DNA from: Mesorhizobium sp.
GTDB lineage: Bacteria > Pseudomonadota > Alphaproteobacteria > Rhizobiales > Rhizobiaceae
NCBI RefSeq assembly: GCF_016793485.1
Contig: NZ_JAEULZ010000006.1
Location: forward strand, 1 to 64,000
Reading direction: 5' to 3'
DNA length: 64,000 nt
Positions 1 through 64,000 of this stretch are shown here, piece by piece. The notes under the pieces are model-generated. The model ran no database searches and had not been told where the DNA came from. It was given only the letters and a program-made list of their open reading frames with translations. The position numbers were made by a program, and so were the translations under genes. Numbering within the stretch: position 1 is the first letter of the stretch; each line of letters starts with the position of its first letter.

Positions 1-1
1 C

Positions 2-1732
2 ATCACCATTCAGGAACTGTCGCAGCGCATGTCCGAACGCGCCGTCGACGTCATCAAGTACCTGATGAAGGAAGGCCAGATGATGAAGCCGGGCGACGTC
101 ATCGACGCCGACCTTGCCGAACTCATTGCCGGCGAATTCGGCCACACCGTCAAGCGCGTCTCCGAGTCCGACGTCGAAGAAGGCATCTTCAACGTCTCCG
201 ACGTCGACGAAGAGCTGGAATCGCGTCCGCCGATCGTCACGATCATGGGTCACGTCGACCACGGCAAGACCTCGCTGCTCGACGCCATCCGTCATGCCAA
301 CGTGGTTGCCGGCGAAGCGGGTGGCATCACCCAGCATATCGGCGCCTACCAGGTCGAGCAGAACGGCAACAAGATCACCTTCATCGACACGCCCGGCCAC
401 GCCGCCTTCACCGCCATGCGTGCCCGCGGCGCGCAGGCGACCGACATCGCGATCCTCGTGGTCGCCGCCGACGACAGCGTGATGCCGCAGACGATCGAGT
501 CCATCAACCACGCCAAGGCGGCGGGTGTTCCGATCATCGTGGCGATCAACAAGATCGACAAGCCGACGGCCGACGCCCAGCGCGTCCGCACGCAGCTTCT
601 CCAGCACGAGGTCTTCGTCGAATCCATGGGCGGTGAAACGCTCGACGTGGAAGTCTCGGCCAAGAACGGCACGAACCTCGACAAGCTCCTGGAAGCCATC
701 CTGCTGCAGGCCGAAATCCTCGACCTCAAGGCCAACCCGAACCGCACGGCCGAGGGCGTCGTCGTCGAAGCCCAGCTCGACCGCGGCCGCGGCGCCGTCG
801 CCACCGTTCTCGTGCAGACGGGCACGCTGAAGCCCGGCCAGATCATCGTGGCCGGCGATCAGTGGGGCCGCGTGCGCGCGCTCGTCAACGACAAGGGCGA
901 CCACGTCAAGGAAGCCGGTCCCTCCATGCCGGTCGAAGTGCTCGGCCTCTCGGGCACCCCGGCGGCCGGCGACAAGTTCGCCGTCGTCGAGAACGAGAGC
1001 CGTGCCCGCGAGATCTCCGAATACCGCCAGCGCCTCGCCCGCGAAAAGCAGGTGGCGCGCCAGACGGGTTCGCGCGGCTCGCTCGAGCAGATGATGAACC
1101 AGCTCCAGACCTCCGGTCTCAAGGAGTTCCCGCTGCTCATCAAGGGCGACGTGCAGGGCTCGATCGAAGCCATTGCCGGCGCGCTGGAAAAGCTCGGCAC
1201 GGACGAGGTCCGGGTGCGCATCGTGCATTCCGGCGCCGGCGCCATCACCGAGTCGGACATTTCGCTCGCCGAGGCGTCCAACGCCGCCATCATCGGCTTC
1301 AACGTCCGTGCGAACGCACAGGCCCGCTCGCTCGCCGAGCGCCAGGGCATCGAGATCCGCTACTACAACATCATCTACGATCTGGTGGATGACGTGAAGG
1401 CGGCCATGTCGGGCCTGCTCTCGCCGGAGCGTCGCGAAACCTTCCTCGGCAATGCCGAGATCCTCGAGATCTTCGACATTACGAAGGTCGGCAAGATCGC
1501 CGGCTGCCGTGTCACCGAGGGCAAGGTCGAGCGTGGCGCCGGTGTCCGCCTGATCCGCGACAACGTGGTCATCCACGAAGGCACGCTGAAGACGCTCAAG
1601 CGCTTCAAGGACGAGGTCTCCGAGGTTCCGGTCGGCCAGGAATGCGGCATGGCCTTCCAGAACTACGAGAACATCCAGGTCGGCGACATCATCGAGTGCT
1701 TCCGCGTCGAGATGGTGACGCGGTCGCTCTGA
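2..1732 (+). CDS. infB: Translation initiation factor IF-2, C-terminal part (5' end outside the window)
   Basis: IF-2 is the GTPase that brings initiator fMet-tRNA to the 30S subunit and promotes 50S joining. The reading frame is open from base 2, so the gene starts upstream and its N-terminal region is missing. The G-domain motifs are visible: GHVDHGKTS (G1), DTPGH (G3), NKID (G4) and SAK (G5), followed by domain II and the C-terminal beta-barrel domains that bind fMet-tRNA. The protein ends in EMVTRSL at a TGA. An internal ATG at 29 is not the start, because conserved IF-2 sequence continues upstream of it. The downstream rbfA and truB fit the usual nusA-infB-rbfA-truB order. Confidence 0.98.
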
Positions 1733-1763
1733 TCGATAGCCGGCTTACGATATCGAGCGGGCG

Positions 1764-2279
1764 ATGGCCGAGGATGTCCATCGCCTGCTTGCCGTTTTCA
1801 GCTACCGACTGACGGCCGCCGATGTGCTCGCCTATGAACGCCTGTCCCGCGAATGGACCGGCTGGCAGAAGGTCGGCCTCATCCTGCCGCTAATGGCGAT
1901 TGGTGCGCTTGCCGGATTCCTTGAGGACTGGGCCGGTTGGTGGTGGTGGGGCACCGTAGCCGGACTCCTGCTGCTCTGGGCCGCTAGCGGGCTGGCCATC
2001 CTGAATTGGCGCATCCACAGACGAGCCAAGGCAAGCGCTATCCGCGAGGGGCAGACCGTGGTCGAGGAGTGGGGCGATCATCTCGCAATCCGCTCGCAGG
2101 CCGGAACGCTGAACCTCGCCAACGAGATGATCGGAAAGGTCATCGTTGGGGACCATCATGTCTTCGTGCTTTATCGCGGCGGCGTCCTGATCATGCCGCA
2201 ACGTGCCTTCGCTGACCCTGGCGACATGCGGATTTTCGGTGAGGCGATCGACAGGCGGAGCATGGAATCCGCACCCTGA
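1764..2279 (+). CDS. YcxB-like two-helix membrane protein
   Basis: A 171-residue protein of unknown function. An N-terminal soluble part (LLAVFSYRLTAADVLAYERL) resembles the start of YcxB-like proteins. Two adjacent hydrophobic helices follow at about residues 33-52 and 56-80, the second rich in Trp (WWWWG). A short C-terminal beta-rich domain of about 80 residues (VFVLYRGGVLIMPQRAF) resembles the YcxB C-terminal domain. It starts 31 bases after infB stops and precedes rbfA by about 110 bases, so it is probably co-transcribed with both. It is an extra member in the otherwise standard infB-rbfA-truB run. The family assignment is tentative; the two membrane segments are clear. Confidence 0.7.
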   Translation: MAEDVHRLLAVFSYRLTAADVLAYERLSREWTGWQKVGLILPLMAIGALAGFLEDWAGWWWWGTVAGLLLLWAASGLAILNWRIHRRAKASAIREGQTVVEEWGDHLAIRSQAGTLNLANEMIGKVIVGDHHVFVLYRGGVLIMPQRAFADPGDMRIFGEAIDRRSMESAP

Positions 2280-2390
2280 AATCGGGCGGCCCGTTCAAAA
2301 AACTGGCGTTCGCCTATGGCCAAGCGGGCTCGACAGCGCTAATGGGCCACCACGCGAACGGTTCGAACCCGTCCAGAAACGAGTTTTCAG

Positions 2391-2801
2391 ATGTCACGAT
2401 CCACAAATGCTGGCCCATCCCAGCGCATGCTGCGCGTCGGCGAACAGGTGCGCCATGCGCTCTCCGACCTGCTCGGCCGCGGCGAGATCATCGATCCCCT
2501 GATCGAGATCAGCGTCATCTCGATCTCGGAGGTGCGCATGTCGCCGGACCTCAAGATCGCCACCGCCTTCGTGTCGCCTCTAGGCCCAGGCGACCATGAT
2601 GCGGTGGTTGCGGCGCTGAACCACCATGCGCGCTTCATCCGCGGGCGCGTGACGCATGCGCTGCGGCAGATGAAGTACATGCCGGAATTCCGCTTCCGGC
2701 TGGACACCAGCTTCGACAATTTCGCGAAGATCAATGATCTGCTGAGGTCGCCCGAAGTGGCTCGCGACCTCGATCACGACGAGAACGACAAGGACAACTG
2801 A
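2391..2801 (+). CDS. rbfA: 30S ribosome-binding factor RbfA
   Basis: RbfA helps mature the 5' end of 16S rRNA and is needed for late 30S assembly and cold adaptation. The 136-residue product has the KH-like core: [14 protein letters not shown] at the N-terminus, [19 protein letters not shown] in the middle, and [19 protein letters not shown] near the end. The C-terminus is acidic and basic (DHDENDKDN), as in other alphaproteobacterial copies. The stop codon overlaps the truB start (TGATG), which implies translational coupling. The length is normal for the family. Confidence 0.96.
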
Positions 2802-3754
2802 TGGCCCGCAGAGGCAAGAAGAAGGGCCGGCCGGTTTCCGGCTGGGTGATTTTGGACAAGCCGGTGGGCATGGGCTCGACCGAGGCTGTCTCCAAGGTGA
2901 AGTGGCTGTTCCAGGCCGAGAAGGCCGGCCATGCCGGCACGCTCGATCCTCTGGCGTCGGGCATGCTGCCGATCGCGCTCGGCGAAGCGACCAAGACGGT
3001 GCCCTATGTGCAGGACGGCGCGAAAGTCTATCGGTTCACGGTCGCCTGGGGCGAGGAGCGCTCGACCGACGATCTGGAAGGCCCGGTGACGAAGACGTCG
3101 GACAGCCGTCCGGCCGAGGCGGAAATCCGCACGCTGCTGCCCAAATACACAGGCGTCATCATGCAGACGCCGCCGCAGTTTTCCGCGATCAAGATCGCCG
3201 GGGAACGGGCCTATGACATCGCCCGCGAGGGTGGGACGGTCGAGATTCCGGAGCGCGAGGTCGAGATCGGCCGCTTCGACCTCGTCGAGATGCGCGACGG
3301 ATCGACCGTGTTCGAGATCGAATGCGGCAAGGGCACCTATGTGCGCAGCCTGGCGCGCGACATGGGCCGCGATCTCGGCTGCTACGGCCATATCGCCGAT
3401 CTGCGCCGTGTCGAGGTCGATCCCTTCACGCCGGAGGATTTCGTCACGGTCGCCGAACTGGAGGCAGCTCGTTTCGGCGAAGCCGGCCAGCAGGAGGGCG
3501 AGCCCCTGCCCCTGGATTTCTCGGCGATCGACGATCTCGTGGTCGATACCGGTGCGGCGCTCGAATGCCTGCCGCAGGTTGCGCTGACCGACGACGCTGC
3601 GAACCGCATCAGGCTCGGCAATCCCGTCATTATCCGTGGCCGCGACGCTCCCGTCGAGGCGGAAGAGGCCTGCGCCACGGCGAGAGGTCGACTGGTGGCG
3701 ATAGGCGCGATCGAGGCCGGCATGTTCAAGCCGAAGCGGGTTTTTGCCGGTTGA
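2801..3754 (+). CDS. truB: tRNA pseudouridine(55) synthase TruB
   Basis: TruB converts U55 in the T-loop of tRNAs to pseudouridine. The 317-residue protein carries the catalytic motif [17 protein letters not shown] near residue 47, where the Asp is the nucleophile. It also has the thumb region ([19 protein letters not shown]) and the [13 protein letters not shown] motif, followed by a C-terminal PUA-like extension. It overlaps rbfA by one base and is followed by a 191-base gap before rpsO. The assignment is secure. Confidence 0.97.
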
Positions 3755-3891
3755 GCCCCTACAAAGCCGGGAAACAGGCCCTCAAAATGCTCTCTGGCTT
3801 TTTGTCGGGAATTCGCCTATATGCCGCGCAACATCGCGCCCGAACAGGCAAAACGGCTTGATTTCCGGCGCTTTGTTCACTGGCCCTTGCT

Positions 3892-3917
3892 GGACGACAT
3901 CCCGGCTTTGGGCGTCC
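3892..3917 (+). promoter_or_regulatory. Possible stem-loop in the rpsO leader
   Basis: In the 5' leader of rpsO, GGACG (3892-3896) can pair with CGTCC (3913-3917), and an inner CCC (3901-3903) can pair with GGG (3910-3912). Ribosomal protein S15 is known to repress its own translation through structured leaders that differ between bacterial groups. This hairpin lies about 30 bases before the ATG and is a candidate for such a site. The evidence is only base pairing seen by eye. Confidence 0.3.
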
Positions 3918-3945
3918 CGTTCCTCAATTTGAAAGGAAGAATCCG

Positions 3946-4215
3946 ATGTCGATTACCGCAGAGCGTAAGGCGGCCCTTCTGGCCGAGTTTGCAACCGCAA
4001 AGGGCGACACTGGTTCGCCTGAAGTGCAGGTTGCGCTTCTTTCCGAACGCATCAAGAACCTGACCGAGCACTTCAAGGACCACAAGAAGGACAACCATTC
4101 CCGCCGTGGTCTGCTCGCACTGGTTTCGCAGCGCCGCAGTCTGCTTGATTACCTCAAGCGCAAGGACGAGGCCCGCTATTCGACCCTGATCGATAAGCTC
4201 GGCCTGCGCCGTTGA
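3946..4215 (+). CDS. rpsO: 30S ribosomal protein S15
   Basis: S15 is a primary 16S rRNA-binding protein of the 30S platform. The product is 89 residues, the standard length, and contains the signatures [31 protein letters not shown] and [12 protein letters not shown]. The start ATG is preceded by a strong Shine-Dalgarno sequence (GAAAGGAAG). Gene order truB-rpsO-pnp matches many proteobacteria, and a palindrome directly after the gene probably ends or attenuates transcription before pnp. Confidence 0.98.
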
Positions 4216-4222
4216 CGACTTC

Positions 4223-4248
4223 CCGGCGCGCCTAGGCGCGCCGGTTTT
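4223..4248 (+). terminator. rpsO terminator/attenuator
   Basis: A perfect 22-base palindrome at 4223-4244 (arm CCGGCGCGCCT) is followed by TTTT. It begins 7 bases after the rpsO stop codon. It can act as an intrinsic terminator that partly separates rpsO from pnp, as the t1 attenuator does in Escherichia coli. In E. coli, RNase III processing also occurs in this interval. Confidence 0.75.
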
Positions 4249-4466
4249 GCATTCGGATCGCCGCGAGGCGGTCCGCAGGCTCGAACCGGAAGGGGTCCGG
4301 CACGAGCCGCCCATGGACGGTCATGGGGCAGGATTGCAGGACGCTCGGGCCGATGGCCCGCTTAACCGAGCTTCCCGTTGTCTTGCCCGTGGCTCGCCCG
4401 AACGAAGCCAGGAAGGTTCAGCGTGCGGAATGCGTTCCGCGCGACCTTCCATACAAAGGACAAGAC

Positions 4467-6617
4467 ATGTTCAATCACCACAAAGTGGAAATCGAATGGG
4501 GCGGCCGCCCGCTCATCCTGGAAACCGGCAAGATCGCCCGTCAGGCTGACGGCGCAGTGCTCGCCACCTATGGTGAGACCGTCGTGCTCGCCACGGTCGT
4601 CTCGGCCAAGGAGCCGAAGCCCGGCTTCGATTTCTTCCCGCTAACCGTCAACTACCAGGAAAAGACCTTCGCCGCCGGCAAGATCCCCGGCGGCTACTTC
4701 AAGCGCGAAGGCCGTCCGTCCGAGAAGGAAACGCTGGTTTCCCGTCTGATCGACCGCCCGATCCGCCCGCTCTTCGCCGAAGGCTACAAGAACGACACGC
4801 AGATCGTCGTCACCGTCCTGCAGCATGACCTCGAGAACGATCCGGACATCCTGTCGATCGTTGCGACCTCCGCTGCGCTGACCCTGTCGGGCGTGCCCTT
4901 CATGGGTCCGGTCGGCGGCGCCCGCGTCGGCTACATCAACGGCGAATATGTTCTCAACCCGCACATCGACACGATGCCGGAGTCGAAGCTGGACCTCGTC
5001 GTCGCCGGCACCGGCGAAGCTGTGCTGATGGTGGAATCGGAAGCCCAGGAGCTGCCCGAGGACGTCATGCTCGGCGCCGTCATGTTTGGCCACAAGGGCT
5101 TCCAGCCGGTGATCGACGCGATCATCAAGCTGGCCGAAGTTGCCGCGAAAGACCCGCGCGACTTCACCCCGCCGACCTTCGGCAACCTCGAAGCCGACAT
5201 GCTGAAGCTTGTCGAGGACGAGCTGCGCGCCGCCTACAAGAACGTCGACAAGCAGAAGCGCTACGCCGCCGTCGACGCGGCCAAGGCCAAGGTCAAGGAG
5301 ACCTTCTCGCCGAAGGATGACGAGACCCCGCTCTACACCGCCGAGCAGGTCGCCACCGTGTTCAAGGAGCTCCAGGCCAAGATCGTGCGCTGGAACATCC
5401 TCGACACCGCGTCGCGCATCGACGGCCGTGACCTGTCGACCGTCCGCAAGATCGTATCGGAAGTCGGCGTCCTGCCGCGTACCCACGGTTCGGCGCTCTT
5501 CACCCGCGGCGAGACGCAGGCGCTGGTCGTTGCCACGCTCGGCACCGGCGAGGACGAGCAGTATGTCGACAGCCTGACCGGCATGTACAAGGAGAAGTTC
5601 CTTCTCCACTACAACTTCCCGCCCTACTCCGTCGGCGAGACCGGCCGCATGGGTTCGCCGGGCCGTCGCGAGATCGGCCACGGCAAGCTCGCCTGGCGCG
5701 CCATCCATCCGATGCTGCCGGCCGCCGAGCAGTTCCCCTACACGCTGCGCGTCGTCTCCGAGATCACCGAGTCCAACGGCTCGTCCTCGATGGCAACCGT
5801 CTGCGGCACCTCGCTGGCGCTGATGGACGCGGGCGTTCCGCTGGCCAAGCCGGTCGCGGGCATCGCCATGGGCCTGATCAAGGAAGGCGAGCGCTTCGCG
5901 GTTCTCTCCGACATCCTCGGCGACGAGGATCATCTCGGCGACATGGACTTCAAGGTGGCCGGCACCAAGGACGGCATCACCTCGCTGCAGATGGACATCA
6001 AGATCGACGGCATCACCGAGGAGATCATGAAGGTCGCGCTCGCCCAGGCGAAGGACGGCCGCGTCCACATCCTCGGCGAGATGGCCAACGCGCTCTCCGG
6101 CGCGCGCGCTGAGCTCGGCGAGTTTGCGCCGCGCATCGAGGTCATGCACATCCCGACCGACAAGATCCGCGACGTGATCGGCTCCGGCGGAAAGGTGATC
6201 CGCGAGATCGTCGAGAAGACCGGCGCCAAGATCAACATCGAGGACGACGGCACGGTGAAGATCGCTTCGTCGAACGCCAAGGAGATCGAGGCGGCGAAGA
6301 AGTGGATTCACACCATCGTGGCTGAGCCGGAAGTCGGCGAGATCTACGAAGGCACCGTGGTGAAGACCGCCGACTTTGGCGCCTTCGTCAACTTCTTCGG
6401 CCCGAAGGATGGCCTGGTCCACATCTCGCAGCTCGCCAACGACCGCGTCGCCAAGACGTCGGACGTCGTCAAGGAAGGCCAGAAGGTCTTCGTCAAGCTG
6501 ATGGGCTTCGACGAGCGCGGCAAGGTTCGCCTGTCTATGAAGGTCGTTGACCAGACCACCGGCAAAGAACTGCCGAAGGCCGAGAAGAAGGCGGAAGGCG
6601 AAGAAACCGCCGCCTGA
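4467..6617 (+). CDS. pnp: Polyribonucleotide nucleotidyltransferase (PNPase)
   Basis: PNPase degrades RNA 3'-to-5' by phosphorolysis and is part of the RNA degradosome. The 716-residue protein has two RNase PH-like domains (first starting [16 protein letters not shown]; second with the conserved [14 protein letters not shown] and [10 protein letters not shown]-type region). A KH domain follows ([17 protein letters not shown]), then a C-terminal S1 domain ([20 protein letters not shown]). The ATG at 4467 was chosen over an in-frame ATG at 4323. It has an AAAGGA ribosome-binding site 6 bases upstream and gives the family N-terminus. The upstream 48 codons do not look like PNPase. Confidence 0.97.
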
Positions 6618-6640
6618 TTTTACCGGGACTTGTGAATTGA

Positions 6641-6672
6641 AAAGGGCGCGGCGAAAGCCGCGCCCTTTTTTC
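6641..6672 (+). terminator. pnp terminator (bidirectional)
   Basis: A 13-bp perfect stem (AAAAGGGCGCGGC, 6641-6653, with its complement at 6658-6670) closes a GAAA tetraloop and is followed by further T residues. It lies 24 bases after the pnp stop. A-rich sequence on the left arm means it can also terminate the convergent minus-strand gene that ends at 6682. Confidence 0.93.
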
Positions 6673-6681
6673 GTTGCGTGA

Positions 6682-7761
6682 TCAATGATCGGCGATCTGC
6701 CGCAATCGGTCCTGCGTTTCGCGTACCAGCGTACGCGTCAACTCACCGGCGGGCAACTCGCGGCCGAGCCGCATCGCCTGCCCTGACCAGAGCGGCGTGA
6801 AGTCGCCCGAGCCGGCAGGTTCGGCTTTCCCACGCAGCGGCATCAGCGCCCCGCCGGCGAGCGGGAACTGCGGTGGCAGTTCAGACATTGCTCCGATCTC
6901 GCGCACGATTCGATTGGCGATGCCGCGCGCCGGGCGGCCGGTGAAGACGCGCGTCAGGACCGTGTCGTCGTCCCATGAGGCCTTAAGCGCTGCGCGATGG
7001 GGCGCGTTGACCTTGGCTTCCGGGCAGAACAGATAGGCCGTGCCGATCTGCACGGCAGAGGCGCCGAGCGCCAATGCCGCCGCGATGCCGCGCCCGTCGG
7101 CGATGCCGCCCGCAGCGATCACCGGAACCTTTACCGCGTCGACAACTTGGGGGACGAGTGCCATCGTGCCCACCTGCTGCGCGGCATCGCCGCCAAGGAA
7201 GACGCCACGGTGACCGCCTGCCTCGAAACCTTGGGAGATGATCGCGTCGCAGCCGCGTTCGGCGAGCCATATCGCTTCTCGAACGGTGGTCGCCGACGAG
7301 ATGACTTTCGCGCCGGCGGCCTTGACGCGGGCAACCAGTGCCTCCGGCGGCAGGCCGAAATGGAAGCTGACGATCTCCGGCCGCAACGCCTCTACCAGTT
7401 GGCAAAGACCTTCGTCGAACGGCGTGCGGCTGGAGACTGGGATCGGCGCGGCAGGATCGACGCCAAGCTCGGCATAATAAGGCGCAAGTCTTGCGCGCCA
7501 CGCTGCCTCGCGCTTCTCGTCGGGCACCGGCGGCGTATGGCAGAAGAAGTTGAGGTTGACCGGCGCTTTCACCGCGGCTCGGAATTTATCGAGTTCGGCG
7601 CGGGTCTGCTCGGGGCTGAGCATGGCCGAAGGAAGCGCACCTAGCCCGCCTTCGGTGGCGACGGCTATCGCCATGTCCGACAGGACCGGGCCTGCCATCG
7701 GTGCCAGCAGGATCGGGTGTTCTATGCCGAAAAGATCGAGAATGCGTCGGTCACGCCACAT
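6682..7761 (-). CDS. Nitronate monooxygenase-family FMN enzyme
   Basis: Members of this TIM-barrel FMN family oxidise alkyl nitronates such as propionate-3-nitronate to carbonyl products and nitrite. The 359-residue protein has the N-terminal APMAGPVLSD segment, the FMN-contacting GGLGALPS loop, and the GFEAGGHRG motif that carries the catalytic His of class I enzymes. It also has the phosphate-binding PVIAAGGIADGRGIAAAL segment. The substrate cannot be fixed from sequence, since the family also contains enoyl-reductase-like enzymes. It is convergent with pnp and shares that gene's bidirectional terminator. Confidence 0.85.
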   Translation of the reverse strand: MWRDRRILDLFGIEHPILLAPMAGPVLSDMAIAVATEGGLGALPSAMLSPEQTRAELDKFRAAVKAPVNLNFFCHTPPVPDEKREAAWRARLAPYYAELGVDPAAPIPVSSRTPFDEGLCQLVEALRPEIVSFHFGLPPEALVARVKAAGAKVISSATTVREAIWLAERGCDAIISQGFEAGGHRGVFLGGDAAQQVGTMALVPQVVDAVKVPVIAAGGIADGRGIAAALALGASAVQIGTAYLFCPEAKVNAPHRAALKASWDDDTVLTRVFTGRPARGIANRIVREIGAMSELPPQFPLAGGALMPLRGKAEPAGSGDFTPLWSGQAMRLGRELPAGELTRTLVRETQDRLRQIADH

Positions 7762-7867
7762 GGTGGTTCCCTCCGTTCGCGGCGCAGTCTACACGGAGCG
7801 GGAAAAAGCGCCCTCAGCCATCGGCGGCAAGCCGAAGGTCCAGCAGGCATACGGATCCAGCACAACC

Positions 7868-8881
7868 ATGAAGCCAAGCCGCCCCCTCGCCACTCTGTTC
7901 CACCCGTTCGAGAGCGGCGCGATTGCTACGCCGGCTCAGGGGCGCTTCCTGTTCCTAGGCGCCGAACCCGGATTTCGGCTGTCCGAGGGTTTCGCGGCCG
8001 ACCTGCATCTCGTCCAGGGGTTTCGGCCGCATTTTCGTGCGCTGGAAGCGGCAGGGAACAGGATATCGGCGCTGCCGGAAGGGTCGGGCTATGACGGCGC
8101 GCTCGTACTTGCCGGCCGGCACCGCGGCCAGAACGAGGACTGGATCGCCGAGGCGGTCGAGCGCGTCCTGCCGGGCGGGCTGATCCTCTTGGCCGGCAGC
8201 AACGAAGACGGCATCGGATCGCTGCGCAAGCGCGTCAACAAGCTGGTGGGAACCGACGACTCGCTGCCGAAGCATCATGGCGTTGCTTTCTGGTTCCGAC
8301 GACCCGACGACGCGTCCTTTGTCTCTGCGTTGCGGCCGCAGCCTGTCCTCGTCGAGGACCGCTTCGCAACAGCGCCCGGCATGTTCTCGCACGACAGGGT
8401 TGATCTAGGCTCGACGCTGCTGGCGGAGTGCCTGCCCGAGACGGGCAAGGGCTCAGCTGCGGACTTCGGCGCCGGCTGGGGTTATCTGGCAGGGATGCTG
8501 GCTGAGAGAACGACGGGGTTGGCCTCGATCGATCTCTACGAAGCCGACTATGCATCGCTGGAAGCCGCCAAGAGCAACCTTGCGGAACTCCCGAAGCCGC
8601 CGGCTTTCAATTTCTTCTGGCATGATCTGGTCGGCGAGGCGGTCGAGCGGAAATACGATCTCGTCGTCATGAACCCTCCCTTCCACCAGGGCCGGGCCGC
8701 CGAACCGGGCATCGGGCAGGCGATGATCGGCAAGGCTGCGTCCGCGCTGAAACCCGGCGGACGACTGCTGATGGTCGCCAATCGCGGCCTGCCCTACGCT
8801 CAGACGCTGCAGGCGGCGTTCAAGAAGGTCGAGGAATTGCGCGACGAGGACGGTTTTCGCGTGTTTTCGGCGATCCGCTGA
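7868..8881 (+). CDS. RsmC/RlmG-type class I SAM methyltransferase
   Basis: The 337-residue protein has the two-domain layout of RsmC, which methylates a 16S rRNA guanine. There is a degenerate N-terminal methyltransferase-like half and an active C-terminal half. The latter contains a glycine-rich SAM loop (ADFGAGWGYLAG, about residue 205) and the catalytic NPPFHQG motif (about residue 267) used by N-methyltransferases acting on exocyclic amines. The ATG at 7868 is preferred. Codons upstream in the same frame overlap the 5' end of the divergent nitronate monooxygenase gene and show no family similarity. rRNA is the likely substrate, but the exact position is inferred only from family. Confidence 0.82.
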   Translation: MKPSRPLATLFHPFESGAIATPAQGRFLFLGAEPGFRLSEGFAADLHLVQGFRPHFRALEAAGNRISALPEGSGYDGALVLAGRHRGQNEDWIAEAVERVLPGGLILLAGSNEDGIGSLRKRVNKLVGTDDSLPKHHGVAFWFRRPDDASFVSALRPQPVLVEDRFATAPGMFSHDRVDLGSTLLAECLPETGKGSAADFGAGWGYLAGMLAERTTGLASIDLYEADYASLEAAKSNLAELPKPPAFNFFWHDLVGEAVERKYDLVVMNPPFHQGRAAEPGIGQAMIGKAASALKPGGRLLMVANRGLPYAQTLQAAFKKVEELRDEDGFRVFSAIR

Positions 8882-8949
8882 TCGCAGCCTGGCGGCCGAT
8901 GACAGGGGCGCGCCAGCCGGTTATGAAGCCGTACGCTGCGGAGACGAGC

Positions 8950-9783
8950 ATGTACCACCGACGCATTCTGGACTGGGACGACGCCTACACCAACGGCGCC
9001 TACATAGCCGGTGGCGACCGCTGGCCCGAAACATTCTGGGCAGCGCCTGCCAAGGCGTGGCGGGACGAGCGTGCAGCGGCAGGCAAGGCGAAACTCGGCC
9101 TCGAATACGGACCGGGCGAGCGCAACCGCTTCGACCTTTTCCTCCCCGACGGCGAGTCGAAAGGCCTCGTGATCTTCATCCATGGCGGGTACTGGATGAA
9201 GTTCGACCAGAGCTACTGGTCGCATCTGGCGCGCGGGCCGGTCGAAAGCGGCTATACGGTGGCCATGCCGACCTACACGCTTTGCCCGCAGAACCGGATC
9301 GCCGGCATCACCAAGGAAATCGGGCACGCGGTCGAGAAGATCGCCGGCATGGTCGATGGGCCAATCCGCATAACCGGCCACTCGGCCGGCGGACATCTGG
9401 CGACGCGCATGGTCTGCACGGACTCGCCGCTGTCTGAAAGCGTGCGCGGACGGATTAGCAAAGTCGTGTCCCTGTCCGGCCTTCACGACCTGCGACCACT
9501 AATGCGCGCGGCAATGAACGACACGCTGCATATCGACGAGGCCGAGGCGAAGGCGGAAAGCCCACTCTTCCTGGAGCCGATCTCTGGCATTCCGGTGACT
9601 TTCTGGGTGGGCGGCACGGAACGCTCCGAATTCATCCGCCAGAGCAAGCTGCTCGCCAATGCATGGATCGGCGTCGGCGGTGCGACCGCCTATGTCGAGC
9701 AGCCCGACCGGCATCATTTCAACATCATCGACGGGCTCGCCGATGCGGCCCACCCCTTGACGCGCGCGCTGCTGGCGGATTGA
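8950..9783 (+). CDS. Alpha/beta hydrolase, kynurenine formamidase-like
   Basis: A 277-residue alpha/beta-hydrolase fold esterase/amidase. The oxyanion motif HGGYW and the nucleophile elbow GHSAGGH are both present, the combination found in arylformamidase (kynurenine formamidase)-type enzymes. The late His sits in PDRHHFNII near the C-terminus. The ATG at 8950 has a GGAG Shine-Dalgarno at 8940-8943 with 6-base spacing and is preferred over in-frame ATGs at 8899 and 8923. No tryptophan-catabolism genes are nearby, so the substrate remains open. Confidence 0.78.
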   Translation: MYHRRILDWDDAYTNGAYIAGGDRWPETFWAAPAKAWRDERAAAGKAKLGLEYGPGERNRFDLFLPDGESKGLVIFIHGGYWMKFDQSYWSHLARGPVESGYTVAMPTYTLCPQNRIAGITKEIGHAVEKIAGMVDGPIRITGHSAGGHLATRMVCTDSPLSESVRGRISKVVSLSGLHDLRPLMRAAMNDTLHIDEAEAKAESPLFLEPISGIPVTFWVGGTERSEFIRQSKLLANAWIGVGGATAYVEQPDRHHFNIIDGLADAAHPLTRALLAD

Positions 9784-9863
9784 TAGCAGGTCGCAGACGG
9801 GCTATCGAACGGCCCTGACCGAAAGTGAGGCGCAAGTTTGCGCCCGGTAATGGAAAGACCGCG

Positions 9864-10100
9864 ATGAGAGCCGTTTTCGTGCAGCTCCAGTGCCAGCCCG
9901 GAAAGACCTATGAGGTCGCCGACGCGCTGTTCGAGCGCGAGATCGTCTCGGAACTCTATTCGACCAGTGGCGAATACGATCTGCTGATGAAGATCTACAT
10001 CGAGGCCGAGGACGATATCGGCAAGTTCATCAACGAGCACATCGCCAATGTGCCGGGCATTGTCCGCTCGCTGACGACGCTGACCTTCAGGGCGTTTTAG
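9864..10100 (+). CDS. Stand-alone Lrp/AsnC ligand-binding (RAM) domain protein
   Basis: The 78-residue product consists only of the C-terminal regulatory (RAM) domain of Lrp/AsnC proteins: MRAVFVQLQCQPGK, then YSTSGEYDLLMKIYIEAEDD and IPGIVRS-like VPGIVRSLTTLTF. No helix-turn-helix is present. Such small proteins form the Lrp-type alpha-beta sandwich and may bind amino acids or associate with full-length Lrp proteins. The start at 9864 has GGAAAG upstream and fits the domain boundary; an ATG/other start at 9825 would add 13 unrelated residues. The last 14 bases overlap the convergent SH3 gene. Confidence 0.85.
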   Translation: MRAVFVQLQCQPGKTYEVADALFEREIVSELYSTSGEYDLLMKIYIEAEDDIGKFINEHIANVPGIVRSLTTLTFRAF

Positions 10101-10725
10101 CCGGGACGTCCGCGACAGGCAGTTTCGGCCTGCGCTTGAGGAAGCTGGAGGCCTCGACATAGTCGCCGCGCACCCAGCCTTTGCGCCCATCGCCCATCAC
10201 AAGCAGCCAGTCGCCGTCGCGGACCAGTTCACGCATCACGGTACCCGGCTCCAGCGTCGCGATCACAGCCGCGTCCGGGCGAGCCTGCGCGCGCAGGCGC
10301 ACCCGCGCCTTCGTCTGGATGGAGACCGGCTTGTCCGGCCGACTGATCGAGCCGGTGACGATCTTCTGTGGCCGCGACGGAGGCCGGTCCACGGTCTTGG
10401 GCAACACCAGCGCGATGGTATCGCTGGTGGCGGATTGCGGATTCTTGGCAAGCAATGTCCTGTTTGTTGCCGTCTTGCCGGTTAGCGACTTTGGCGGCAC
10501 GGGCTTTTCAGGGGTCGCTGTGGCCGTTGTCTTGGTCGATCCGGCGGATTTCACGCCGACGGGTTGCGTCGGGCGGGGCTTCGCGGCGGCCCGATCGGCC
10601 TGCACCTTTTCCGGCGGGCGCGGGTTCTTCATGTCCTCACGCACGACCCAGATGCCGACGGCAACCGCGCCGATGACAAGCCATCTGAGTTTGGGAAGCG
10701 CCAGTCCAGCCATGGCGCGCAGCAT
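10087..10725 (-). CDS. Membrane-anchored bacterial SH3-domain protein
   Basis: A 212-residue protein with one N-terminal membrane helix (residues about 13-28, LRWLVIGAVAVGIWVV). A long Pro/Lys/Thr-rich, low-complexity linker (about 30-130) follows. The C-terminal SH3-like domain (about 135-190) has the typical VRLRAQARPDAAVIATLEPGT start and GWVRGDYVE end. Such proteins usually sit in the periplasm and bind the cell wall or other envelope proteins. The specific role is unknown. Its 3' end overlaps the Lrp-domain gene tail-to-tail. Confidence 0.72.
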   Translation of the reverse strand: MLRAMAGLALPKLRWLVIGAVAVGIWVVREDMKNPRPPEKVQADRAAAKPRPTQPVGVKSAGSTKTTATATPEKPVPPKSLTGKTATNRTLLAKNPQSATSDTIALVLPKTVDRPPSRPQKIVTGSISRPDKPVSIQTKARVRLRAQARPDAAVIATLEPGTVMRELVRDGDWLLVMGDGRKGWVRGDYVEASSFLKRRPKLPVADVPAKTP

Positions 10726-10783
10726 GGCAGCAAGACTTTAAGACCGGGTTGATGCGCGGTTCTAGCTGCGCCGTGCTCTGGGA

Positions 10784-12031
10784 TCAGGCCGGCGCCGCCT
10801 GCTTCGACTGCCAGTCGGCCAAGGCTGCCTTGAGGGCGTCGCTCCCGGCCGCGGCGACTGTCGCATCGGGTGTGAAGCCGAGGCCCATCATCTTGCGGCC
10901 GAGCATGTGATCGGCAGGTCGATTGACCGATTCGATGCCCAAAAGCCGGTCGCCCTTGTAGTGGAACACGGAGAATTTGTTCTCGGCGGGGTCTCCGGAC
11001 AAGATTTGCCGGTCGCTGCCGCCGGTCAGCCCGACCATCTGCAGCTTCATGTCGCCGATATCCGACCAGAACCACGGAACCGCCGAATAGCTCTCGTCAT
11101 GGCCGGTGATGGTGCGCGCGGCCAACCGGGCCTGATCGGTGGCGTTCTGCACGGATTCCAGCCTGACATCCCCGCCCGTCATCCAGTGGCGATAGCTCGC
11201 GGCGTCGCCGATGGCGAGAACGTCGGGAGCCGAGGTCTGCATGCGCTGGTCGACGCGGATGCCGTTGGCGGTAGCAATGCCGGCTTCGGCGGCCAGTTCT
11301 ACATTCGGAACGACGCCAATGCCGACGATGATCATGCGGGCCGAAATCCGCTCACCGGCCGAGGTGATGACGGCGGCTACGTGGCCATTCTCGCCATCGA
11401 TTCGCCCAACGGTCGTACCGGTCAGCAGCCGGACCCCTGCAGCAGTGAGCCGCGAAGCCACATGGCTGGATATGGCAGCAGGAAGAACGCGGGCGAGCAG
11501 CCTGTCCTGCGCTTCGACAACGGTGACCTTGCGGCCGGAGGCGGCGAGCGTCGCCGCGATCTCCAGCCCGATGAAGCCGCCGCCCAGGACAACGACATCT
11601 TCGACCGAGTAAGCCAGCTCGCGAATCGCACGCGCGTCGGCGATGGACCGCAACGACAGCATGCCCTTGAGCGGGCCACCCTCCACCGGCAGGATGCGCG
11701 GCCGGGAACCGGTTGCGAGGATGGCCTTGTCGAAGGCGAGCGTGGCGCCGGAGGCCAGGGTCAGCCGTTTCTCGGCCGGGTCGAGGCTTTTGACGCTTTC
11801 GCCGAGCAGGAGGTCTATGTTTGCGCCCGAGAAGAAGGCATCTGCCCGCAGGATCTGCGGCTTGGCTTCCTTGTCCTTGATGAACGCCTTGGAGAGGGGA
11901 GGCTTGTGGTAGGGAAGTTCCTGTTCGTCCCCGATCAGCCTGACAGGCCCCTGATGGCCCTCCTCGCGCAGGCTGGCCGCCGCCTGGACGCCACCGTGAC
12001 CTGCTCCGATGATGACAACGCCGTCTTCCAT
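10784..12031 (-). CDS. FAD/NAD(P)-dependent ferredoxin reductase (rhodocoxin/putidaredoxin reductase type)
   Basis: The 415-residue flavoprotein starts with the FAD dinucleotide-binding motif VVIIGAGHGGVQAA and has a second NAD-binding motif VVVLGGGFIGLEIAATL near residue 150. It has the LPYHKPPLSK segment and the VLAIGDAA FAD motif, then a C-terminal reductase domain. This is the layout of the CamA/ThcD family, which passes electrons from NAD(P)H to small iron-sulfur proteins. It is divergent from the imelysin-bfd-bfr operon across a 403-bp region with an Irr box. Bfd encoded there is a [2Fe-2S] protein and therefore a possible partner; that link is inferred from position. Confidence 0.85.
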   Translation of the reverse strand: MEDGVVIIGAGHGGVQAAASLREEGHQGPVRLIGDEQELPYHKPPLSKAFIKDKEAKPQILRADAFFSGANIDLLLGESVKSLDPAEKRLTLASGATLAFDKAILATGSRPRILPVEGGPLKGMLSLRSIADARAIRELAYSVEDVVVLGGGFIGLEIAATLAASGRKVTVVEAQDRLLARVLPAAISSHVASRLTAAGVRLLTGTTVGRIDGENGHVAAVITSAGERISARMIIVGIGVVPNVELAAEAGIATANGIRVDQRMQTSAPDVLAIGDAASYRHWMTGGDVRLESVQNATDQARLAARTITGHDESYSAVPWFWSDIGDMKLQMVGLTGGSDRQILSGDPAENKFSVFHYKGDRLLGIESVNRPADHMLGRKMMGLGFTPDATVAAAGSDALKAALADWQSKQAAPA

Positions 12032-12159
12032 GCCGCTTCCATCCTGATGTTCCGTCGCTCATGCCGCTTGCCCATTCGCGGCGTGACGAAGGCGTTCGCG
12101 TCGCATCCGGGGGGCATTCATGTCAATCCGGGCCAACCTCATGAAAACATGACACTTGT

Positions 12160-12180
12160 AGTTTAGAATAATTCTAAACT
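12160..12180. promoter_or_regulatory. Irr box (iron control element)
   Basis: Two perfectly complementary 10-base arms, AGTTTAGAAT and ATTCTAAACT, flank a single central A. This matches the rhizobial Irr-box/ICE pattern TTTAGAA-N3-TTCTAAA. Irr is the haem-sensing Fur-family regulator of Hyphomicrobiales. The box is 128 bp upstream of the reductase start and 254 bp upstream of the imelysin start, so it could control both directions. A weak sigma-70-like promoter for the imelysin operon (TTGACT at 12213, 18-base spacer, TATCAG) lies just downstream. The rest of the 12032-12434 interval shows no other clear element. Confidence 0.85.
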
Positions 12181-12434
12181 ATTGATTGGATTAAGCTTTT
12201 CAGCGATTTCCATTGACTTCGGGGAACCGGCGGGCCTATCAGTCGGGACGTCCTGCAGGGGCGATACCTTTGATGTCCGGGCCTTGAACCCGGTCGATTG
12301 GAGGAACTTTGATGGTTTCCGGCCCGGCCCGCCATGCAAGCGGAGTGCCGTGGATGACGCCGGAAAGTCACGGCTCCCCATTCGCAAAACAAGATTTTCG
12401 GAGCGCTCGCATGCGCTTGGCCAAGGAGAGAAAG

Positions 12435-13724
<1,290 letters not shown>

Positions 13725-13742
13725 TACCTATCTATCAAGCCA

Positions 13743-13764
13743 GGCGGCGCACGGTCGCGCCGCC
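13743..13764 (+). other. Stem-loop between imelysin and bfd
   Basis: GGCGGCGC (13743-13750) pairs perfectly with GCGCCGCC (13757-13764) around a 6-base loop. There is no following T-run, so it is more likely an mRNA-stability or processing element than a terminator. It separates the periplasmic imelysin from the cytoplasmic Bfd-Bfr genes. Confidence 0.5.
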
Positions 13765-13782
13765 AGCCAGCAAGAGTTCGAG

Positions 13783-14094
13783 ATGCTTGTCTGTCACTGC
13801 AACCTGATTACCGAGAAGGAGATCGAGGAAACGATCATCGGCCTGCTGGAGCAGGATCCCTGGCAGCTTATCGTGCCTGCGAAGGTATATCACACCCTTC
13901 GCAAGAGGGGTCGCTGTTGCGGCTGCTTCCCAAATGTGGTGGAAACGATCATTCGGGTCACCGAACACTACCACACCCGCTCGGAGGCGAGCGACGTGGA
14001 CATCGTTTCACACCTAGACCGCGTGCGTGGACTGCGGTCTGAATACGGGAGCAGAGGCCATGAAGGGCGAAAAGCAGGTAATCGAGCGGCTTAA
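13783..14094 (+). CDS. bfd: Bacterioferritin-associated ferredoxin (Bfd-like)
   Basis: Bfd is a small [2Fe-2S] protein that reduces bacterioferritin so that stored iron can be released. The 103-residue product has the four cluster ligands in the expected pattern, C4-x-C6 (CHC) and C45-x-x-C48 (within RCCGCFP). It is longer than typical Bfd because of a charged C-terminal tail ([19 protein letters not shown]). The last 35 bases overlap the bfr start in another frame, which suggests translational coupling and fixed stoichiometry. The partner, Bfr, is the next gene. Confidence 0.9.
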
Positions 14095-14557
14095 CGAGGC
14101 GCTTTTCCTCGAACTCGGCGCGGTCAACCAGTACTGGGTACACTACCGTCTGCTGGAGGACTGGGGCTACACCAAGCTGGCGAAGAAGGAGCGGGCGGAA
14201 TCGATCGAGGAAATGCAGCATGCCGACAAGCTCGTGGCGCGCATCATCTTCCTCGAAGGCCATCCGAATCTCCAGTCGGTCGCGCCGTTGCGCATCGGGC
14301 AGAACGTGAAGGAAGTGCTGGAAGCCGATCTCGCGGGCGAGTACGACGCCCGCACCGCCTACAAGAAGTCGCGCGAAATCTGCCATGACGCCGGCGACTA
14401 CGTGACCATGAAGCTGTTCGAACAACTGCTGGCCGACGAGGAAGGCCATATCGATTTCCTCGAGACGCAACTCGACCTGCTCAACTCGCTGGGCGATGCC
14501 AAGTATGGCCAGCTCAACGCGGATTCGGCCAACGAGGCCGAGGGCGGAGAGCACTAG
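14060..14557 (+). CDS. bfr: Bacterioferritin
   Basis: Bacterioferritin forms 24-subunit haem-containing iron-storage cages. The 165-residue protein has all ferroxidase ligands at the positions known in E. coli Bfr: E18, Y25, E51, H54, E94, E127 and H130. The haem-binding Met is M52. The ATG at 14060 has AGAGG just upstream and gives the family start [13 protein letters not shown] longer frame from 14027 would add 11 unrelated residues. The position inside an Irr-box operon agrees with iron control of storage. Confidence 0.96.
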
Positions 14558-14569
14558 GACCATGACCCC

Positions 14570-16135
14570 ATGCGGTGCGCCATAGCGAGATTTCTGAGCG
14601 CGCCGCACGCTTTCCGGACCATGACCGCGGCTTTCGCGGCGGCCATGGCTGTTTTTTTCCTGATGCCTGCCCTGGCGGGCGACGCGAGCATCGAGAAAGA
14701 ACGCAGCGACCTGACGCCGGAAGACGCCGCACGCGTCAAGGCGATCACGGCGCCCGCCTCGGACTTTTCGAAACCTGAAAAGTTCGAGATGATGCAGGGC
14801 GGAGCGGGCACGTCGAAGAAGCGGGTGAACCGCGACGCCTTCTCGCAATCCTCGGCCAATATAACCTTCGAGGAAGAAGGCACGTTCAAGCTCGGCAACG
14901 CGCTGTTCCGCAAGCTCTGGGTGTCGTCGCCGTCATCGACGCAGGCCTCCGATGGGCTCGGCCCGCTCTTCAACGCGCGCGCTTGCCAGAGCTGTCACCT
15001 GAAGGACGGTCGCGGCCGTCCCCCAGAGGACAATCCCGACGCGACCTCCATGTTCCTCAGACTGGCGCGCCAGGCCGAGACCGAGGAAGAGAAAAAGCTT
15101 GTCGCGGAACATGCCGTCCTGAATTTTCCCGACCCGGTTTATGGCTCGCAACTTCAGGATCTCGCGGTACCCGGTCTTGCCGGCGAAGGCCGCATGAAGA
15201 TCGCTTACGAGGAAATGCCGGTGACGCTCGGTGACGGGACGACCGTCTCCCTGCGCAAGCCGACCTACTCGATCGAAAACCTTGGCTATGGGCCACTCAA
15301 CCCCGGGACGACGCTGTCGCCACGGGTAACGCCGCAGATGATCGGTCTTGGGTTGGTCGAGCAGATTCATCCGGCCGATATTCTCGCCAATGCCGATCCC
15401 GACGATGCGGATGGCGACGGCATCACCGGCAAGGCATCCATCGTGCGCGACCCGAAGAGCGGCGAACTAACACTGGGCCGGTTTGGCTGGAAGGCGCAGA
15501 CGCCTTCGATCCGCGAGCAGACGGCAGACGCCTTCGCGGGCGATATCGGCATCTCAACGCCAGACGTGCCAAAATCATGGGGTGATTGCACGCAAGCCCA
15601 GACCGCCTGCCTGGAAAGACCAACCGGCGTGCAGGGACGGCTGGGCGACACGGAAGCGCCGGACCCGGTGCTCGACCTCGTCACCTTCTATTCGCAGCAT
15701 CTTGCTGTGCCGGCGCGCCGTGACGTCGGCAAGCCGGACGTCCTGCGCGGCAAACAGATATTCTACCAAGCCGGCTGCGCATCCTGCCATACGCCGAAAT
15801 TCGTCACGCGTCGCGATGCGCCGAACAAGGCACAGGCTTTCCAGCTCATATGGCCCTATTCCGATTTTCTCCTGCACGACATGGGGGAAGGACTGGCGGA
15901 TGGCCAGCAGGTTGGCGAGGCGACCGGCCGCGAATGGCGGACGCCGCCGCTCTGGGGCATCGGCCTGACCGAAAAGGTCAGCGGGCACACATTCTTCCTG
16001 CACGACGGTCGTGCCCGCAATCTGACGGAAGCCATCCTCTGGCACGGTGGAGAGGCGCAGGCTGCGCGCGACCGCTTTGCAAACCTATCCGCAACGGACC
16101 GTGAAGCCCTGGTGAAATTTCTGGAGTCGCTGTGA
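14570..16135 (+). CDS. Periplasmic diheme c-type cytochrome, thiol-oxidoreductase-like (DUF1111/COG3488)
   Basis: A 521-residue exported protein with an N-terminal signal sequence (hydrophobic stretch AFAAAMAVFFLMPALA, about residues 20-37). Two CxxCH haem c sites are present, CQSCH at about 138-142 and CASCH at about 402-406. Their spacing matches the DUF1111 family, often labelled thiol oxidoreductase and distantly related to diheme peroxidases. A calcium-loop-like DPDDADGDGI segment is near residue 283. It starts 12 bases after bfr, and its stop overlaps the next imelysin (ATGA). A role in periplasmic iron redox chemistry is inferred from the cluster; no reaction is proven for this family. 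Confidence 0.85.
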   Translation: MRCAIARFLSAPHAFRTMTAAFAAAMAVFFLMPALAGDASIEKERSDLTPEDAARVKAITAPASDFSKPEKFEMMQGGAGTSKKRVNRDAFSQSSANITFEEEGTFKLGNALFRKLWVSSPSSTQASDGLGPLFNARACQSCHLKDGRGRPPEDNPDATSMFLRLARQAETEEEKKLVAEHAVLNFPDPVYGSQLQDLAVPGLAGEGRMKIAYEEMPVTLGDGTTVSLRKPTYSIENLGYGPLNPGTTLSPRVTPQMIGLGLVEQIHPADILANADPDDADGDGITGKASIVRDPKSGELTLGRFGWKAQTPSIREQTADAFAGDIGISTPDVPKSWGDCTQAQTACLERPTGVQGRLGDTEAPDPVLDLVTFYSQHLAVPARRDVGKPDVLRGKQIFYQAGCASCHTPKFVTRRDAPNKAQAFQLIWPYSDFLLHDMGEGLADGQQVGEATGREWRTPPLWGIGLTEKVSGHTFFLHDGRARNLTEAILWHGGEAQAARDRFANLSATDREALVKFLESL

Positions 16136-17208
16136 TGTTGTCTCGCATTCTCGCCTGCCTCGCAACTTTCAACCTTGCTATCGTCGCGCTACCTGCCCAG
16201 GCCAGCAAGGCAACAGACATCGTCAATGGCGCTATCGGAGGTTTCGTTCGCCCCGGCTATCATGCCTTTCTGGGGGCGACGACCGGACTTTCGGAAGCCG
16301 GCAAAAAACTTTGCGCCGAGCCCTCGACGGCAAATCTCGACGCGATGCGTGGAGCTTTTGGGAAGACGGTCGGTACGTGGTCGCGCGTCGAAGTCATCCG
16401 ATTCGGGCCCGTGACCGAGCAGAACAGGCTCGAGCGCGTGCTCTACTGGCCCGACCGCAAGAGCACTGGCCTGAAGCAAGTCCAGGCGGCGATCGCCGAA
16501 AAGGACATGACTGCGACCGACGCCGCGCAGTTGGCCGGCAAGAGCGTCGCCATGCAAGGTCTGGGCGCGCTGGAATTCGTGCTGTTTGGCACGGGCTCGG
16601 ATCAGCTTGCGAATGGCGATGCCTACCGCTGTAGCTATGGCGCTGCGATTGCAGGCAATCTCCAGGCGATTGCCGGGGAGATCGACGCTGCGTGGGCCGA
16701 CCCTGACGGCTTTGCGAAGACATGGTCGACGCCCTCGGCCGAGAATCCGCTCTTTCGGGATGGCAAGGAGGCAGTGACTGAACTGATGGACGTCTTCGTG
16801 ACCGGAACGGAACTGGTACGCGATGTCCGCCTTGGTGGATTTCTTGGCGCGGGGGCGAAGGACGACAGGCCGAAACAGGCGCTGTTCTGGCGGTCGGAGC
16901 AGACGGTCCCGGCGCTGGGCGGAAACATGGCCGGTATGCGTGATCTGCTGGAGGCGTCCAAGCTGGCGGCCGCGTTGCCTGCGGATCAGGCCTTCCTCGG
17001 CGGAAGTACGATTTTCGAATTTTCCAATGCCGCGAATGCCTTGTCGAGCCTCCAGGGGCCTGTTGCCGACATTCTCGCCGATCCCGAAAAGCGGGCGAAG
17101 CTCGCCTATTTCGGCCTCGTAACGTCGAGCCTCTCCGACATCTTCGGAACGCAGATGTCGGGAGCTCTCGGCCTGACCTCCGGTTTCTCTTCGCTCGATG
17201 GGGACTAG
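16135..17208 (+). CDS. Second imelysin-family periplasmic protein (COG3489-like)
   Basis: A 357-residue exported protein with signal peptide (LACLATFNLAIVALPAQA, cleavage near residue 22). It has an imelysin core, with the conserved AMQGLGALEFVLFG region near residue 140 in place of the GxHxxE segment seen in the first imelysin. It therefore belongs to the second subgroup that travels with DUF1111 proteins. The ATG at 16135 overlaps the upstream TGA; a GTG at 16132 is an alternative. The absence of the full HxxE motif suggests a different metal-binding or structural role from the first copy. Confidence 0.83.
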   Translation: MLSRILACLATFNLAIVALPAQASKATDIVNGAIGGFVRPGYHAFLGATTGLSEAGKKLCAEPSTANLDAMRGAFGKTVGTWSRVEVIRFGPVTEQNRLERVLYWPDRKSTGLKQVQAAIAEKDMTATDAAQLAGKSVAMQGLGALEFVLFGTGSDQLANGDAYRCSYGAAIAGNLQAIAGEIDAAWADPDGFAKTWSTPSAENPLFRDGKEAVTELMDVFVTGTELVRDVRLGGFLGAGAKDDRPKQALFWRSEQTVPALGGNMAGMRDLLEASKLAAALPADQAFLGGSTIFEFSNAANALSSLQGPVADILADPEKRAKLAYFGLVTSSLSDIFGTQMSGALGLTSGFSSLDGD

Positions 17209-17211
17209 CCC

Positions 17212-18318
17212 ATGCCGGCCAAGTGCACCAACCTGATCGACCGCCGCGATTTTCTTCGGGCAGCCGGGGTAACATTTTTGTCCGCACTCGCGCCGCAAGC
17301 CTTCGCCGATACGCTCGCGGCAGACGCGGTGTTTGCCACGGCCTACCAGCGACGTGATGGAAGCTATGGAGCGGCGATTATTTCCGAAGCCGGAAAAGTC
17401 CTGCATGCGGTGGACCTGCCGGATCGCGGCCATGACATTACCTTCGATCCCATTTCCGGGCGCTCGGTCGTCTTCGCGCGCCAGCCGGGTACTTTCTTCG
17501 TGGCCTTCAGGCACAAGGGCGACACGCCGCCGGTCACGGTGGAAAGCATCGCGGGCCGCCACTTCTTCGGCCATGGCATTTTTTCGCCCGATGGGCGGTT
17601 GCTCTACACGACCGAAAACGATTTCGATAACGCCGCTGGCATGGTCGGCGTCTACGATGCGACCAACGGCTTTTCGAGGGTCGGAGAATTCCCGACGCAT
17701 GGCGTCGGGCCGCACGAGCTTCTTCTGCTTGGGGACGGACGCACCATCGCAATCGCCAATGGCGGCATCGAGACGCATCCCGATTTCGGCCGCGCCAAGC
17801 TCAACCTGCCCACCATGAAGCCGTCCTTCGTGCTGGTGGACAGGTTCACAGGCGACCTGATCGAGAAGCACGAACTGCCGCCTGAACTGCACCAGCTCTC
17901 CATCCGCCACATGGACACCGATGAAAAAGGAGCGGTCTGGTTCGGCTGCCAGCACGAGGGGCCGGCAACCGAACGCCCTGCCCTTGTCGGTCGTGCCGTG
18001 CGCGGCAAGGAGATGCAACTGATCGACATGGAGCCAAAAGTGCTTTCCGGCTTCCGCAACTATATCGGGTCTGTGGCGGCGAACCGGGATGCCGGCACAG
18101 TCGCGGTGACCTCGCCGCAGGGCAATGCCTACGCCGTGATCGAGGCAGCGAGCGGAAAGGTCATTGCTGTGGAAAGCCTGACGGAAGTGTGCGGCGCAGC
18201 ACCTGATCGCGCTGGCTTCATCGTCTCGACCGGGACGGGCGTTGTCGTCGAACCCGACGGCAGGTCTTCGAGGGACGAGACCTACGTCTGGGACAATCAC
18301 ATGCTCCGGATAGGATGA
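17212..18318 (+). CDS. Tat-exported DUF1513 protein, predicted beta-propeller (COG3490)
   Basis: The 368-residue protein begins with a twin-arginine signal (RRDFLRAAG followed by a hydrophobic stretch and AFA). It is predicted to be exported folded, which often means that a cofactor is inserted in the cytoplasm. The rest consists of repeated beta-rich blades with motifs such as GHDITFDPISGRSVVFARQPG and SPDGRLLYTTENDFD, typical of beta-propellers. It is the last gene of the iron operon, 3 bases after the second imelysin. Function is unknown; its constant company with imelysins and DUF1111 points to iron handling. Confidence 0.82.
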   Translation: MPAKCTNLIDRRDFLRAAGVTFLSALAPQAFADTLAADAVFATAYQRRDGSYGAAIISEAGKVLHAVDLPDRGHDITFDPISGRSVVFARQPGTFFVAFRHKGDTPPVTVESIAGRHFFGHGIFSPDGRLLYTTENDFDNAAGMVGVYDATNGFSRVGEFPTHGVGPHELLLLGDGRTIAIANGGIETHPDFGRAKLNLPTMKPSFVLVDRFTGDLIEKHELPPELHQLSIRHMDTDEKGAVWFGCQHEGPATERPALVGRAVRGKEMQLIDMEPKVLSGFRNYIGSVAANRDAGTVAVTSPQGNAYAVIEAASGKVIAVESLTEVCGAAPDRAGFIVSTGTGVVVEPDGRSSRDETYVWDNHMLRIG

Positions 18319-18327
18319 GCAGGCGAC

Positions 18328-18345
18328 GCGTGGATAAATCCACGC
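18328..18345. terminator. Weak hairpin between convergent genes
   Basis: GCGTGGA (18328-18334) pairs with TCCACGC (18339-18345) around TAAA. It sits between the ends of the DUF1513 gene and phnN. There is no clear T-run on either side, so termination activity is uncertain. Confidence 0.4.
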
Positions 18346-18356
18346 CGCGATGATCG

Positions 18357-18980
18357 TCAGACCGTTCCGGAGATGTCGGCGAAGGCCATCGCCTTGCGGA
18401 TGATGGCCACGAGCTTGTCTCCGGCGATCTCGGGCGCACCGCCATTGTCGAGGACGATGGACGGGCCGGTCGTGTCGCAGGAGATGGTGCGGGCAAGCCG
18501 AGCCAGAATCTCGTCGCGCGTCTCTCGGCCCCGGCCAGCGAGCCGTGAGGCGAGGATCTCCGGATCGGCGGTTATCTCCACCACGGCTACATTCGCGTAA
18601 CGCTCGCGCAGCGCCGGCAACGCACCGCGCGAAAGATTGGCGACCGCGACATGGCCATTGTCGAGCGCGGTATCGACACTTGAAGGAATGCCGTAGCGCA
18701 GGCCGTGCGCTTCCCATGCCAGCGCGAACGCGCCGTCGCTCTGCGCCTGCACGAAGGCTTCGTCGCTCAGCGTGTCGTGCTGCTCAGTCGAGCCGTCACA
18801 GGGCCGTGTGATGACACGCCTGACGAAATCGACCTGCGGCTCACCGCCAAGCGCCGCCATGGCATGCGCGATCAACGTGTCCTTGCCGGCGCCGCTTGGG
18901 CCGACGATGGCGACGAACGCGCCGTTACGGATCGGCAGCGCGCCGGCCTGGACGCGCTCCAGCAGGGCTGATGTCATCAT
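18357..18980 (-). CDS. phnN: Ribose 1,5-bisphosphate phosphokinase PhnN
   Basis: PhnN makes PRPP from ribose 1,5-bisphosphate and ATP, the last step in recycling the ribose product of C-P lyase. The 207-residue protein is guanylate-kinase-like: P-loop GPSGAGKDTLI near residue 28, VRRVITRP segment, and a lid with RGRETRDEILARLAR. It overlaps phnM by 4 bases (ATGA), so the two are co-translated. C-P lyase core genes (phnGHIJKL) are not in the window. Confidence 0.9.
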   Translation of the reverse strand: MMTSALLERVQAGALPIRNGAFVAIVGPSGAGKDTLIAHAMAALGGEPQVDFVRRVITRPCDGSTEQHDTLSDEAFVQAQSDGAFALAWEAHGLRYGIPSSVDTALDNGHVAVANLSRGALPALRERYANVAVVEITADPEILASRLAGRGRETRDEILARLARTISCDTTGPSIVLDNGGAPEIAGDKLVAIIRKAMAFADISGTV

Positions 18981-20116
18981 GCGACGCGACGTCCCTCGCG
19001 CCAGACGGTGCGAACGACCGGAATATGCTCCTCCAGTCGGACACGCACGAGGTCGGCGCGCCGGCCCGGCTCAATGACGCCGCGATCGGTCAGGCCGACG
19101 GCGTCGGCAGGATTCTTCGACACCATCGCTACCGCCTGCGGCAGCGAGATGCCGTCGACAGCGTCGCCGATGAAGAAAGCCGACTGGATCAGGCTGAACG
19201 GGATGTAGTCGGACGACAGGATATCGAGCAGGCCGTCGGCCGCGAGGTCGCGGGCCGAGACGTTGCCGGAGTGCGAACCGCCGCGCATGACGTTCGGCGC
19301 GCCCATCAGCACGCCGAGGCCGGCCTGCTTGGAAGCGGCCGCCGCTTCCGTCGTGGTCGGGAATTCGGCGACGCGGATACCCTGCTCGATCGCCTCGTCG
19401 ACATGCGCGACCGTTGCGTCGTCATGGCTGGCCAGCACGATGCCGCGCTCATGGCAGGCCTTGGCAACGGCCAGCCGGTTGGATGCGGAGTTCTGCTGTG
19501 ACTGGGCGACACGCGCATCGCAATAGATGCGGAACTGTTCCTCCGACATCTTCATCTTGCCCATGTAGTAGGTGGCGTAGGCCTCCAGGCTGGCGAACTG
19601 GCGCTGGCCGGGCGCATGGTCCATGAGCGAGGCGAGTTTGACGCGATAGTCGCCCGAGAACAGCGCGAAAGCTTCAAGGCAGTCCGGCGCGGAGACTTCG
19701 CAGCGCAGGTGGATGAAGTGATCGGCGCGCACCAAATCTTCGCTGACGCTGGTCTCGATGGCGTCGGCCAGCTTGCGCATATCCTGCATTGTCAGGTCGG
19801 CTTCGTAGTCCATGCCGACGCGCAGCGCGTCGAACACGGTTGTGATGCCTGCGGTGGCGATCTGCGCGTCATGCGCCAATACGGAGGCGATCGGGTTCCA
19901 GCGCACTTTTGGGCGCGGCGCATAATGGCCCTCGAGATGGTCGGTATGCAGCTCGACCAGCCCCGGGATGACGTAGTCGCCCTCCATGTTCTCGCCCGTG
20001 CGGACATTGCCGCGGTCGATGTCGGCAATCTTGCCGTCGCGAATGACGACGCTGCCCGGCACGACCTCGTCGGCGAGCACGATGTTGGCGTTGGTCAGGA
20101 CGGTCTCGGTCATCAT
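18977..20116 (-). CDS. phnM: Alpha-D-ribose 1-methylphosphonate 5-triphosphate diphosphatase PhnM
   Basis: PhnM removes pyrophosphate from the ribose-triphosphate phosphonate intermediate before C-P bond cleavage. The 379-residue amidohydrolase has the metal motif HTDHLEGH near residue 59, the ASHDDATVAHV segment and the GAPNVMRGGSHSGN active-site loop. The start at 20116 (ATGATG) overlaps the DUF1045 stop codon (ATGA). An upstream extension in the same frame lies wholly within the DUF1045 gene and is rejected. Order DUF1045-phnM-phnN forms a tight phosphonate operon. Confidence 0.93.
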   Translation of the reverse strand: MMTETVLTNANIVLADEVVPGSVVIRDGKIADIDRGNVRTGENMEGDYVIPGLVELHTDHLEGHYAPRPKVRWNPIASVLAHDAQIATAGITTVFDALRVGMDYEADLTMQDMRKLADAIETSVSEDLVRADHFIHLRCEVSAPDCLEAFALFSGDYRVKLASLMDHAPGQRQFASLEAYATYYMGKMKMSEEQFRIYCDARVAQSQQNSASNRLAVAKACHERGIVLASHDDATVAHVDEAIEQGIRVAEFPTTTEAAAASKQAGLGVLMGAPNVMRGGSHSGNVSARDLAADGLLDILSSDYIPFSLIQSAFFIGDAVDGISLPQAVAMVSKNPADAVGLTDRGVIEPGRRADLVRVRLEEHIPVVRTVWREGRRVA

Positions 20117-20820
20117 GCGGTCTTTCTCTTGAGGCGGCTGCCGAGGCCGTACCAGGACTTCACCACGAAAGGTGCGCCCGGCTCTGGCTCGACGAAGAGC
20201 GCCAGTCCGTCGATGACGGCCGGCTGGTCGAGTGCGGTGGCGAAGACCTCGTCGATCGCAGCGCGGACACGCGGCAGGTCGGCGTCGGGCACGCGGCCAG
20301 TCAGCGTCATGTGGAAGCGGAAGCTCTCGAAGACGTAGGGATAGCCCCACTGCATCAGGTTGCGGAATTCTTCGGGGCTCAGCGATTCCGGACTGCGCCT
20401 GCGGACGTCGGCCTCGGACAGCGGCGCGCGGAAGCGGTCGAAATGGGTGACGATCTCACCGGCCAGGCGGTCGAGGTCAGGGGCCGGGCTGGCGGGCACC
20501 AGCGCCAGGAAACCGTCGATGCGCTTCGGCACCAGCCTTGACAGCAGAACGGGCTCTGCGCCGGCTGCGAAGCGCGCAAGCTCCTGGTCGAGTTCGGCCT
20601 CGCCGACACGTTCGGCCAGATGGAAAGGCGCCTTCAGCGTAGCGTGGAACCCGTAACGCCGCGCGCTCGCAGTATGGAAAGCGATCTCGGCGGGCGACAG
20701 GGTAGTCACGGCCGGCGGCGGCAACTGACCGCCCGTAAAGGGGTCGCGGCCAAGCCAGCCCGCCGCAACACGCGTGAGCGGGTCGTTCTGTCCCGGTGTG
20801 AAATAGACGGCGTATCGCAT
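20113..20820 (-). CDS. DUF1045 phosphonate-operon protein, 2H phosphoesterase fold
   Basis: A 235-residue protein of the family annotated as a putative phosphonate metabolism protein. Two HxT motifs are visible, FHATLKAP near residue 59 and FHMTLTG near residue 172. This is the signature of 2H phosphoesterases, which hydrolyse cyclic phosphodiesters or RNA ends. In E. coli the cyclic ribose phosphate made by C-P lyase is opened by PhnP, and no phnP is seen here. The protein could perform that step. The fold is read from the motifs; the substrate is an inference. It is the first gene of the operon. Confidence 0.82.
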   Translation of the reverse strand: MRYAVYFTPGQNDPLTRVAAGWLGRDPFTGGQLPPPAVTTLSPAEIAFHTASARRYGFHATLKAPFHLAERVGEAELDQELARFAAGAEPVLLSRLVPKRIDGFLALVPASPAPDLDRLAGEIVTHFDRFRAPLSEADVRRRSPESLSPEEFRNLMQWGYPYVFESFRFHMTLTGRVPDADLPRVRAAIDEVFATALDQPAVIDGLALFVEPEPGAPFVVKSWYGLGSRLKRKTA

Positions 20821-20950
20821 AGACGAATCCTTGTCGGCTCGTCCCTTAGGCGATTTCCATGACGGAATGACGAAAGCCGGCTGACTAAATGCGGCAGATA
20901 GCAGAGCAAGGTAACAAAGTCATGTCGGTGTTTTCGCTCACGGGCCGTTT

Positions 20951-21030
20951 CGCCGCCTGCCGGCGGCTGGCCCTCCGCGGGGGCGCGCCATAAGGCGCGA
21001 CGGCCGGTCGGGCTTGCGGCCTTCGGCCGG
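20951..21030. repeat. GC-rich intergenic multi-hairpin element
   Basis: The 252-base gap between DUF1045 and iolB holds at least three perfect small inverted repeats. They are CGCCG/CGGCG (20951-20965), CGCGCC-ATAA-GGCGCG (20984-20999) and CGGCC-TTC-GGCCG (21017-21029). The pattern is that of rhizobial palindromic intergenic repeats rather than a gene. No coding frame with family similarity is seen in this gap. Confidence 0.4.
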
Positions 21031-21053
21031 GCGGTATCGGCGAAGCAGGCAAA

Positions 21054-21068
21054 AGAGGCCGTGCCTCT
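21054..21068 (-). terminator. iolB terminator
   Basis: AGAGGC and GCCTCT form a 6-bp stem around a CGT loop. On the minus strand it is followed by TTTT. It begins 5 bases after the end of iolB, in the direction of transcription of the iolCDE-X-B operon. Confidence 0.6.
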
Positions 21069-21072
21069 CGCC

Positions 21073-21885
21073 TTACGCCTTCATCAGCCACTCGTGCTCG
21101 GGGGCGTTGTGGAACTTCCACGTCCGCTTCGGGCCGGCCATGACGTTCAGATAATAGAGGTCGTAGCCGTGGCAGGCGGCGCAGGGGTGGTAGCCCTTAG
21201 GCACCAGCGTCACGTCGCCGTCCTCGACCGCCATCACCTCGTCCAGCTCGCGGTTGCCCGCCGCATCGGCGTCCGTATAGACGCGCTGGAAGGCAAAACC
21301 CTGCGGCGGGTTGAGCCGGTGATAGTAGGTCTCCTCGAGATAGGATTCGACCGGCAGCGCGTCGCGGTCGTGCTTGTGCGGCGGATAGCTCGACGTGTGG
21401 CCGCCCGGCGTGATGACCTCCACCACGAGCAGCGAATCGGCAGGCTTGCCCTCAGGCAGGATGTTGGTGACGTAGCGCGTGTTGGTGCCCTTGCCGCGCA
21501 CCTCCTGCCCGAGATCGTTAGGCCCAATGAGCCGGACCGGCAGGCCGCCGCCGAGGCCGGGCGCGGAGCAGACAGCCAGTTCGAGATCGGTATCGGCGGT
21601 GACCGACCAATCCGAACCCTGGGGCACATAGACCGACCACGGCTTGCCGTCGAAGGGGCTCATGCGTTCGCCGATCAGGCCGAAGTCTTGCCCGCCGGCT
21701 TTCACCTTCGCCTTGCCGGTGATGATGACAAGGCAGACTTCGCGGCTGCCGGTGTTTTCCGCAACAGTGTCGCCCGGCGTCACCCGGTGCAGGTCGAAGC
21801 CGACATAGGTCCAGCCGGCGTTTTCAGGCGTCACATGTGCGACGCGACCGGTACCAGCCTTGCTCTTCACCTGCAGCTTCGACAT
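21073..21885 (-). CDS. iolB: 5-deoxy-glucuronate isomerase IolB
   Basis: IolB isomerises 5-deoxy-D-glucuronate to 2-deoxy-5-keto-D-gluconate in myo-inositol breakdown. The 270-residue bicupin has the conserved SSYPPHKHD metal-binding motif, the EETYYHRLNPPQGFAFQRVYTD segment in shortened form, and the C-terminal PEHEWL-type end. The ATG at 21885 has an AAGGA ribosome-binding site. Upstream codons in the same frame lie in the neighbouring small gene and are not IolB-like. It is the last gene of the iolC-D-E-X-B transcript. Confidence 0.95.
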   Translation of the reverse strand: MSKLQVKSKAGTGRVAHVTPENAGWTYVGFDLHRVTPGDTVAENTGSREVCLVIITGKAKVKAGGQDFGLIGERMSPFDGKPWSVYVPQGSDWSVTADTDLELAVCSAPGLGGGLPVRLIGPNDLGQEVRGKGTNTRYVTNILPEGKPADSLLVVEVITPGGHTSSYPPHKHDRDALPVESYLEETYYHRLNPPQGFAFQRVYTDADAAGNRELDEVMAVEDGDVTLVPKGYHPCAACHGYDLYYLNVMAGPKRTWKFHNAPEHEWLMKA

Positions 21886-21889
21886 TGGG

Positions 21890-22135
21890 CTATTCCTTTT
21901 GTGCGGGCGGGCTCTCGGGCGGGGTGTCTGCCGATGCTTCCGCTGGCTGCGCTTCCTCGATCGGCTTGTAGAGGTAGAGGAACTGCCAGACGGCATAGGC
22001 GGTGAAGGCCGCTGCGATCCAGCCCCACATCGAGGAGCCGTTCCAGAACTCGAACACCGACCAGCCGGCGCAGACCGCGATGATGGCGATGCGACGCCAG
22101 AGCGGGCGGAAAAACGGGTGCTCGTGGTCTTTCAA
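21890..22135 (-). CDS. Small membrane protein in the iol operon (DUF3329-like)
   Basis: An 81-residue protein that begins with a TTG codon at 22135, preceded by GAGGAAA at a good distance. The N-terminus EHPFFRPLWRR is followed by two hydrophobic helices (about residues 16-30 and 36-55), ending in an acidic/proline tail. The pattern resembles short DUF3329-like membrane proteins of rhizobia. It sits between iolE and iolB with only 4 and 23 bases to its neighbours, so it is expressed with inositol catabolism. No inositol role is established. Confidence 0.72.
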   Translation of the reverse strand: MKDHEHPFFRPLWRRIAIIAVCAGWSVFEFWNGSSMWGWIAAAFTAYAVWQFLYLYKPIEEAQPAEASADTPPESPPAQKE

Positions 22136-22158
22136 GAGTATTTCCTCGGTTGGTCGTT

Positions 22159-23079
22159 TCAGGTGGCCGGGAAGCCTTTCGTCTCGACCGTATAACCCGC
22201 CGCCGTCATGACGCGCATCAATTCCTTGTGGCCCACCTCAGCCATTTTAAGCGGCGGGTTCTTTTTAGGATCCTGCTCGGCCTCGACCACGAACCAGCCC
22301 TCGTAGCCATAGTCGGCGAATTTCTTCACGATCGCGCCGAAATCGAGCGAGCCATCGCCGGGCACGGTGAAGGCGCCGAGCGCCACGGCGTCGAGGAAGG
22401 ACTGCGTCTTCCAGTCGAGCGCCTTGATCACGTCCATGCGCACGTCCTTCACGTGGACATGGCTGATGCGCTTGTGGTGGCGGTCGATCACGGCAAGCAC
22501 GTCGCCACCGGCAAACGCCAGGTGGCCTGCGTCGAGCAACAGCGGAATGCCCTCGCCGGAATATTTCATGAAGGCGTCGAGCTCATGTTCGAATTGCACG
22601 ACGGCAGCCATGTGGTGATGGTAGGAGAGCGGCATGCCCTGCTCGGCGCACCATTCGCCGAATTGGGTAAGCTGCCTAGCGTAAGCCTTCATCTCGTCGT
22701 CGGGCAGAACGGTCTTGCCGGCGAGCGGTTTACTGCGGTCACCCTGGATCGAGCGGCCGACCTCGCCATAGACGATGCAGGGCGCGTCGACGGCCTTGAA
22801 CAGCTCGATCATCGGCTGAATTCGGGCCTTGTTGGCGGCGAGGTCGCCGTCGGCGGCAAGGGTGCCGGAGAACCAGCCGCCGCAGAGCGTCACGTCGGCC
22901 GCCTTCAGGATCGGCAGCATGATCTTCGGATCGTTAGGGAACCGCCTGCCCATCTCCATGCCGGTGAAGCCGGCCGAGCGCGACTGGCGCAGGCATTCCT
23001 CCAGCGAGACGTCGTCGGATAGTTCGACCAGATCGTCGTTCCACCATGCGATGGGGGACATGCCAAGCTTGGCTTTCAT
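22159..23079 (-). CDS. iolE: Myo-inosose-2 dehydratase IolE
   Basis: IolE dehydrates scyllo-inosose (2-keto-myo-inositol) to the trione precursor of ring opening. The 306-residue TIM-barrel protein of the sugar-phosphate isomerase/epimerase superfamily shows KLGMSPIAWWNDDL at the N-terminus. It also has the metal-site segments YHHHMAAVVQ, LLDAGHLAFAGGD and HVHVKDVR. GGAG lies six bases before the ATG. It lies within iolC-D-E-X-B, with a palindromic repeat between it and iolD. Confidence 0.94.
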   Translation of the reverse strand: MKAKLGMSPIAWWNDDLVELSDDVSLEECLRQSRSAGFTGMEMGRRFPNDPKIMLPILKAADVTLCGGWFSGTLAADGDLAANKARIQPMIELFKAVDAPCIVYGEVGRSIQGDRSKPLAGKTVLPDDEMKAYARQLTQFGEWCAEQGMPLSYHHHMAAVVQFEHELDAFMKYSGEGIPLLLDAGHLAFAGGDVLAVIDRHHKRISHVHVKDVRMDVIKALDWKTQSFLDAVALGAFTVPGDGSLDFGAIVKKFADYGYEGWFVVEAEQDPKKNPPLKMAEVGHKELMRVMTAAGYTVETKGFPAT

Positions 23080-23093
23080 TCTATCTCCGCTTC

Positions 23094-23211
23094 CACCTCC
23101 CCTTGTGAGAGGTCGCGCCGCAGGCGCGTTGTGGGTTGGTTGTCTTACACTGGCGGCTAGGGGACCCCCACCCCGGCGCTGCGCGCCGACCCTCCCCGCA
23201 AGGGGGAGGGT
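23094..23211. repeat. Rhizobial palindromic repeat between iolE and iolD
   Basis: The right part (23164-23211) begins ACCCCCACCCC and ends with CCTCCCCGCAAGGGGGAGG. Nearly the same sequence occurs as one arm of the element inside hrpB at 35827-35878, and in inverted form at 35735-35782. The left part is a more diverged, GC-rich partner. In transcribed RNA the CTCCCC/GGGGGAG segments can form a hairpin between two iol cistrons. Confidence 0.7.
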
Positions 23212-23220
23212 ATAGGCGTC

Positions 23221-25068
23221 TCAGTTCACGAGATGCTGCATCTTGCGCTTCTTCTCATAGTCCTTGCGCGCCTTGTTGACACTTGGGCGCGTCGAGACTT
23301 CCGGCACGGCGACGTCCCACCAGTGGCCGCCGGCCTCCGTGGAAACGAGCGGATCGGTGTCCATGACGATGACGCTGGTGCGGTCGTACTTCTCCGCATC
23401 CTTCAAGGCGCGCTCGAGCTCGGCAATCGACTCGGCTTTGCGTGCGATCGCGCCCATCGCGGCTGCATGCGCGGCGAAGTCGATTTCGGACGGACGCTCT
23501 TGCAGCGTGTCGCGGAAGAGATTGTTGAAGTTGGCGCCGCCGGTCGCCATCTGCAGCCGGTTGATGCAGCCAAAGCCCCTGTTGTCGAGCACGACGATGG
23601 TGAGCTTCTTGCCAAGCATGACCGAAGTCGCGATCTCGGAATTGGCCATCATGTAGGAGCCGTCGCCGAGCATGACGATCACGTCCTGCTCCGGCCGGGC
23701 GATCTTCACGCCGAGCCCGCCGGCGATCTCGTAGCCCATGGTGGAGAAGCCGTAGTCGAGATGATAGCTGCCCGGCGCGCCGGCCGGCCACAGCTTGTGC
23801 AGCTCGCCGGGCAGGCCGCCGGATGCGCAGACCAGAGTCGCCTTGGAACTGCGTGCGCGATGCACTGCGCCGATCGCCTGCGCGTCAGATGGCAGCGCGT
23901 TGGTCGGGTCGGTGACGGCCTTCGCGGCTTTCAGCCACGCGGCCTTGGCCTCCTTCGCCGTCTTGACCCAGGAGGCGGGTGACTTCCAGTTCGTTAGCCG
24001 GCTTTCAAGTGCCTCCAGTCCGGCCTTGGCGTCTGCCACCAGCGGCAGGCCGCTGTGCTTGCCGGCATCGAAGGGCTGCGCGTTCAGCCCGATGATCTTC
24101 GCCCCGTCGGCCTTGAACAAAGCCCATGACCCCGTGGTGAAATCCTGCAGGCGCGAGCCGACCGCCAGCACCACGTCCGCCTGCTCGGCGAGCAGGTTAG
24201 AAGCGGACGAGCCGGTGACGCCGACCGAGCCCATGTTGAGCGGATGCACATGTGGCAGGCTGGACTTGCCGGCCTGCGTCTCCATAACCGGGATGCCGTG
24301 CTTTTCGGCGAAGGCCTTCAGCGTCTCGGTGGCTTCGGAGTACAGGACGCCGCCGCCTGCGATGATGACGGGCTTCTTCGCAGCCTTCAGCGCGGCGACC
24401 GCTGCGTCGAGTTCTCGCGCGTCCGGCTGCGGCCGGCGCGGAATCCACATACGTTCTTCAAAGAAGGCTTCCGGATAGTCGAAGGCTTCCGCCTGCACAT
24501 CCTGGCAAAGCGAAAGCGTCACTGGCCCGCAATCGGCAGGATCTGTCAGCACGGCCATGGCGCGTTGCAGAGCCGGAATGATCTGCTCTGGCCGCGTAAT
24601 GCGATCGAAGTAGCGCGACACCGGCCGAAACACGTCGTTGGCGCTGACCGTGCCGTCGCCGAAACTTTCGACCTGCTGGAGCACTGGGTCGGGCGCGCGG
24701 TTGGCGAAGACATCGCCGGGCAGCAGCAGCAGCGGCAGGCGGTTGACATGGGCGAGTGCTGCGGCCGTGACCATGTTGGTCGCGCCGGGGCCGATCGAGG
24801 AGGTCGCGGCCATGAAGCGGCGCCGGAAATTGGCCTTGCCGAAGGCGATGGCGGCATGCGCCATCGACTGTTCGTTGTGGGCGCGATAGGTCGGCAGTTC
24901 GTCGCGCACCTGATAGAGCGCCTCGCCTATGCCTGCGACATTGCCGTGGCCGAAAATCGCCCAGACGCCGCCGAAGATTGGCAGCTTCCTGCCGTCGATG
25001 ACGGTCATCTGGCGCGTCATGAAGCGGGTCAGCGCCTGCGCCATGGTCAGGCGGATCGTCTTGGTCAT
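23221..25068 (-). CDS. iolD: 3D-(3,5/4)-trihydroxycyclohexane-1,2-dione acylhydrolase IolD
   Basis: IolD is the thiamine-diphosphate enzyme that hydrolytically opens the inositol-derived ring. The 615-residue protein has the three-domain layout of the ThDP superfamily. The cofactor-activating Glu lies in AHNEQSMAHAA near residue 66, a central domain has GGGVLYSEATE, and the metal/ThDP motif GDGSYMMANSEIATS is near residue 460. The ATG at 25068 has a perfect GGAGGA at 7-base spacing. It follows iolC closely and is part of the same operon. Confidence 0.95.
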   Translation of the reverse strand: MTKTIRLTMAQALTRFMTRQMTVIDGRKLPIFGGVWAIFGHGNVAGIGEALYQVRDELPTYRAHNEQSMAHAAIAFGKANFRRRFMAATSSIGPGATNMVTAAALAHVNRLPLLLLPGDVFANRAPDPVLQQVESFGDGTVSANDVFRPVSRYFDRITRPEQIIPALQRAMAVLTDPADCGPVTLSLCQDVQAEAFDYPEAFFEERMWIPRRPQPDARELDAAVAALKAAKKPVIIAGGGVLYSEATETLKAFAEKHGIPVMETQAGKSSLPHVHPLNMGSVGVTGSSASNLLAEQADVVLAVGSRLQDFTTGSWALFKADGAKIIGLNAQPFDAGKHSGLPLVADAKAGLEALESRLTNWKSPASWVKTAKEAKAAWLKAAKAVTDPTNALPSDAQAIGAVHRARSSKATLVCASGGLPGELHKLWPAGAPGSYHLDYGFSTMGYEIAGGLGVKIARPEQDVIVMLGDGSYMMANSEIATSVMLGKKLTIVVLDNRGFGCINRLQMATGGANFNNLFRDTLQERPSEIDFAAHAAAMGAIARKAESIAELERALKDAEKYDRTSVIVMDTDPLVSTEAGGHWWDVAVPEVSTRPSVNKARKDYEKKRKMQHLVN

Positions 25069-25087
25069 AAGTATTCCTCCCGCTTCC

Positions 25088-27016
25088 TTATGCAGCCTTG
25101 CGGCCGCGCGCGGCAAGCCAGGCGTCGGTCAGGCTTTCGAAACGCCGCGCCATGTCTGATATTGCCGCCTCGTCGTCAATCCTGCCGGAAAGCCATTTCT
25201 CGGCGGCGTCGGCGAAGAGTGTCCGCCCGACGGCGAAGCCCTTGACGATGGGCGCGTTGGCAGTCGCCCTGAAGGCGGCTTCGAGCTCGGCCTGAGGCGC
25301 ATCGAGGCCGAGAAGCACCACGCCACGGCACCACGGATCGTTCTTTTCGATCACCGCCTCGATGTTCGCCCATGCAGCGCTCGAGGCCTGGGGCTCCAGC
25401 TTCCACCAGTCGGGCTTGATGCCGAGCGCGTAGAGTTCTTCCAGCGCGCGCGGGACGGTATTGTCATCAAGCTTGCCATGCTTCCCGGCAATGATCTCGA
25501 CCAGCAGCTCACGTCCAACCCGCCGCGAAGCGTCGAACAACGCGCGCAGCTTCTGCTGCTGTTCCGCCTTCAGATGCTCCGGGTCATCAGGGTGGTAGAA
25601 ACACAGGCACTTGATGCAATGGTCGACGGGCCATTCGACGAGCTGCGAGCCGATGTCCTGACTGAATTCGAAACGCAGCGGCCGCGAGCCCGGCAGTTCC
25701 ACCGGCCGTCCAAGCCATGAGAAGCCATGCTTGGCGAATTCGAACATGGCGCTGCGGCCATGCTTCTCGTCAAGCAGCATGCCGTAGCCCTCGCGACCCT
25801 TCGCCACCCGGGCGGCTGCCTTCACGGTCAGCACCTTGAAGTCGCCGATCCGGCTTTCGTCCGCGTTGGCCTTGCGGGCGATTTCCTCGAGCTGCATGCG
25901 GTGATCGCAGGCAAAGGCCATGAGCGAGGGAATGTCGCCGCGGCGCGTCGTGGCCCAGTGGATGTGGTTGATCGCCTCGTCCTTGCGCAGGGCAAGATGC
26001 TTGCTGCCGTTCTTGAGGAAGAACTGCATCTCCTCGAAGGTCGGATATTCAGGCGCGCAGAGCAGGCGCGAGACGGCGAACGCGCCGCAGGCGTTGGCCC
26101 ACGTCGCGGCAGTCTCGAAGCTTTCGCCGCCGAGCCAGCCGCGCAACAGGCCGGACATGAAGGCGTCACCCGCGCCGAGCACGTTGTAGATCTCGATCGG
26201 GAAACCCTTGCCGACGATGCCATCCTCCAGATCGTCGGAGATCGGCCCGTCATAGACGATGCAGCCCTTGGCGCCGCGCTTCAGCACGATCGCGGCCTTA
26301 GACACCGCGCGGATAGCCTTCAGCGAACCCAGCACGTCGTCCGCGCCGGACGCGATCATGATCTCTTCCTCGGTGCCGACGATGAGATCGCAGTCGTGCA
26401 GGATCTGCCGCATCTTGGCCGACACGACGTCCGACTTCACATAGCGCTCGAAGCCCTCGGCATGGCCGGCCAGCCCCCAAAGATTCGGGCGGTAGTCGAT
26501 GTCGAACGCGACCTTGCGGCCGTGGGCCTTGGCGATGCGGATCGCCTTGAGCTGTGCGGCCTCTGTGTTGGGGCGGGAGAAATGCGTGCCGGTCACGATG
26601 ATGGCGCGGGAGGATGCGATGAAGGCCTCGTCCACGTCGTCCTCGCAAAGCGCCATGTCGGCGCAATCGGTACGCACGAAGATCATCGGCGAGACGCCTT
26701 CGTCCTCGACCGACAGCAGCACCAGCGCGGTCAGACGCTCCTTGTCCGTAGTCAGCCCTTCGACGTTCACGCCTTCGCGCACGAGCTGCTCGCGGATGAA
26801 GCGGCCCATCTGCTCGTCGCCGACGCGGCTCAGAAGCGCGGAGCGCAGGCCGAGCCGCGCGGTGCCGACCGAAATATTTGTAGGGCAGCCCCCCACGGCT
26901 TTGGTGAAGGAGGCGATGTCCTCCAGCCGCGACCCGATCTGCTGGCCGTAAAGATCGACCGACGAACGCCCTATGGCGATGACATCGAGTTGATCCGTTT
27001 CACCTGTCCTTACCAC
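25088..27016 (-). CDS. iolC: IolC: 5-dehydro-2-deoxygluconokinase fused to a DUF2090 aldolase-like domain
   Basis: The kinase part phosphorylates 2-deoxy-5-keto-D-gluconate; the fused DUF2090 domain is thought to supply the following aldolase (IolJ-like) step. Residues about 10-330 form a PfkB kinase with VIAIGRSSVDLYGQQ, the KAVGGCPTN substrate motif and the catalytic GAGDAF near residue 281. DUF2090 runs from about residue 350 to the end (RGDIPSLMAFACDHRMQ). A GTG start at 27016 was chosen because AGGGA lies six bases upstream. An ATG at 27085 would place 23 codons over the operator region. It is divergent from idhA. Confidence 0.93.
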   Translation of the reverse strand: MVRTGETDQLDVIAIGRSSVDLYGQQIGSRLEDIASFTKAVGGCPTNISVGTARLGLRSALLSRVGDEQMGRFIREQLVREGVNVEGLTTDKERLTALVLLSVEDEGVSPMIFVRTDCADMALCEDDVDEAFIASSRAIIVTGTHFSRPNTEAAQLKAIRIAKAHGRKVAFDIDYRPNLWGLAGHAEGFERYVKSDVVSAKMRQILHDCDLIVGTEEEIMIASGADDVLGSLKAIRAVSKAAIVLKRGAKGCIVYDGPISDDLEDGIVGKGFPIEIYNVLGAGDAFMSGLLRGWLGGESFETAATWANACGAFAVSRLLCAPEYPTFEEMQFFLKNGSKHLALRKDEAINHIHWATTRRGDIPSLMAFACDHRMQLEEIARKANADESRIGDFKVLTVKAAARVAKGREGYGMLLDEKHGRSAMFEFAKHGFSWLGRPVELPGSRPLRFEFSQDIGSQLVEWPVDHCIKCLCFYHPDDPEHLKAEQQQKLRALFDASRRVGRELLVEIIAGKHGKLDDNTVPRALEELYALGIKPDWWKLEPQASSAAWANIEAVIEKNDPWCRGVVLLGLDAPQAELEAAFRATANAPIVKGFAVGRTLFADAAEKWLSGRIDDEAAISDMARRFESLTDAWLAARGRKAA

Positions 27017-27069
27017 GATTATTCCCTGCCTGACGCCTGCTTGATGTGAATGCGAGATAGAACCGAATT

Positions 27070-27113
27070 GAAACACAAATTCCATTTGACAGTCAACGTG
27101 GAATATTTATTCT
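27070..27113. promoter_or_regulatory. Pair of IolR-like operators between iolC and idhA
   Basis: The RpiR-type regulator IolR of Sinorhizobium meliloti has a GGAA-N6-TTCC recognition pattern. Here two one-mismatch sites occur: GAAA-CACAAA-TTCC (27070-27083) and GGAA-TATTTA-TTCT (27100-27113). The starts are 30 bp apart, the same spacing as the pair before iolR/ibpA. The region is the shared promoter of the iolC operon and idhA. The sites were found by eye and no binding is shown. Confidence 0.55.
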
Positions 27114-27147
27114 ATTTCGGAAAATCCGACATATTGGGAGGACACAT

Positions 27148-28137
27148 ATGATTTCGATCGGGCTGCTGGGCGCGGGCCGCATAGGGCAGATTCATGGCCG
27201 CAACATCGCCGCTTCGCCACGTGCGCGGCTGGCGGCGATCGCCGATCCCCTGCCCGAAGGCGCCAAGTCGCTCTCCGCGGCGACCGGCGCGCCGGTAAAG
27301 ACGCCGGACGAAATCATCGCCGACAAGGGCATCGACGCGATCCTGATCGGCACGCCGACCGACACGCATGCGGATTTCATCGACCGCGCTGCGAAGGCAG
27401 GCAAGGCCGTGTTCTGCGAGAAGCCTGTCGATCTCAACTCGGCTCGGATCAAGAAGACGCTGGAGCGGGTGGAGAAGGCGGGCGTTCCGCTGATGATCGG
27501 CTTCAACCGCCGCTTCGATCCGAATTTTGCAGCGCTGCAGAAACGCATCGCGGATGGCGTGGCAGGCGAGGTCGAACTCGTCAGCATCCTGTCGCGCGAT
27601 CCCGGACCGCCGCCGGTGTCCTATATCGAGCGTTCGGGTGGGCTTTTCCGCGACATGATGATCCACGACTTCGACATGGCGCGCTTCCTGCTTGGCGAGG
27701 ATGCCGTGGAAGTGTTCGCGGTGGGTTCGGCATTGGTCGACAAGGCGATTGGCAAGGCGGGCGACGTCGATACTGCGGCCGTCGTGCTGAAGACGGCCAG
27801 CGGCAAGATCTGCCAGATCTCCAATTCGCGCCGCGCCACCTATGGCTACGACCAGCGCATCGAAGTGCACGGCTCGAAGGGCCTGCTGCAGGCTGGCAAT
27901 GTGCACGAGACGACGGTGGTCTTCGCCGGAGCGAAAGGCATCAGCGCCGACCCCGTGCAGAACTTCTTCCTCGAACGCTATGCGGGCGCTTACAAGGCCG
28001 AGATCGAGGCGTTCATCGACGCAATCGTGAAAGGCAAGAAGCCAAAGCCGAACGGCGAGGACGGACTGAAGGCGCAATTGATGGCCGACGCCGCGACGAA
28101 GTCGCGGGAAACTGGCAAGCCCGTGAAGATCGGCTGA
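27148..28137 (+). CDS. idhA: Inositol 2-dehydrogenase IdhA/IolG
   Basis: Oxidises myo-inositol to scyllo-inosose with NAD+, the first catabolic step. The 329-residue Gfo/Idh/MocA enzyme starts with the Rossmann motif GLLGAGRIGQIHGRNIA, has the catalytic-Lys motif CEKPVDLN near residue 95, and the MMIHDFDMARFLLG active-site helix. GGGAGG precedes the ATG. It is divergent from the iolC operon, and an SDR gene follows 11 bases downstream. IdhA is the rhizobial name; iolG is the Bacillus equivalent. Confidence 0.94.
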   Translation: MISIGLLGAGRIGQIHGRNIAASPRARLAAIADPLPEGAKSLSAATGAPVKTPDEIIADKGIDAILIGTPTDTHADFIDRAAKAGKAVFCEKPVDLNSARIKKTLERVEKAGVPLMIGFNRRFDPNFAALQKRIADGVAGEVELVSILSRDPGPPPVSYIERSGGLFRDMMIHDFDMARFLLGEDAVEVFAVGSALVDKAIGKAGDVDTAAVVLKTASGKICQISNSRRATYGYDQRIEVHGSKGLLQAGNVHETTVVFAGAKGISADPVQNFFLERYAGAYKAEIEAFIDAIVKGKKPKPNGEDGLKAQLMADAATKSRETGKPVKIG

Positions 28138-28148
28138 GGGACATTCAT

Positions 28149-28973
28149 ATGACCGACTCGTTCAAGCACTCGTCCCTCAAGGGCAAGGTCGCCATCGTCA
28201 CCGGCTCTACGCAGGGATTGGGCGAGGGCACGGCGCATCTCTTCGCCGCGCGTGGAATTTCGGGCCTCGTCATCACCGGGCGCAATGCAGCACGCGGCGC
28301 GAAGGTGAAAGCCGATCTCGAAGCGAAGGGCGTGAAGACGCTTTTCGTACAGGCCGACCTAGCGTCGATGGACGATACCCGCAGGATCACGGCGGAGGCC
28401 GACAAGGCGTTCGGCCGCGTCGATATCCTCGTCAATTCGGCAGGGATCACCGACCGTGGCACGATCTGGGACACGAGCCCCGAACTCTTTGACACCATGT
28501 TCGCGGTCAATGTCCGTGCGCCTTTCTTCCTGATGCAGGATGCGCTGAAGGTGATGAAGCGCGAGAAGATCGAGGGCTCGATCGTCAACATCATCTCGAT
28601 GTCGGGTCATGGCGGCCAGAGCTTCATCACAGCCTACTGCTCGTCGAAGGGCGGTCTCATCGCGCTGACACGCAACGTCGCGGCGGCGGTGATGAACTAT
28701 CGCATCCGCGTCAACGGGCTGACCATCGGCCACATGAACACGCCTGGCGAAGATCGCATCATGAAGACCTATCATGGCGCGCAGGACGGCTGGCTGTCGG
28801 GTGCGGAAAAGACGAAGCCTTTCGGCCGGCTGCTGGAGGTGGAAGAAGTGTCGCGCGCCATCGCCTATCTGGCGAGCGACGAAAGCGGCATGATGACGGG
28901 ATCGATCATCGATTTCGACCAGCAGGTGCGCGGCGCGGGCGACGCGCCGAGCCCTTCGCCACCGGTGGAGTGA
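28149..28973 (+). CDS. SDR-family oxidoreductase in the inositol locus
   Basis: A 274-residue short-chain dehydrogenase with the cofactor motif TGSTQGLGEG near residue 19, the NSAG motif, catalytic Ser in IISMSGHGG, and catalytic YCSSK (Tyr-x-x-x-Lys). The Pro-rich C-terminal tail is non-conserved. It starts 11 bases after idhA and is probably co-transcribed with it. A polyol or inosose substrate is likely from context but cannot be read from sequence. It is convergent with iolR, three bases apart. Confidence 0.88.
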   Translation: MTDSFKHSSLKGKVAIVTGSTQGLGEGTAHLFAARGISGLVITGRNAARGAKVKADLEAKGVKTLFVQADLASMDDTRRITAEADKAFGRVDILVNSAGITDRGTIWDTSPELFDTMFAVNVRAPFFLMQDALKVMKREKIEGSIVNIISMSGHGGQSFITAYCSSKGGLIALTRNVAAAVMNYRIRVNGLTIGHMNTPGEDRIMKTYHGAQDGWLSGAEKTKPFGRLLEVEEVSRAIAYLASDESGMMTGSIIDFDQQVRGAGDAPSPSPPVE

Positions 28974-28976
28974 GGC

Positions 28977-29819
28977 TTACTTTTCGCTGCGTCGCGCGGC
29001 GACGGCAACCGACAGCGTCATGGCGACGGCCATTGTCGTCGCCATCGAGCGGAAGCCCTCGAAATCGGCTTCTCCGATCTCGATCAGGGCGTCAGCGGAC
29101 GCGGCAATCGGCGAGAAGACAGAGTCCGTTATCGCCACGATTTTCGCGCCGCGCGCCCGCGCGCTTCCGGTCAGGGTCACGGTCTCGCTGGCGTAGGGCG
29201 TGAAGCTGATCGCAAGTGCCGCGTCCCGCGCCGATACGAAGCCGGCCTGCTCCGCCCCCATGCCTGCGACGCCGTCGATGAGGATGTTGCGCACGCCGAG
29301 CTTGCCCATGGCGTAGCTCATGTACGATGTGATCGGGAACGAGCGGCGCAGGCCGATCAGGTAGATCGTCTCCGCGCGGGCGAGAAGATCGACGGCCTTG
29401 TCCAGCGCGGCGCGGTCTGCGCCGGCGCGGAAAGCGGCCACGGACTGTTCCGTTGCCTCCAGGAAGCCGTCGAGGACAAGGCTGGAGCGGCTCGCCGAAA
29501 TACCTTTCTGGCGCATGCGCGAGATGCGTTCGTCGTAGCTGGGGACACGCTCGCGCAGCCGGGCCCTGAACACATCCTGCAAATCGGAAAAACCCTGGAA
29601 GCCGAACCCCTGGGCGAACCTCACCAGTGTGGACGGCTGCACCTCGGCCGACTGGGCAACACTCGCGGCCGTGCCAAAGGCGATCTCGTCCGGATTGTCG
29701 AGGGCATAGATCGCGACCTGGGCGAGACGCTTGGGCAGTGTGGGACGCCTCTCCACGATCGAGGCGCGCAGGGTCTCGAAGTCCTTGGGCGCGGTCGCTG
29801 TTTCCTCGTCGGTCGTCAT
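28977..29819 (-). CDS. iolR: RpiR-family transcriptional regulator of inositol genes (IolR)
   Basis: A 280-residue regulator with an N-terminal RpiR helix-turn-helix (about 30-85; SVAQSAEVQPSTLVRFAQGFGF) and a C-terminal SIS sugar-phosphate-binding domain (about 130-265; IYLIGLRRSFPITSYMSYAMG). Rhizobial IolR of this type represses inositol genes until an inositol breakdown intermediate is present. GGGAGA precedes the ATG. It is divergent from the inositol transporter operon and shares with it a region with two IolR-like operators, which suggests autoregulation. Confidence 0.9.
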   Translation of the reverse strand: MTTDEETATAPKDFETLRASIVERRPTLPKRLAQVAIYALDNPDEIAFGTAASVAQSAEVQPSTLVRFAQGFGFQGFSDLQDVFRARLRERVPSYDERISRMRQKGISASRSSLVLDGFLEATEQSVAAFRAGADRAALDKAVDLLARAETIYLIGLRRSFPITSYMSYAMGKLGVRNILIDGVAGMGAEQAGFVSARDAALAISFTPYASETVTLTGSARARGAKIVAITDSVFSPIAASADALIEIGEADFEGFRSMATTMAVAMTLSVAVAARRSEK

Positions 29820-29903
29820 GCTTCATCTCCCGGCGATGCTCTTGACCATGGCGGGGCTTGGCTCGCAACAGCAAAAACATCGCTTGACGGACCATGTCAG
29901 AAA

Positions 29904-29949
29904 TGGAATGAATGTTCCAGCAGAAAAAACAAATGGCATATTTGTTCCG
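29904..29949. promoter_or_regulatory. Pair of IolR-like operators between iolR and ibpA
   Basis: TGGAA-TGAATG-TTCCA (29904-29919) is a perfect match to the GGAA-N6-TTCC pattern with extended symmetry. A second site, GGCA-TATTTG-TTCC (29935-29948), has one mismatch. The starts are 30 bp apart. The pair lies 85-130 bp upstream of iolR and 75-120 bp upstream of ibpA, consistent with joint control of regulator and transporter. Confidence 0.65.
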
Positions 29950-30023
29950 TTTCTGTGACGCGGTCCGATAGCGGAGGAGCTGCGGATCGCCTCTCTGGGT
30001 TCCATCAATCGGGAGGTAAAGTC

Positions 30024-30956
30024 ATGAAGTCCGTAGTCAAGTCTCTGCTTACCGCGACCGCGCTCGCCGCGTCGCTGTTCGCTGCCAATGCCCAGGACAC
30101 GCAGATTATCGTAGTCAGCCACGGCCAGGCTTCCGATCCGTTCTGGTCGGTCGTCAAGAACGGTGTGGCGCAGGCTGCGAAGGACGCGGGCGTCAACGTC
30201 GACTATCGCGCGCCCGAAACCTTCGACATGGTGGCGATGGCCCAGCTCATCGACGCCGCCGTCAACCAGAACCCTGCGGGGCTGGTCGTCTCCATCCCCG
30301 ACGCCGATGCGCTCGGCCCGTCCATCCAGAAAGCTGTCGCGGCCGGCATCCCGGTCATCTCGATGAATTCGGGTTCTGACGTCTCCAAGAAGCTTGGTGC
30401 GCTGCTGCATGTCGGACAGGACGAGTTCGACGCCGGCAAGGCCGCCGGCGAAAAACTCAAGGAGCTCGGCGGCAAGAAGGCCATCTGCATCAACCAGGAA
30501 GTCGGTAACGTCGCTCTCGACCTGCGCTGCAAGGGCTTCGCCGAAGGTTTTGGAGACTCTACCGTCCTTCCGGCCAGCATGGACCCCGCCGAAGTGACCG
30601 CGAAGGTGAAGGCAGCCCTCTCCTCGGATACCGCCATTGACACCATCCTCAGCCTTGGTGCGTCGACCGCCGGCGAGCCAGCGCTGGTGGCGATCTCGGA
30701 GTCCGGCATGGAAGGCAAGGTCAACATCGGCACCTTCGACATGTCTGCGGGCTTCCTGCAGGCCATCGTCGACGGCAAGGCCACCTTCGCCATCGACCAG
30801 CAGCAGTATCTGCAGGGCTACCTGCCGGTCACCTTCCTGGCGCTCAACGCCAAGTACGGCCTGATGCCTGGCGGTAACGTTCCGTCCGGCCCGAACCTGA
30901 TCACCAAGGACAAGGCCGCGCAGGTCATCGACCTGTCGGCCAAGGGCATCCGCTGA
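30024..30956 (+). CDS. ibpA: Inositol ABC transporter, periplasmic binding protein
   Basis: A 310-residue type 1 periplasmic sugar-binding protein (RbsB-like). It has a signal peptide (KSLLTATALAASLFAANAQ, cleavage near residue 23) and the typical IIVVSHGQASDPFWSVVKNG start, followed by the hinge segments PVISMNSGSD and ILSLGASTAGEPAL. The ATG at 30024 has GGGAGG upstream. The permease and ATPase genes follow. Inositol specificity is inferred from the surrounding iol genes and from IbpA-IatA-IatP systems in rhizobia. Confidence 0.88.
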   Translation: MKSVVKSLLTATALAASLFAANAQDTQIIVVSHGQASDPFWSVVKNGVAQAAKDAGVNVDYRAPETFDMVAMAQLIDAAVNQNPAGLVVSIPDADALGPSIQKAVAAGIPVISMNSGSDVSKKLGALLHVGQDEFDAGKAAGEKLKELGGKKAICINQEVGNVALDLRCKGFAEGFGDSTVLPASMDPAEVTAKVKAALSSDTAIDTILSLGASTAGEPALVAISESGMEGKVNIGTFDMSAGFLQAIVDGKATFAIDQQQYLQGYLPVTFLALNAKYGLMPGGNVPSGPNLITKDKAAQVIDLSAKGIR

Positions 30957-30974
30957 CCGCTCAGCGATAAGCCC

Positions 30975-30999
30975 GGGAAGGCCGCAAGGCGGCCTTCCC
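30975..30999 (+). other. Stem-loop between ibpA and the permease gene
   Basis: An 11-bp perfect stem (GGGAAGGCCGC and its complement) closes an AAG loop. It has no real T-run after it. Such hairpins between binding-protein and permease cistrons protect the upstream mRNA and give the binding protein higher expression. Confidence 0.7.
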
Positions 31000-31058
31000 T
31001 TCAACCGGAACCGAGAATTCAGCCGGCTGGCGTGCCTGCCGGCCCGGGAGGATACCCC

Positions 31059-32189
31059 ATGTCTCAGCAGGACACAGCCGACCTTGCCTCCGTGAAGGAC
31101 GAGCGGCTGAAAGAGGCCCCGCTTATCCTGCGCCTGATGCGCAGGCCCGAACTCGGCGCCGTGATGGGCTTGGTCATTGTCACGGTGTTCTTCATCGTGG
31201 TGGCGAACTCCACGATGTTCGAATTCTCCGGCATCATGAATTTCCTGGCACCCGCCGCCCAGCTCGGCATTTTGGCGATCGGCGCGTCGCTGCTGATGGT
31301 CGGCGGCGAGTTCGACCTGTCGGTCGGCTCCATGGTCGCCTTCACGGGCCTGATCTTCGCCGCCTGCGTCGTTACCATCGGCTTGCCGTTGCCCGTCGCG
31401 ATCCTGCTGACGCTCGCCTTCGCGGCGGCGATGGGGCTGATGAACGGCCAGATCGTCATCCACACCGGCCTGCCCTCCTTCATCGTGACGCTGGCGTTCC
31501 TGTTCATCCTGCGCGGGCTTTCGCTGGTGGGGCTGAAATGGGCGACGGGCGGCTCCACCCAGCTTCGCGGCGTGCGCGAGGCCGCGACGCAAACGCCGCT
31601 CGATTCCTTCTTCTACGAGATATTCGCGGGCGACGCCTTCGAGGGCCTGTTCACCTGGCTCGCCGCCAACGACCTGATCGCGAAATTCCCCAACGGCCAG
31701 CCCAAGGTGACCGGCATCCCGGTCGAGATCATCTGGTTTGCGCTGATCGCAGCCCTTGCCGCATGGGTGCTGACGCGCACGCGCTACGGCAACTGGATCT
31801 TCGCAGCCGGTGGCGACGCCAACGCCGCGCGCAATTCGGGCGTGCCGGTGCGGCGGGTCAAGACATCGCTCTTCATGATCACCGCGGGCTGCGCGGCGCT
31901 GGTCGCCATCCTGACCGTTCTTGACTCTGGCTCGACGGACGCACGGCGTGGCTTCCAGAAAGAGTTCGAGGCCATCATCGCAGCGGTGATCGGCGGTTGC
32001 CTGCTGACCGGCGGCTATGGGTCGGCGATCGGCGCTGCGATCGGCGCGATCATCTTCGGCATGGTGCTGATCGGGCTCACCTACACCACCATCGACCAGG
32101 ACTGGTATCTTGTCTTCCTCGGTGCGATGCTTCTGATGGCCGTGTTCTTCAACAACATCATCCGCAAGCGCGTGACGGGAGAACGCTGA
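31059..32189 (+). CDS. iatP: Inositol ABC transporter, permease
   Basis: A 376-residue RbsC/AraH-type permease with about eight to ten hydrophobic helices. It contains the conserved [31 protein letters not shown] and [19 protein letters not shown] segments. The ATG at 31059 has GGGAGG upstream, and an earlier frame start would add nine residues without support. The stop overlaps the ATPase start (TGATG). Specificity for inositol is inferred from context. Confidence 0.87.
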
Positions 32190-32980
32190 TGGCCTCCTCG
32201 TCCCATACCCCCCTCGTGGAAATGCGCGACATCGAAAAGCATTTCGGCTCTGTGATCGCACTCTCCGGCGTCTCGGTGACGGTGAACGCCGGCGAGGTGC
32301 ACTGTCTGCTCGGCGACAACGGTGCGGGCAAGTCGACCTTTATCAAGACCATGGCCGGTGTGTTCAGGCCGACCGGCGGTCAGATGCTCATCGACGGAAA
32401 GCCGGTGGCCTTCTCAGGCCCGCGCGACGCGCTCGACGCAGGCATCGCCACCGTCTACCAGGATCTGGCGATGATCCCGTTGATGAGCGTGACCCGTAAT
32501 TTCTTCATGGGCCGCGAACCGGTGAAGGGCATCTGGCCGTTCCGCCATGTCGACTTCGACTTCTGCGACCGCGTCACCCGCGAGGAGATGAAGCGGATCG
32601 GCATCGACGTGCGCGATCCCGGCCAGGCTGTCGGCACGCTGTCGGGGGGCGAGCGTCAATGCGTCGCGATCAGCCGCGCGGTCTATTTCGGCGCCAAGGT
32701 GCTGATCCTCGACGAGCCGACATCGGCGCTGGGCGTGCGTCAGACCTCCATGGTGCTGAAATACATCGATATGGTGCGCAAGCGGGGGCTGGGCGTCGTC
32801 TTCATCACCCACAATGTCCGCCATGCCATGGCCGTCGGCAACCGCTTCACGGTGCTGAACCGCGGCAAGACACTCGGCACGGCTACGCGCGGCGAGATCA
32901 CGGCCGAAGAGCTGCAGAACATGATGGCCGGCGGCAGGGAACTGGCGGAATTGTCGGATGAGCTTGGCGGGACGGTTTAG
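32189..32980 (+). CDS. iatA: Inositol ABC transporter, single-domain ATPase
   Basis: A 263-residue ATPase with Walker [11 protein letters not shown]-loop YQDLAMIP, signature [15 protein letters not shown] and Walker [13 protein letters not shown], followed by the H-loop FITHN. Carbohydrate importers of the RbsA type normally carry two fused ATPase domains (about 500 residues). This one has a single domain, the FrcA-like arrangement that presumably dimerises. It overlaps the permease gene by one base and is followed by an intergenic inverted repeat. Confidence 0.87.
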
Positions 32981-33073
32981 CGAGTAGCGAATAGTGGGTA
33001 CCGAATAGCGAAGCGGCTCTTCGTCTTCCCAGCCATTCGGTACTCCACTTTCCCACCACTAATCGCTACTCAC
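32981..33073. repeat. Intergenic inverted repeat before the second Gfo/Idh gene
   Basis: The left arm begins CGAGTAGCGAATAGTGG and runs into GTACCGAAT (32998-33006). The right arm carries ATTCGGTAC (33035-33043) and ends ATCGCTACTCACT. The arms pair along most of their length with one 12-base length difference. The short GAATAGCG-like units are typical of rhizobial intergenic repeats. In RNA this would form a long hairpin between the transporter and the downstream dehydrogenase. Confidence 0.65.
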
Positions 33074-33107
33074 TAGTCCGCCCCTATTTTTTCTCCCGGA
33101 GACTCCC

Positions 33108-34220
33108 TTGAAAAAGATCAATGTCGGCCTGATCGGCACCGGCTTCATGGGTAAGGCGCATGCGCTTGCCTGGAACTCCGTTCGCCCCGTCTTTGGCGAT
33201 GTGCCGCCGGTTCGCCTGCTGCATCTCGGCGAGGCGAGCCAGGAGCTTGCGCACAGGAAGGCCGCCGAGTTCGGTTTTGAGAAAGCTTCCGGAGACTGGC
33301 GGCAGGTGATCGCCGATCCCGAGGTCGATGTCGTGTCGATCACCACGCCGAACAAATTCCATCTGGAAATGGCGAACGCGGCGCTCGCTGCCGGCAAGCA
33401 TGTCTGGTGCGAGAAGCCGATGGCGCCGAAGCTTGCCGAAGCGGAGGAGATGCTCGCCGCCGCCCGCGCCTCGGGCAAGACAGCCGTGCTCGGCTACAAC
33501 TACATCCAGAACCCGGCTGTCAGGCATATCCGCAAGCTGCTGGACGAGGATGTGATCGGCGCGGTCAATCATGTGCGCATCGAGATGGACGAGGATTTCC
33601 TGGCCGACCCCGAAGCGCCATTCCAGCAGCGCCATGAAGCGATCAACGGCTGGGGTGCGCTCGACGATTTCGGTGTCCACCCGCTGTCGCTGATGCTGAC
33701 GCTGTTCGGACGCGTCACGCGCGTCATGTGCGACATGGCCAAACCCTATCCGACGCGCAAGACACCGGAGGGCGACCGCGAGGTCGAGGTCTACGATATC
33801 GCCACCATCCTGCTCAGGCTGGAGAACGGCGCGTCCGGCTACATCGCGGTCAGCCGCACGGCATGGGGCCGCAAGGGCCGCATCGCCATCCAGATTTTCG
33901 GTTCGAAGGGCTCGATCCTCTACGACCAGGAGCGGATGAACGAGGTGCAGCTCTACGTCACCGCCGACCGGCCTACCGAGCAGGGCTTTCGCACCATCCT
34001 GAGCGCACCGCACCATGCTCCCTACGACAAGTTCATCCCCGCCGCCGGGCACAATCTCGGCTTCAACGATCTCAAGATCATCGAATGCCGGCAACTGATC
34101 GCGCGCATGATGGGACAGCCCAGCGTGTCGGTCAGCTTCGAGGAAGGCATCCTGATCGAGCGCACCATCGCCGCGATGGGCAAGTCGTTCCAGGAAGCCC
34201 GCTGGGTGAACGTGGGCTGA
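33108..34220 (+). CDS. Gfo/Idh/MocA-family oxidoreductase (possible second inositol dehydrogenase)
   Basis: A 370-residue NAD(P)-dependent dehydrogenase with the Rossmann motif GLIGTGFMGKAHALAW, the catalytic-Lys motif CEKPMAPK near residue 101, and WGALDDFGVHPLSLM in the substrate-binding half. It starts with TTG at 33108; CGGAGA lies five bases upstream and no ATG fits. It follows the inositol transporter, so scyllo-inositol or another isomer is a plausible substrate. That is inference from position. Confidence 0.83.
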   Translation: MKKINVGLIGTGFMGKAHALAWNSVRPVFGDVPPVRLLHLGEASQELAHRKAAEFGFEKASGDWRQVIADPEVDVVSITTPNKFHLEMANAALAAGKHVWCEKPMAPKLAEAEEMLAAARASGKTAVLGYNYIQNPAVRHIRKLLDEDVIGAVNHVRIEMDEDFLADPEAPFQQRHEAINGWGALDDFGVHPLSLMLTLFGRVTRVMCDMAKPYPTRKTPEGDREVEVYDIATILLRLENGASGYIAVSRTAWGRKGRIAIQIFGSKGSILYDQERMNEVQLYVTADRPTEQGFRTILSAPHHAPYDKFIPAAGHNLGFNDLKIIECRQLIARMMGQPSVSVSFEEGILIERTIAAMGKSFQEARWVNVG

Positions 34221-34264
34221 GCTGTTCCTGTTGAGCGTCGCGGCGCGGCCTGCTAAGGCGCGCC

Positions 34265-36850
34265 ATGCCTGACCTGCCGAAACTCCCGGTAACAGAAGTG
34301 CTGCCGCAGCTTGCGGCGGCGCTTGGCTCGGGCAATTCGGCGGTGCTCGTCGCACCGCCCGGCGCAGGCAAGACCACGCTGGTGCCGCTGGCGCTGCTGG
34401 AGTCGTCTTGGGCCGGCAGCGGCAAGATCGTGTTGCTGGAGCCACGCCGGCTGGCGGCCCGTGCCGCGGCGCGGCGCATGGCATCCCTGTTAGGCGAGGA
34501 GCCGGGCGTGACGGTCGGCTACGCCATGCGCATGGAAAGCCGCATGTCGGCCAAAACGCGCATACAGGTGGTCACGGAAGGCGTGCTGGCGCGGATGATC
34601 CTCGACGATCCCGAGCTGCCCGGCGTTTCGGCGGTGCTGTTCGACGAGTTTCACGAACGCTCGCTCGATGGCGATTTCGGCTTGGCGCTGGCGCTTGACG
34701 TGCAGGGCGCGCTGCGGCCTGACCTCAGGATCATTGTCATGTCCGCGACGCTCGACGGCGCGCGGGTGGCGAGGCTTCTGGAAGGCGCTCCGGTCATCCG
34801 GAGCGAAGGCCGCAGCTTTCCGGTCGATATCCGTTACGACGAACGCCCGGCCGGGATACCGGTTGAAGATGCGATGGCCAAGACCATTCGCGAAGCGGTC
34901 GCCACCGAATCCGGCAGCGTGCTCGCCTTCCTGCCCGGCCAGCGCGAGATCGAGCGCACGGCGGAGCGGCTGGAAGGCCGGTTGCCTGAAAATGTCGACG
35001 TCGTGCCGCTCCATGGGCAGCTCGACGGCAAGGCGCAGGACGCTGCCATCCGGCCGGCTGCGGCGGGCCGTCGCAAGGTGGTGCTCGCCACTTCCATCGC
35101 GGAGACCTCGATCACTATCGACGGGGTGCGGGTCGTCATCGATTCGGGCCTGTCGCGGCTACCGCGCTATGAACCATCGACCGGGCTGACTCGGCTGGAG
35201 ACGGTGCGCGTGTCGCGCGCGTCAGCCGACCAGCGCGCAGGCCGAGCCGGGCGTACGGAGCCCGGTATCGCGATCCGGCTCTGGCGCGCCGAGCAGACGG
35301 CCGCACTGCCTGCTTTTACGCCGCCCGAAATACTGCAGGCAGATTTGTCCGGCCTCGTGCTGGATTGCGCGGCGTTCGGCGTGGCAGATCCCACGACTTT
35401 GCGATTCCTCGATCCGCCCCCGACACCTGCGCTTTCGGAAGCGAGGACGCTCCTTTCGGGGCTCGGCGCGATCGATGGCGCTGGGCATCTGACCGATGCC
35501 GGGAAGGCGATGCGTGGCCTCGCACTGCCGGCGCGACTGGCCCATATGGTGGCGGAAGCTGCGAAGCAGGGTCAGGCACAAACGGCGGCCGAGCTTGCGG
35601 TGCTGGTTACGGAGCGCGGGCTGGGCGGAGACAGCGTCGACCTGGAGCGGCGGCTGGCGAGATTTCGCGGCGAGCGCGGACCGCGCGCCAACGCGGCAAA
35701 GGGGCTGGCGGAAAGACTGGCCCGGCAGGCTGGTACCCTCCCCCTTGCGGGGAGGGTGTCGGCGAAACCGACGGGTGGGGGTCCCGGTGGCAAACTCAAA
35801 CCGGCCGATGTCGAGCATTCCCCACCACCCCCACCCCGCTCCGCTGCGCTGCGCGACCCTCCCCGCAAGGGGGAGAGTGAAGCCCGCAGCGTCGGCTCCC
35901 TCCTGCTCCACGCATGGCCGGATCGCGTGGCGAAGGCGCGGGGCGAGCGGGGGCGGTTCCTACTCGCCAATGGCAGCGGCGCGCAACTCGACGCGGCCGA
36001 CCCGCTGGCCGGCGAAGCGTTTCTGGCCGTCGCCGACCTGCAGGGAAAGGCGCAGACGGCGCGCATCGCATCGGCCGTGGCGGTCTCTGAAGAAGATCTG
36101 CGGGCGATACTCGGCGACAGTATCGAAACCCGCAGCGAAACGACCTTCGATCCGGGAAAGCGCGGCGTGCGCGTACGCGAAACTGCGCGACTGGGCGCGC
36201 TTGTGCTTTCCGAGCGCATGCTGCCCGCGCCGTCCGGTGATGTTGCCGATCAGGCGATGATTGCGGCGATCCGCGCGCATGGATTGTCCCTGCTCCCATG
36301 GAACAAAGATGTCGAGACGTTGCGCAAACGTCTGTCGTGGCTGCATCGCGGCCTGGGCGAGCCGTGGCCTGATATGTCCGACGAGGCGTTGGCGGTGAGC
36401 CTGGAGGACTGGCTGTTGCCTTTTCTCGGGGGCGACGCGTCTTTTGCCCGGATCGATCCCGCTATCCTGCGTGCCGGCCTGATGTCGCTGGTCCCGCACG
36501 ATCTGCAACGCAGGATCGACGCGCTCGCGCCGACGCATTTCGATGCACCGTCCGGCAGCCATGTGCCGATTTCTTATGACGGAGAATGGCCAGTGCTGTC
36601 GATCCGCGTGCAAGAGCTGTTCGGCCTGGATACGCATCCGGCCATCGCAAATGGTAAGGTATTGCTTACGTTGGAGCTGCTTTCGCCTGCGCATCGTCCG
36701 ATTCAGACGACGCGCGACCTGCCCGGCTTCTGGCGCGGATCATGGGCGGACGTTCGCTCCGACATGCGCGGACGCTATCCAAAACATGTCTGGCCGGAAG
36801 ATCCCCGCACCGCGCAAGCGACCGCCCGTGCCAAGCCGCGCGGGACATGA
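34265..36850 (+). CDS. hrpB: ATP-dependent RNA helicase HrpB
   Basis: An 861-residue DEAH-box helicase: Walker A PPGAGKTT near residue 34, DEFHERS (motif II) near 125, SATLDG (motif III), SIAETSITIDGV and RAGRAGR (motif VI), then the HrpB C-terminal domain. At about residues 491-538 a Gly/Pro-rich segment (GRVSAKPTGGGPGG, PPPPPRSAAL) is encoded by a palindromic repeat inserted in frame, which makes the protein longer than usual. The biological role of HrpB is poorly defined. It lies just before actS-actR. Confidence 0.94.
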   Translation: MPDLPKLPVTEVLPQLAAALGSGNSAVLVAPPGAGKTTLVPLALLESSWAGSGKIVLLEPRRLAARAAARRMASLLGEEPGVTVGYAMRMESRMSAKTRIQVVTEGVLARMILDDPELPGVSAVLFDEFHERSLDGDFGLALALDVQGALRPDLRIIVMSATLDGARVARLLEGAPVIRSEGRSFPVDIRYDERPAGIPVEDAMAKTIREAVATESGSVLAFLPGQREIERTAERLEGRLPENVDVVPLHGQLDGKAQDAAIRPAAAGRRKVVLATSIAETSITIDGVRVVIDSGLSRLPRYEPSTGLTRLETVRVSRASADQRAGRAGRTEPGIAIRLWRAEQTAALPAFTPPEILQADLSGLVLDCAAFGVADPTTLRFLDPPPTPALSEARTLLSGLGAIDGAGHLTDAGKAMRGLALPARLAHMVAEAAKQGQAQTAAELAVLVTERGLGGDSVDLERRLARFRGERGPRANAAKGLAERLARQAGTLPLAGRVSAKPTGGGPGGKLKPADVEHSPPPPPRSAALRDPPRKGESEARSVGSLLLHAWPDRVAKARGERGRFLLANGSGAQLDAADPLAGEAFLAVADLQGKAQTARIASAVAVSEEDLRAILGDSIETRSETTFDPGKRGVRVRETARLGALVLSERMLPAPSGDVADQAMIAAIRAHGLSLLPWNKDVETLRKRLSWLHRGLGEPWPDMSDEALAVSLEDWLLPFLGGDASFARIDPAILRAGLMSLVPHDLQRRIDALAPTHFDAPSGSHVPISYDGEWPVLSIRVQELFGLDTHPAIANGKVLLTLELLSPAHRPIQTTRDLPGFWRGSWADVRSDMRGRYPKHVWPEDPRTAQATARAKPRGT
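35735..35878. repeat. Palindromic repeat inserted in frame within hrpB
   Basis: About 144 bases, equal to 48 codons. The left arm (35735-35782) begins ACCCTCCCCCTTGCGGGGAG and the right arm (35827-35878) ends CCTCCCCGCAAGGGGGAG, so the two arms are inverted copies. Similar sequence lies between iolE and iolD (23164-23211). The reading frame of hrpB stays open through it and yields a low-complexity Gly/Pro/Arg insert between conserved parts of the helicase. Exact boundaries are approximate. Confidence 0.82.
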
Positions 36851-36880
36851 GGCAATTTTAGGTGAAACCGTTATAGTGCG

Positions 36881-38206
36881 ATGATGAAAGCGCTTACCGC
36901 ATCCGATTCCGGCATCAGCCAGCGGCTTCGCCTCAACACCCTGATAAGGTTGCGCTGGCTGGCCGTGGTCGGCCAGAGCATCACCGTCGTCTTCGTCGCC
37001 TGGGGACTGGGGTTTCCGTTCCCGGTGATGTCGTGCTTCGCGCTGATCTTCAGTTCCGCGGCATTGAACATGTATCTCGCGCTGGATTATCCGGCGTCGC
37101 ACCGGCTGCCGCCGATCGCGGCTTTCGCCATCCTGACCTTCGACGCGCTGCAGCTTTCCGGCCTGCTCTACATGACCGGCGGGCTGACCAACCCGTTCGC
37201 GCTGCTGCTTACCGTACCGGTGGTGATCTCCGCCACTTCGCTGCCGCTTGGCATGACTGCGATGCTGGGCGGACTGGTCATGGCCATGTCGACGCTGCTC
37301 GCCTTCTTCCATCTGCCGCTGCCCTGGTATGACGGGACGGAGCTTGCGATGCCCTTCATCTTCACGGCCGGCGTCTGGGTCGCGCTGGTGTCGTCCATCG
37401 CCTTCACCGGCATCTATGCGTTTCGTGTCGCTGAGGAAGCGCGGCTGCTCGCCAACGCGCTGTCGGCGACCGAACTCGTGCTGCAGCGCGAACAGCATCT
37501 CTCCGCGCTAGACGGACTTGCTGCGGCGGCGGCGCATGAGCTTGGCACGCCGCTGGCGACCATAGCGCTGGTGGCGCGCGAGATGGAGCGTTCTCTTGGT
37601 ACGGACCAGGCGCATGCGGAGGACGTGAAACTGCTACGCTCGCAGACCGAGCGTTGCCGTGAAATCCTCAAGCAGTTGACCAGCCTCTCTACCGAGAGCG
37701 AGGCGCATCTGGCGCGCTTGCCGCTGACTTCGCTCGTCGAGGAGATCACCGCCCCGCATCGCGATTTCGGCATATCGATAAAGCTCGAGCCCGGCGAAAT
37801 GCAGGGACCGGAGCCAGTTGGCCGGCGCAATCCGGGCGTAATCTACGGTCTAGGCAACCTGGTCGAGAACGCAGTGGATTTCGCCAAGGAGCGGGTCCTG
37901 GTCCGTTGGCGCTGGAACGACAACGAAGTCGCCTTTGCGATCGTGGATGACGGGCCGGGCTTTCCGCCAGATATCGTCGGCCGCATCGGCGAACCCTACA
38001 TGTCGACGCGACAGGGCGTGGAGCGCGGCGGCGGTCTCGGTCTCGGGCTGTTCATCGCCAAGACCTTGCTGGAACGCTCCGGCGCCACGCTGGTGTTCCG
38101 CAATTCGACCACGCCCGGCGAGGGCGCCGTGGTCGAGATATCGTGGCCGCGCGACGCCTTCCTCGCATCCGCGCAGGAGCCGGAGCGGATGTTCGACACG
38201 GCTTGA
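36881..38206 (+). CDS. actS: Redox-sensing histidine kinase ActS (RegB/PrrB family)
   Basis: A 441-residue membrane sensor kinase with about six N-terminal helices. The quinone-binding motif GGLTNPF follows helix 3 to 4. The H-box is AAAHELGTPLATI with the phosphorylated His near residue 220, and the redox-active Cys lies in ERCREILKQL. The HATPase domain has GNLVENAVDFA, DDGPGFP and GGGLGLGLFIAK. All known RegB redox elements are thus present. The family controls respiration, carbon and nitrogen fixation genes by redox state. Its regulator, actR, follows after 90 bases. Confidence 0.95.
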   Translation: MMKALTASDSGISQRLRLNTLIRLRWLAVVGQSITVVFVAWGLGFPFPVMSCFALIFSSAALNMYLALDYPASHRLPPIAAFAILTFDALQLSGLLYMTGGLTNPFALLLTVPVVISATSLPLGMTAMLGGLVMAMSTLLAFFHLPLPWYDGTELAMPFIFTAGVWVALVSSIAFTGIYAFRVAEEARLLANALSATELVLQREQHLSALDGLAAAAAHELGTPLATIALVAREMERSLGTDQAHAEDVKLLRSQTERCREILKQLTSLSTESEAHLARLPLTSLVEEITAPHRDFGISIKLEPGEMQGPEPVGRRNPGVIYGLGNLVENAVDFAKERVLVRWRWNDNEVAFAIVDDGPGFPPDIVGRIGEPYMSTRQGVERGGGLGLGLFIAKTLLERSGATLVFRNSTTPGEGAVVEISWPRDAFLASAQEPERMFDTA

Positions 38207-38296
38207 AGCCTAAGAAGCCGCCACAAATCGCGGCGAAAATTGGACAAGCCGGCCGTCTGGACTTATTTGAGGGCTAAATAAGATAGACGGGATAAA

Positions 38297-38860
38297 ATGA
38301 TGAACGCCGAATCCACCGATGCGGACCAGATCGCTGGCGACGCCTCGCTTCTGCTGGTTGATGACGACAAGCCCTTCGTGACTCGCCTGGCGCGCGCCAT
38401 GGAAGGCCGTGGCTTCACCGTCGATACCGCCGAAAGCGTCGAGGAGGCTGTCGCCAAGGCCCGCGCAAACCCGCCGGCCTATGCAGTGGTGGACATGCGG
38501 CTCGGCGACGGCAACGGGCTCGACGTCGTGGCGGCGATTCGCGAGGGTCGCGACGACGCCCGTACCGTAATCCTGACCGGCTACGGCAATATCGCGACGG
38601 CCGTGACTGCGGTGAAGCTTGGCGCCGTCGATTATCTGTCGAAGCCGGCCGATGCGGATGACATCTATGCAGCGTTGACCCGCACCACGGGCGAACGCGC
38701 CGCACCGCCGGAAAATCCGATGTCGGCGGATCGTGTCCGCTGGGAGCATATCCAGCGTGTCTATGAAATGTGCGAGCGAAACGTCTCGGAGACGGCGCGG
38801 CGGCTGAACATGCATCGCCGCACACTCCAGCGCATATTGGCCAAGCGCGCCCCGCGCTGA
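38297..38860 (+). CDS. actR: Response regulator ActR (RegA/PrrA family)
   Basis: A 187-residue regulator with a receiver domain (LLLVDDDKPF; phospho-acceptor Asp in VVDMRLGDG; TGYGNIATAV; Lys in YLSKPAD) and a C-terminal Fis-type helix-turn-helix (ERNVSETARRLNMHRRTLQRIL). The DNA-binding helix matches the strongly conserved RegA/ActR sequence. It is the partner of ActS directly upstream. Confidence 0.95.
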   Translation: MMNAESTDADQIAGDASLLLVDDDKPFVTRLARAMEGRGFTVDTAESVEEAVAKARANPPAYAVVDMRLGDGNGLDVVAAIREGRDDARTVILTGYGNIATAVTAVKLGAVDYLSKPADADDIYAALTRTTGERAAPPENPMSADRVRWEHIQRVYEMCERNVSETARRLNMHRRTLQRILAKRAPR

Positions 38861-38892
38861 AGCGGGACGCATCCTGTCCTGCCGATGCCCTG

Positions 38893-39978
38893 TTACTTCC
38901 AGAGGCCGTTGACCCAGGCGACATAGGCCGGGTTGAGGCGTACCGCTGTGTTGAACGCCTGGCTTTCTGCCACATTGACGCCGACGATGACGCGCTGCTT
39001 CAGGCCTTCGTCATAGGCATAGACGGCGCTGCCGCTGGAGCCCGGATAGGTGTCGCAGTCATAGGCGAAGTTCTCGATGCCGACATTTTCTGCGACCACG
39101 TCGCAGGTCGCGCGCCACATCAGCGCTGGCGGCGTCTTGTCGCCGGGATAGCCGACGATGTTGGCGGTGAAGTCGCCCAGCTCGTCGTAGTTGGCATAGC
39201 CCAGCCAGCCAAGATTGTCGCCGACGGGGTCCTTCAGCGTGATGATGCCGAGGTCCCATGGCACGACTGAGCCGTAGAAGCCCTGGTAGTTGGTGACGAA
39301 ACCTTCAAGGATGCTCATCGATTCCGCCTCGAAGGCTCCGTACGGCGCATCCTCGAAGCCGTTCAGCCCTGGAGCGAACACGACGTCGGTCAGCCATTCC
39401 TGATCATCGACGCTGTAGACGCAGTGGGCGGCGGTCAGCACCGTGCGCGGGCCGATGAGCGTTCCGGAGCAACTGCCCGAACCGCCCTTGGATTGCGCCT
39501 GGATGTAGCCGAACACCCGGAACGGATAGACTTTGGTGTTCTGGATCTGGACGCGATCGTCGGTGCCGAAGATCTGCCGCCCGGCCTCGTCTTCGTTTTC
39601 GAAAGCCGGATCGCCGGACTTGTCGAGATTCTTCGTGCCCTTTCCGGCCTCGCGCTTCATCTCCTCGATAACAAGCTTCTTCAGTTCGTCGCTGGGTTCG
39701 CTGCGTGTCACGTCACCGTCCGCGGAGCGTGTAACGACGCCAAAGGATTCAACGGCCTTGTTCTCGTCCAAAGGCGCGGCGCGCGAGGCCTCGCCATCCT
39801 CGATCTTCGGCGGCGCGACCGGCTTGGCGGCGCCAAGCTCGATTTCCACGCTCGGCGCCGAGCGCGGCTGCTCTCCGTTGCCTGGACTGGCCTGGCCCAT
39901 CTGGGCCATGGCGGGGGCCGCCCATACGGCGGTCGACGCCAACGCGAGCGCGGCAATGTTCTTGGCAAGTCTGGTCAC
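38893..39978 (-). CDS. Secreted V8-like (S1B) serine endopeptidase
   Basis: A 361-residue exported protease: signal peptide (LAKNIAALALASTAVWAAPAMAQ), an acidic/lysine-rich propeptide (about 25-140), then a trypsin-fold domain of the glutamyl-endopeptidase/V8 type. The catalytic triad is H185 (TAAHC), D242 (PWDLGII) and S315 (GSSGSAVY). A GTG start at 39978 is chosen because GGGAGA lies 8 bases upstream and the signal peptide follows directly. An earlier ATG at 40098 would add 40 residues without family similarity. It is divergent from a second secreted protease. Confidence 0.85.
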   Translation of the reverse strand: MTRLAKNIAALALASTAVWAAPAMAQMGQASPGNGEQPRSAPSVEIELGAAKPVAPPKIEDGEASRAAPLDENKAVESFGVVTRSADGDVTRSEPSDELKKLVIEEMKREAGKGTKNLDKSGDPAFENEDEAGRQIFGTDDRVQIQNTKVYPFRVFGYIQAQSKGGSGSCSGTLIGPRTVLTAAHCVYSVDDQEWLTDVVFAPGLNGFEDAPYGAFEAESMSILEGFVTNYQGFYGSVVPWDLGIITLKDPVGDNLGWLGYANYDELGDFTANIVGYPGDKTPPALMWRATCDVVAENVGIENFAYDCDTYPGSSGSAVYAYDEGLKQRVIVGVNVAESQAFNTAVRLNPAYVAWVNGLWK

Positions 39979-40244
39979 TGTGAAACTCTCCCAAAAGTCA
40001 GCAAGGGCCGCATCACTTCGCGTAAACTTTGTCGAGATCGTGATGGAGGAAAAGCGATTCGTCTCCGCCTCCGAAACCCCGCTATGCTGCCCCGACAATG
40101 CCGCATGGTGCCCAAATTAATCCAAGATTGAAAACGACAAATCGCTGTCTCTTGACCCGTGAGGGGCTATGATGAATGGGCGTGGGGCCGGGCAAAGGGG
40201 TTTGAATCGGCCTTCTCGTGAATGGAAAGTCTCAGGAGGTCATC

Positions 40245-41255
40245 TTGATCCGCATGAAGAATCTGGCGCCGCTCGTGGCGATTGTTTTGCTGTCCGCCGC
40301 CACGACTGGAATGGTGTCGGCGCAGGAGGCGCGGCCCGAACTGTCGCCTATGAGCCGTGTGACGGCCGCCCGCGTCGAACAAGCGAAGGTGGACGGTGAT
40401 TCCGGCGACCGCGTCTTCGGCGGCAACGAGGCCGACCCTGGCGAATGGCCTTTCCAGGTCGCTCTTCTGTCCAGCAGCATGCTGGACAATAGCCCGATCT
40501 CGCAGGCGAACGCACAGTTCTGCGGCGGCAGTCTGATCGCGCCGCAATGGGTGCTGACCGCAGCGCATTGCGTGACCGATGGCGGCATGACGATTCCGGC
40601 AGATACAGTGACGATCCTGACCGAAGCGACCGCCCTGACGGAAGGCAAGCGCTACGCCGTCGCTGAAGTCGTGCGCCATGACGGCTACAGCGAGATGACG
40701 CTCGACAACGATATCGCCCTGATCAAGCTCGCCGAACCCGCCACTGCCCCGACCGTGAAGCTCATCAAGGCTCGCGGCGAGGATGCGGGCAAGGTGCGCG
40801 TCACCGGCTGGGGCCGCATGGACAATGGCAGCTTTCCGGTCAACCTGATGGAAGCAGAGCTCGAGCTGCAGCCGAACGCGGCCTGCAACGAGGGCATTCG
40901 TGCGATCTATGCGCGCGATCTCGAGATGATCCTGCGCAACTTCGCCCCGCGCATGCACTATTCCGAGACGGGCATCGCAACTGCAACCAAGTCGATGGTC
41001 GATACCATGAGCGACAAGCTCACAGACAACATGATCTGCGCCGGCACCACCAGCGGCGTGCGTGATGCCTGCAACGGCGACAGCGGCGGGCCGCTGTTCA
41101 TCGAGGGACCGGACGGCGTCGTGCAGGTTGGCGTGGTAAGCTGGGGCGAAGGCCCGATGGATGCGTCGGCGGCCTGCGGCCACGCCAATGCCTATGGCGT
41201 CTACACTCGCATCTCCAACTACAAGGACTGGATCGCCGAGAAGACGGCGAACTAG
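40245..41255 (+). CDS. Secreted trypsin-like (S1A) serine protease
   Basis: A 336-residue protease with signal peptide (LAPLVAIVLLSAATTGMVSAQ) and activation site near DRVFGGNEADPGEWPFQ. The catalytic triad is H108 (LTAAHC), D156 (LDNDIALIKL) and S280 (CNGDSGGPLF). D274, six residues before the serine, corresponds to Asp189 of trypsin and predicts cleavage after Arg or Lys. A TTG start at 40245 is preferred because AGGAGG lies five bases upstream; ATG at 40254 is possible. The gene is divergent from the V8-like protease across a 266-bp region with no recognised element. Confidence 0.87.
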   Translation: MIRMKNLAPLVAIVLLSAATTGMVSAQEARPELSPMSRVTAARVEQAKVDGDSGDRVFGGNEADPGEWPFQVALLSSSMLDNSPISQANAQFCGGSLIAPQWVLTAAHCVTDGGMTIPADTVTILTEATALTEGKRYAVAEVVRHDGYSEMTLDNDIALIKLAEPATAPTVKLIKARGEDAGKVRVTGWGRMDNGSFPVNLMEAELELQPNAACNEGIRAIYARDLEMILRNFAPRMHYSETGIATATKSMVDTMSDKLTDNMICAGTTSGVRDACNGDSGGPLFIEGPDGVVQVGVVSWGEGPMDASAACGHANAYGVYTRISNYKDWIAEKTAN

Positions 41256-41273
41256 AGTATCGTCTTCAATCGA

Positions 41274-41294
41274 CGGCCGGACTTGCTCCGGCCG
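41274..41294. terminator. Hairpin between convergent protease and aldo/keto reductase genes
   Basis: CGGCCGGA (41274-41281) pairs perfectly with TCCGGCCG (41287-41294) around CTTGC. It is 19 bases after the protease stop. No T-run follows, so it may act as a weak bidirectional terminator. Confidence 0.5.
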
Positions 41295-41351
41295 CTCCTG
41301 CTTCGGCCATGCGGGACGAAGACCTCGCTGGCATGGACACCGGCCATCCCG

Positions 41352-42401
41352 TCAGCGTTTGCGCTCGGGGCCTTCGCGCTCGGCCGATTTCGCCCAAAGA
41401 TTGATGTTGGCATCCTTGGCGTAGCGGTCGATCTCGGCAAGCTCGGCGGCGCTGAAGTCGAGATTCTTCAGGGCGCCGACGCAATCCTCGACCTGGCTCG
41501 GCTTGCTGGCGCCGATGAGCGCCGTGGTGACGCGACCGCCGCGCAGCACCCAGGCAAGCGCCATCTGCGCCAGCGTCTGGCCGCGCTTTTCGGCGATCGC
41601 GTTCAGCGCCTTGATGTTGGCCAACGTCCCGTCCGACAGAAAGCTTTCACGCAGCGACTTGCCCTGCGTCGCCCGGCTGCCCTCGGGCACGCCGCCCAGA
41701 TATTTCGCCGTCAGCATGCCTTGCGCCAGCGGCGAAAAGACGATCGAGCCGACGCCGAGCCCATCCAGCGTATCGAGGAGGCCGTCTTCCTCGATCCAGC
41801 GGTTGATCATCGAATAGCTGGGCTGGTGAATGATGAAGGGCGTGCCGAGCGACCGCAGGATGGAAGCCGCCTCGCGCGTGCGCTGTGAGTTGTAGGAGGA
41901 GATGCCGGCGTAAAGCGCCTTGCCCGACCGCACCGCGCTGTCCAGTGCGCCCATTGTTTCTTCGAGCGGCGTGTCGGGGTCGTAGCGATGCGAATAGAAG
42001 ATGTCGACGTAGTCGAGGCCCATGCGCTTCAGGCTCTGATCGAGACTGGAGAGCAGGTATTTGCGGCTGCCCCATTCGCCGTAGGGGCCGGGCCACATGC
42101 CGTAGCCGGCCTTGGTGGAGATCACCAGTTCGTCGCGGAAGCCGGCGAAATCCGTGCGCAAGATGTCGCCAAAGGCCAGCTCGGCCGAGCCGGGCGGCGG
42201 GCCGTAGTTGTTGGCGAGATCAAAATGCGTGATGCCGAGGTCGAATGCCTTGTGGCAAATCTCGCGCTTCACCTGATGCGGAGTATCGTCGCCAAAATTG
42301 TGCCAGAGGCCGAGCGAGATCGCCGGCAGCTTCAGCCCCGAATTTCCGCAACGATTGTAGATCATCGCGTCGTAGCGATTGTCGGCCGGATGCCAGCTCA
42401 T
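41352..42401 (-). CDS. Aldo/keto reductase, L-glyceraldehyde 3-phosphate reductase type
   Basis: A 349-residue NADPH-dependent reductase close to YghZ/MgrA proteins, which reduce L-glyceraldehyde 3-phosphate and methylglyoxal. It has the N-terminal YNRCGNSGLKLPAISLGLWHNFG segment, the catalytic Tyr in HFDLANNYGPPPGSAE, Lys in STKAGYGMWPGPYGE, and His in YSHRYDPDTPLEE. The ATG at 42401 has AGGAAAGG upstream. It lies 34 bases after gnd and may be co-transcribed with it. Confidence 0.9.
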   Translation of the reverse strand: MSWHPADNRYDAMIYNRCGNSGLKLPAISLGLWHNFGDDTPHQVKREICHKAFDLGITHFDLANNYGPPPGSAELAFGDILRTDFAGFRDELVISTKAGYGMWPGPYGEWGSRKYLLSSLDQSLKRMGLDYVDIFYSHRYDPDTPLEETMGALDSAVRSGKALYAGISSYNSQRTREAASILRSLGTPFIIHQPSYSMINRWIEEDGLLDTLDGLGVGSIVFSPLAQGMLTAKYLGGVPEGSRATQGKSLRESFLSDGTLANIKALNAIAEKRGQTLAQMALAWVLRGGRVTTALIGASKPSQVEDCVGALKNLDFSAAELAEIDRYAKDANINLWAKSAEREGPERKR

Positions 42402-42435
42402 GGGAGCCCCTTTCCTATTTATACGAGTGCTGGCC

Positions 42436-43857
42436 TCAGGCCGCGCCGCTGCCCCATGGGCCGTGATGCGCACCTGGCTCGTCGATACGCTCGAAACCGT
42501 GCGCGCCGAAGAAGTCGCGCTGCGCCTGGATGACGTTCGACGTACCGCGCCCAAGCCGGTAGCTGTCGAAATAGCCGAGCGCCGAGGACAGCGCGGGCGT
42601 CGGCAGGCCGGCCTCGGCCGAACGCGCCACGATACGGCGCAGACCCGGATGCGCTTCCTTCATCATCGCGACAAAGGCGGGCGCCATCAGCAGGTTGGTG
42701 ACCGGACCGCCTGAGAAGGCCGTGGCGAGCGTGCCTAAGAACTGCGAACGGATGATGCAGCCGGCGCGCCAGATCTTGGCGATGGTCGGCATCGGCAGGT
42801 TCCAGCCGAATTCCTTGGAGGCCGCAGCCATGACGGCGAAGCCCTGCGCATAGGCCGCGATCTTGCCGGCAAAGAGCGCGGACTCGAGATCGGCGAGCAC
42901 CTCGTCCTTGCTGCCCGAGAACTTGGCTACGCCGCCCGCGCCATAAACCTTCTCGGCGGCGACGCGCTCGTCCTTGAGCGACGAGAGCACGCGGGCCGCA
43001 ACCGCCGCCTCGATGGCGGTGGCGGGGATGCCGAGCTGCTGCGCCTCGATGACCGACCACTTGCCGGTGCCCTTCTGGCCGGCGCGGTCAAGGATCATGT
43101 CGACCATAGGCTTGCCGGTTTTTGGATCGTCGGCGGCGAGCACCTTGGCTGTGATCTCGATCAGGTAGGAATCGAGGCGGCCCTCGTTCCACTTCGCAAA
43201 GACCGCACCGATCTCTTTCGACCCCATGCCCAGCCCGTCGCGCAGGATGCCGTAGATCTCGGCGATCATCTGCATGTCGGCATATTCGATGCCGTTGTGG
43301 ATCGTTTTGACGAAATGGCCGGCGCCGTCGGTACCGAGCCATGCCGCGCAGGCCTCGCCCTCCGCCTTGGCGGCGATCGACGTCAGCACCTTCTCGACGC
43401 GCTTCCACGACGCTTCCGTGCCGCCGACCATGATGGACGGGCCATGGCGCGCGCCCTCTTCGCCGCCTGACACGCCCATGCCAATGAAGGTCAGCCCGGA
43501 GCCTTCCAGTTCCTTGAAACGGCGCATCGTGTCGCGGAAGTTGGCGTTGCCGGCGTCGATGACGATGTCGTTGTCGGACAGCACGCCGCGCAGATGCGCG
43601 ATCTGCTCGTCGACGGCGGCGCCCGCCTGCACCATGATAATGACCGGACGCGGCGGACGGATGGCGGCGGCAAGCGCCTCGATCGTCTCGCAGGGAACGA
43701 TCATGTCGTTGAGCGGGCCGGCCTCCCGCTTGAACTGGTGCGTCTTGGCGACCGTGCGGTTGAACACCGCGATCCTGTTGCCTTTCTCGGCGATGTTGAG
43801 GGCAAGGTTGGAGCCCATCACGCCAAGGCCGATCAGTCCGATTTCGGCGTCCACCAT
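42436..43857 (-). CDS. gnd: 6-phosphogluconate dehydrogenase, decarboxylating
   Basis: Converts 6-phosphogluconate to ribulose 5-phosphate, CO2 and NADPH in the pentose phosphate pathway. The 473-residue protein has the N-terminal GLIGLGVMGSNLALNIA motif, FNRT for NADP phosphate binding, GMGVSGGEEGARHGPSIM, and the catalytic GHFVKTIHNGIEY segment with Lys, His and Asn. The C-terminal tail ends GPWGSGAA. Length and motifs are those of the full-length (long) family. Confidence 0.96.
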   Translation of the reverse strand: MVDAEIGLIGLGVMGSNLALNIAEKGNRIAVFNRTVAKTHQFKREAGPLNDMIVPCETIEALAAAIRPPRPVIIMVQAGAAVDEQIAHLRGVLSDNDIVIDAGNANFRDTMRRFKELEGSGLTFIGMGVSGGEEGARHGPSIMVGGTEASWKRVEKVLTSIAAKAEGEACAAWLGTDGAGHFVKTIHNGIEYADMQMIAEIYGILRDGLGMGSKEIGAVFAKWNEGRLDSYLIEITAKVLAADDPKTGKPMVDMILDRAGQKGTGKWSVIEAQQLGIPATAIEAAVAARVLSSLKDERVAAEKVYGAGGVAKFSGSKDEVLADLESALFAGKIAAYAQGFAVMAAASKEFGWNLPMPTIAKIWRAGCIIRSQFLGTLATAFSGGPVTNLLMAPAFVAMMKEAHPGLRRIVARSAEAGLPTPALSSALGYFDSYRLGRGTSNVIQAQRDFFGAHGFERIDEPGAHHGPWGSGAA

Positions 43858-43967
43858 TGTTTCCGTCCCTTGATTGAGCGCCGGTATGGGCCGGCCTGTC
43901 GATGTAATTCGCCGGGATGTTTGACCCGCGTATGAAGCTTCGTCAACCTGTGCCGACGCCGCCGGGA

Positions 43968-44399
43968 TCAGCCGGCGCGGCGCTTGCGGCCGTAGAGTTC
44001 GAGCCGGTGGTGCACGATGTCATAACCCAACGCTTTTGCGATCTCGTCCTGGAGCTGTTCGATCCGCTCCGACTTGAACTCGATCACGTCGCCGGTCTCG
44101 ATGTCGATCAGGTGGTCGTGATGCTCGCCGCCGGCGTGCTCGAACCGCGAAGGCCCGCCCTCGAAGGCGTGGCGGTGGATCGCTCCCATGTCCCCGAGCA
44201 GCTTCATCGTGCGGTAGACCGTGGAGAGCGAGATCGACGGGTCTTCCGCGGACGCGCGCCGGAAGATTTCAAGCGCGTCCGGATGATCTTCGGTCTCCGA
44301 CAGGATGGCAAGAATGACGCTGCGCTGGCGCGTGATCCGCACGCCCTGCCGGCGCAGTTCCTTCTCGTAATCGAGCCTTTTCGGGGTTCGTCTTACCAT
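43968..44399 (-). CDS. Fur-family regulator (Fur/Mur type)
   Basis: A 143-residue metalloregulator with a winged helix ([14 protein letters not shown] through [16 protein letters not shown]) and the metal-binding segment [19 protein letters not shown]. The sequence is closest to the Fur/Mur branch, which in rhizobia responds to manganese more than iron. It lacks the paired Cys motifs of classical Fur/Zur zinc sites and is not Irr. It is divergent from the adenylate cyclase gene; the metal specificity cannot be decided here. Confidence 0.87.
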
Positions 44400-44583
44400 G
44401 GCTGCTTTATAGTCCAGTTGACAGCCAGTTGCAAAACAAAGCCAACGGCCAGCGGCCTCGTGGCTGGCTTCGGGAACTTTCGCCGTGTGTCGGGTGCAGA
44501 CCGCGCGCTTCGGGCGGACCGCTCAAGCCGGCTGAAGTATCGACGGCCTTGCATTTGGCCGAATCGTAGGGACATTTGCCGGC

Positions 44584-46488
44584 ATGGATTCATCGAGCGA
44601 ACCCGTACGCTTCGTCCGGCCCGTCGAAAATCAAAAGCGGCGCATTCCGGTCGCGGCCATCATGGCGCTGAGCTTCGGCGCGCTTGTGCTGCTGTCAATC
44701 GGCGGCGTGCTGACGCTTACGGTTTGGGCAAATGTCCGAAACACGCTCGACCTTTTGGGCGCGCAGTCGACATTGCTTGTCGATGCGATGGAAGATTCGC
44801 TTCGCGCGGAGATGGGGCAGGCCGAGGGCGCGGTCAGTGGCGTATCCCGGCTCTATGCGGATAACGAGTTCGAAATAGACGACAACAGGATGACTGCGGC
44901 TCTCTCGGGCGCGCTGGCGGGAGCGCGACCGGCCACCGCGATGCTGATCTGCACGCCCGACGTGGTCTGCCGCGGCGTCGCACGTCAGGCGGACGGCCGC
45001 ATTGAGCCGCTTCTGGCCGAAGCCGAGAAGACACCGCAAATGCGCGCAGCGCTGGCGGAGCGCGAAAAATCCGACGGGCTGGTCTGGGGTTCGTTCGTCA
45101 CCAATGAACACGGCCTGTTTGCCAACGTCTCGATGCCGCTCGTGCGCGACGGCGCGGCGCGAGGCTGGGTCATCGCGGCCGTTGAACTGCACAAGCTGTC
45201 CGAGATCACGAGGGACCTCTCCTCGCGGTTCGGCACGCACGCCTTCATCCTGGATGGCGAAGACCGCATCATTGCCGATCAGCGCCTGGCCGATCAGCCA
45301 GCGGTTTCGGAGGGTATCCGGCCGCTGATGCCGCTGTCCGCCTTTGGCGATCCGGTGCTGGCGGCCTATCCGCAGCGCCAGGCCGGCGACCAGTTTGGCA
45401 ATGGGCGAACGCGGGACGTTGAGCTGTCGGAAATCAACATCGATGGAGAGGACAGAAGCTGGTGGAGTGGCGACGGCTACGTAGCCATTACCCGCCAGAT
45501 ATCAGGCTACGGAGCCGAGCCGTGGACGATCGGGGCCTATTTCCAGGGCAGCGAGATCGGCCGCGAGGTCGAGCGCGTGGTCGGATCGGCCATGCTCGGG
45601 CTCGGTGCCATGGCCGCTGCGGTCATCGTCGCGATACTGCTGGGGAGGCGTATTTCGCGCCCGATCGGACAGATCGCCGGACAGGCGACGCGTGTCGCCA
45701 ATTTCGATCTGGAGGACGTCGAGCCACTACCGCGCAGCCGGGTCAAGGAACTCGACGAACAGGCGCTGGCTTTCAACGCCATGCTGGTCGGCCTGCGCGC
45801 CTTCTCGACCTATATCCCACGCTCGCTCGTTGCCAAGCTGGTCCGTTCGGGCGAGATCGGCGTTGCGGAACCGCATGAGGCCGTCGTCACGGTGATGTTC
45901 ACCGACATCGTGGGCTTCACGACGCTCTCGGAAGAGCTGGACGTTACGGTCGCCTCCGATCTGCTCAACCGCCATTTCGCTTTGCTGTGCCGCGCCATCG
46001 ATGCTCATGGCGGCACGGTGGACAAATTTCTCGGCGACGGAATGATGGCATTCTTCGGCGCGCCGGATAGGTTGAAGGGCCACGCCGCCGCTGCGGTCCG
46101 CGCGGCGATTCAGATACGCCACGATATCGCGGCCGACAACAAGGCCGCGGCGGCGGAAGACCGCCCGCCCCTGCGGGTCCGCATCGGCATCCACACCGGG
46201 CCGGTCGTCGTCGGCAACATCGGTGCGTCGGACCGGGTCAACTACACGATCATCGGCGACACGGTGAACGTCAGCCAGAGGCTGGAAGGGCTGGGCAAGG
46301 AGCTGGCTCCTGAAGAAGAGACGGCGATCGCCATCTCGGCCGAGACAGCCTCGCGCCTCGACGAGCGTTTCGAGGTGGAGTCCGCCGGCCTTCACCGGCT
46401 GCGGGGCCGCGGTGAGCCGGTCGAGGTCTTCCTCGTCGGCGACGTTGGCGCGGCCGTCGCCGTAAGGCAGCAGGCGGGCGCGGCTTAG
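44584..46488 (+). CDS. Membrane-bound class III adenylate cyclase with extracytoplasmic sensor
   Basis: A 634-residue protein with two membrane helices (about 21-45 and 336-356), a roughly 290-residue periplasmic sensor region of probable Cache type between them, and a HAMP-like linker. The C-terminal cyclase domain (about 430-600) has FTDIVGFTTLSE and FLGDGMMAFFG with the metal Asp residues. KFLGDG and IIGDTVNVSQRL carry the Lys and Thr/Asn typical of adenylate rather than guanylate specificity. It would make cAMP in response to an outside ligand that is not known. Confidence 0.87.
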   Translation: MDSSSEPVRFVRPVENQKRRIPVAAIMALSFGALVLLSIGGVLTLTVWANVRNTLDLLGAQSTLLVDAMEDSLRAEMGQAEGAVSGVSRLYADNEFEIDDNRMTAALSGALAGARPATAMLICTPDVVCRGVARQADGRIEPLLAEAEKTPQMRAALAEREKSDGLVWGSFVTNEHGLFANVSMPLVRDGAARGWVIAAVELHKLSEITRDLSSRFGTHAFILDGEDRIIADQRLADQPAVSEGIRPLMPLSAFGDPVLAAYPQRQAGDQFGNGRTRDVELSEINIDGEDRSWWSGDGYVAITRQISGYGAEPWTIGAYFQGSEIGREVERVVGSAMLGLGAMAAAVIVAILLGRRISRPIGQIAGQATRVANFDLEDVEPLPRSRVKELDEQALAFNAMLVGLRAFSTYIPRSLVAKLVRSGEIGVAEPHEAVVTVMFTDIVGFTTLSEELDVTVASDLLNRHFALLCRAIDAHGGTVDKFLGDGMMAFFGAPDRLKGHAAAAVRAAIQIRHDIAADNKAAAAEDRPPLRVRIGIHTGPVVVGNIGASDRVNYTIIGDTVNVSQRLEGLGKELAPEEETAIAISAETASRLDERFEVESAGLHRLRGRGEPVEVFLVGDVGAAVAVRQQAGAA

Positions 46489-46501
46489 GCGCAGCTTTGC
46501 C

Positions 46502-47614
46502 CTATGCGGCGATTGCCGGCGCTGCGACGCGTGCGAAGGAGCGGCCTTCGGCGTTGAAGATATGCAGGGTGGCGGGATCGGCATCCACCTTCAGCACCTC
46601 GCCGCGCTTAAGCGGCGTGTTGCCCGGCAGCTTGACGACCAGCGGCGCGTCCGCGCGGCCGATGTCGAGATAGACGAGCTGCACCTCGCCGAGCTGCTCG
46701 ATGTAGTCGACCTTGCCCTCGAACAGCACGGTTCCGCCGGTGGCGACGCGCAGATCCTCCGGCCTGACGCCGAAGCTGATCGACGCGCCTGCGGCATCGG
46801 CAGGTGTCGCGACTGGGACTTCGGCCTTGAGGCCGCCGGTGATCGCGATCGATGTCGTGGAGCCGGCCTTCTCGATGGTCGCCGGCACGATGTTCATGGC
46901 AGGCGAGCCGATGAACTGCGCGACGAACAGATTGCCCGGATGGTGATAGAGCTCCATCGGAGTGCCGACCTGCTCCACGCGCCCATCCTTCAGGACGACG
47001 ATGCGGTCGGCGAGCGTCATCGCCTCGACCTGGTCATGCGTGACGTAGATCATCGTCGTGTTGGGCATCGATTCCTTGAGCTTGGCGATCTCGATGCGGG
47101 TGGCGACGCGCAAAGCGGCGTCCAGGTTGGACAACGGCTCGTCGAAGAGGAAGACCTTCGGGTTGCGCACGATGGCGCGGCCGATGGCGACGCGCTGGCG
47201 CTGGCCACCCGACATCGCCTTGGGCAGGCGGTCGAGATATTTGGTGAGCTGCAGGATGTCCGCCGCCTGCTTCACGCGGCGGTCGATCTCGGACTTGCTT
47301 TCGCCCGCGATCTTCATGCCGAAGGCCATGTTGTCGTAGACGGTCATGTGCGGATAGAGCGCGTAGGACTGGAACACCATGGCGATGCCGCGCTTGGACG
47401 GCGGCACGTCGTTGACGAGTTCGCCCGCGATCTTGAGTTCGCCCGACGTAATCTCCTCGAGGCCGGCGATGGTGCGCAGGAGCGTCGACTTTCCGCAGCC
47501 GGACGGCCCCACGAACACGATGAACTCGCCCGACTTGATGTCCAGGTCGATGCCGTGAAGGATGTGGATGGCGCCGTAGGACTTCTTGATCTGCCTTAGC
47601 GTGAGATCTGCCAT
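46502..47614 (-). CDS. aglK: Alpha-glucoside ABC transporter ATPase AglK
   Basis: A 370-residue MalK/UgpC-type ATPase: Walker A GPSGCGKST, Q-loop VFQSYALYPHM, signature SGGQRQRVAIGRAI, Walker B VFLFDEPLSNLD, H-loop VTHDQ, and a C-terminal regulatory TOBE-type domain (FGVRPEDLRV). The ATG at 47614 has AGGAGC upstream; extra upstream codons overlap aglA and are rejected. It is the last gene of aglE-F-G-A-K. Confidence 0.92.
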   Translation of the reverse strand: MADLTLRQIKKSYGAIHILHGIDLDIKSGEFIVFVGPSGCGKSTLLRTIAGLEEITSGELKIAGELVNDVPPSKRGIAMVFQSYALYPHMTVYDNMAFGMKIAGESKSEIDRRVKQAADILQLTKYLDRLPKAMSGGQRQRVAIGRAIVRNPKVFLFDEPLSNLDAALRVATRIEIAKLKESMPNTTMIYVTHDQVEAMTLADRIVVLKDGRVEQVGTPMELYHHPGNLFVAQFIGSPAMNIVPATIEKAGSTTSIAITGGLKAEVPVATPADAAGASISFGVRPEDLRVATGGTVLFEGKVDYIEQLGEVQLVYLDIGRADAPLVVKLPGNTPLKRGEVLKVDADPATLHIFNAEGRSFARVAAPAIAA

Positions 47615-47660
47615 GGTCTGCTCCTGACGTTTCCTTGTCCTTGTATGCCGGCCAGCGGAA

Positions 47661-49328
47661 CTAGTCCAGCCGGCCGAACCATGCTCCATAACCCTGGAAT
47701 TCCATCCTGCCGCCGTCGGTCCGCGCAGAGAAGCCGTGACCGCCGAGCGACTGGCCGCCCGTGCCCGCGCCGAGGTCGATGGTCGCGGGGCCTGCTCCGA
47801 GGTTGAAGGCGCAGACGATACGCTCGTTGCCCTCGCTCCTTGCGAAAGCGATAGCATCGCCTTCGACGGCCAGAAACTCGATGTCTCCCTTGACCAGCGC
47901 CGGGTAGTTTCGGCGGAAGGCGAGGAAGCGCCTGTAATGTTCGAGCAGTGAGTCCGGGTTGCCCTGCTGCCGGTTGACAGCCAGAGGGAGGTGCTCTGTC
48001 GCCACCGGCAGCCAGGGTCTTACATCGGAGAAACCGCCATTGGTCTTGCCGTCGTCCCAGACCATCGGCGTGCGACAGCCGTCGCGTCCTTTGAATTCAG
48101 GCCAGAAACGAATACCGTAGGGGTCCTGCAAGTCGTCGTAGGAAATCGTCGCCTCGGTCAGGCCGAGCTCTTCGCCCTGATAGAGGCAGACCGAACCGCG
48201 CAGCGACATGAGAAGCGCGGAGACGACCTTGAGATAGGCGGGCGGATTGGGCTCGCTTGCCGCCCAGCGCGTGGCGTGGCGCACCACGTCATGGTTGGAG
48301 AAAGCCCAGCAGGACCAGCCGTCGCTGGCCACACGGCCGAAGGCTTCCAGCACCGAGCGAACCTTCGATGCGCCGATCTTCTCTGGTGCGAGGAAATCGA
48401 AGGCGTAGCACATCTGCACGCGGTGATCCCCCGCCGTGTAGGCGGCGACCACTTCGAGGCCGCGCTGCGAGTCGCCGACCTCGCCGACCGCCGCCGTCGC
48501 CGGATATTCGTCGAGAAGCGCACGGAAGCGCTCGAGGAAGGCGAGGTTCTCGGGCCGGCTCTTGTCGTAGATATGGTCCTGGTAGTTGTACGGGTTGACC
48601 GAAGGTGCCGTCTGGTCGTTGCGCTCTTCCGGCGGCAATGCCGGATTGTTCTCCAGGCCCTGACTGTGGAAGTAGAAGTTGATCGTGTCCAGCCGAAAGC
48701 CATCGACACCGCGCTCCAGCCAGAAGCGGGTCACGTCGAGCAGAGCGTCCTGCACTTGGCGGTTGTGAAAATTCAGGTCTGGCTGCTCGGCCAGGAAGTT
48801 GTGCAGGTAATATTGCTGGCGGCGCGTATCCCATTGCCACGCCGAACCGCCGAAGATCGCCAGCCAGTTGTTGGGCGGCGTGCCGTCCGGCTTCGCATCG
48901 GCCCAGACATACCAGTCCGCCTTCGGGTTGTCCTTGCTCGACCGGCTTTCCACGAACCACGGATGGATGTCGGCCGTATGCGAGATCACCTCGTCGATCA
49001 TGACGCGCAGGCCGAGCCTGTGCGCCTCGGCAATCAGCGCATCGAAATCGGCCAGCGTCCCGAACATCGGATCGACGTCGCGATAGTCGGAGACGTCGTA
49101 GCCGAAATCCTTCATCGGTGACTTGAAGAAGGGCGAAATCCAGATCGCATCGATGCCGAGCGATGCGATGTAGGGCAGTCTCTGGATGATGCCCTTCAGA
49201 TCGCCGACGCCATCCCCGTTCGAGTCCTGATAGCTGCGCGGATAGATCTGGTAGATCACCGCGCCGCGCCACCAGTCGCGGTCGGGAGCAAGTTCCGGCT
49301 GAACCTTCATTTCACGTATTGCCGACAA
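47661..49328 (-). CDS. aglA: Alpha-glucosidase AglA (GH13)
   Basis: A 555-residue cytoplasmic glycoside hydrolase that cleaves alpha-glucosides such as sucrose, maltose and trehalose after import. GH13 regions are visible: DEVISHTAD (I), GFRLDTINF with the nucleophile Asp (II), AVGEVGD with the acid/base Glu (III) and FSNHDVVR (IV). It begins with TTG at 49328 preceded by GGAGG; an ATG at 49310 is an alternative. It starts 4 bases after the aglG stop. Confidence 0.93.
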   Translation of the reverse strand: MSAIREMKVQPELAPDRDWWRGAVIYQIYPRSYQDSNGDGVGDLKGIIQRLPYIASLGIDAIWISPFFKSPMKDFGYDVSDYRDVDPMFGTLADFDALIAEAHRLGLRVMIDEVISHTADIHPWFVESRSSKDNPKADWYVWADAKPDGTPPNNWLAIFGGSAWQWDTRRQQYYLHNFLAEQPDLNFHNRQVQDALLDVTRFWLERGVDGFRLDTINFYFHSQGLENNPALPPEERNDQTAPSVNPYNYQDHIYDKSRPENLAFLERFRALLDEYPATAAVGEVGDSQRGLEVVAAYTAGDHRVQMCYAFDFLAPEKIGASKVRSVLEAFGRVASDGWSCWAFSNHDVVRHATRWAASEPNPPAYLKVVSALLMSLRGSVCLYQGEELGLTEATISYDDLQDPYGIRFWPEFKGRDGCRTPMVWDDGKTNGGFSDVRPWLPVATEHLPLAVNRQQGNPDSLLEHYRRFLAFRRNYPALVKGDIEFLAVEGDAIAFARSEGNERIVCAFNLGAGPATIDLGAGTGGQSLGGHGFSARTDGGRMEFQGYGAWFGRLD

Positions 49329-49332
49329 GATG

Positions 49333-50487
49333 TCAGCCTCCTTTCACGGAGCCCGCGAGCAGGCCGCGGACGAAATAGCGCTGTAGCGAGAAGAACACGG
49401 CGAGCGGCACGAGGATAGTGACGAAGGCCGACGTGGTGAGGATTTCCCAGTCGCCGCCGCGCGAGCCGAGCAACGCGTTGAGCTTTGCCGTGAGGACCAG
49501 TTCGCTGGCGTCGGTCTTGAGGAAGACCATGGCGACCAGAAGGTCGTTCCAGACCCAGAGGAACTGGAAGATGGCGAAGGACGCCAGCACCGGGAAGGAC
49601 AGCGGCAGCACGATCTTGAGGAAGATCTCGAAGTCGCTGGCGCCGTCGATGCGCGCCGATTCCATCAGCTCCTTGGGCAGGCCGGCCATGTAGCTGCGCA
49701 GCAGATAGATGGCGAAGGGCAGGCCGAAGCCGGTATGCGCCAGCCAGATGCCGAGATAGGTCTTGGACGGCACCCCGAAGAAGAGCGCGACGCCGTTGTA
49801 GAGCTGGAGCAGCGGGATCAGCGTCATCTGCAGCGGCACGACCAGCAGCCCGATGATGGTGGCGATGATCAGCGCGCGGCCGGGAAAGCGCATCCAGGCG
49901 AGCGCATAGGCGGCGAAGGCCGCGATCATGATCGGGATGATGGTGGCAGGCACCGTCACCGTCAGCGAATTGATAAAGGATCGCCCGATGCCTTCCGAGA
50001 ACAGCACCGTCTCGTAGTTTTCGGTCGTGAAGCGGGGTGGCGCTGAAGAAGCGAAGTAGATGCGCTGGCCGCGCGTACCCTCGAAGGCGACCGGGGAGGC
50101 GAGGACGAAGCTGCCGTCTGCGTTGACCTGCAGGGTTACGCCGTCGCCAAGGTCGGCGGTCTCTCCGACGGCATATTGCGTCGGCGCGGCGGAGCGCAGG
50201 CCGAACGCGCTGACCTCGCGTGCCGGTGCATCGCCGAAGATGTTGCCCTCGATGACGAATTTTCCGTCTTTCTCGACCTGGCTTTCCGGCGCAGGCAGGC
50301 GGCCGGCCTCCGTCTGCGTGGAACTGGAGAAGGAATTCCACCAACCGGACGCGATGATCTGGTCTTTGTCGCGCAACGACGAGACGAGGATGCCGAGCGT
50401 CGGGATCGTCCAGATGATAACGAACACGAGTACGGCGAGATGGACGCCGAACCTGCCGAGGAGGGACTTGCCGCGAGCGGTTGCCAT
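49333..50487 (-). CDS. aglG: Alpha-glucoside ABC transporter permease AglG
   Basis: A 384-residue MalG-type permease. One N-terminal helix (VLVFVIIWTIPTLGILVSSL) is followed by a periplasmic loop of about 130 residues that is larger than in MalG, then five more helices. The cytoplasmic EAA loop reads MESARIDGASDFEIFLKIVLPL and contacts the ATPase. It ends with the conserved FVRGLLAGSVKGG. One base separates it from the aglF stop. Confidence 0.91.
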   Translation of the reverse strand: MATARGKSLLGRFGVHLAVLVFVIIWTIPTLGILVSSLRDKDQIIASGWWNSFSSSTQTEAGRLPAPESQVEKDGKFVIEGNIFGDAPAREVSAFGLRSAAPTQYAVGETADLGDGVTLQVNADGSFVLASPVAFEGTRGQRIYFASSAPPRFTTENYETVLFSEGIGRSFINSLTVTVPATIIPIMIAAFAAYALAWMRFPGRALIIATIIGLLVVPLQMTLIPLLQLYNGVALFFGVPSKTYLGIWLAHTGFGLPFAIYLLRSYMAGLPKELMESARIDGASDFEIFLKIVLPLSFPVLASFAIFQFLWVWNDLLVAMVFLKTDASELVLTAKLNALLGSRGGDWEILTTSAFVTILVPLAVFFSLQRYFVRGLLAGSVKGG

Positions 50488-50488
50488 C

Positions 50489-51499
50489 TCAGTGTCCCCC
50501 CTCTTTGTTGGCCTGCCTGATGTTCCAGATCATGATCGGCAGCACGGCGATCATGATGATGATGGCGATCGTCGCGCCGCGCCCGAAATCGCCACCGCCA
50601 CGGAACATCCAGTCGAACATCAGGTTGGCGAGCACCTGACTGTTCCACTGGCCGTTGGTCATGGTGAGAACGATGTCGAACACCTTGAGCACGAGGATGG
50701 TGATGGTCGTCCAGACGACCGCGATCGTGCCCCATATCTGCGGGACCATGATCCTCCAGAAGATCTGGAAAGGATTGGCTCCGTCGATCACGGCAGCCTC
50801 GATGGTCTCCTCCGGGATGCCGCGCAGCGCCGCCGACAGGATCACCATGGCAAAGCCCGTCTGGATCCAGATCAGGATGACCATCAGGAAGAAATTGTTC
50901 CAGAAGGGCAGCGATATCCAGACCTGCGGCGAGCCTCCCAACCACTGGACTATGGCGTTGAGCAGGCCGATCTGAACCTGCCCGTCGCCGCGATATTCGT
51001 AGATGAATTTCCAGATCACGCTGGCGCCGACGAACGAGATGGCGAGCGGCAGGAAGATCAGGCTCTTGGCGATGGTGCCCCACCAGATCTTGTCGGTGAG
51101 CACGGCGATCACCAGCCCGAGGAAGGTGCAGGCGGCTGGCACCACGGCCAGCCACAGGATGTTATTAAAGATCGAGTTGCGGAACTCGCGGTCGCCGAAT
51201 GCCCAGGAGTAGTTGGCGAGGCCGACGAAGTTCTCGCCCGCCCGGTCGTGAAAGGACAGATAGAGCGTCTGGATGACGGGATATATCAGGTAGACGACGA
51301 GGATCAGCAACGCCGGGCCGATGAAGAGCCACGGGCGGATCAGGCCCTGCCGACGCAGATTGTTCACGGCGGCCATGCCGGTCACGCCGCGCGACGGGAA
51401 GATCAAGTCAAGGAGTTTGTTCGCTCCCCAGAAATAGGCGATCGCTCCACCGACGCCGATGATGATCGTGATGATGGCCGAGAATATCTGCGCAGCCAT
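50489..51499 (-). CDS. aglF: Alpha-glucoside ABC transporter permease AglF
   Basis: A 336-residue MalF-type permease with an extra N-terminal helix (IFSAIITIIIGVGGAIAYF), then six core helices. The EAA loop reads EAAVIDGANPFQIFWRIMVP. GGAGGAGG lies before the ATG. It is followed directly by aglG and separated from aglE by 230 bases that contain a palindromic repeat. Confidence 0.91.
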   Translation of the reverse strand: MAAQIFSAIITIIIGVGGAIAYFWGANKLLDLIFPSRGVTGMAAVNNLRRQGLIRPWLFIGPALLILVVYLIYPVIQTLYLSFHDRAGENFVGLANYSWAFGDREFRNSIFNNILWLAVVPAACTFLGLVIAVLTDKIWWGTIAKSLIFLPLAISFVGASVIWKFIYEYRGDGQVQIGLLNAIVQWLGGSPQVWISLPFWNNFFLMVILIWIQTGFAMVILSAALRGIPEETIEAAVIDGANPFQIFWRIMVPQIWGTIAVVWTTITILVLKVFDIVLTMTNGQWNSQVLANLMFDWMFRGGGDFGRGATIAIIIMIAVLPIMIWNIRQANKEGGH

Positions 51500-51534
51500 G
51501 ATGTCCTCCTCCCCTGTTCGCGCACGGTGTTTCC

Positions 51535-51715
51535 GTGCGTCCTTCGAGGCTCACCCTGCGGTTCGCACCTCAGGATGAGGAACCTCGGCGCTGCCTCGAA
51601 CCTCCGTGACAAGAGTTTGTGGAAGTCGCCTGCCTGGAAGCTCGACAGTGGACGAAGGGTTAGCGCCAAACCCCTCATCCTGAGGTGCGAGCGGAGCGAG
51701 CCTCGAAGGACGCAC
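51535..51715. repeat. Large inverted repeat between aglE and aglF
   Basis: The left arm (51535-51580) starts GTGCGTCCTTCGAGGCTC and ends TCGCACCTCAGGATGAGG. The right arm (51673-51715) is its inverted copy with a short different centre. About 36 of 43 positions pair. The intervening 92 bases have no coding signal. This CTCGAAGG/CATCCTGAGG palindrome is a widespread repeat type in Mesorhizobium-like genomes. As RNA it would form a long hairpin after aglE. Confidence 0.8.
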
Positions 51716-51729
51716 TCCGCTCGAGAGCG

Positions 51730-53088
51730 CTACTTGATCGCGTCCCAGCTCTTCTGGATGTCGGTCGCGACAGCCTCGGGCGACTTGCCGCCGACGAGGT
51801 CGATCATTCCGGTCCAGAAGGCGCCAGCGCCGATCTTGCCGGGCATGAGGTCGGAGCCGTCAAAGCGGAAGGTCGAGGCGTTGACGAGGATTTCACCCTG
51901 CTTCCTCAGCTGCTCGTTGGCATAGGCGTCCTGGTTCACCGTCTTGAGCGGGGTGAGCAGGCCAGACTGCGCCATCCAGATCTCGTGCGCCAGCGGCATT
52001 TCGAGGAACTTGATGAATTCGCGCGCGGCCTTGGAGTCCTTGGTGATGGCGACGAGCGTGCCGGCGCCAAGAACCGGGTTGCCGAGTTCGGGCTTGGAGG
52101 CGAACGGCGGCAGGTAGAAGAAGTCCGCGTCCTCGCCGAGAACAGTGCCTTCGGGGAAGAAGGACGAGATGAACGACGCCTGGCGGTGGAGATAGCACTT
52201 GGGCGGGAGGCCGAAGAGGCCCTTCGGGCTGTCACGGAAGTCGGTCGCGGCGACCGCCGCCTTGCCGCCGTCGACATATTTGTCGTTGGTGGCGATGTTG
52301 GCGAAAATCGTCAGCGCATTGACGACGGCCGGGTCGTTGAAGGGAATCTCGTTGGTGGTCCACTTGTCGTAGGTCTCGGGCAGCGCGGTGCGCAGCATGA
52401 TGTCCTCGACCCAGTCGGTCGCCGGCCAGCCGGTCGCACCGCCGGACCCGAGGCCGATGCACCACGGCGTGCCGCCATCGGCGACGATCTGGTCGGTCAG
52501 CGCCTGCATTTCTTCCCAGGTCTTCGGCACTTCATAGCCGGCTTCCTCGAAATTCTCGGGCACGTACCAGACCAGCGACTTCAGGTCGGCCTTGTATGGG
52601 AAGGCGAAGAACTTTTCGGCGCCGTCCTTGTCCTTGTAAGTGCCGAGATCGACCCACGACTGGCCGGCGCCGTAGTTGTCCTTGACGAAGGTCGCGACAT
52701 CATCGCCAAGCGGAACGAGCAGGCCTTTCGAGGCGAGGTCCTGCAGAAGCCCCGGCTGCGGCAGGATCGCGATGTTGGGCGGGCTGCCGGCCTGCGTGTC
52801 GATGACGATCTGCTGCTCGTAGTTCTCGGACGAGGAATAGTTGATCGTCGCGCCGGTTGCTTCGGTGAAATAGTCGAGGACCGAACGGACGAGCGCCTCG
52901 TCTTCACCGCGCCACGGACCGAAGATGGTTAGCGTCTCGCCCTTGAGGTCGACCTTCTTCAGGTCCTCGAAGTTCTGCCAGTTGAATTTTGAATCCTCGC
53001 CCGGCGCGAACTTCAGGTCGGCGGATGTTGCGGGGGCTGCGAAGGCAAGCGCTGCGAGTGCCGCGCCCAGTAAAAGGGTCTTTTTCAT
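51730..53088 (-). CDS. aglE: Alpha-glucoside ABC transporter, periplasmic binding protein AglE
   Basis: A 452-residue MalE-like (family 1) solute-binding protein with signal peptide (TLLLGAALAALAFAAPATSA). The mature part has TLTIFGPWRGEDEALVRSVL, the WYVPENFEEAGYEVPKTWEEM segment and a C-terminal lobe ending with AVATDIQKSWD. The ATG at 53088 is preferred, since GGAGGA lies six bases upstream; the in-frame ATG at 53094 directly abuts it. A perfect operator palindrome lies 108 bases upstream. Confidence 0.92.
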   Translation of the reverse strand: MKKTLLLGAALAALAFAAPATSADLKFAPGEDSKFNWQNFEDLKKVDLKGETLTIFGPWRGEDEALVRSVLDYFTEATGATINYSSSENYEQQIVIDTQAGSPPNIAILPQPGLLQDLASKGLLVPLGDDVATFVKDNYGAGQSWVDLGTYKDKDGAEKFFAFPYKADLKSLVWYVPENFEEAGYEVPKTWEEMQALTDQIVADGGTPWCIGLGSGGATGWPATDWVEDIMLRTALPETYDKWTTNEIPFNDPAVVNALTIFANIATNDKYVDGGKAAVAATDFRDSPKGLFGLPPKCYLHRQASFISSFFPEGTVLGEDADFFYLPPFASKPELGNPVLGAGTLVAITKDSKAAREFIKFLEMPLAHEIWMAQSGLLTPLKTVNQDAYANEQLRKQGEILVNASTFRFDGSDLMPGKIGAGAFWTGMIDLVGGKSPEAVATDIQKSWDAIK

Positions 53089-53196
53089 AGGCATTCCTCC
53101 CTGTGAACAGATAACCCGCGACGAAACCTCCATTCCGTCTGCGACCTGCTTCAAGCTTGCCTCACGATCAGATCGATCGCAACCGATCGAAACGGC

Positions 53197-53216
53197 AAGC
53201 CAAAGCGCTTTGGCTT
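53197..53216. promoter_or_regulatory. AglR (LacI-type) operator upstream of aglE
   Basis: AAGCCAAAGCGCTTTGGCTT is a perfect 20-base palindrome. Its centre AAAGCGCTTT is the classical LacI/GalR-family pattern. It lies between aglE and the divergent aglR, at a position where a bound repressor would block the aglE promoter. Confidence 0.8.
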
Positions 53217-53398
53217 AGTGTATAACGCCACTGAACCGGAAATGTGTCAAGCGACTTCCCGAGCAAGCAAGGTAGCGAGCGCCAGGAATGCTGCATTGCA
53301 ACAAGGATTTTAGCCGTATTTGGCGCGTTTTTGTTTCACGAAGCGAAATTTCTCGTTAGAGTCTCCACGCGACCGGGAAAGGACCTTTCCGATCCGGT

Positions 53399-53413
53399 TT
53401 GAAAGCGCTTTGG
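53399..53413. promoter_or_regulatory. Second AglR-type operator, before aglR
   Basis: The sequence TTGAAAGCGCTTTGG repeats the operator core AAAGCGCTTT of the 53197 site, with one half mismatched. It ends 14 bases before the GTG start of aglR. A regulator bound here would repress its own gene. Confidence 0.65.
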
Positions 53414-53427
53414 ACGGTCGACGCAAC

Positions 53428-54450
53428 GTGAACCTCAAACAACTGTCACATATGCTGTCACTGTCGCAGACGACGGTCAGCCGTGCCTTGAACGGCTATC
53501 CCGAGGTCAGCGAGGAGACACGCCGCCGTGTGGCCGACGCAGCCAAGCGCCACGGCTACCGGCCCAACCCGAGCGCAAGGCGGCTCGCAACCGGCAAGGC
53601 GGGCATGATCGGCTATGTCATGCCGACCGGAGCGTCGGTAGACATCGATCCGCATTTCGTCGAGTTCCTGTCGGGGCTCGGCGATTACGCGCGCGGACAT
53701 GAACTCGACCTCGTCCTCTCGCCGACGACGGCGGACGACGAGGAAACGACTTATCGTCGCGTCGTGGCCAACAAGCAGGTCGACGCGGTCTATGTCTCTT
53801 CGCCGCGCCCGGCGGATCGCCGCATCGTGCTGCTGAACCAGCTTGGCTTGCCCTTCATCGTGCATGGGCGGAGCGAAGGGCTGGATTTCGACTACGCCCA
53901 TATCGACATCGACAACGAAGCCGCTTTCCACGATGCCGCGCGGTTGCTGCTGCAGCTCGGCCACAAGAGGATCGCGCTGATCAACGGTGACACCAGCCAG
54001 ACCTTCGCGATCTTCCGCGAGAGGGGCGCGCGTCGTGCACTCGCAGCCAGCGGCTTGTCGCTGCCGCCGGACCGTGTTCGGTCGTTGGCCATGACCGAGG
54101 AGAACGGCTTTCGCGCCGCGAACAGCCTGCTGCGCGGCAACGAGCCGCCGACCGCGATCCTGTGTTCCTCGCTGATCATGGCGCTCGGGGTCATCCGCGC
54201 GATCCGCGATCTTGGGCTGACCATCCCGGGCGATGTCTCGCTGATCGCCCATGATGACGTGTTCCCGTGGCTCAAGCCGGAAAACTTTTCGGTGCCGCTG
54301 ACCACGACGCGGTCCTCGATCCGCGCAGCCGGAGAGCGCGTGGCAGAACGGCTGGCGGCGAGGATTTCGAGATTGGAAACCGAGCCGCTCGGCGAGGTCT
54401 GGCCGGTCGATTTGGTGGTGAGAGCCTCGATAGCGACTGCCAAAAATTAG
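53428..54450 (+). CDS. aglR: LacI-family regulator AglR
   Basis: A 340-residue repressor with an N-terminal LacI helix-turn-helix (NLKQLSHMLSLSQTTVSRALNGYPEVSEETR) in shortened form and a periplasmic-binding-protein-like effector domain. The hinge region GYRPNPSARRLATGK is typical. A GTG start at 53428 is chosen because it places VNLKQLS at the N-terminus as in related AglR proteins. An ATG at 53320 would add 36 residues across the operator. It is divergent from aglE and convergent with the subtilase. Confidence 0.9.
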   Translation: MNLKQLSHMLSLSQTTVSRALNGYPEVSEETRRRVADAAKRHGYRPNPSARRLATGKAGMIGYVMPTGASVDIDPHFVEFLSGLGDYARGHELDLVLSPTTADDEETTYRRVVANKQVDAVYVSSPRPADRRIVLLNQLGLPFIVHGRSEGLDFDYAHIDIDNEAAFHDAARLLLQLGHKRIALINGDTSQTFAIFRERGARRALAASGLSLPPDRVRSLAMTEENGFRAANSLLRGNEPPTAILCSSLIMALGVIRAIRDLGLTIPGDVSLIAHDDVFPWLKPENFSVPLTTTRSSIRAAGERVAERLAARISRLETEPLGEVWPVDLVVRASIATAKN

Positions 54451-54454
54451 CCGG

Positions 54455-55987
54455 CTAGTCGTTGCCTATTGAATCCGCGGCCGTGGCGTCGATCAGGCCG
54501 TAGCCGAAATCGGAATCGCGGCCTGCCTCGCCGAGATCTTTAGCTGTCGTAGAGAGCGCGGCTTCGATCCAGTCGACCGAGCGATCCGGTGCGGCGCGGA
54601 TGAGATTGGCGATGGCGCCGGAAACGACGGCTGCGGCAAAGGAGGTGCCGGTGACGAGATCGGTCCCTCCACCGGACGGCGCGAGCACATTCACGCCCGG
54701 CGCCGAGACGAAGATATAGGCGCCGCGATTGGCTTGCGGCATCAGCGCGTCCTTGTCGTCGGTCGCGGTCACGGCGATGACGCCAGGATAGGCAGCGGGG
54801 TAGCCGAACGGCGCTTTCGGCCCGTTGTTTCCCGCTGCTGCCACCAGCACGATGTCGCGGGCCCGCGCGGCGTCACAAGCTTCCTGCAACAAGTCGTTCT
54901 TAGGCCCCACGAAGCTCATGTTGAGTATGCGCACGTCCTGCTCCGCCGCCCAGTCCAGTGCGGCGAGAATCACATCCATGTTCGACCGCCCGCCTTCGAA
55001 GGCGCGCGCATGATAAATCTTCGCGCCTGGAGCCATGCCGCGAAACTCGCCGGTGCCGGCGATCAGCCCGGCGACCGAGGTTGCGTGGTCGCGCGTGGTG
55101 ACTTCGATATCGGGCATAGCGTCGAATTCGCCTGCGATGGCGTCGCGGATGGCTGGATGCGTCTCGTCGATAGCCGTGTCTATGACGCCGACGCGGACAT
55201 TTTCGCCGCTGGCGCTGTCGGGCGAAAGGGCGATGCGCTGAAAGGCATAGCCGGCGACGCCGGACGCCTGTTGCAGCGTGTAGACGCTGTTGGGCACCCG
55301 GCGGGTTGTACGGCCGTCGCCGGCAAGCTGGGCAAGGACCATGCCGACCGGGCGGCCGTCCGGAATGCCGTAGCGCACGACAGTCGAGCCAAGCAGGATG
55401 GACGTGCGCTGCGAGCGGATTTCCAGCCCGAATGCGGACGCGATGTCTGCCGCAACGGCCGCATCACCCTCGACGGTCACCAGCACCTCGTCGGGAACGA
55501 ATGCGCCCTGCACGGCCACAGGCGGGGCGAGCGGTGGCGCGACGCCAGGAGCGCCATTTGGCGGTGGCGAGGCAGGCGGCGATGAAGCGTCGGCGGTCGT
55601 AGCCGGGTCAGGGTGTTCTGGCGCCACCCCGGGGTTCGGATTTGGGAACAGATCGACGATCAGTTCAGGCAGGATTACCGCGCCCCTTCGGGTTTCTCCA
55701 TTGGCCGGCGACGGATCGCTCGGTTGAGGAGCGGTAGGGTCATTCGGTTGCTTGGCCCCTTCGTCAGGTGCCGGCTCGCCCTGCGCAGGTTCGGTGGGGG
55801 TCTGGTCATTTGTGGCAGGTTCGTTCGGTGCGGGCGCGCAGTCCTGGCCCGCCGCCTGCTGGCGCAGGCATTCGATATCCTCGTCCGTGAGGTTCGGATC
55901 GTTGGTCTGTGCGAGAACAGGCGCGGCGGCAAGGAGACCTGCCGCCAGAAGAATCGTCCTGAAGATGACCGTAGTGCTAACTGCCAT
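54455..55987 (-). CDS. Exported subtilisin-like serine protease (S8)
   Basis: A 510-residue subtilase: signal peptide (VIFRTILLAAGLLAAAPVLAQ), a long Pro/Asp/Asn-rich low-complexity linker (about 28-165), a putative inhibitor-like prodomain (about 165-240), then the S8 domain. The catalytic triad is D270 (VGVIDTAID), H301 (RDHATSVAGLIAG) and S449 (GTSFAAAVV). Its start overlaps the anti-sigma factor stop by 11 bases, so it is the third gene of the sigma operon. A role in cleaving an envelope protein or processing the anti-sigma factor is speculative. Confidence 0.9.
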   Translation of the reverse strand: MAVSTTVIFRTILLAAGLLAAAPVLAQTNDPNLTDEDIECLRQQAAGQDCAPAPNEPATNDQTPTEPAQGEPAPDEGAKQPNDPTAPQPSDPSPANGETRRGAVILPELIVDLFPNPNPGVAPEHPDPATTADASSPPASPPPNGAPGVAPPLAPPVAVQGAFVPDEVLVTVEGDAAVAADIASAFGLEIRSQRTSILLGSTVVRYGIPDGRPVGMVLAQLAGDGRTTRRVPNSVYTLQQASGVAGYAFQRIALSPDSASGENVRVGVIDTAIDETHPAIRDAIAGEFDAMPDIEVTTRDHATSVAGLIAGTGEFRGMAPGAKIYHARAFEGGRSNMDVILAALDWAAEQDVRILNMSFVGPKNDLLQEACDAARARDIVLVAAAGNNGPKAPFGYPAAYPGVIAVTATDDKDALMPQANRGAYIFVSAPGVNVLAPSGGGTDLVTGTSFAAAVVSGAIANLIRAAPDRSVDWIEAALSTTAKDLGEAGRDSDFGYGLIDATAADSIGND

Positions 55988-56639
55988 TGCCCGGCTTCCT
56001 CCCGGTCAGCACAGTGTCCGCGAAGGGCTGGGCAGCAATAAGGCCGGCGATGCGATCATAGTCGGCGGCGGTCTCGGCGGGGATGCCGATCTTGTAGATG
56101 CCGCCGGGCGCCGGACCGGAGAGGATGCTAGCACCCTCTTGGCCAAGGAAGGCGGAGACATCGGCGAGCCTTGCATCGGTCTTGAAGGTGACCAGCACGA
56201 ACGGCATGTCGTTCTGCCCGCTACCGGCGATCTCGACTGGGCCGGAACGCTCGTAAGGCCCCAGGACGGTCTGAACCAGCACGAGCGCCACCGCCGCTGC
56301 AGCCGTTGCCCAGGCAACGCTTGCGGGAATGGCCCAAAAACCAGCCCAGAAGCGGGCGAGGATGGAGGGCACGTCAACCGCGGCCGTCTGCCCGGCTTCC
56401 GATTCGAGCGCGGCTGAAAAGCGCGCCAGCGCATCGGCCGGCGGACGGACCGTCTCGTTGGCCTCAGTCGTTCCGGCAAATTCGAGTTCCGCGGCTTCGA
56501 GCGCGGCGGCTGCCTCCGGGTCGGTCGCCAGCCATTCCTCGATCGCCGCGAGGTCGACTTCGTCCAGCGTGCCGTTCAGGTAGAAGGGCAATAGCGCTTC
56601 CAGCTCGTCGCGGCTGGTCATCGTGTCTTCAGACTTCAT
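55977..56639 (-). CDS. Membrane anti-sigma factor
   Basis: A 220-residue protein with an N-terminal cytoplasmic helical part (LEALLPFYLNGTLDEVDLAAIEEWL) typical of anti-sigma factors. One membrane helix lies at about 113-134 (VAWATAAAAVALVLVQTVLG), followed by a periplasmic domain of about 85 residues. No zinc-binding His/Cys triad is seen, so it is not a ZAS-type protein. The ATG at 56639 is set by AAAGGGG six bases upstream, and its start overlaps the sigma-factor stop (ATGA). It presumably holds the sigma factor inactive at the membrane. Confidence 0.83.
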   Translation of the reverse strand: MKSEDTMTSRDELEALLPFYLNGTLDEVDLAAIEEWLATDPEAAAALEAAELEFAGTTEANETVRPPADALARFSAALESEAGQTAAVDVPSILARFWAGFWAIPASVAWATAAAAVALVLVQTVLGPYERSGPVEIAGSGQNDMPFVLVTFKTDARLADVSAFLGQEGASILSGPAPGGIYKIGIPAETAADYDRIAGLIAAQPFADTVLTGRKPGNGS

Positions 56640-57217
56640 GGCCATCCCCTTTCGAAGCCGGCGGCCTGGAGCGCTTCGCCGAGTTTCCTGCGGGCATAGA
56701 ACATGCGCGTCTTTACGGTCGCTACCGGGATCGACAGGATCTCGCCGATGTCGGCAACAGACTTCGCGTGGTAGTAGGCAAGGTCGATGACGGTGCGGTG
56801 TTCTTCCGGCAGCGCGTTGATCATATTGCGCAGAGCCGTCGCCTTGTCGTCCTTCATGACGGCGACTTCGGGCGTGTCGGCAGTGTCGGGAATGGCGGCG
56901 GCCGCCTCGTCGTCGATCGCTTCCTCCTTCTTGCGCCGCAATGCCGACAGCGCCTTGAAGCGGGCGATGCCGAGCAGCCAGGTGGAGACTTCCGAACGGC
57001 CTTCGAAGGCCGGGGCCTGCCGCCACAATTCGAGGAAAACCTCATTCGCGATGTCGTCAGCCATCATATCCGATCCCGTCTGGCGCGCGACGAACCGGTA
57101 AATCCGGGCGTGGTGGCGCATGAACAGGAGCCTGACGGCAGCGCGATCGCCATGCGCGACCCGCTCGACGAGTTCGCTGTCGGACTGCTGGCCGGATGCT
57201 GCGGTCGTGCCAACCAT
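56636..57217 (-). CDS. ECF-family RNA polymerase sigma factor
   Basis: A 193-residue sigma-70 family protein. Region 2 (about 15-85) contains RRHHARIYRFVARQ-like sequence and the -10-recognition DDIANEVFLELWRQAPAF. Region 4 (about 125-185) contains LPEEHRTVIDLAYYHAKSVADIGEILSIP in shortened form and ATVKTRMFYARRKL. AGGAG precedes the ATG. It heads a three-gene operon with the anti-sigma factor and a subtilase. A possible self-controlled promoter with GGAAC at 57294-57290 (minus strand) lies upstream; this is tentative. Confidence 0.92.
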   Translation of the reverse strand: MVGTTAASGQQSDSELVERVAHGDRAAVRLLFMRHHARIYRFVARQTGSDMMADDIANEVFLELWRQAPAFEGRSEVSTWLLGIARFKALSALRRKKEEAIDDEAAAAIPDTADTPEVAVMKDDKATALRNMINALPEEHRTVIDLAYYHAKSVADIGEILSIPVATVKTRMFYARRKLGEALQAAGFERGWP

Positions 57218-57341
57218 GGGGCTCCTGCAGGCTCAGTCGCGCGTATCAGGCAAAAGGTTCACCGGATTTTCGATTTTTGCATTCGGACAGTTCCTGTCAA
57301 CTGCGGATCGTCCGTTTGTGTCTTTGGCAAGCCTGGCCTTA

Positions 57342-57680
57342 TCAACCGGTGCGGAACGTATATTCGTGCGAGACGACCAGGTGGTGCTCGACCGTGTCGG
57401 GTTTCTCGATCAGGTAGATTTCGTCCACCGTGAAGTACCGCGCACGCTCGCAATCGTCGCCGGCAAAGGCGCGTACGGCGTCCATGTCCCTCCACCAGGA
57501 CAGGGCGGTGATCTCGGTGATGCCGTTGCCGAGGTCGCGCAGCGTGATCTGGTGGCCGAGATTGCCGTCCGCGGTCTCGATCTCCTCGGCACCGGTCTCG
57601 GCCATGTATTTCGCATATTCCGCGGCGCGCTCAGTCGCGACCTTGCCGGTCCAGCGGCGCAGGATGATCTCGTCTGGCAT
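57342..57680 (-). CDS. Antibiotic-biosynthesis-monooxygenase-like (ABM/dimeric alpha-beta barrel) protein
   Basis: A 112-residue protein that looks like the dimeric alpha/beta barrel fold: RRWTGKVATERAAEYAKYM at the start and EITALSWWRDMDAVRAFAG in the middle. GGAG lies seven bases before the ATG. Family members act as small monooxygenases or haem-related enzymes, but no catalytic residue can be named here. It is a monocistronic gene next to the sigma operon. Confidence 0.68.
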   Translation of the reverse strand: MPDEIILRRWTGKVATERAAEYAKYMAETGAEEIETADGNLGHQITLRDLGNGITEITALSWWRDMDAVRAFAGDDCERARYFTVDEIYLIEKPDTVEHHLVVSHEYTFRTG

Positions 57681-57826
57681 GCGGCGGGCTCCGGAAACGG
57701 GAACCCCATTTCTTACACGGGATGGGGATGGAGTCGATTGGGGCCTGCGGACGCGGAGGCTTTGGGCGGCAATGGCGGATGCATATCGCGAAACGGCCGA
57801 CGCGCGGAAATCCTCGAGACCGCGGC

Positions 57827-58243
57827 TTATTCGATGATTTCGACTTCGTATTTCGGAAGCGTTACGCCGATCAAGCTACCGCCATGAAGTTCTCCGCACA
57901 GTTTTCCACCTTCGGAAAACAGGTCTTCAGGGAATTCCGCGGCGAGACGAATCAAGCCGTTCCATGGAAGAACTTCCTTCAATCTCTTGTCTGCCTCCGA
58001 CGACGTGCCATCTACAAGCGTGCCCCCGTAATAGAGCAGAATGAAGTCTCTTTTCACTCTTCCCTGACAATCGGTGACCTGTAGATACAGCGTGGTGTGA
58101 CGCGCCAACGCGCTCCGTACGTAGGAACTGCGTACGGTGATCTCGACTTCCCTTCGGTCTTTCTGAGGCGCTTCCACTGGTGCGGAAGCTGCCGGAAACC
58201 ATGCGAAACAGCCCGTAGTGAGGCAAACGAGAAGCCGAAGCAT
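57827..58243 (-). CDS. Hypothetical exported protein
   Basis: A 138-residue protein not recognised as a known family. The N-terminus LRLLVCLTTGCFAWFPAASA is a signal sequence; TTGC resembles a lipobox only weakly, so it may be a lipoprotein or a soluble periplasmic protein. Several beta-strand-like stretches follow (VEITVRSSYVRSALARHTTLYLQV in shortened form). The ATG at 58243 puts the signal at the start; 29 extra codons upstream overlap the metallopeptidase. It lies 11 bases after that gene and may be co-transcribed. Confidence 0.6.
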   Translation of the reverse strand: MLRLLVCLTTGCFAWFPAASAPVEAPQKDRREVEITVRSSYVRSALARHTTLYLQVTDCQGRVKRDFILLYYGGTLVDGTSSEADKRLKEVLPWNGLIRLAAEFPEDLFSEGGKLCGELHGGSLIGVTLPKYEVEIIE

Positions 58244-58254
58244 CCCAATCAAGC

Positions 58255-59028
58255 CTACTCGAACTGGATCGCCTGCAAGGCGTTGCCGTTGCGCTTCAGC
58301 CAGTCCTTGCAGCGCTCGGTGTCGGGGCAAAGCTCTTCGCAGAGCTTCCAGAATTTCGGCCCGTGGTTCATCTGCTTGAGATGGGCCACCTCGTGGGCAA
58401 CGAGGTAGTTGATGACGGGCTTGGGCGCCATCATGATGCGCCAGGAGAAGGAGAGCTTGCCGTCGGACGTGCAGGAGCCCCAGCGGCTCGACGTGTCGCG
58501 GAAGCGGACGGCCTTGGCGCGCTTGTTGATGGCGGTGGTGTGCTTCAGCACCAGCGCCTCGATGTCCTTCTTGGCCTGCTTTTTCAGGAAATCGGCAAGG
58601 CGGCGGGGCAGGTGCTCCCGCTCGCCATGGACGAACAGCGCCGGGGTGCCGTCTTCCTTCTTGCCGACAGTCACGGTGCCGCGCCGGTCGGGCTCGTGCA
58701 CGATGACGTAAGGGATGCCGCGCAACGGTATCCTGATACCGGGCCGCACAAGAGGGCGCTTCGGCAGGCGCGAAATCCTTTCCTCGAGCCAGTCATGATG
58801 GCGCCTGAGGAAACGGTTGACCTCGCCCGAGGCGAGACCCGGTGGAATGGTGACTCTGAGCGAGCGGCCGCCGGCGTCGATCCGCAGCGTCAACTGCCTT
58901 GCGCGATCGTTTTCGACGATCCTGAGCGGCAGGGTCCGGCCGGCGACTTCGTGCAGACATTCCTTGACCAACGATACGCTGGTCTTCTTCTTTTTAGCGA
59001 AGGTCCGTCTCAACAGCGCGATGGGCAT
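58255..59028 (-). CDS. YgjP-like (DUF45/M48-type) zinc metallopeptidase
   Basis: A 257-residue protein with the zinc-binding motif HEVAHL near residue 215 and the conserved RWGSCTSDGKLSFSWR segment before it, typical of YgjP/SprT-like proteins. The N-terminal part (RQLTLRIDAGGRSLRVTIPPG) is the family's characteristic domain. The expected third ligand, a His in MNHGPKFW, is present. Substrates are unknown. It is probably cytoplasmic, as no signal peptide is seen. Confidence 0.88.
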   Translation of the reverse strand: MPIALLRRTFAKKKKTSVSLVKECLHEVAGRTLPLRIVENDRARQLTLRIDAGGRSLRVTIPPGLASGEVNRFLRRHHDWLEERISRLPKRPLVRPGIRIPLRGIPYVIVHEPDRRGTVTVGKKEDGTPALFVHGEREHLPRRLADFLKKQAKKDIEALVLKHTTAINKRAKAVRFRDTSSRWGSCTSDGKLSFSWRIMMAPKPVINYLVAHEVAHLKQMNHGPKFWKLCEELCPDTERCKDWLKRNGNALQAIQFE

Positions 59029-59097
59029 GTCGATGACGATACAAGATTCTTTTTACTTGAATAGGGGTCCGAAACCGACCGCGAAAAAAAGAAATAA

Positions 59098-59133
59098 AAA
59101 ACGGCGCCGCTGGATCAGCGACGCCGTTTTCTT
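59098..59133 (-). terminator. Terminator of the DUF2852 gene
   Basis: AAAACGGCG (59098-59106) pairs with CGCCGTTTT (59122-59130), and CGCTG pairs with CAGCG inside it around GAT. On the minus strand it is followed by a T-rich stretch (complement of 59082-59097). It ends transcripts from the gene at 59225-59692 before the metallopeptidase promoter. The right side also has TTTTCTT, so it may work both ways. Confidence 0.8.
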
Positions 59134-59140
59134 GCATCAA

Positions 59141-59165
59141 TTTCCGGCGGCAATGCCGCCGGAAA
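59141..59165. terminator. Second tandem hairpin
   Basis: A 12-bp perfect inverted repeat, TTTCCGGCGGCA and its complement, with a single central A. It lies 10 bases from the first hairpin, on the side of the DUF2852 gene. Together they make a double terminator or an mRNA 3'-end stabiliser. Confidence 0.65.
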
Positions 59166-59224
59166 TGCTGCTTGTTTGGGCACGGCCCCGTCCGAAAAGT
59201 CTGGAGCTTTTCTAGGTCGCGCCG

Positions 59225-59692
59225 TCAATCGTCGAGCAGGTTGTCCGACTCGCCATCGCGCTTGCGCACGGTCGGCGCTGTGGACTTGTTGCGGTTCGCC
59301 ATGAAGCGGTCGAACTCCTCCTGGTCCTTGGCGCGGCGCAGTTCGCGGGCATATTCGTCGAACTCCGCGAGCGCGTCGTCGAGCTTGCGGCGCTCCTCGG
59401 CGAGGCGCTCCAGTTCCTTGTCGCGCCAGTCGTCGAAGGCGACGTTGCCGGTGCGGCTCATGCCGCGCGGGCCATTGCTCCAGCGATGCGCCTTATCGGC
59501 GCCGCGGCGGCAACCGGCGAAGATGCCGTCGGTCGCCCGGTTCACGTCGCGCTTGAAGCCGTCAAGCCGGTCGCCCCAGATGATGTAGGCGAGCATGGCG
59601 AGGCCGAGCGGCCAGAACACCACGAAGCCAAGCACCATGAGAGCAATGGTCGCCGGCGTCCAGGCCGGACGGATCAATGCAGTCGTGTTCAT
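59225..59692 (-). CDS. DUF2852 membrane protein
   Basis: A 155-residue protein of a family restricted mainly to alphaproteobacteria. A hydrophobic segment (about 10-38, TPATIALMVLGFVVFWPLGLAMLAYIIWG in shortened form) is followed by a highly charged coiled-coil-like region rich in Glu/Arg (ELERLAEERRKLDDALAEFDE). The ATG at 59692 has GGGAGA just upstream. The function is unknown. Confidence 0.82.
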   Translation of the reverse strand: MNTTALIRPAWTPATIALMVLGFVVFWPLGLAMLAYIIWGDRLDGFKRDVNRATDGIFAGCRRGADKAHRWSNGPRGMSRTGNVAFDDWRDKELERLAEERRKLDDALAEFDEYARELRRAKDQEEFDRFMANRNKSTAPTVRKRDGESDNLLDD

Positions 59693-59807
59693 AGTCTCCC
59701 GTTCCTTCGGTTCGAGGCAGCACAATTTGCTGCTTGTTTCGACATGGGAAAGGAAAAAAGGCGATTCAAGAGATCGCCGTCAGCAACCGTATAAGATATT
59801 GAATCCG

Positions 59808-60950
59808 CTATCGTTTTTTAAGCGCGTCCAGACCGAGCACGGCGAGGCCGGCGAGAAGCCCCCAGAAGGCGGAGCCGATTCCGAGCAGCGCTACGCCGGA
59901 CGCGGTGACGGCGAAGGTGACGGTGGCGGCGATGCGGTCATTGTCGTCCCGGAGCGCGATGGCCAAAGCGTTGGCGAGCGGGGCCAGCAGCCCAAGCCCG
60001 GCCACCAGCACGATCAGACTTTGGGGCAGGACGGCGAAGATGGCGACCAGCGATGCGCCGAAGATCGCGAAGATCAAGTAGAACAGCGCGTAGAACGGGC
60101 CGGTCTTCCAGCGTTCGGCCGGATCGGGATGGGCGTCGGGGCCGGTGCAGATGGCGGCAGAGATCGCCGCGAGGTTGCTCGACAGCGCGCCGAATGGCGC
60201 GGTGACGAGCGAGACGAGGCCGGTAACGGTGATCAGCGGGCCGGGTTCGGGGTGGTAGCCAGCGGCCCTGAGCACGGCGAGACCGGACAGGTTCTGCGAG
60301 GCCATCGTGACCAGATAGAGCGGCAGAGCGAGGCTGACTGCGGCCGCGAGCGAGAACTCGGGCGTAATCAGGGTCAGCGTCGACAGTTCGGGTGTCGGCA
60401 GCGCGCCGACCCGGCCGGTGAGCGCCGCTGCAGCACCACCGCCGACCAGAACGGCCAGCACAGACAGCGCGGGATTGATCAGCCGGAAGAGGAAGAACGC
60501 GGCGATAAGCGGCAGAATGAACCAGGGGTCACCCGGGACGGCCTTCACCGCGTTGATGGCGAAAGTGACGACGATGCCGGCAAGCATGCCGGAGGCCACA
60601 GAAGACGGGATTTTCGCGATCAGGCGGGTGAGCGGACCGAACAGGCCGGTGGCGATAAGCAGGACAGCGGCGATGATGAAGGCGCCGACGGCCTCGTTGA
60701 TGTTGTAGCCGCTGGACGCCGCGACGAGGGCAGCGCCGGGTGTCGACCAGGCGCTGATGACCGGCATCCTGGTGCGCCAGGAGAGCCAGAGGCTTTCCAC
60801 CGCCATGGCGAGGCAGAGCGCGGTGACGGCGCTAGCGGTCTGCGACTGCGTTGCCGAAACAGCGTCGGACGCGGCAATGATAATCGCCAGCGTGCCGCCG
60901 AAGCCGACGATCGCAGCCACGAAGGCCGATGCAGGAATGGATGCGCGCAT
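59808..60950 (-). CDS. BenE-family benzoate/H+ symporter-like membrane transporter
   Basis: A 380-residue integral membrane protein with about 11-12 helices, of the benzoate:H+ symporter family (BenE, NAT-related fold). Characteristic are the N-terminal GFGGTLAIIIAASDAV, the SWRTRMPVISAWSTPGAALV motif and GAFIIAAVLLIATGLFG. No benzoate-degradation genes are in the window, so the substrate is not fixed. No terminator was recognised after it in the 115-base gap to the DUF2852 gene. Confidence 0.88.
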   Translation of the reverse strand: MRASIPASAFVAAIVGFGGTLAIIIAASDAVSATQSQTASAVTALCLAMAVESLWLSWRTRMPVISAWSTPGAALVAASSGYNINEAVGAFIIAAVLLIATGLFGPLTRLIAKIPSSVASGMLAGIVVTFAINAVKAVPGDPWFILPLIAAFFLFRLINPALSVLAVLVGGGAAAALTGRVGALPTPELSTLTLITPEFSLAAAVSLALPLYLVTMASQNLSGLAVLRAAGYHPEPGPLITVTGLVSLVTAPFGALSSNLAAISAAICTGPDAHPDPAERWKTGPFYALFYLIFAIFGASLVAIFAVLPQSLIVLVAGLGLLAPLANALAIALRDDNDRIAATVTFAVTASGVALLGIGSAFWGLLAGLAVLGLDALKKR

Positions 60951-61167
60951 GGAAGCCGGTCAGAAAGGTTCGCGGGATTTCGCTTGGCCTGTTTGCGCGA
61001 TGGCGACGCAATCCGCAAGCAAGGCGGCTTGGTCCAGCGCTCGCTTGCGCGCGTTGCCGCGTCGATTGGGTTCAGGGTAGGTCCAATCACAATTGAAAAA
61101 GGCCCGACGATGGATCGGACCCTGACAAGCTGTTTCAGAACACTTGGACGTTGGCGGCGGAGACCGC

Positions 61168-61323
61168 TCAGTGGGATGTAGCGGGCGTGCCGAAGGAACC
61201 GGACTGGCGGCGCGCGCATGCTGGGCCGGGGCCGCGCATGTAGTGGCGCTCGGGCCGATAGGTCGGCGCGACGAACTCGCGAACCGCAAAGGCGAAATGC
61301 GTGATGTGCCTCAAGATGGTCAT
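61168..61323 (-). CDS. Possible 51-residue small protein
   Basis: A short frame from an ATG at 61323 to a TGA at 61168. It encodes a basic peptide with a helical, aromatic N-terminal half (LRHITHFAFAVREFVAP) and a Gly/Pro/Arg-rich C-terminal half (PERHYMRGPGP). Third codon positions are strongly GC-biased, like real genes here. The ribosome-binding site is weak. It is placed in a 690-base region otherwise without genes, and I do not recognise a characterised family. Confidence 0.45.
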   Translation of the reverse strand: MTILRHITHFAFAVREFVAPTYRPERHYMRGPGPACARRQSGSFGTPATSH

Positions 61324-61640
61324 GCTACCCGGTCCCTGTCCCTCGGATGTCCCTTCCGATTGCGGACATGTTTAAGCGTTAGTCGTGAATCTTCGGTGAA
61401 CGCGTTGTTAATCTTCGGTCTGGATCGCTCCCGAGCGTGGCCGAATCAGGACCTGTTTAAGACCTTTCCTCGGCGGCGCGAAAACTAACCATCGCCTGTG
61501 TCTTTTCCGACACGGTTGTTTCGCATGCATGTCGCCGGGCCGGGCATCATGTTTCGATGCGTTTCAAAAGATGCGGGCGGCATCTTACTATAGCTGAATC
61601 TCCACCTATATAGGCAAACATGCAGCTATAGGAGATGGGC
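61324..61640. other. Non-coding interval before the putative DNA-binding gene
   Basis: This 317-base interval has no convincing coding frame. It is lower in GC than its surroundings. It contains an imperfect direct repeat (GTGAATCTTCGGT and GTTAATCTTCGGT, about 61387-61422), a short TGTC/GACA hairpin near 61500, and the inverted repeat listed separately at 61588-61631. It probably holds the promoters of the flanking divergent genes. Confidence 0.5.
61588..61631. promoter_or_regulatory. Inverted repeat overlapping the ribosome-binding site of the next gene
   Basis: CTATAGCTG (61588-61596) and CAGCTATAG (61623-61631) are perfectly inverted. Between them lies a palindrome CCTATATAGG (61605-61614) that repeats the CTATA theme. 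The right arm runs into the AGGAG Shine-Dalgarno sequence at 61630-61634. It may be an operator, probably for autorepression, or an RNA hairpin that hides the ribosome-binding site. Confidence 0.5.
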
Positions 61641-61988
61641 ATGACGAAGCACGGCAACGGGAAGCATGCGGAGAAGGTGCAGGCGGAACAGTTCGACCCG
61701 CAGCCCTTGCTCGAACTGATCGCCGGCATCCAGGCCGATCTCGATCGCCTGAAGGGGTTGGTCGAAAGCGCGGTGCCGAAATTCGATCCCGCCAATCCGC
61801 ACAACAAGACTGTCGATGGCAAGCTATCGGAAGAAGGCGTGGAGTGCTGCTACCGGATGTTTGACGATGGAGCGAGCCGCTACTCGGTCGCACGGCAGAT
61901 GAAGATTTCCTTCGCCGCCGCCACGCATCGCTTCAATGCCTGGCGCAAGGCAGGCGGCGACAAGCGCACGCGGGAACTGCTGGGCTGA
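61641..61988 (+). CDS. Small protein with a helix-turn-helix-like C-terminal region
   Basis: A 115-residue protein not matched to a named family. The N-terminal half has an amphipathic, coiled-coil-like helix (PLLELIAGIQADLDRLKGLVE in shortened form). The C-terminal half (about 70-110: EEGVECCYRMF, GASRYSVARQMKI, TFAAATHRF-like ISFAAATHRFNAWRKAGG) reads like a resolvase/MerR-type helix-turn-helix. AGGAG lies six bases before the ATG at 61641; the ATG at 61635 touches it and is rejected. A role as a small autoregulated DNA-binding protein is inferred. Confidence 0.62.
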   Translation: MTKHGNGKHAEKVQAEQFDPQPLLELIAGIQADLDRLKGLVESAVPKFDPANPHNKTVDGKLSEEGVECCYRMFDDGASRYSVARQMKISFAAATHRFNAWRKAGGDKRTRELLG

Positions 61989-61996
61989 GACAGTAA

Positions 61997-62030
61997 AAGA
62001 GGAGAGCCCGGAAGGGATCTCCTCTTGATT
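61997..62030 (+). terminator. Terminator of the small HTH-like gene
   Basis: AAGAGGAGA (61997-62005) pairs perfectly with TCTCCTCTT (62018-62026), with an inner CCC/GGG pairing. GATTTGG follows, a weak T-stretch. It begins 8 bases after the stop codon. Confidence 0.7.
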
Positions 62031-62058
62031 TGGTAGGCCAGAGGTCAGCTCAGCCAGA

Positions 62059-62406
62059 TCAGCTGAGGATCGGACAGCTCGGCTGACGACCGAACGTGAC
62101 AAATATCCGTTCGCCGAAGCGATCGCGTCCACGCACCTCGATGGTGCGCCGGCCCGCCGCCTCGACCCTGACGCGCTGCAAGCCCATACGCTCCGCCTTA
62201 TTCAAGGCACGCTCTTCGGTGCAGCGGCGACGCGGCTCCTCGCGGTTGCGATAGCCATCGCGGTAGCACTCTTCGTAGCGTGGGTTGCACTCACGATCGA
62301 TCCGCAGCCCGTCCGGACCCACTCTAAACTCAAGATCTTGAGCCTGCACGGGAACAGCCGTTGCAAAGCCAGCGGCCAATGCCATGCCTATCAATATCGT
62401 ACGCAT
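62059..62406 (-). CDS. Small exported basic protein
   Basis: A 115-residue protein with a clear signal peptide (LIGMALAAGFATAVPVQAQ, cleavage near residue 22). The mature part is rich in Arg and Glu, with a Cys/Tyr-rich segment CNPRYEECYRDGYRNREEPRRRC that is conserved in similar rhizobial hypothetical proteins, given here only in part. Three of its four Cys could form disulfides in the periplasm. GGGAG lies eight bases before the ATG. Function is unknown. Confidence 0.68.
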   Translation of the reverse strand: MRTILIGMALAAGFATAVPVQAQDLEFRVGPDGLRIDRECNPRYEECYRDGYRNREEPRRRCTEERALNKAERMGLQRVRVEAAGRRTIEVRGRDRFGERIFVTFGRQPSCPILS

Positions 62407-62488
62407 CTCTAAGCTCCCGTTTGGGTTGATGTCCCAAAACGCGAGCCCTCAGAGGCTGTTGCATCAAGAAAGGTTTCATCGCGCAACT

Positions 62489-63625
62489 TCAGTCGAGCGT
62501 GCGGCGGAACCTGAACAGCGCCAGCCCCGCGAACAGGGCGACGAAGAAGCAGAGCGCGAAGACTTCCCCGCTGATGGCGGCGAAGTCGGCGCCTTTCAGC
62601 ATGACGCCGCGTGTGATGCGCAGGAAGTGGGTAAGCGGGAAGATCTCGCCGAATACCTGCGCCCAGCCCGGCATGCCGCGATAGGGGAACATGAAGCCGG
62701 AGAGCAGGATCGAGGGCAGGAAGAAGAAGAAGGTGAGCTGAAGCGCCTGCATCTGCGTGCGCGCGATCGTCGAGATCGTATAACCGAGCAGCACGAGGGA
62801 AAGGACAAAGATCAGGATCGCGGACAGCAGCAGAAGCAGCGATCCCTGGAAGGGAATCGCGAACAGCAGCTTTGACGCTACCAACACGACTGCCACCTGC
62901 ACGGCGCCGACCGCCAGATAGGGCAGCACCTTGCCCAGCATGATCTCGACCGGCGAGGCCGGCATGGCGAGCAGGTTTTCCATCGTGCCGCGCTCCGTCT
63001 CGCGCGTCAGCGCGATCGACGTCATCATGACCATTGTCATCTGCAGGATGACGCCGAGCAGGCCGGGTACGATGTTATATTGCGAGATGGCTTCCGGGTT
63101 GTAGCGCTTGTGCACGACGACATCGAGCTGGCTCTGTTCCTGTACGGCGAACTCGGCCTGCTTGCCTTGCTCGCGCAGGAGAGCCCGCTGCGCGACCGTG
63201 CCGAGAGTCGAGATGGCGCCGCTGGCGACGGCCGGATCGGTCGCGTCGGCCTCGATCAGGATCTGCGGATTGTTGCCGCTGTCGACGCGGCGCGCGAAGT
63301 CGGCGGGGATGGTCACGACAAACGACACCGTGCCGTTGGCCATCAGCGCTTCGGCCTCCGCCTCGCTCTGCACGACATGGTCGAAGCGGTAGTAGCCCGT
63401 CATCTGCAGCGCCGAGACGATGGCGCGGGTGTAGTTGTCGTTGCTGGTGGCGACCAGCGCCGCCGGCAGGCTCTTGGGGTCGTTGTTGATCGCATAGCCG
63501 AACAGCACGAGTTGCAGCAGCGGCACGCCGAGCATCATGCCGAACGTGATGCGGTCGCGCCGCATCTGGATGAATTCCTTGATCAGGAGCGCGCTGAGAC
63601 GAGCGAAGGAGAAGATCGTGTTCAT
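62489..63625 (-). CDS. ABC-2 type exporter permease (YhhJ/YbhR-like)
   Basis: A 378-residue permease with one N-terminal helix (MMLGVPLLQLVLFGYAI), a large extracytoplasmic domain (about 45-175) and five C-terminal helices with the ABC-2 motif ETERGTMENLLAMPASPVEIMLGKVLPY in shortened form. The family usually works with a MacB/YbhG-type membrane-fusion protein. It overlaps the ATPase gene upstream by 4 bases (ATGA). Confidence 0.9.
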   Translation of the reverse strand: MNTIFSFARLSALLIKEFIQMRRDRITFGMMLGVPLLQLVLFGYAINNDPKSLPAALVATSNDNYTRAIVSALQMTGYYRFDHVVQSEAEAEALMANGTVSFVVTIPADFARRVDSGNNPQILIEADATDPAVASGAISTLGTVAQRALLREQGKQAEFAVQEQSQLDVVVHKRYNPEAISQYNIVPGLLGVILQMTMVMMTSIALTRETERGTMENLLAMPASPVEIMLGKVLPYLAVGAVQVAVVLVASKLLFAIPFQGSLLLLLSAILIFVLSLVLLGYTISTIARTQMQALQLTFFFFLPSILLSGFMFPYRGMPGWAQVFGEIFPLTHFLRITRGVMLKGADFAAISGEVFALCFFVALFAGLALFRFRRTLD

Positions 63626-64000
63626 GACATGTTGTCCTTCGACTTCGTCATGAACTGGATGAACACGTCTTCGAGGCTGGTTTCGCCGGGCTTGACGGTG
63701 ACGCCCTCGCGGTTGCGGATATCCTCGAGCGATGCCTCGAGAAGCGCCTTGTCGGAACCGACCACGTGCAGAGTGGCGCCGAACGGCGCCACCTGCTCGA
63801 CGCCGGGCCGGCCGTCCAGCAACGCCGACACCTGGTCGAGCCGCGGACCGGCAACGACGAAGGTGGTCAGGCCGGCGTTCTTCACGACGTCGGCGACGCT
63901 GCCGGACGCCAGCATCTTGCCGTAGGAGATGTAGCTGATGCGATGGCAGCGCTCGGCTTCGTCCATGTAGTGGGTCGAGACGAGCACGGTGAGCCCGCCG
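63622..64000 (-). CDS. ABC transporter ATP-binding protein, C-terminal part (5' end outside the window)
   Basis: The frame is open to the window edge, so only the last ~125 residues are seen. The H-loop and switch region VSTHYMDEAERCHRISYISYGKM are present, in shortened form, followed by a C-terminal domain ending with TSLEDVFIQFMTKSKDN, typical of drug/lipid exporter ATPases paired with ABC-2 permeases. Walker motifs lie outside. Its stop overlaps the permease start. Confidence 0.9.
   Translation of the reverse strand, partial: GGLTVLVSTHYMDEAERCHRISYISYGKMLASGSVADVVKNAGLTTFVVAGPRLDQVSALLDGRPGVEQVAPFGATLHVVGSDKALLEASLEDIRNREGVTVKPGETSLEDVFIQFMTKSKDNMS

What the first reader, a model, noticed from the sequence alone, without database searches (positions are those of the whole stretch)
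10784..18318. Irr-box-controlled iron locus joining periplasmic imelysin/diheme proteins with bacterioferritin and its ferredoxin
A perfect Irr box lies between a FAD ferredoxin reductase and a six-gene operon: imelysin, Bfd, Bfr, DUF1111 diheme cytochrome, second imelysin, Tat-exported DUF1513. The imelysin/DUF1111/imelysin/DUF1513 set (COG3487-3490) recurs in proteobacteria but has no proven mechanism and no inner-membrane permease. Here it is interrupted by Bfd-Bfr. This suggests one system that handles iron redox state in the periplasm and storage in the cytoplasm.
Basis: partly seen in the sequence, partly recalled or inferred. Interest (0 to 1): 0.72.

Follow-up and report, generated by a model that had tools for sequence, protein, structure and literature searches.

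The report
Shared RNA hairpin on iron genes

Summary
The six genes, the divergent reductase and a perfect Irr box are at the stated places. The box is the only perfect one in this 5.2-Mb genome, and the operon holds its only bfr. Core gene order recurs in 79 of 80 related loci; bfr sits inside it in 51.

The main finding lies just downstream of the box. A 40-nt leader element (12265-12304) folds as a hairpin with a near-invariant CCUU(G/U)A(A/C) loop; the Shine-Dalgarno sequence lies in its lower stem. Its stem covaries (score reached by 0 of 500 shuffles). No Rfam match overlaps it in the two stretches scanned. A covariance model finds it in 67 of 297 genomes of the order; a broader model gave no convincing hit outside it.

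I fetched 60 of 88 matches. First recognised genes: fbpA 22, a cysteine-rich unknown (DUFx) 17, bfd-bfr 7, imelysin 6, sufA 3, feoAB 2, DUF2325 2, FTR1 1. Irr-like boxes lie close upstream of 40.

So the imelysin and bfd-bfr modules belong to one regulon, joined in this lineage. Best mechanism: Irr sets transcription and the hairpin gates translation through an unknown iron-linked factor. Neither the sign of Irr control nor that factor is shown.

The parts
10784..12031 (-). FAD/NAD(P) ferredoxin-reductase-like protein, divergent from the operon; candidate electron donor to Bfd
   Evidence: Pfam Pyr_redox_2, Reductase_C. Divergent neighbour in 39 of 80 loci; also divergent from a bfd-bfr operon without imelysin in L133/L144, one place fetched twice
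12162..12178 (.). Perfect Irr box TTTAGAATAATTCTAAA
   Evidence: Only perfect match in the genome; conserved upstream of orthologues
12213..12241 (+). Likely promoter TTGACT-N17-CTATCA
   Evidence: Read. TTGAC found 33-36 nt after the box in 47 of 47 loci with a box, against 3.3 expected. Not listed by the scan
12265..12304 (+). Conserved leader RNA hairpin; loop CCUUGAA at 12282-12288; Shine-Dalgarno GGAGG at 12300-12304 in the lower stem
   Evidence: Covariation, consensus fold computed without my input, CM searches, minimum-energy fold of the 40 nt -16.1 kcal/mol
12312..12434 (+). Open stretch from the ATG that follows the hairpin's SD, in frame with imelysin A: leader ORF or N-terminal extension
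   Evidence: the stretches encoded at this place differ between loci
12435..13724 (+). Imelysin A (ICMP-like, GxHxxE motif GYHAIE)
   Evidence: PF09375; best PDB match 7xrx, insulin-cleaving metalloproteinase outer membrane protein, E 7e-119
13783..14094 (+). Bfd-like [2Fe-2S] protein, diverged CCGC variant
   Evidence: Fer2_BFD 17.1 bits, below cut-off; CxC and CxxC present in 54 of 54 sequences, window included
14060..14557 (+). Bacterioferritin, the only one in the genome
   Evidence: TIGR00754; PDB 9gzu
14570..16135 (+). DUF1111/DHOR di-haem protein with CQSCH and CASCH
   Evidence: PF06537 330 bits; the C, C and H of both motifs invariant in 21 sequences, window included; no PDB sequence relative
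16132..17208 (+). Imelysin B (variant GxxxxE motif GLGALE)
   Evidence: PF09375; PDB 3pf0, E 7e-8
17212..18318 (+). DUF1513, twin-arginine signal
   Evidence: PF07433 369 bits

Best explanation
The operon belongs to an iron regulon of its order (Hyphomicrobiales, from the named relatives) that is controlled at two levels. (1) Irr binds the box at 12162-12178 and sets transcription from the promoter about 35 nt downstream (box and promoter conservation shown; binding and sign inferred). (2) The transcript then carries a 40-nt hairpin at 12265-12304 whose lower stem contains the Shine-Dalgarno sequence and whose loop is near-invariant (covariation shown; fold predicted). The hairpin gates translation of what follows: a leader ORF or the imelysin here, and fbpA, bfd, sufA or sufB directly in other leaders (inferred). 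The loop is read by a trans-acting factor tied to iron or Fe-S status (inferred, factor unknown). The proteins made are a periplasmic iron-handling set (imelysins, di-haem DUF1111, DUF1513) and a reductase-Bfd-Bfr route that withdraws iron from the store (functions inferred from families). Because uptake genes (fbpA, feoAB, FTR1) carry the same leader, the likeliest sense is induction when iron is short.
For: Stem covariation in 72 distinct cores from 147 element sequences, some of them one place fetched twice: 5-bp stem 90.6% of cells paired, 51 cells with both sides changed against 15.4 +/- 4.3 shuffled, covariation 0.367 against 0.137 +/- 0.017, 0 of 500 shuffles as high for these three; slid versions are much lower; one pair shows all six standard pair types. 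RNAalifold finds the lower stem and the GGG/CCC stem unprompted. Specificity: pattern in 31 of 151 family genomes (37 matches), reversed pattern 0; CM R1 in 67 of 297 order genomes; broader R2 in 3 of 337 class genomes, of which one is the own genome, one a sufA-like gene of the same order and one unconvincing; in 1.4 Mb of imelysin loci and window all 48 R2 hits lie in such leaders. Gene association: 60 of 60 fetched of 88 rows; 41 are known iron or Fe-S genes, 19 the unknowns DUFx or DUF2325. Labels checked on representatives: fbpA by PDB (1q35 FbpA E 8e-105 for L188; iron-binding relatives for L215), sufA and sufB over NCBIfam cut-offs, FeoA, FeoB and FTR1 over Pfam cut-offs. Irr-like box with up to 3 mismatches within 200 nt upstream in 40 of 60 against 8 of 1227 control stretches. 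First start codon 6-7 nt after the SD in 37 of the 52 leaders with a recognised SD, against 4.2 expected from shuffles. No Rfam match overlaps the element in window 8000-20000 or L098 6500-10500 (E up to 5).
Against: Single-sequence folding is weak in many leaders: mean z -0.55 over 43. In a 216-nt context the predicted fold of this leader does not keep the hairpin. On the 45-leader set, two of five measures are not above shuffles (pairs with a double change 51/500, further pair types 189/500), the outermost pair is broken in 5 of 36 and one covarying pair is unpaired in 27 of 36. Shuffles do not keep relatedness. Among the 80 imelysin loci R2 finds the element in 44 of 51 with bfr inside but only 2 of 29 without, and in 7 with bfr it is not found (one of these, L009, is cut off upstream). 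The same element precedes storage (bfr) and uptake genes, so a simple on/off logic is unclear. NCBIfam names no iron transporter for the six fbpA-type proteins tested (hits to other transporters, all below cut-off). No expression, binding or probing data exist here.
Confidence: 0.65

Rival explanations
1. The inverted repeat is a DNA operator for a second iron regulator, not an RNA element.
For: Paired half-sites also occur in DNA operators; the element lies near promoters and Irr-like boxes in many leaders.
Against: G-U and U-G pairs make up 11 of 63 paired cells at the most variable pair; the loop is not palindromic; a start codon follows at a set distance; in the own genome a copy lies at sufB, 1.4 kb after the Irr-like box and after a cysteine desulfurase gene; the lower stem includes the SD.
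Confidence: 0.15
2. The hairpin loop is the pairing target of a conserved trans-acting small RNA, a functional counterpart of RyhB in this order. (This is one way in which the best explanation's unknown factor could be realised.)
For: One near-invariant loop is shared by unlinked iron mRNAs next to the SD.
Against: The full 12-nt complement GGTTCAAGGCCC has no exact copy in the own genome (reverse 0); no small-RNA search was made.
Confidence: 0.2
3. A plain Irr-regulated iron operon; the leader motif is only a conserved translation-initiation region spread with its promoter, without regulatory role.
For: Box and motif keep a nearly fixed spacing in many family leaders (about 100-119 nt in most of the 30 loci), as copied cassettes would; the element tracks bfr among the 80 imelysin loci.
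Against: The near-invariant loop with a covarying stem across the order, and occurrence at sufA/sufB where no close Irr-like box is found (6-8 mismatches at L105, L113, L122, L224, L228, L237).
Confidence: 0.2
4. DUFx is the dedicated partner that binds the hairpin.
For: DUFx lies next to many elements; 41 genomes have both against 22.8 expected, hypergeometric p 2e-7 before correction for relatedness.
Against: The own genome has the element but no DUFx at E 1e-6; 26 of 67 element genomes lack it.
Confidence: 0.05

Closest known systems
P. aeruginosa PA4370-PA4373 imelysin operon (Xu et al. 2011, PMC3143127, passages read)
   Same: Two imelysins around a DUF1111 protein; iron-regulated; no permease in the operon
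   Different: There Fur-regulated; here an Irr box, bfd-bfr inserted and the leader hairpin
EfeUOB/EfeM iron transport (PMC3143127, passages; PMC9174327, listing only)
   Same: M75 imelysin domain proteins in periplasmic iron handling
   Different: No EfeU-type permease in the locus. From recall, EfeB is a DyP peroxidase whereas DUF1111 is di-haem (PMC3143127 groups them)
Irr-repressed bfr and mbfA of Bradyrhizobium japonicum (PMC4902296, passages)
   Same: bfr controlled through an Irr (ICE) box
   Different: A repressor layout is described with the transcription start inside the box, for R. sphaeroides mbfA and said to agree with B. japonicum bfr (PMC3413700, passages); here the likely promoter begins about 35 nt after the box
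Eukaryotic IRE and bacterial metal riboswitches (recalled)
   Same: Short 5' leader hairpin on iron genes that may gate translation
   Different: Different loop and sequence, no known ligand or protein; no overlapping Rfam match

Membership tests
Bacterioferritin | Passes the curated bfr model | tested here: met
   TIGR00754 178.8 bits, cut-off 125.55
Bfd | Passes the Fer2_BFD cut-off | tested here: not met
   17.1 bits, cut-off 26
Bfd | Four cysteines CxC...CxxC, adjacent to bfr | tested here: met
   54 of 54 sequences, window included; bfr present in 52 of the 54
Imelysin family M75 | Profile match and GxHxxE motif | tested here: met
   Both proteins match PF09375; motif complete in A, variant GxxxxE in B
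EfeUOB | FTR1-type permease in the operon | tested here: not met
   The only FTR1 match in the genome lies on another contig
Irr regulon | Irr box upstream and an Irr protein in the genome | tested here: met
Irr regulon | Irr-dependent expression | not testable with these tools
   No expression data
Known cis-regulatory RNA (Rfam 15) | Match to a described family over the element | tested here: not met
   No match overlapping the element up to E 5 in window 8000-20000 or L098 6500-10500; the 5 matches listed lie elsewhere and far below their gathering scores
Structured cis-regulatory RNA | Covariation above shuffles and slid controls | tested here: met
   (score 1/500, 0/500, 0/500)
Structured cis-regulatory RNA | Folding energy below shuffled sequences | tested here: inconclusive
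   Mean z -0.55 over 43 leaders
Riboswitch | Direct ligand binding | not testable with these tools
   Needs in-line or SHAPE probing

The most novel reading that the evidence does not exclude
A bacterial counterpart of the IRE/IRP system: one loop-specific iron- or Fe-S-responsive RNA-binding factor (or Fe ligand) reads the same hairpin on mRNAs for iron uptake (fbpA, feoAB, FTR1, imelysins), storage (bfd-bfr) and Fe-S assembly (sufA, sufB) across the order, as a translational layer on top of Irr.
Probability: 0.4. Interest if true: 0.93.

Novelty: new variant of a known kind. Interest (0 to 1): 0.8.

Why it matters
From the papers seen here and from recall, iron control in these bacteria is described through transcription factors (Irr, RirA, Fur/Mur). 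A shared, covarying leader hairpin on uptake, storage and Fe-S genes would add a post-transcriptional iron regulon, give a search handle for unknown iron genes (DUFx, DUF2325, the imelysin set), and make the long-unclear imelysin/DUF1111 system testable through its regulation. It also offers a short, well-defined RNA bait for finding the sensing factor.

Tried and rejected
Rejected: DUFx as a required partner (no match in the own genome). A second hairpin around the leader start codon and a downstream attenuator: some leaders show U-tailed stems by eye, but folding scores do not support them over 43 leaders (mean z +0.27 and -0.61), and terminator-like sites in this region are at chance. A conserved leader peptide: the encoded stretches differ between loci. 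A known Rfam element: no overlapping match. Extension beyond the order: G504's two hits lack the SD and start-codon context and look antisense to coding sequence (by eye); that search used stricter filters that can lose weak matches. A promoter overlapping the Irr box (hexamers ATGAAA/TAGAAT) remains possible, so Irr repression is not excluded.

Not done: structure prediction of DUFx and DUF1111. The Rodionov 2006 paper is not held. No tree was built, so gain or loss of bfd-bfr is untested. Literature: ten searches listed nothing that describes this RNA; I saw only listings with title and abstract start, apart from passages of PMC3143127, PMC4902296 and PMC3413700. Preprints and most subscription papers were not searched.

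Rows dropped or picked: two of 80 loci from the box count (L009 cut off upstream, L043 without imelysin A). Three elements that did not fit the loop pattern (L193, L215, L235) from the 72 cores; in one of 60 order loci there was more than one loop candidate and the better-pairing one was taken. 28 of 88 CM rows were not fetched.
Full report
WHAT WAS CHECKED. The window lies on a 218-kb contig of a 5.2-Mb genome. The closest named loci come from Mesorhizobium, Aminobacter and relatives. Five of the six operon proteins match family models above cut-off. The Bfd-like protein is a diverged relative of Fer2_BFD (17.1 bits, cut-off 26) but CxC and CxxC cysteines are present in 54 of 54 sequences, window included. 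Imelysin A has GYHAIE (GxHxxE), imelysin B GLGALE (GxxxxE), DUF1111 two CXXCH motifs, DUF1513 a twin-arginine motif (sequence).

THE IRR BOX. It is the only perfect copy of TTTAGAA-N3-TTCTAAA in the genome. Two further sites have one mismatch: one about 30 bp upstream of a nifU-like gene, one before a cysteine-desulfurase-like gene that precedes sufB. Of 79 upstream regions read (window included), 36 have an exact box within 600 bp of imelysin A and 9 more have one mismatch; control stretches give 2 of 2144. An Irr is encoded. In all 47 loci with a box selected, TTGAC follows 33-36 nt later (3.3 expected), with a -10-like hexamer 17 nt on in the window (sequence). That puts the likely start about 78 nt after the box centre (inference). 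A repressor layout of Irr is described with the start inside the box (PMC3413700, passages). The layout here does not fit simple repression from this promoter, although promoter-like hexamers overlapping the box were also flagged. The sign of control is open.

OPERON AND NEIGHBOURS. In 79 of 80 loci the order imelysin A-DUF1111-imelysin B-DUF1513 is kept; bfr lies between the first two in 51. In L004 the bfd frame ends in a tail that resembles the end of bfr, as after an in-frame loss. The reductase is divergent next to the operon in 39 of 80 (38 with bfr, plus L004), and also next to a bfd-bfr operon without imelysin (L133/L144, one place). This supports a reductase-Bfd-Bfr route (inference). 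The genome has one bfr and a separate FtrA-cupredoxin-FTR1 set.

THE LEADER ELEMENT. Aligning 28 leaders showed a block more conserved than its surroundings: CCTTTGATGtctGGGCCTTgAACCC-N-TTCGATTGGAGG. The exact pattern occurs in 31 of 151 family genomes (37 matches; 0 for the reversed pattern). Of the 30 loci supplied with that search, 9 lead imelysin A, 6 DUFx then imelysin A, 1 DUFx then bfd-bfr, 6 DUFx alone within about 1.5 kb, 4 bfd-bfr, 2 sufB, 1 sufA, and 1 (L130) no recognised gene (my tally). In one genus with separate bfd-bfr and DUFx operons, both carry the element (G063: L131, L138; G149: L132, L139). Among the 80 imelysin loci, R2 finds the element in 44 of 51 with bfr inside and 2 of 29 without, so near the window it tracks bfr; farther away it also leads imelysin sets without bfr (for example L179, L180, L197).

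STRUCTURE. On 45 leaders (36 distinct) the proposed 14-bp hairpin has 90.3% of cells paired (0 of 500 shuffles), covariation score 1 of 500, cells with double changes 0 of 500; but pairs with a double change (51 of 500) and further pair types (189 of 500) are not above shuffles, and slid versions are lower in cells paired and covariation score. The consensus fold computed without my input gives the lower stem and GGG/CCC. The window's 40 nt fold into exactly this structure at -16.1 kcal/mol. With order-wide sequences, 72 distinct 21-nt cores from 147 element sequences aligned without gaps. The 5-bp stem scores 90.6% paired, 51 double changes against 15.4, covariation 0.367 against 0.137, 0 of 500 shuffles for each; further pair types 1 of 500. 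The 7-bp version keeps these three at 0 of 500 but is weaker in its outer pairs, with further pair types 33 of 500. Shuffles do not keep relatedness; the slid controls do. Against the fold: single-sequence z-scores are modest (mean -0.55, n 43), and a 216-nt fold of this leader rearranges.

DISTRIBUTION. CM R1 hits 67 of 297 order genomes, 34 of 123 genera, 88 rows. I fetched 60 of the 88 rows; the 28 left out are 8 rows of the own family and 20 others, 18 of these from genera already represented (my count). The first recognised gene downstream is fbpA in 22, DUFx in 17 (12 of these followed by imelysin A, 2 by bfd-bfr, 3 by nothing recognised), bfd-bfr in 7, imelysin A in 6, sufA in 3, feoAB in 2, DUF2325 in 2 and FTR1 (after a cupredoxin) in 1. 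Assignment is by tblastn with one query per family; the labels were checked on representatives: fbpA of L188 and L215 against the PDB (FbpA 1q35 E 8e-105 for L188; iron-binding relatives for L215), while NCBIfam gave only sub-threshold hits to other binding proteins for six of them; sufA of L224 and L142 and sufB over curated cut-offs. DUFx and DUF2325 are unknown families, so 41 of 60 are known iron or Fe-S genes outright. Some loci are from the same genus, and L194/L234 overlap. Irr-like boxes with up to 3 mismatches lie within 200 nt upstream in 40 of 60 against 8 of 1227 control stretches. The first start codon lies 6-7 nt after the SD in 37 of 52 leaders with a recognised SD, against 4.2 expected. 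At class level the broader model R2 hits 3 of 337 genomes under stricter filters: the own genome, a sufA-like gene in the same order, and G504, whose two hits look like antisense coding sequence. In 80 imelysin loci plus the window (1.4 Mb) R2 gives 48 hits in 46 loci and the window, all in such leaders, one of them before DUF2325. The own genome holds this copy (E 7e-16), the sufB copy (E 0.01) and a weak third match (E 0.16) that I did not follow.

MECHANISM. Shown: conserved box, conserved TTGAC, covarying stem with a near-invariant loop, SD within the proposed lower stem, start codon at a set distance, gene association. Inferred: translation is gated by opening of the hairpin, and a loop-binding factor senses iron or Fe-S status. 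Because many element-bearing genes serve acquisition, I favour induction under iron shortage; bfd (iron release from Bfr) fits this better than bfr itself. DUFx is a conserved ~168-aa family without a Pfam match for the two members tested, enriched with the element (41 genomes with both, 22.8 expected) but without a match in the own genome, so it is not a required partner.

VERDICT. The more unusual result is a structured leader RNA, without an overlapping Rfam match in the stretches scanned, that marks an iron regulon across the order.

Noticed in passing
L117:1649-2155 and 49 homologues in other loci: DUFx: about 168-aa family (ExLVxxGxRxWxAG ... CxxCP ... CRDECL), no Pfam match for two members tested, next to fbpA, imelysin or bfd-bfr operons; found in 101 of 297 order genomes.
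   Followed up: partly
L216:3176-4399, L234:3051-4313: DUF2325 proteins directly downstream of the leader hairpin, unlinked so far to iron.
   Followed up: partly
L004:7551-7844: bfd reading frame that ends in a tail resembling the end of bfr, as if bfr was lost by an in-frame deletion; metagenome assembly, may be an artefact.
   Followed up: no
L130 and L136: Leader hairpin with no iron gene recognised close by; the next large ORF, 0.5-0.8 kb downstream, looks like a sulfate-type binding protein (label from recall).
   Followed up: no
window 43968-44399 (-): Fur/Mur-like regulator gene in the same window, below the equivalog cut-offs.
   Followed up: no
G000:C9:195275 and L098:7455-10288: Irr box with one mismatch before a cysteine-desulfurase-like gene, and the short hairpin form at sufB further on: the suf region carries both signals.
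   Followed up: partly
window 12312-12434: The SD in the hairpin is followed by an ATG in frame with imelysin A, which also has its own good SD before 12435; the true start of imelysin A is uncertain.
   Followed up: partly
13783-14094: Bfd-like proteins of this clade form a diverged subfamily (CHC/CSC ... CCGC); the one tested falls below the Pfam BFD cut-off.
   Followed up: partly
L066, L073, L049, L050, L056, L046: Imelysin loci without bfr and without the leader hairpin still show a degenerate Irr-like box (2 mismatches) 88-163 nt before imelysin A.
   Followed up: no
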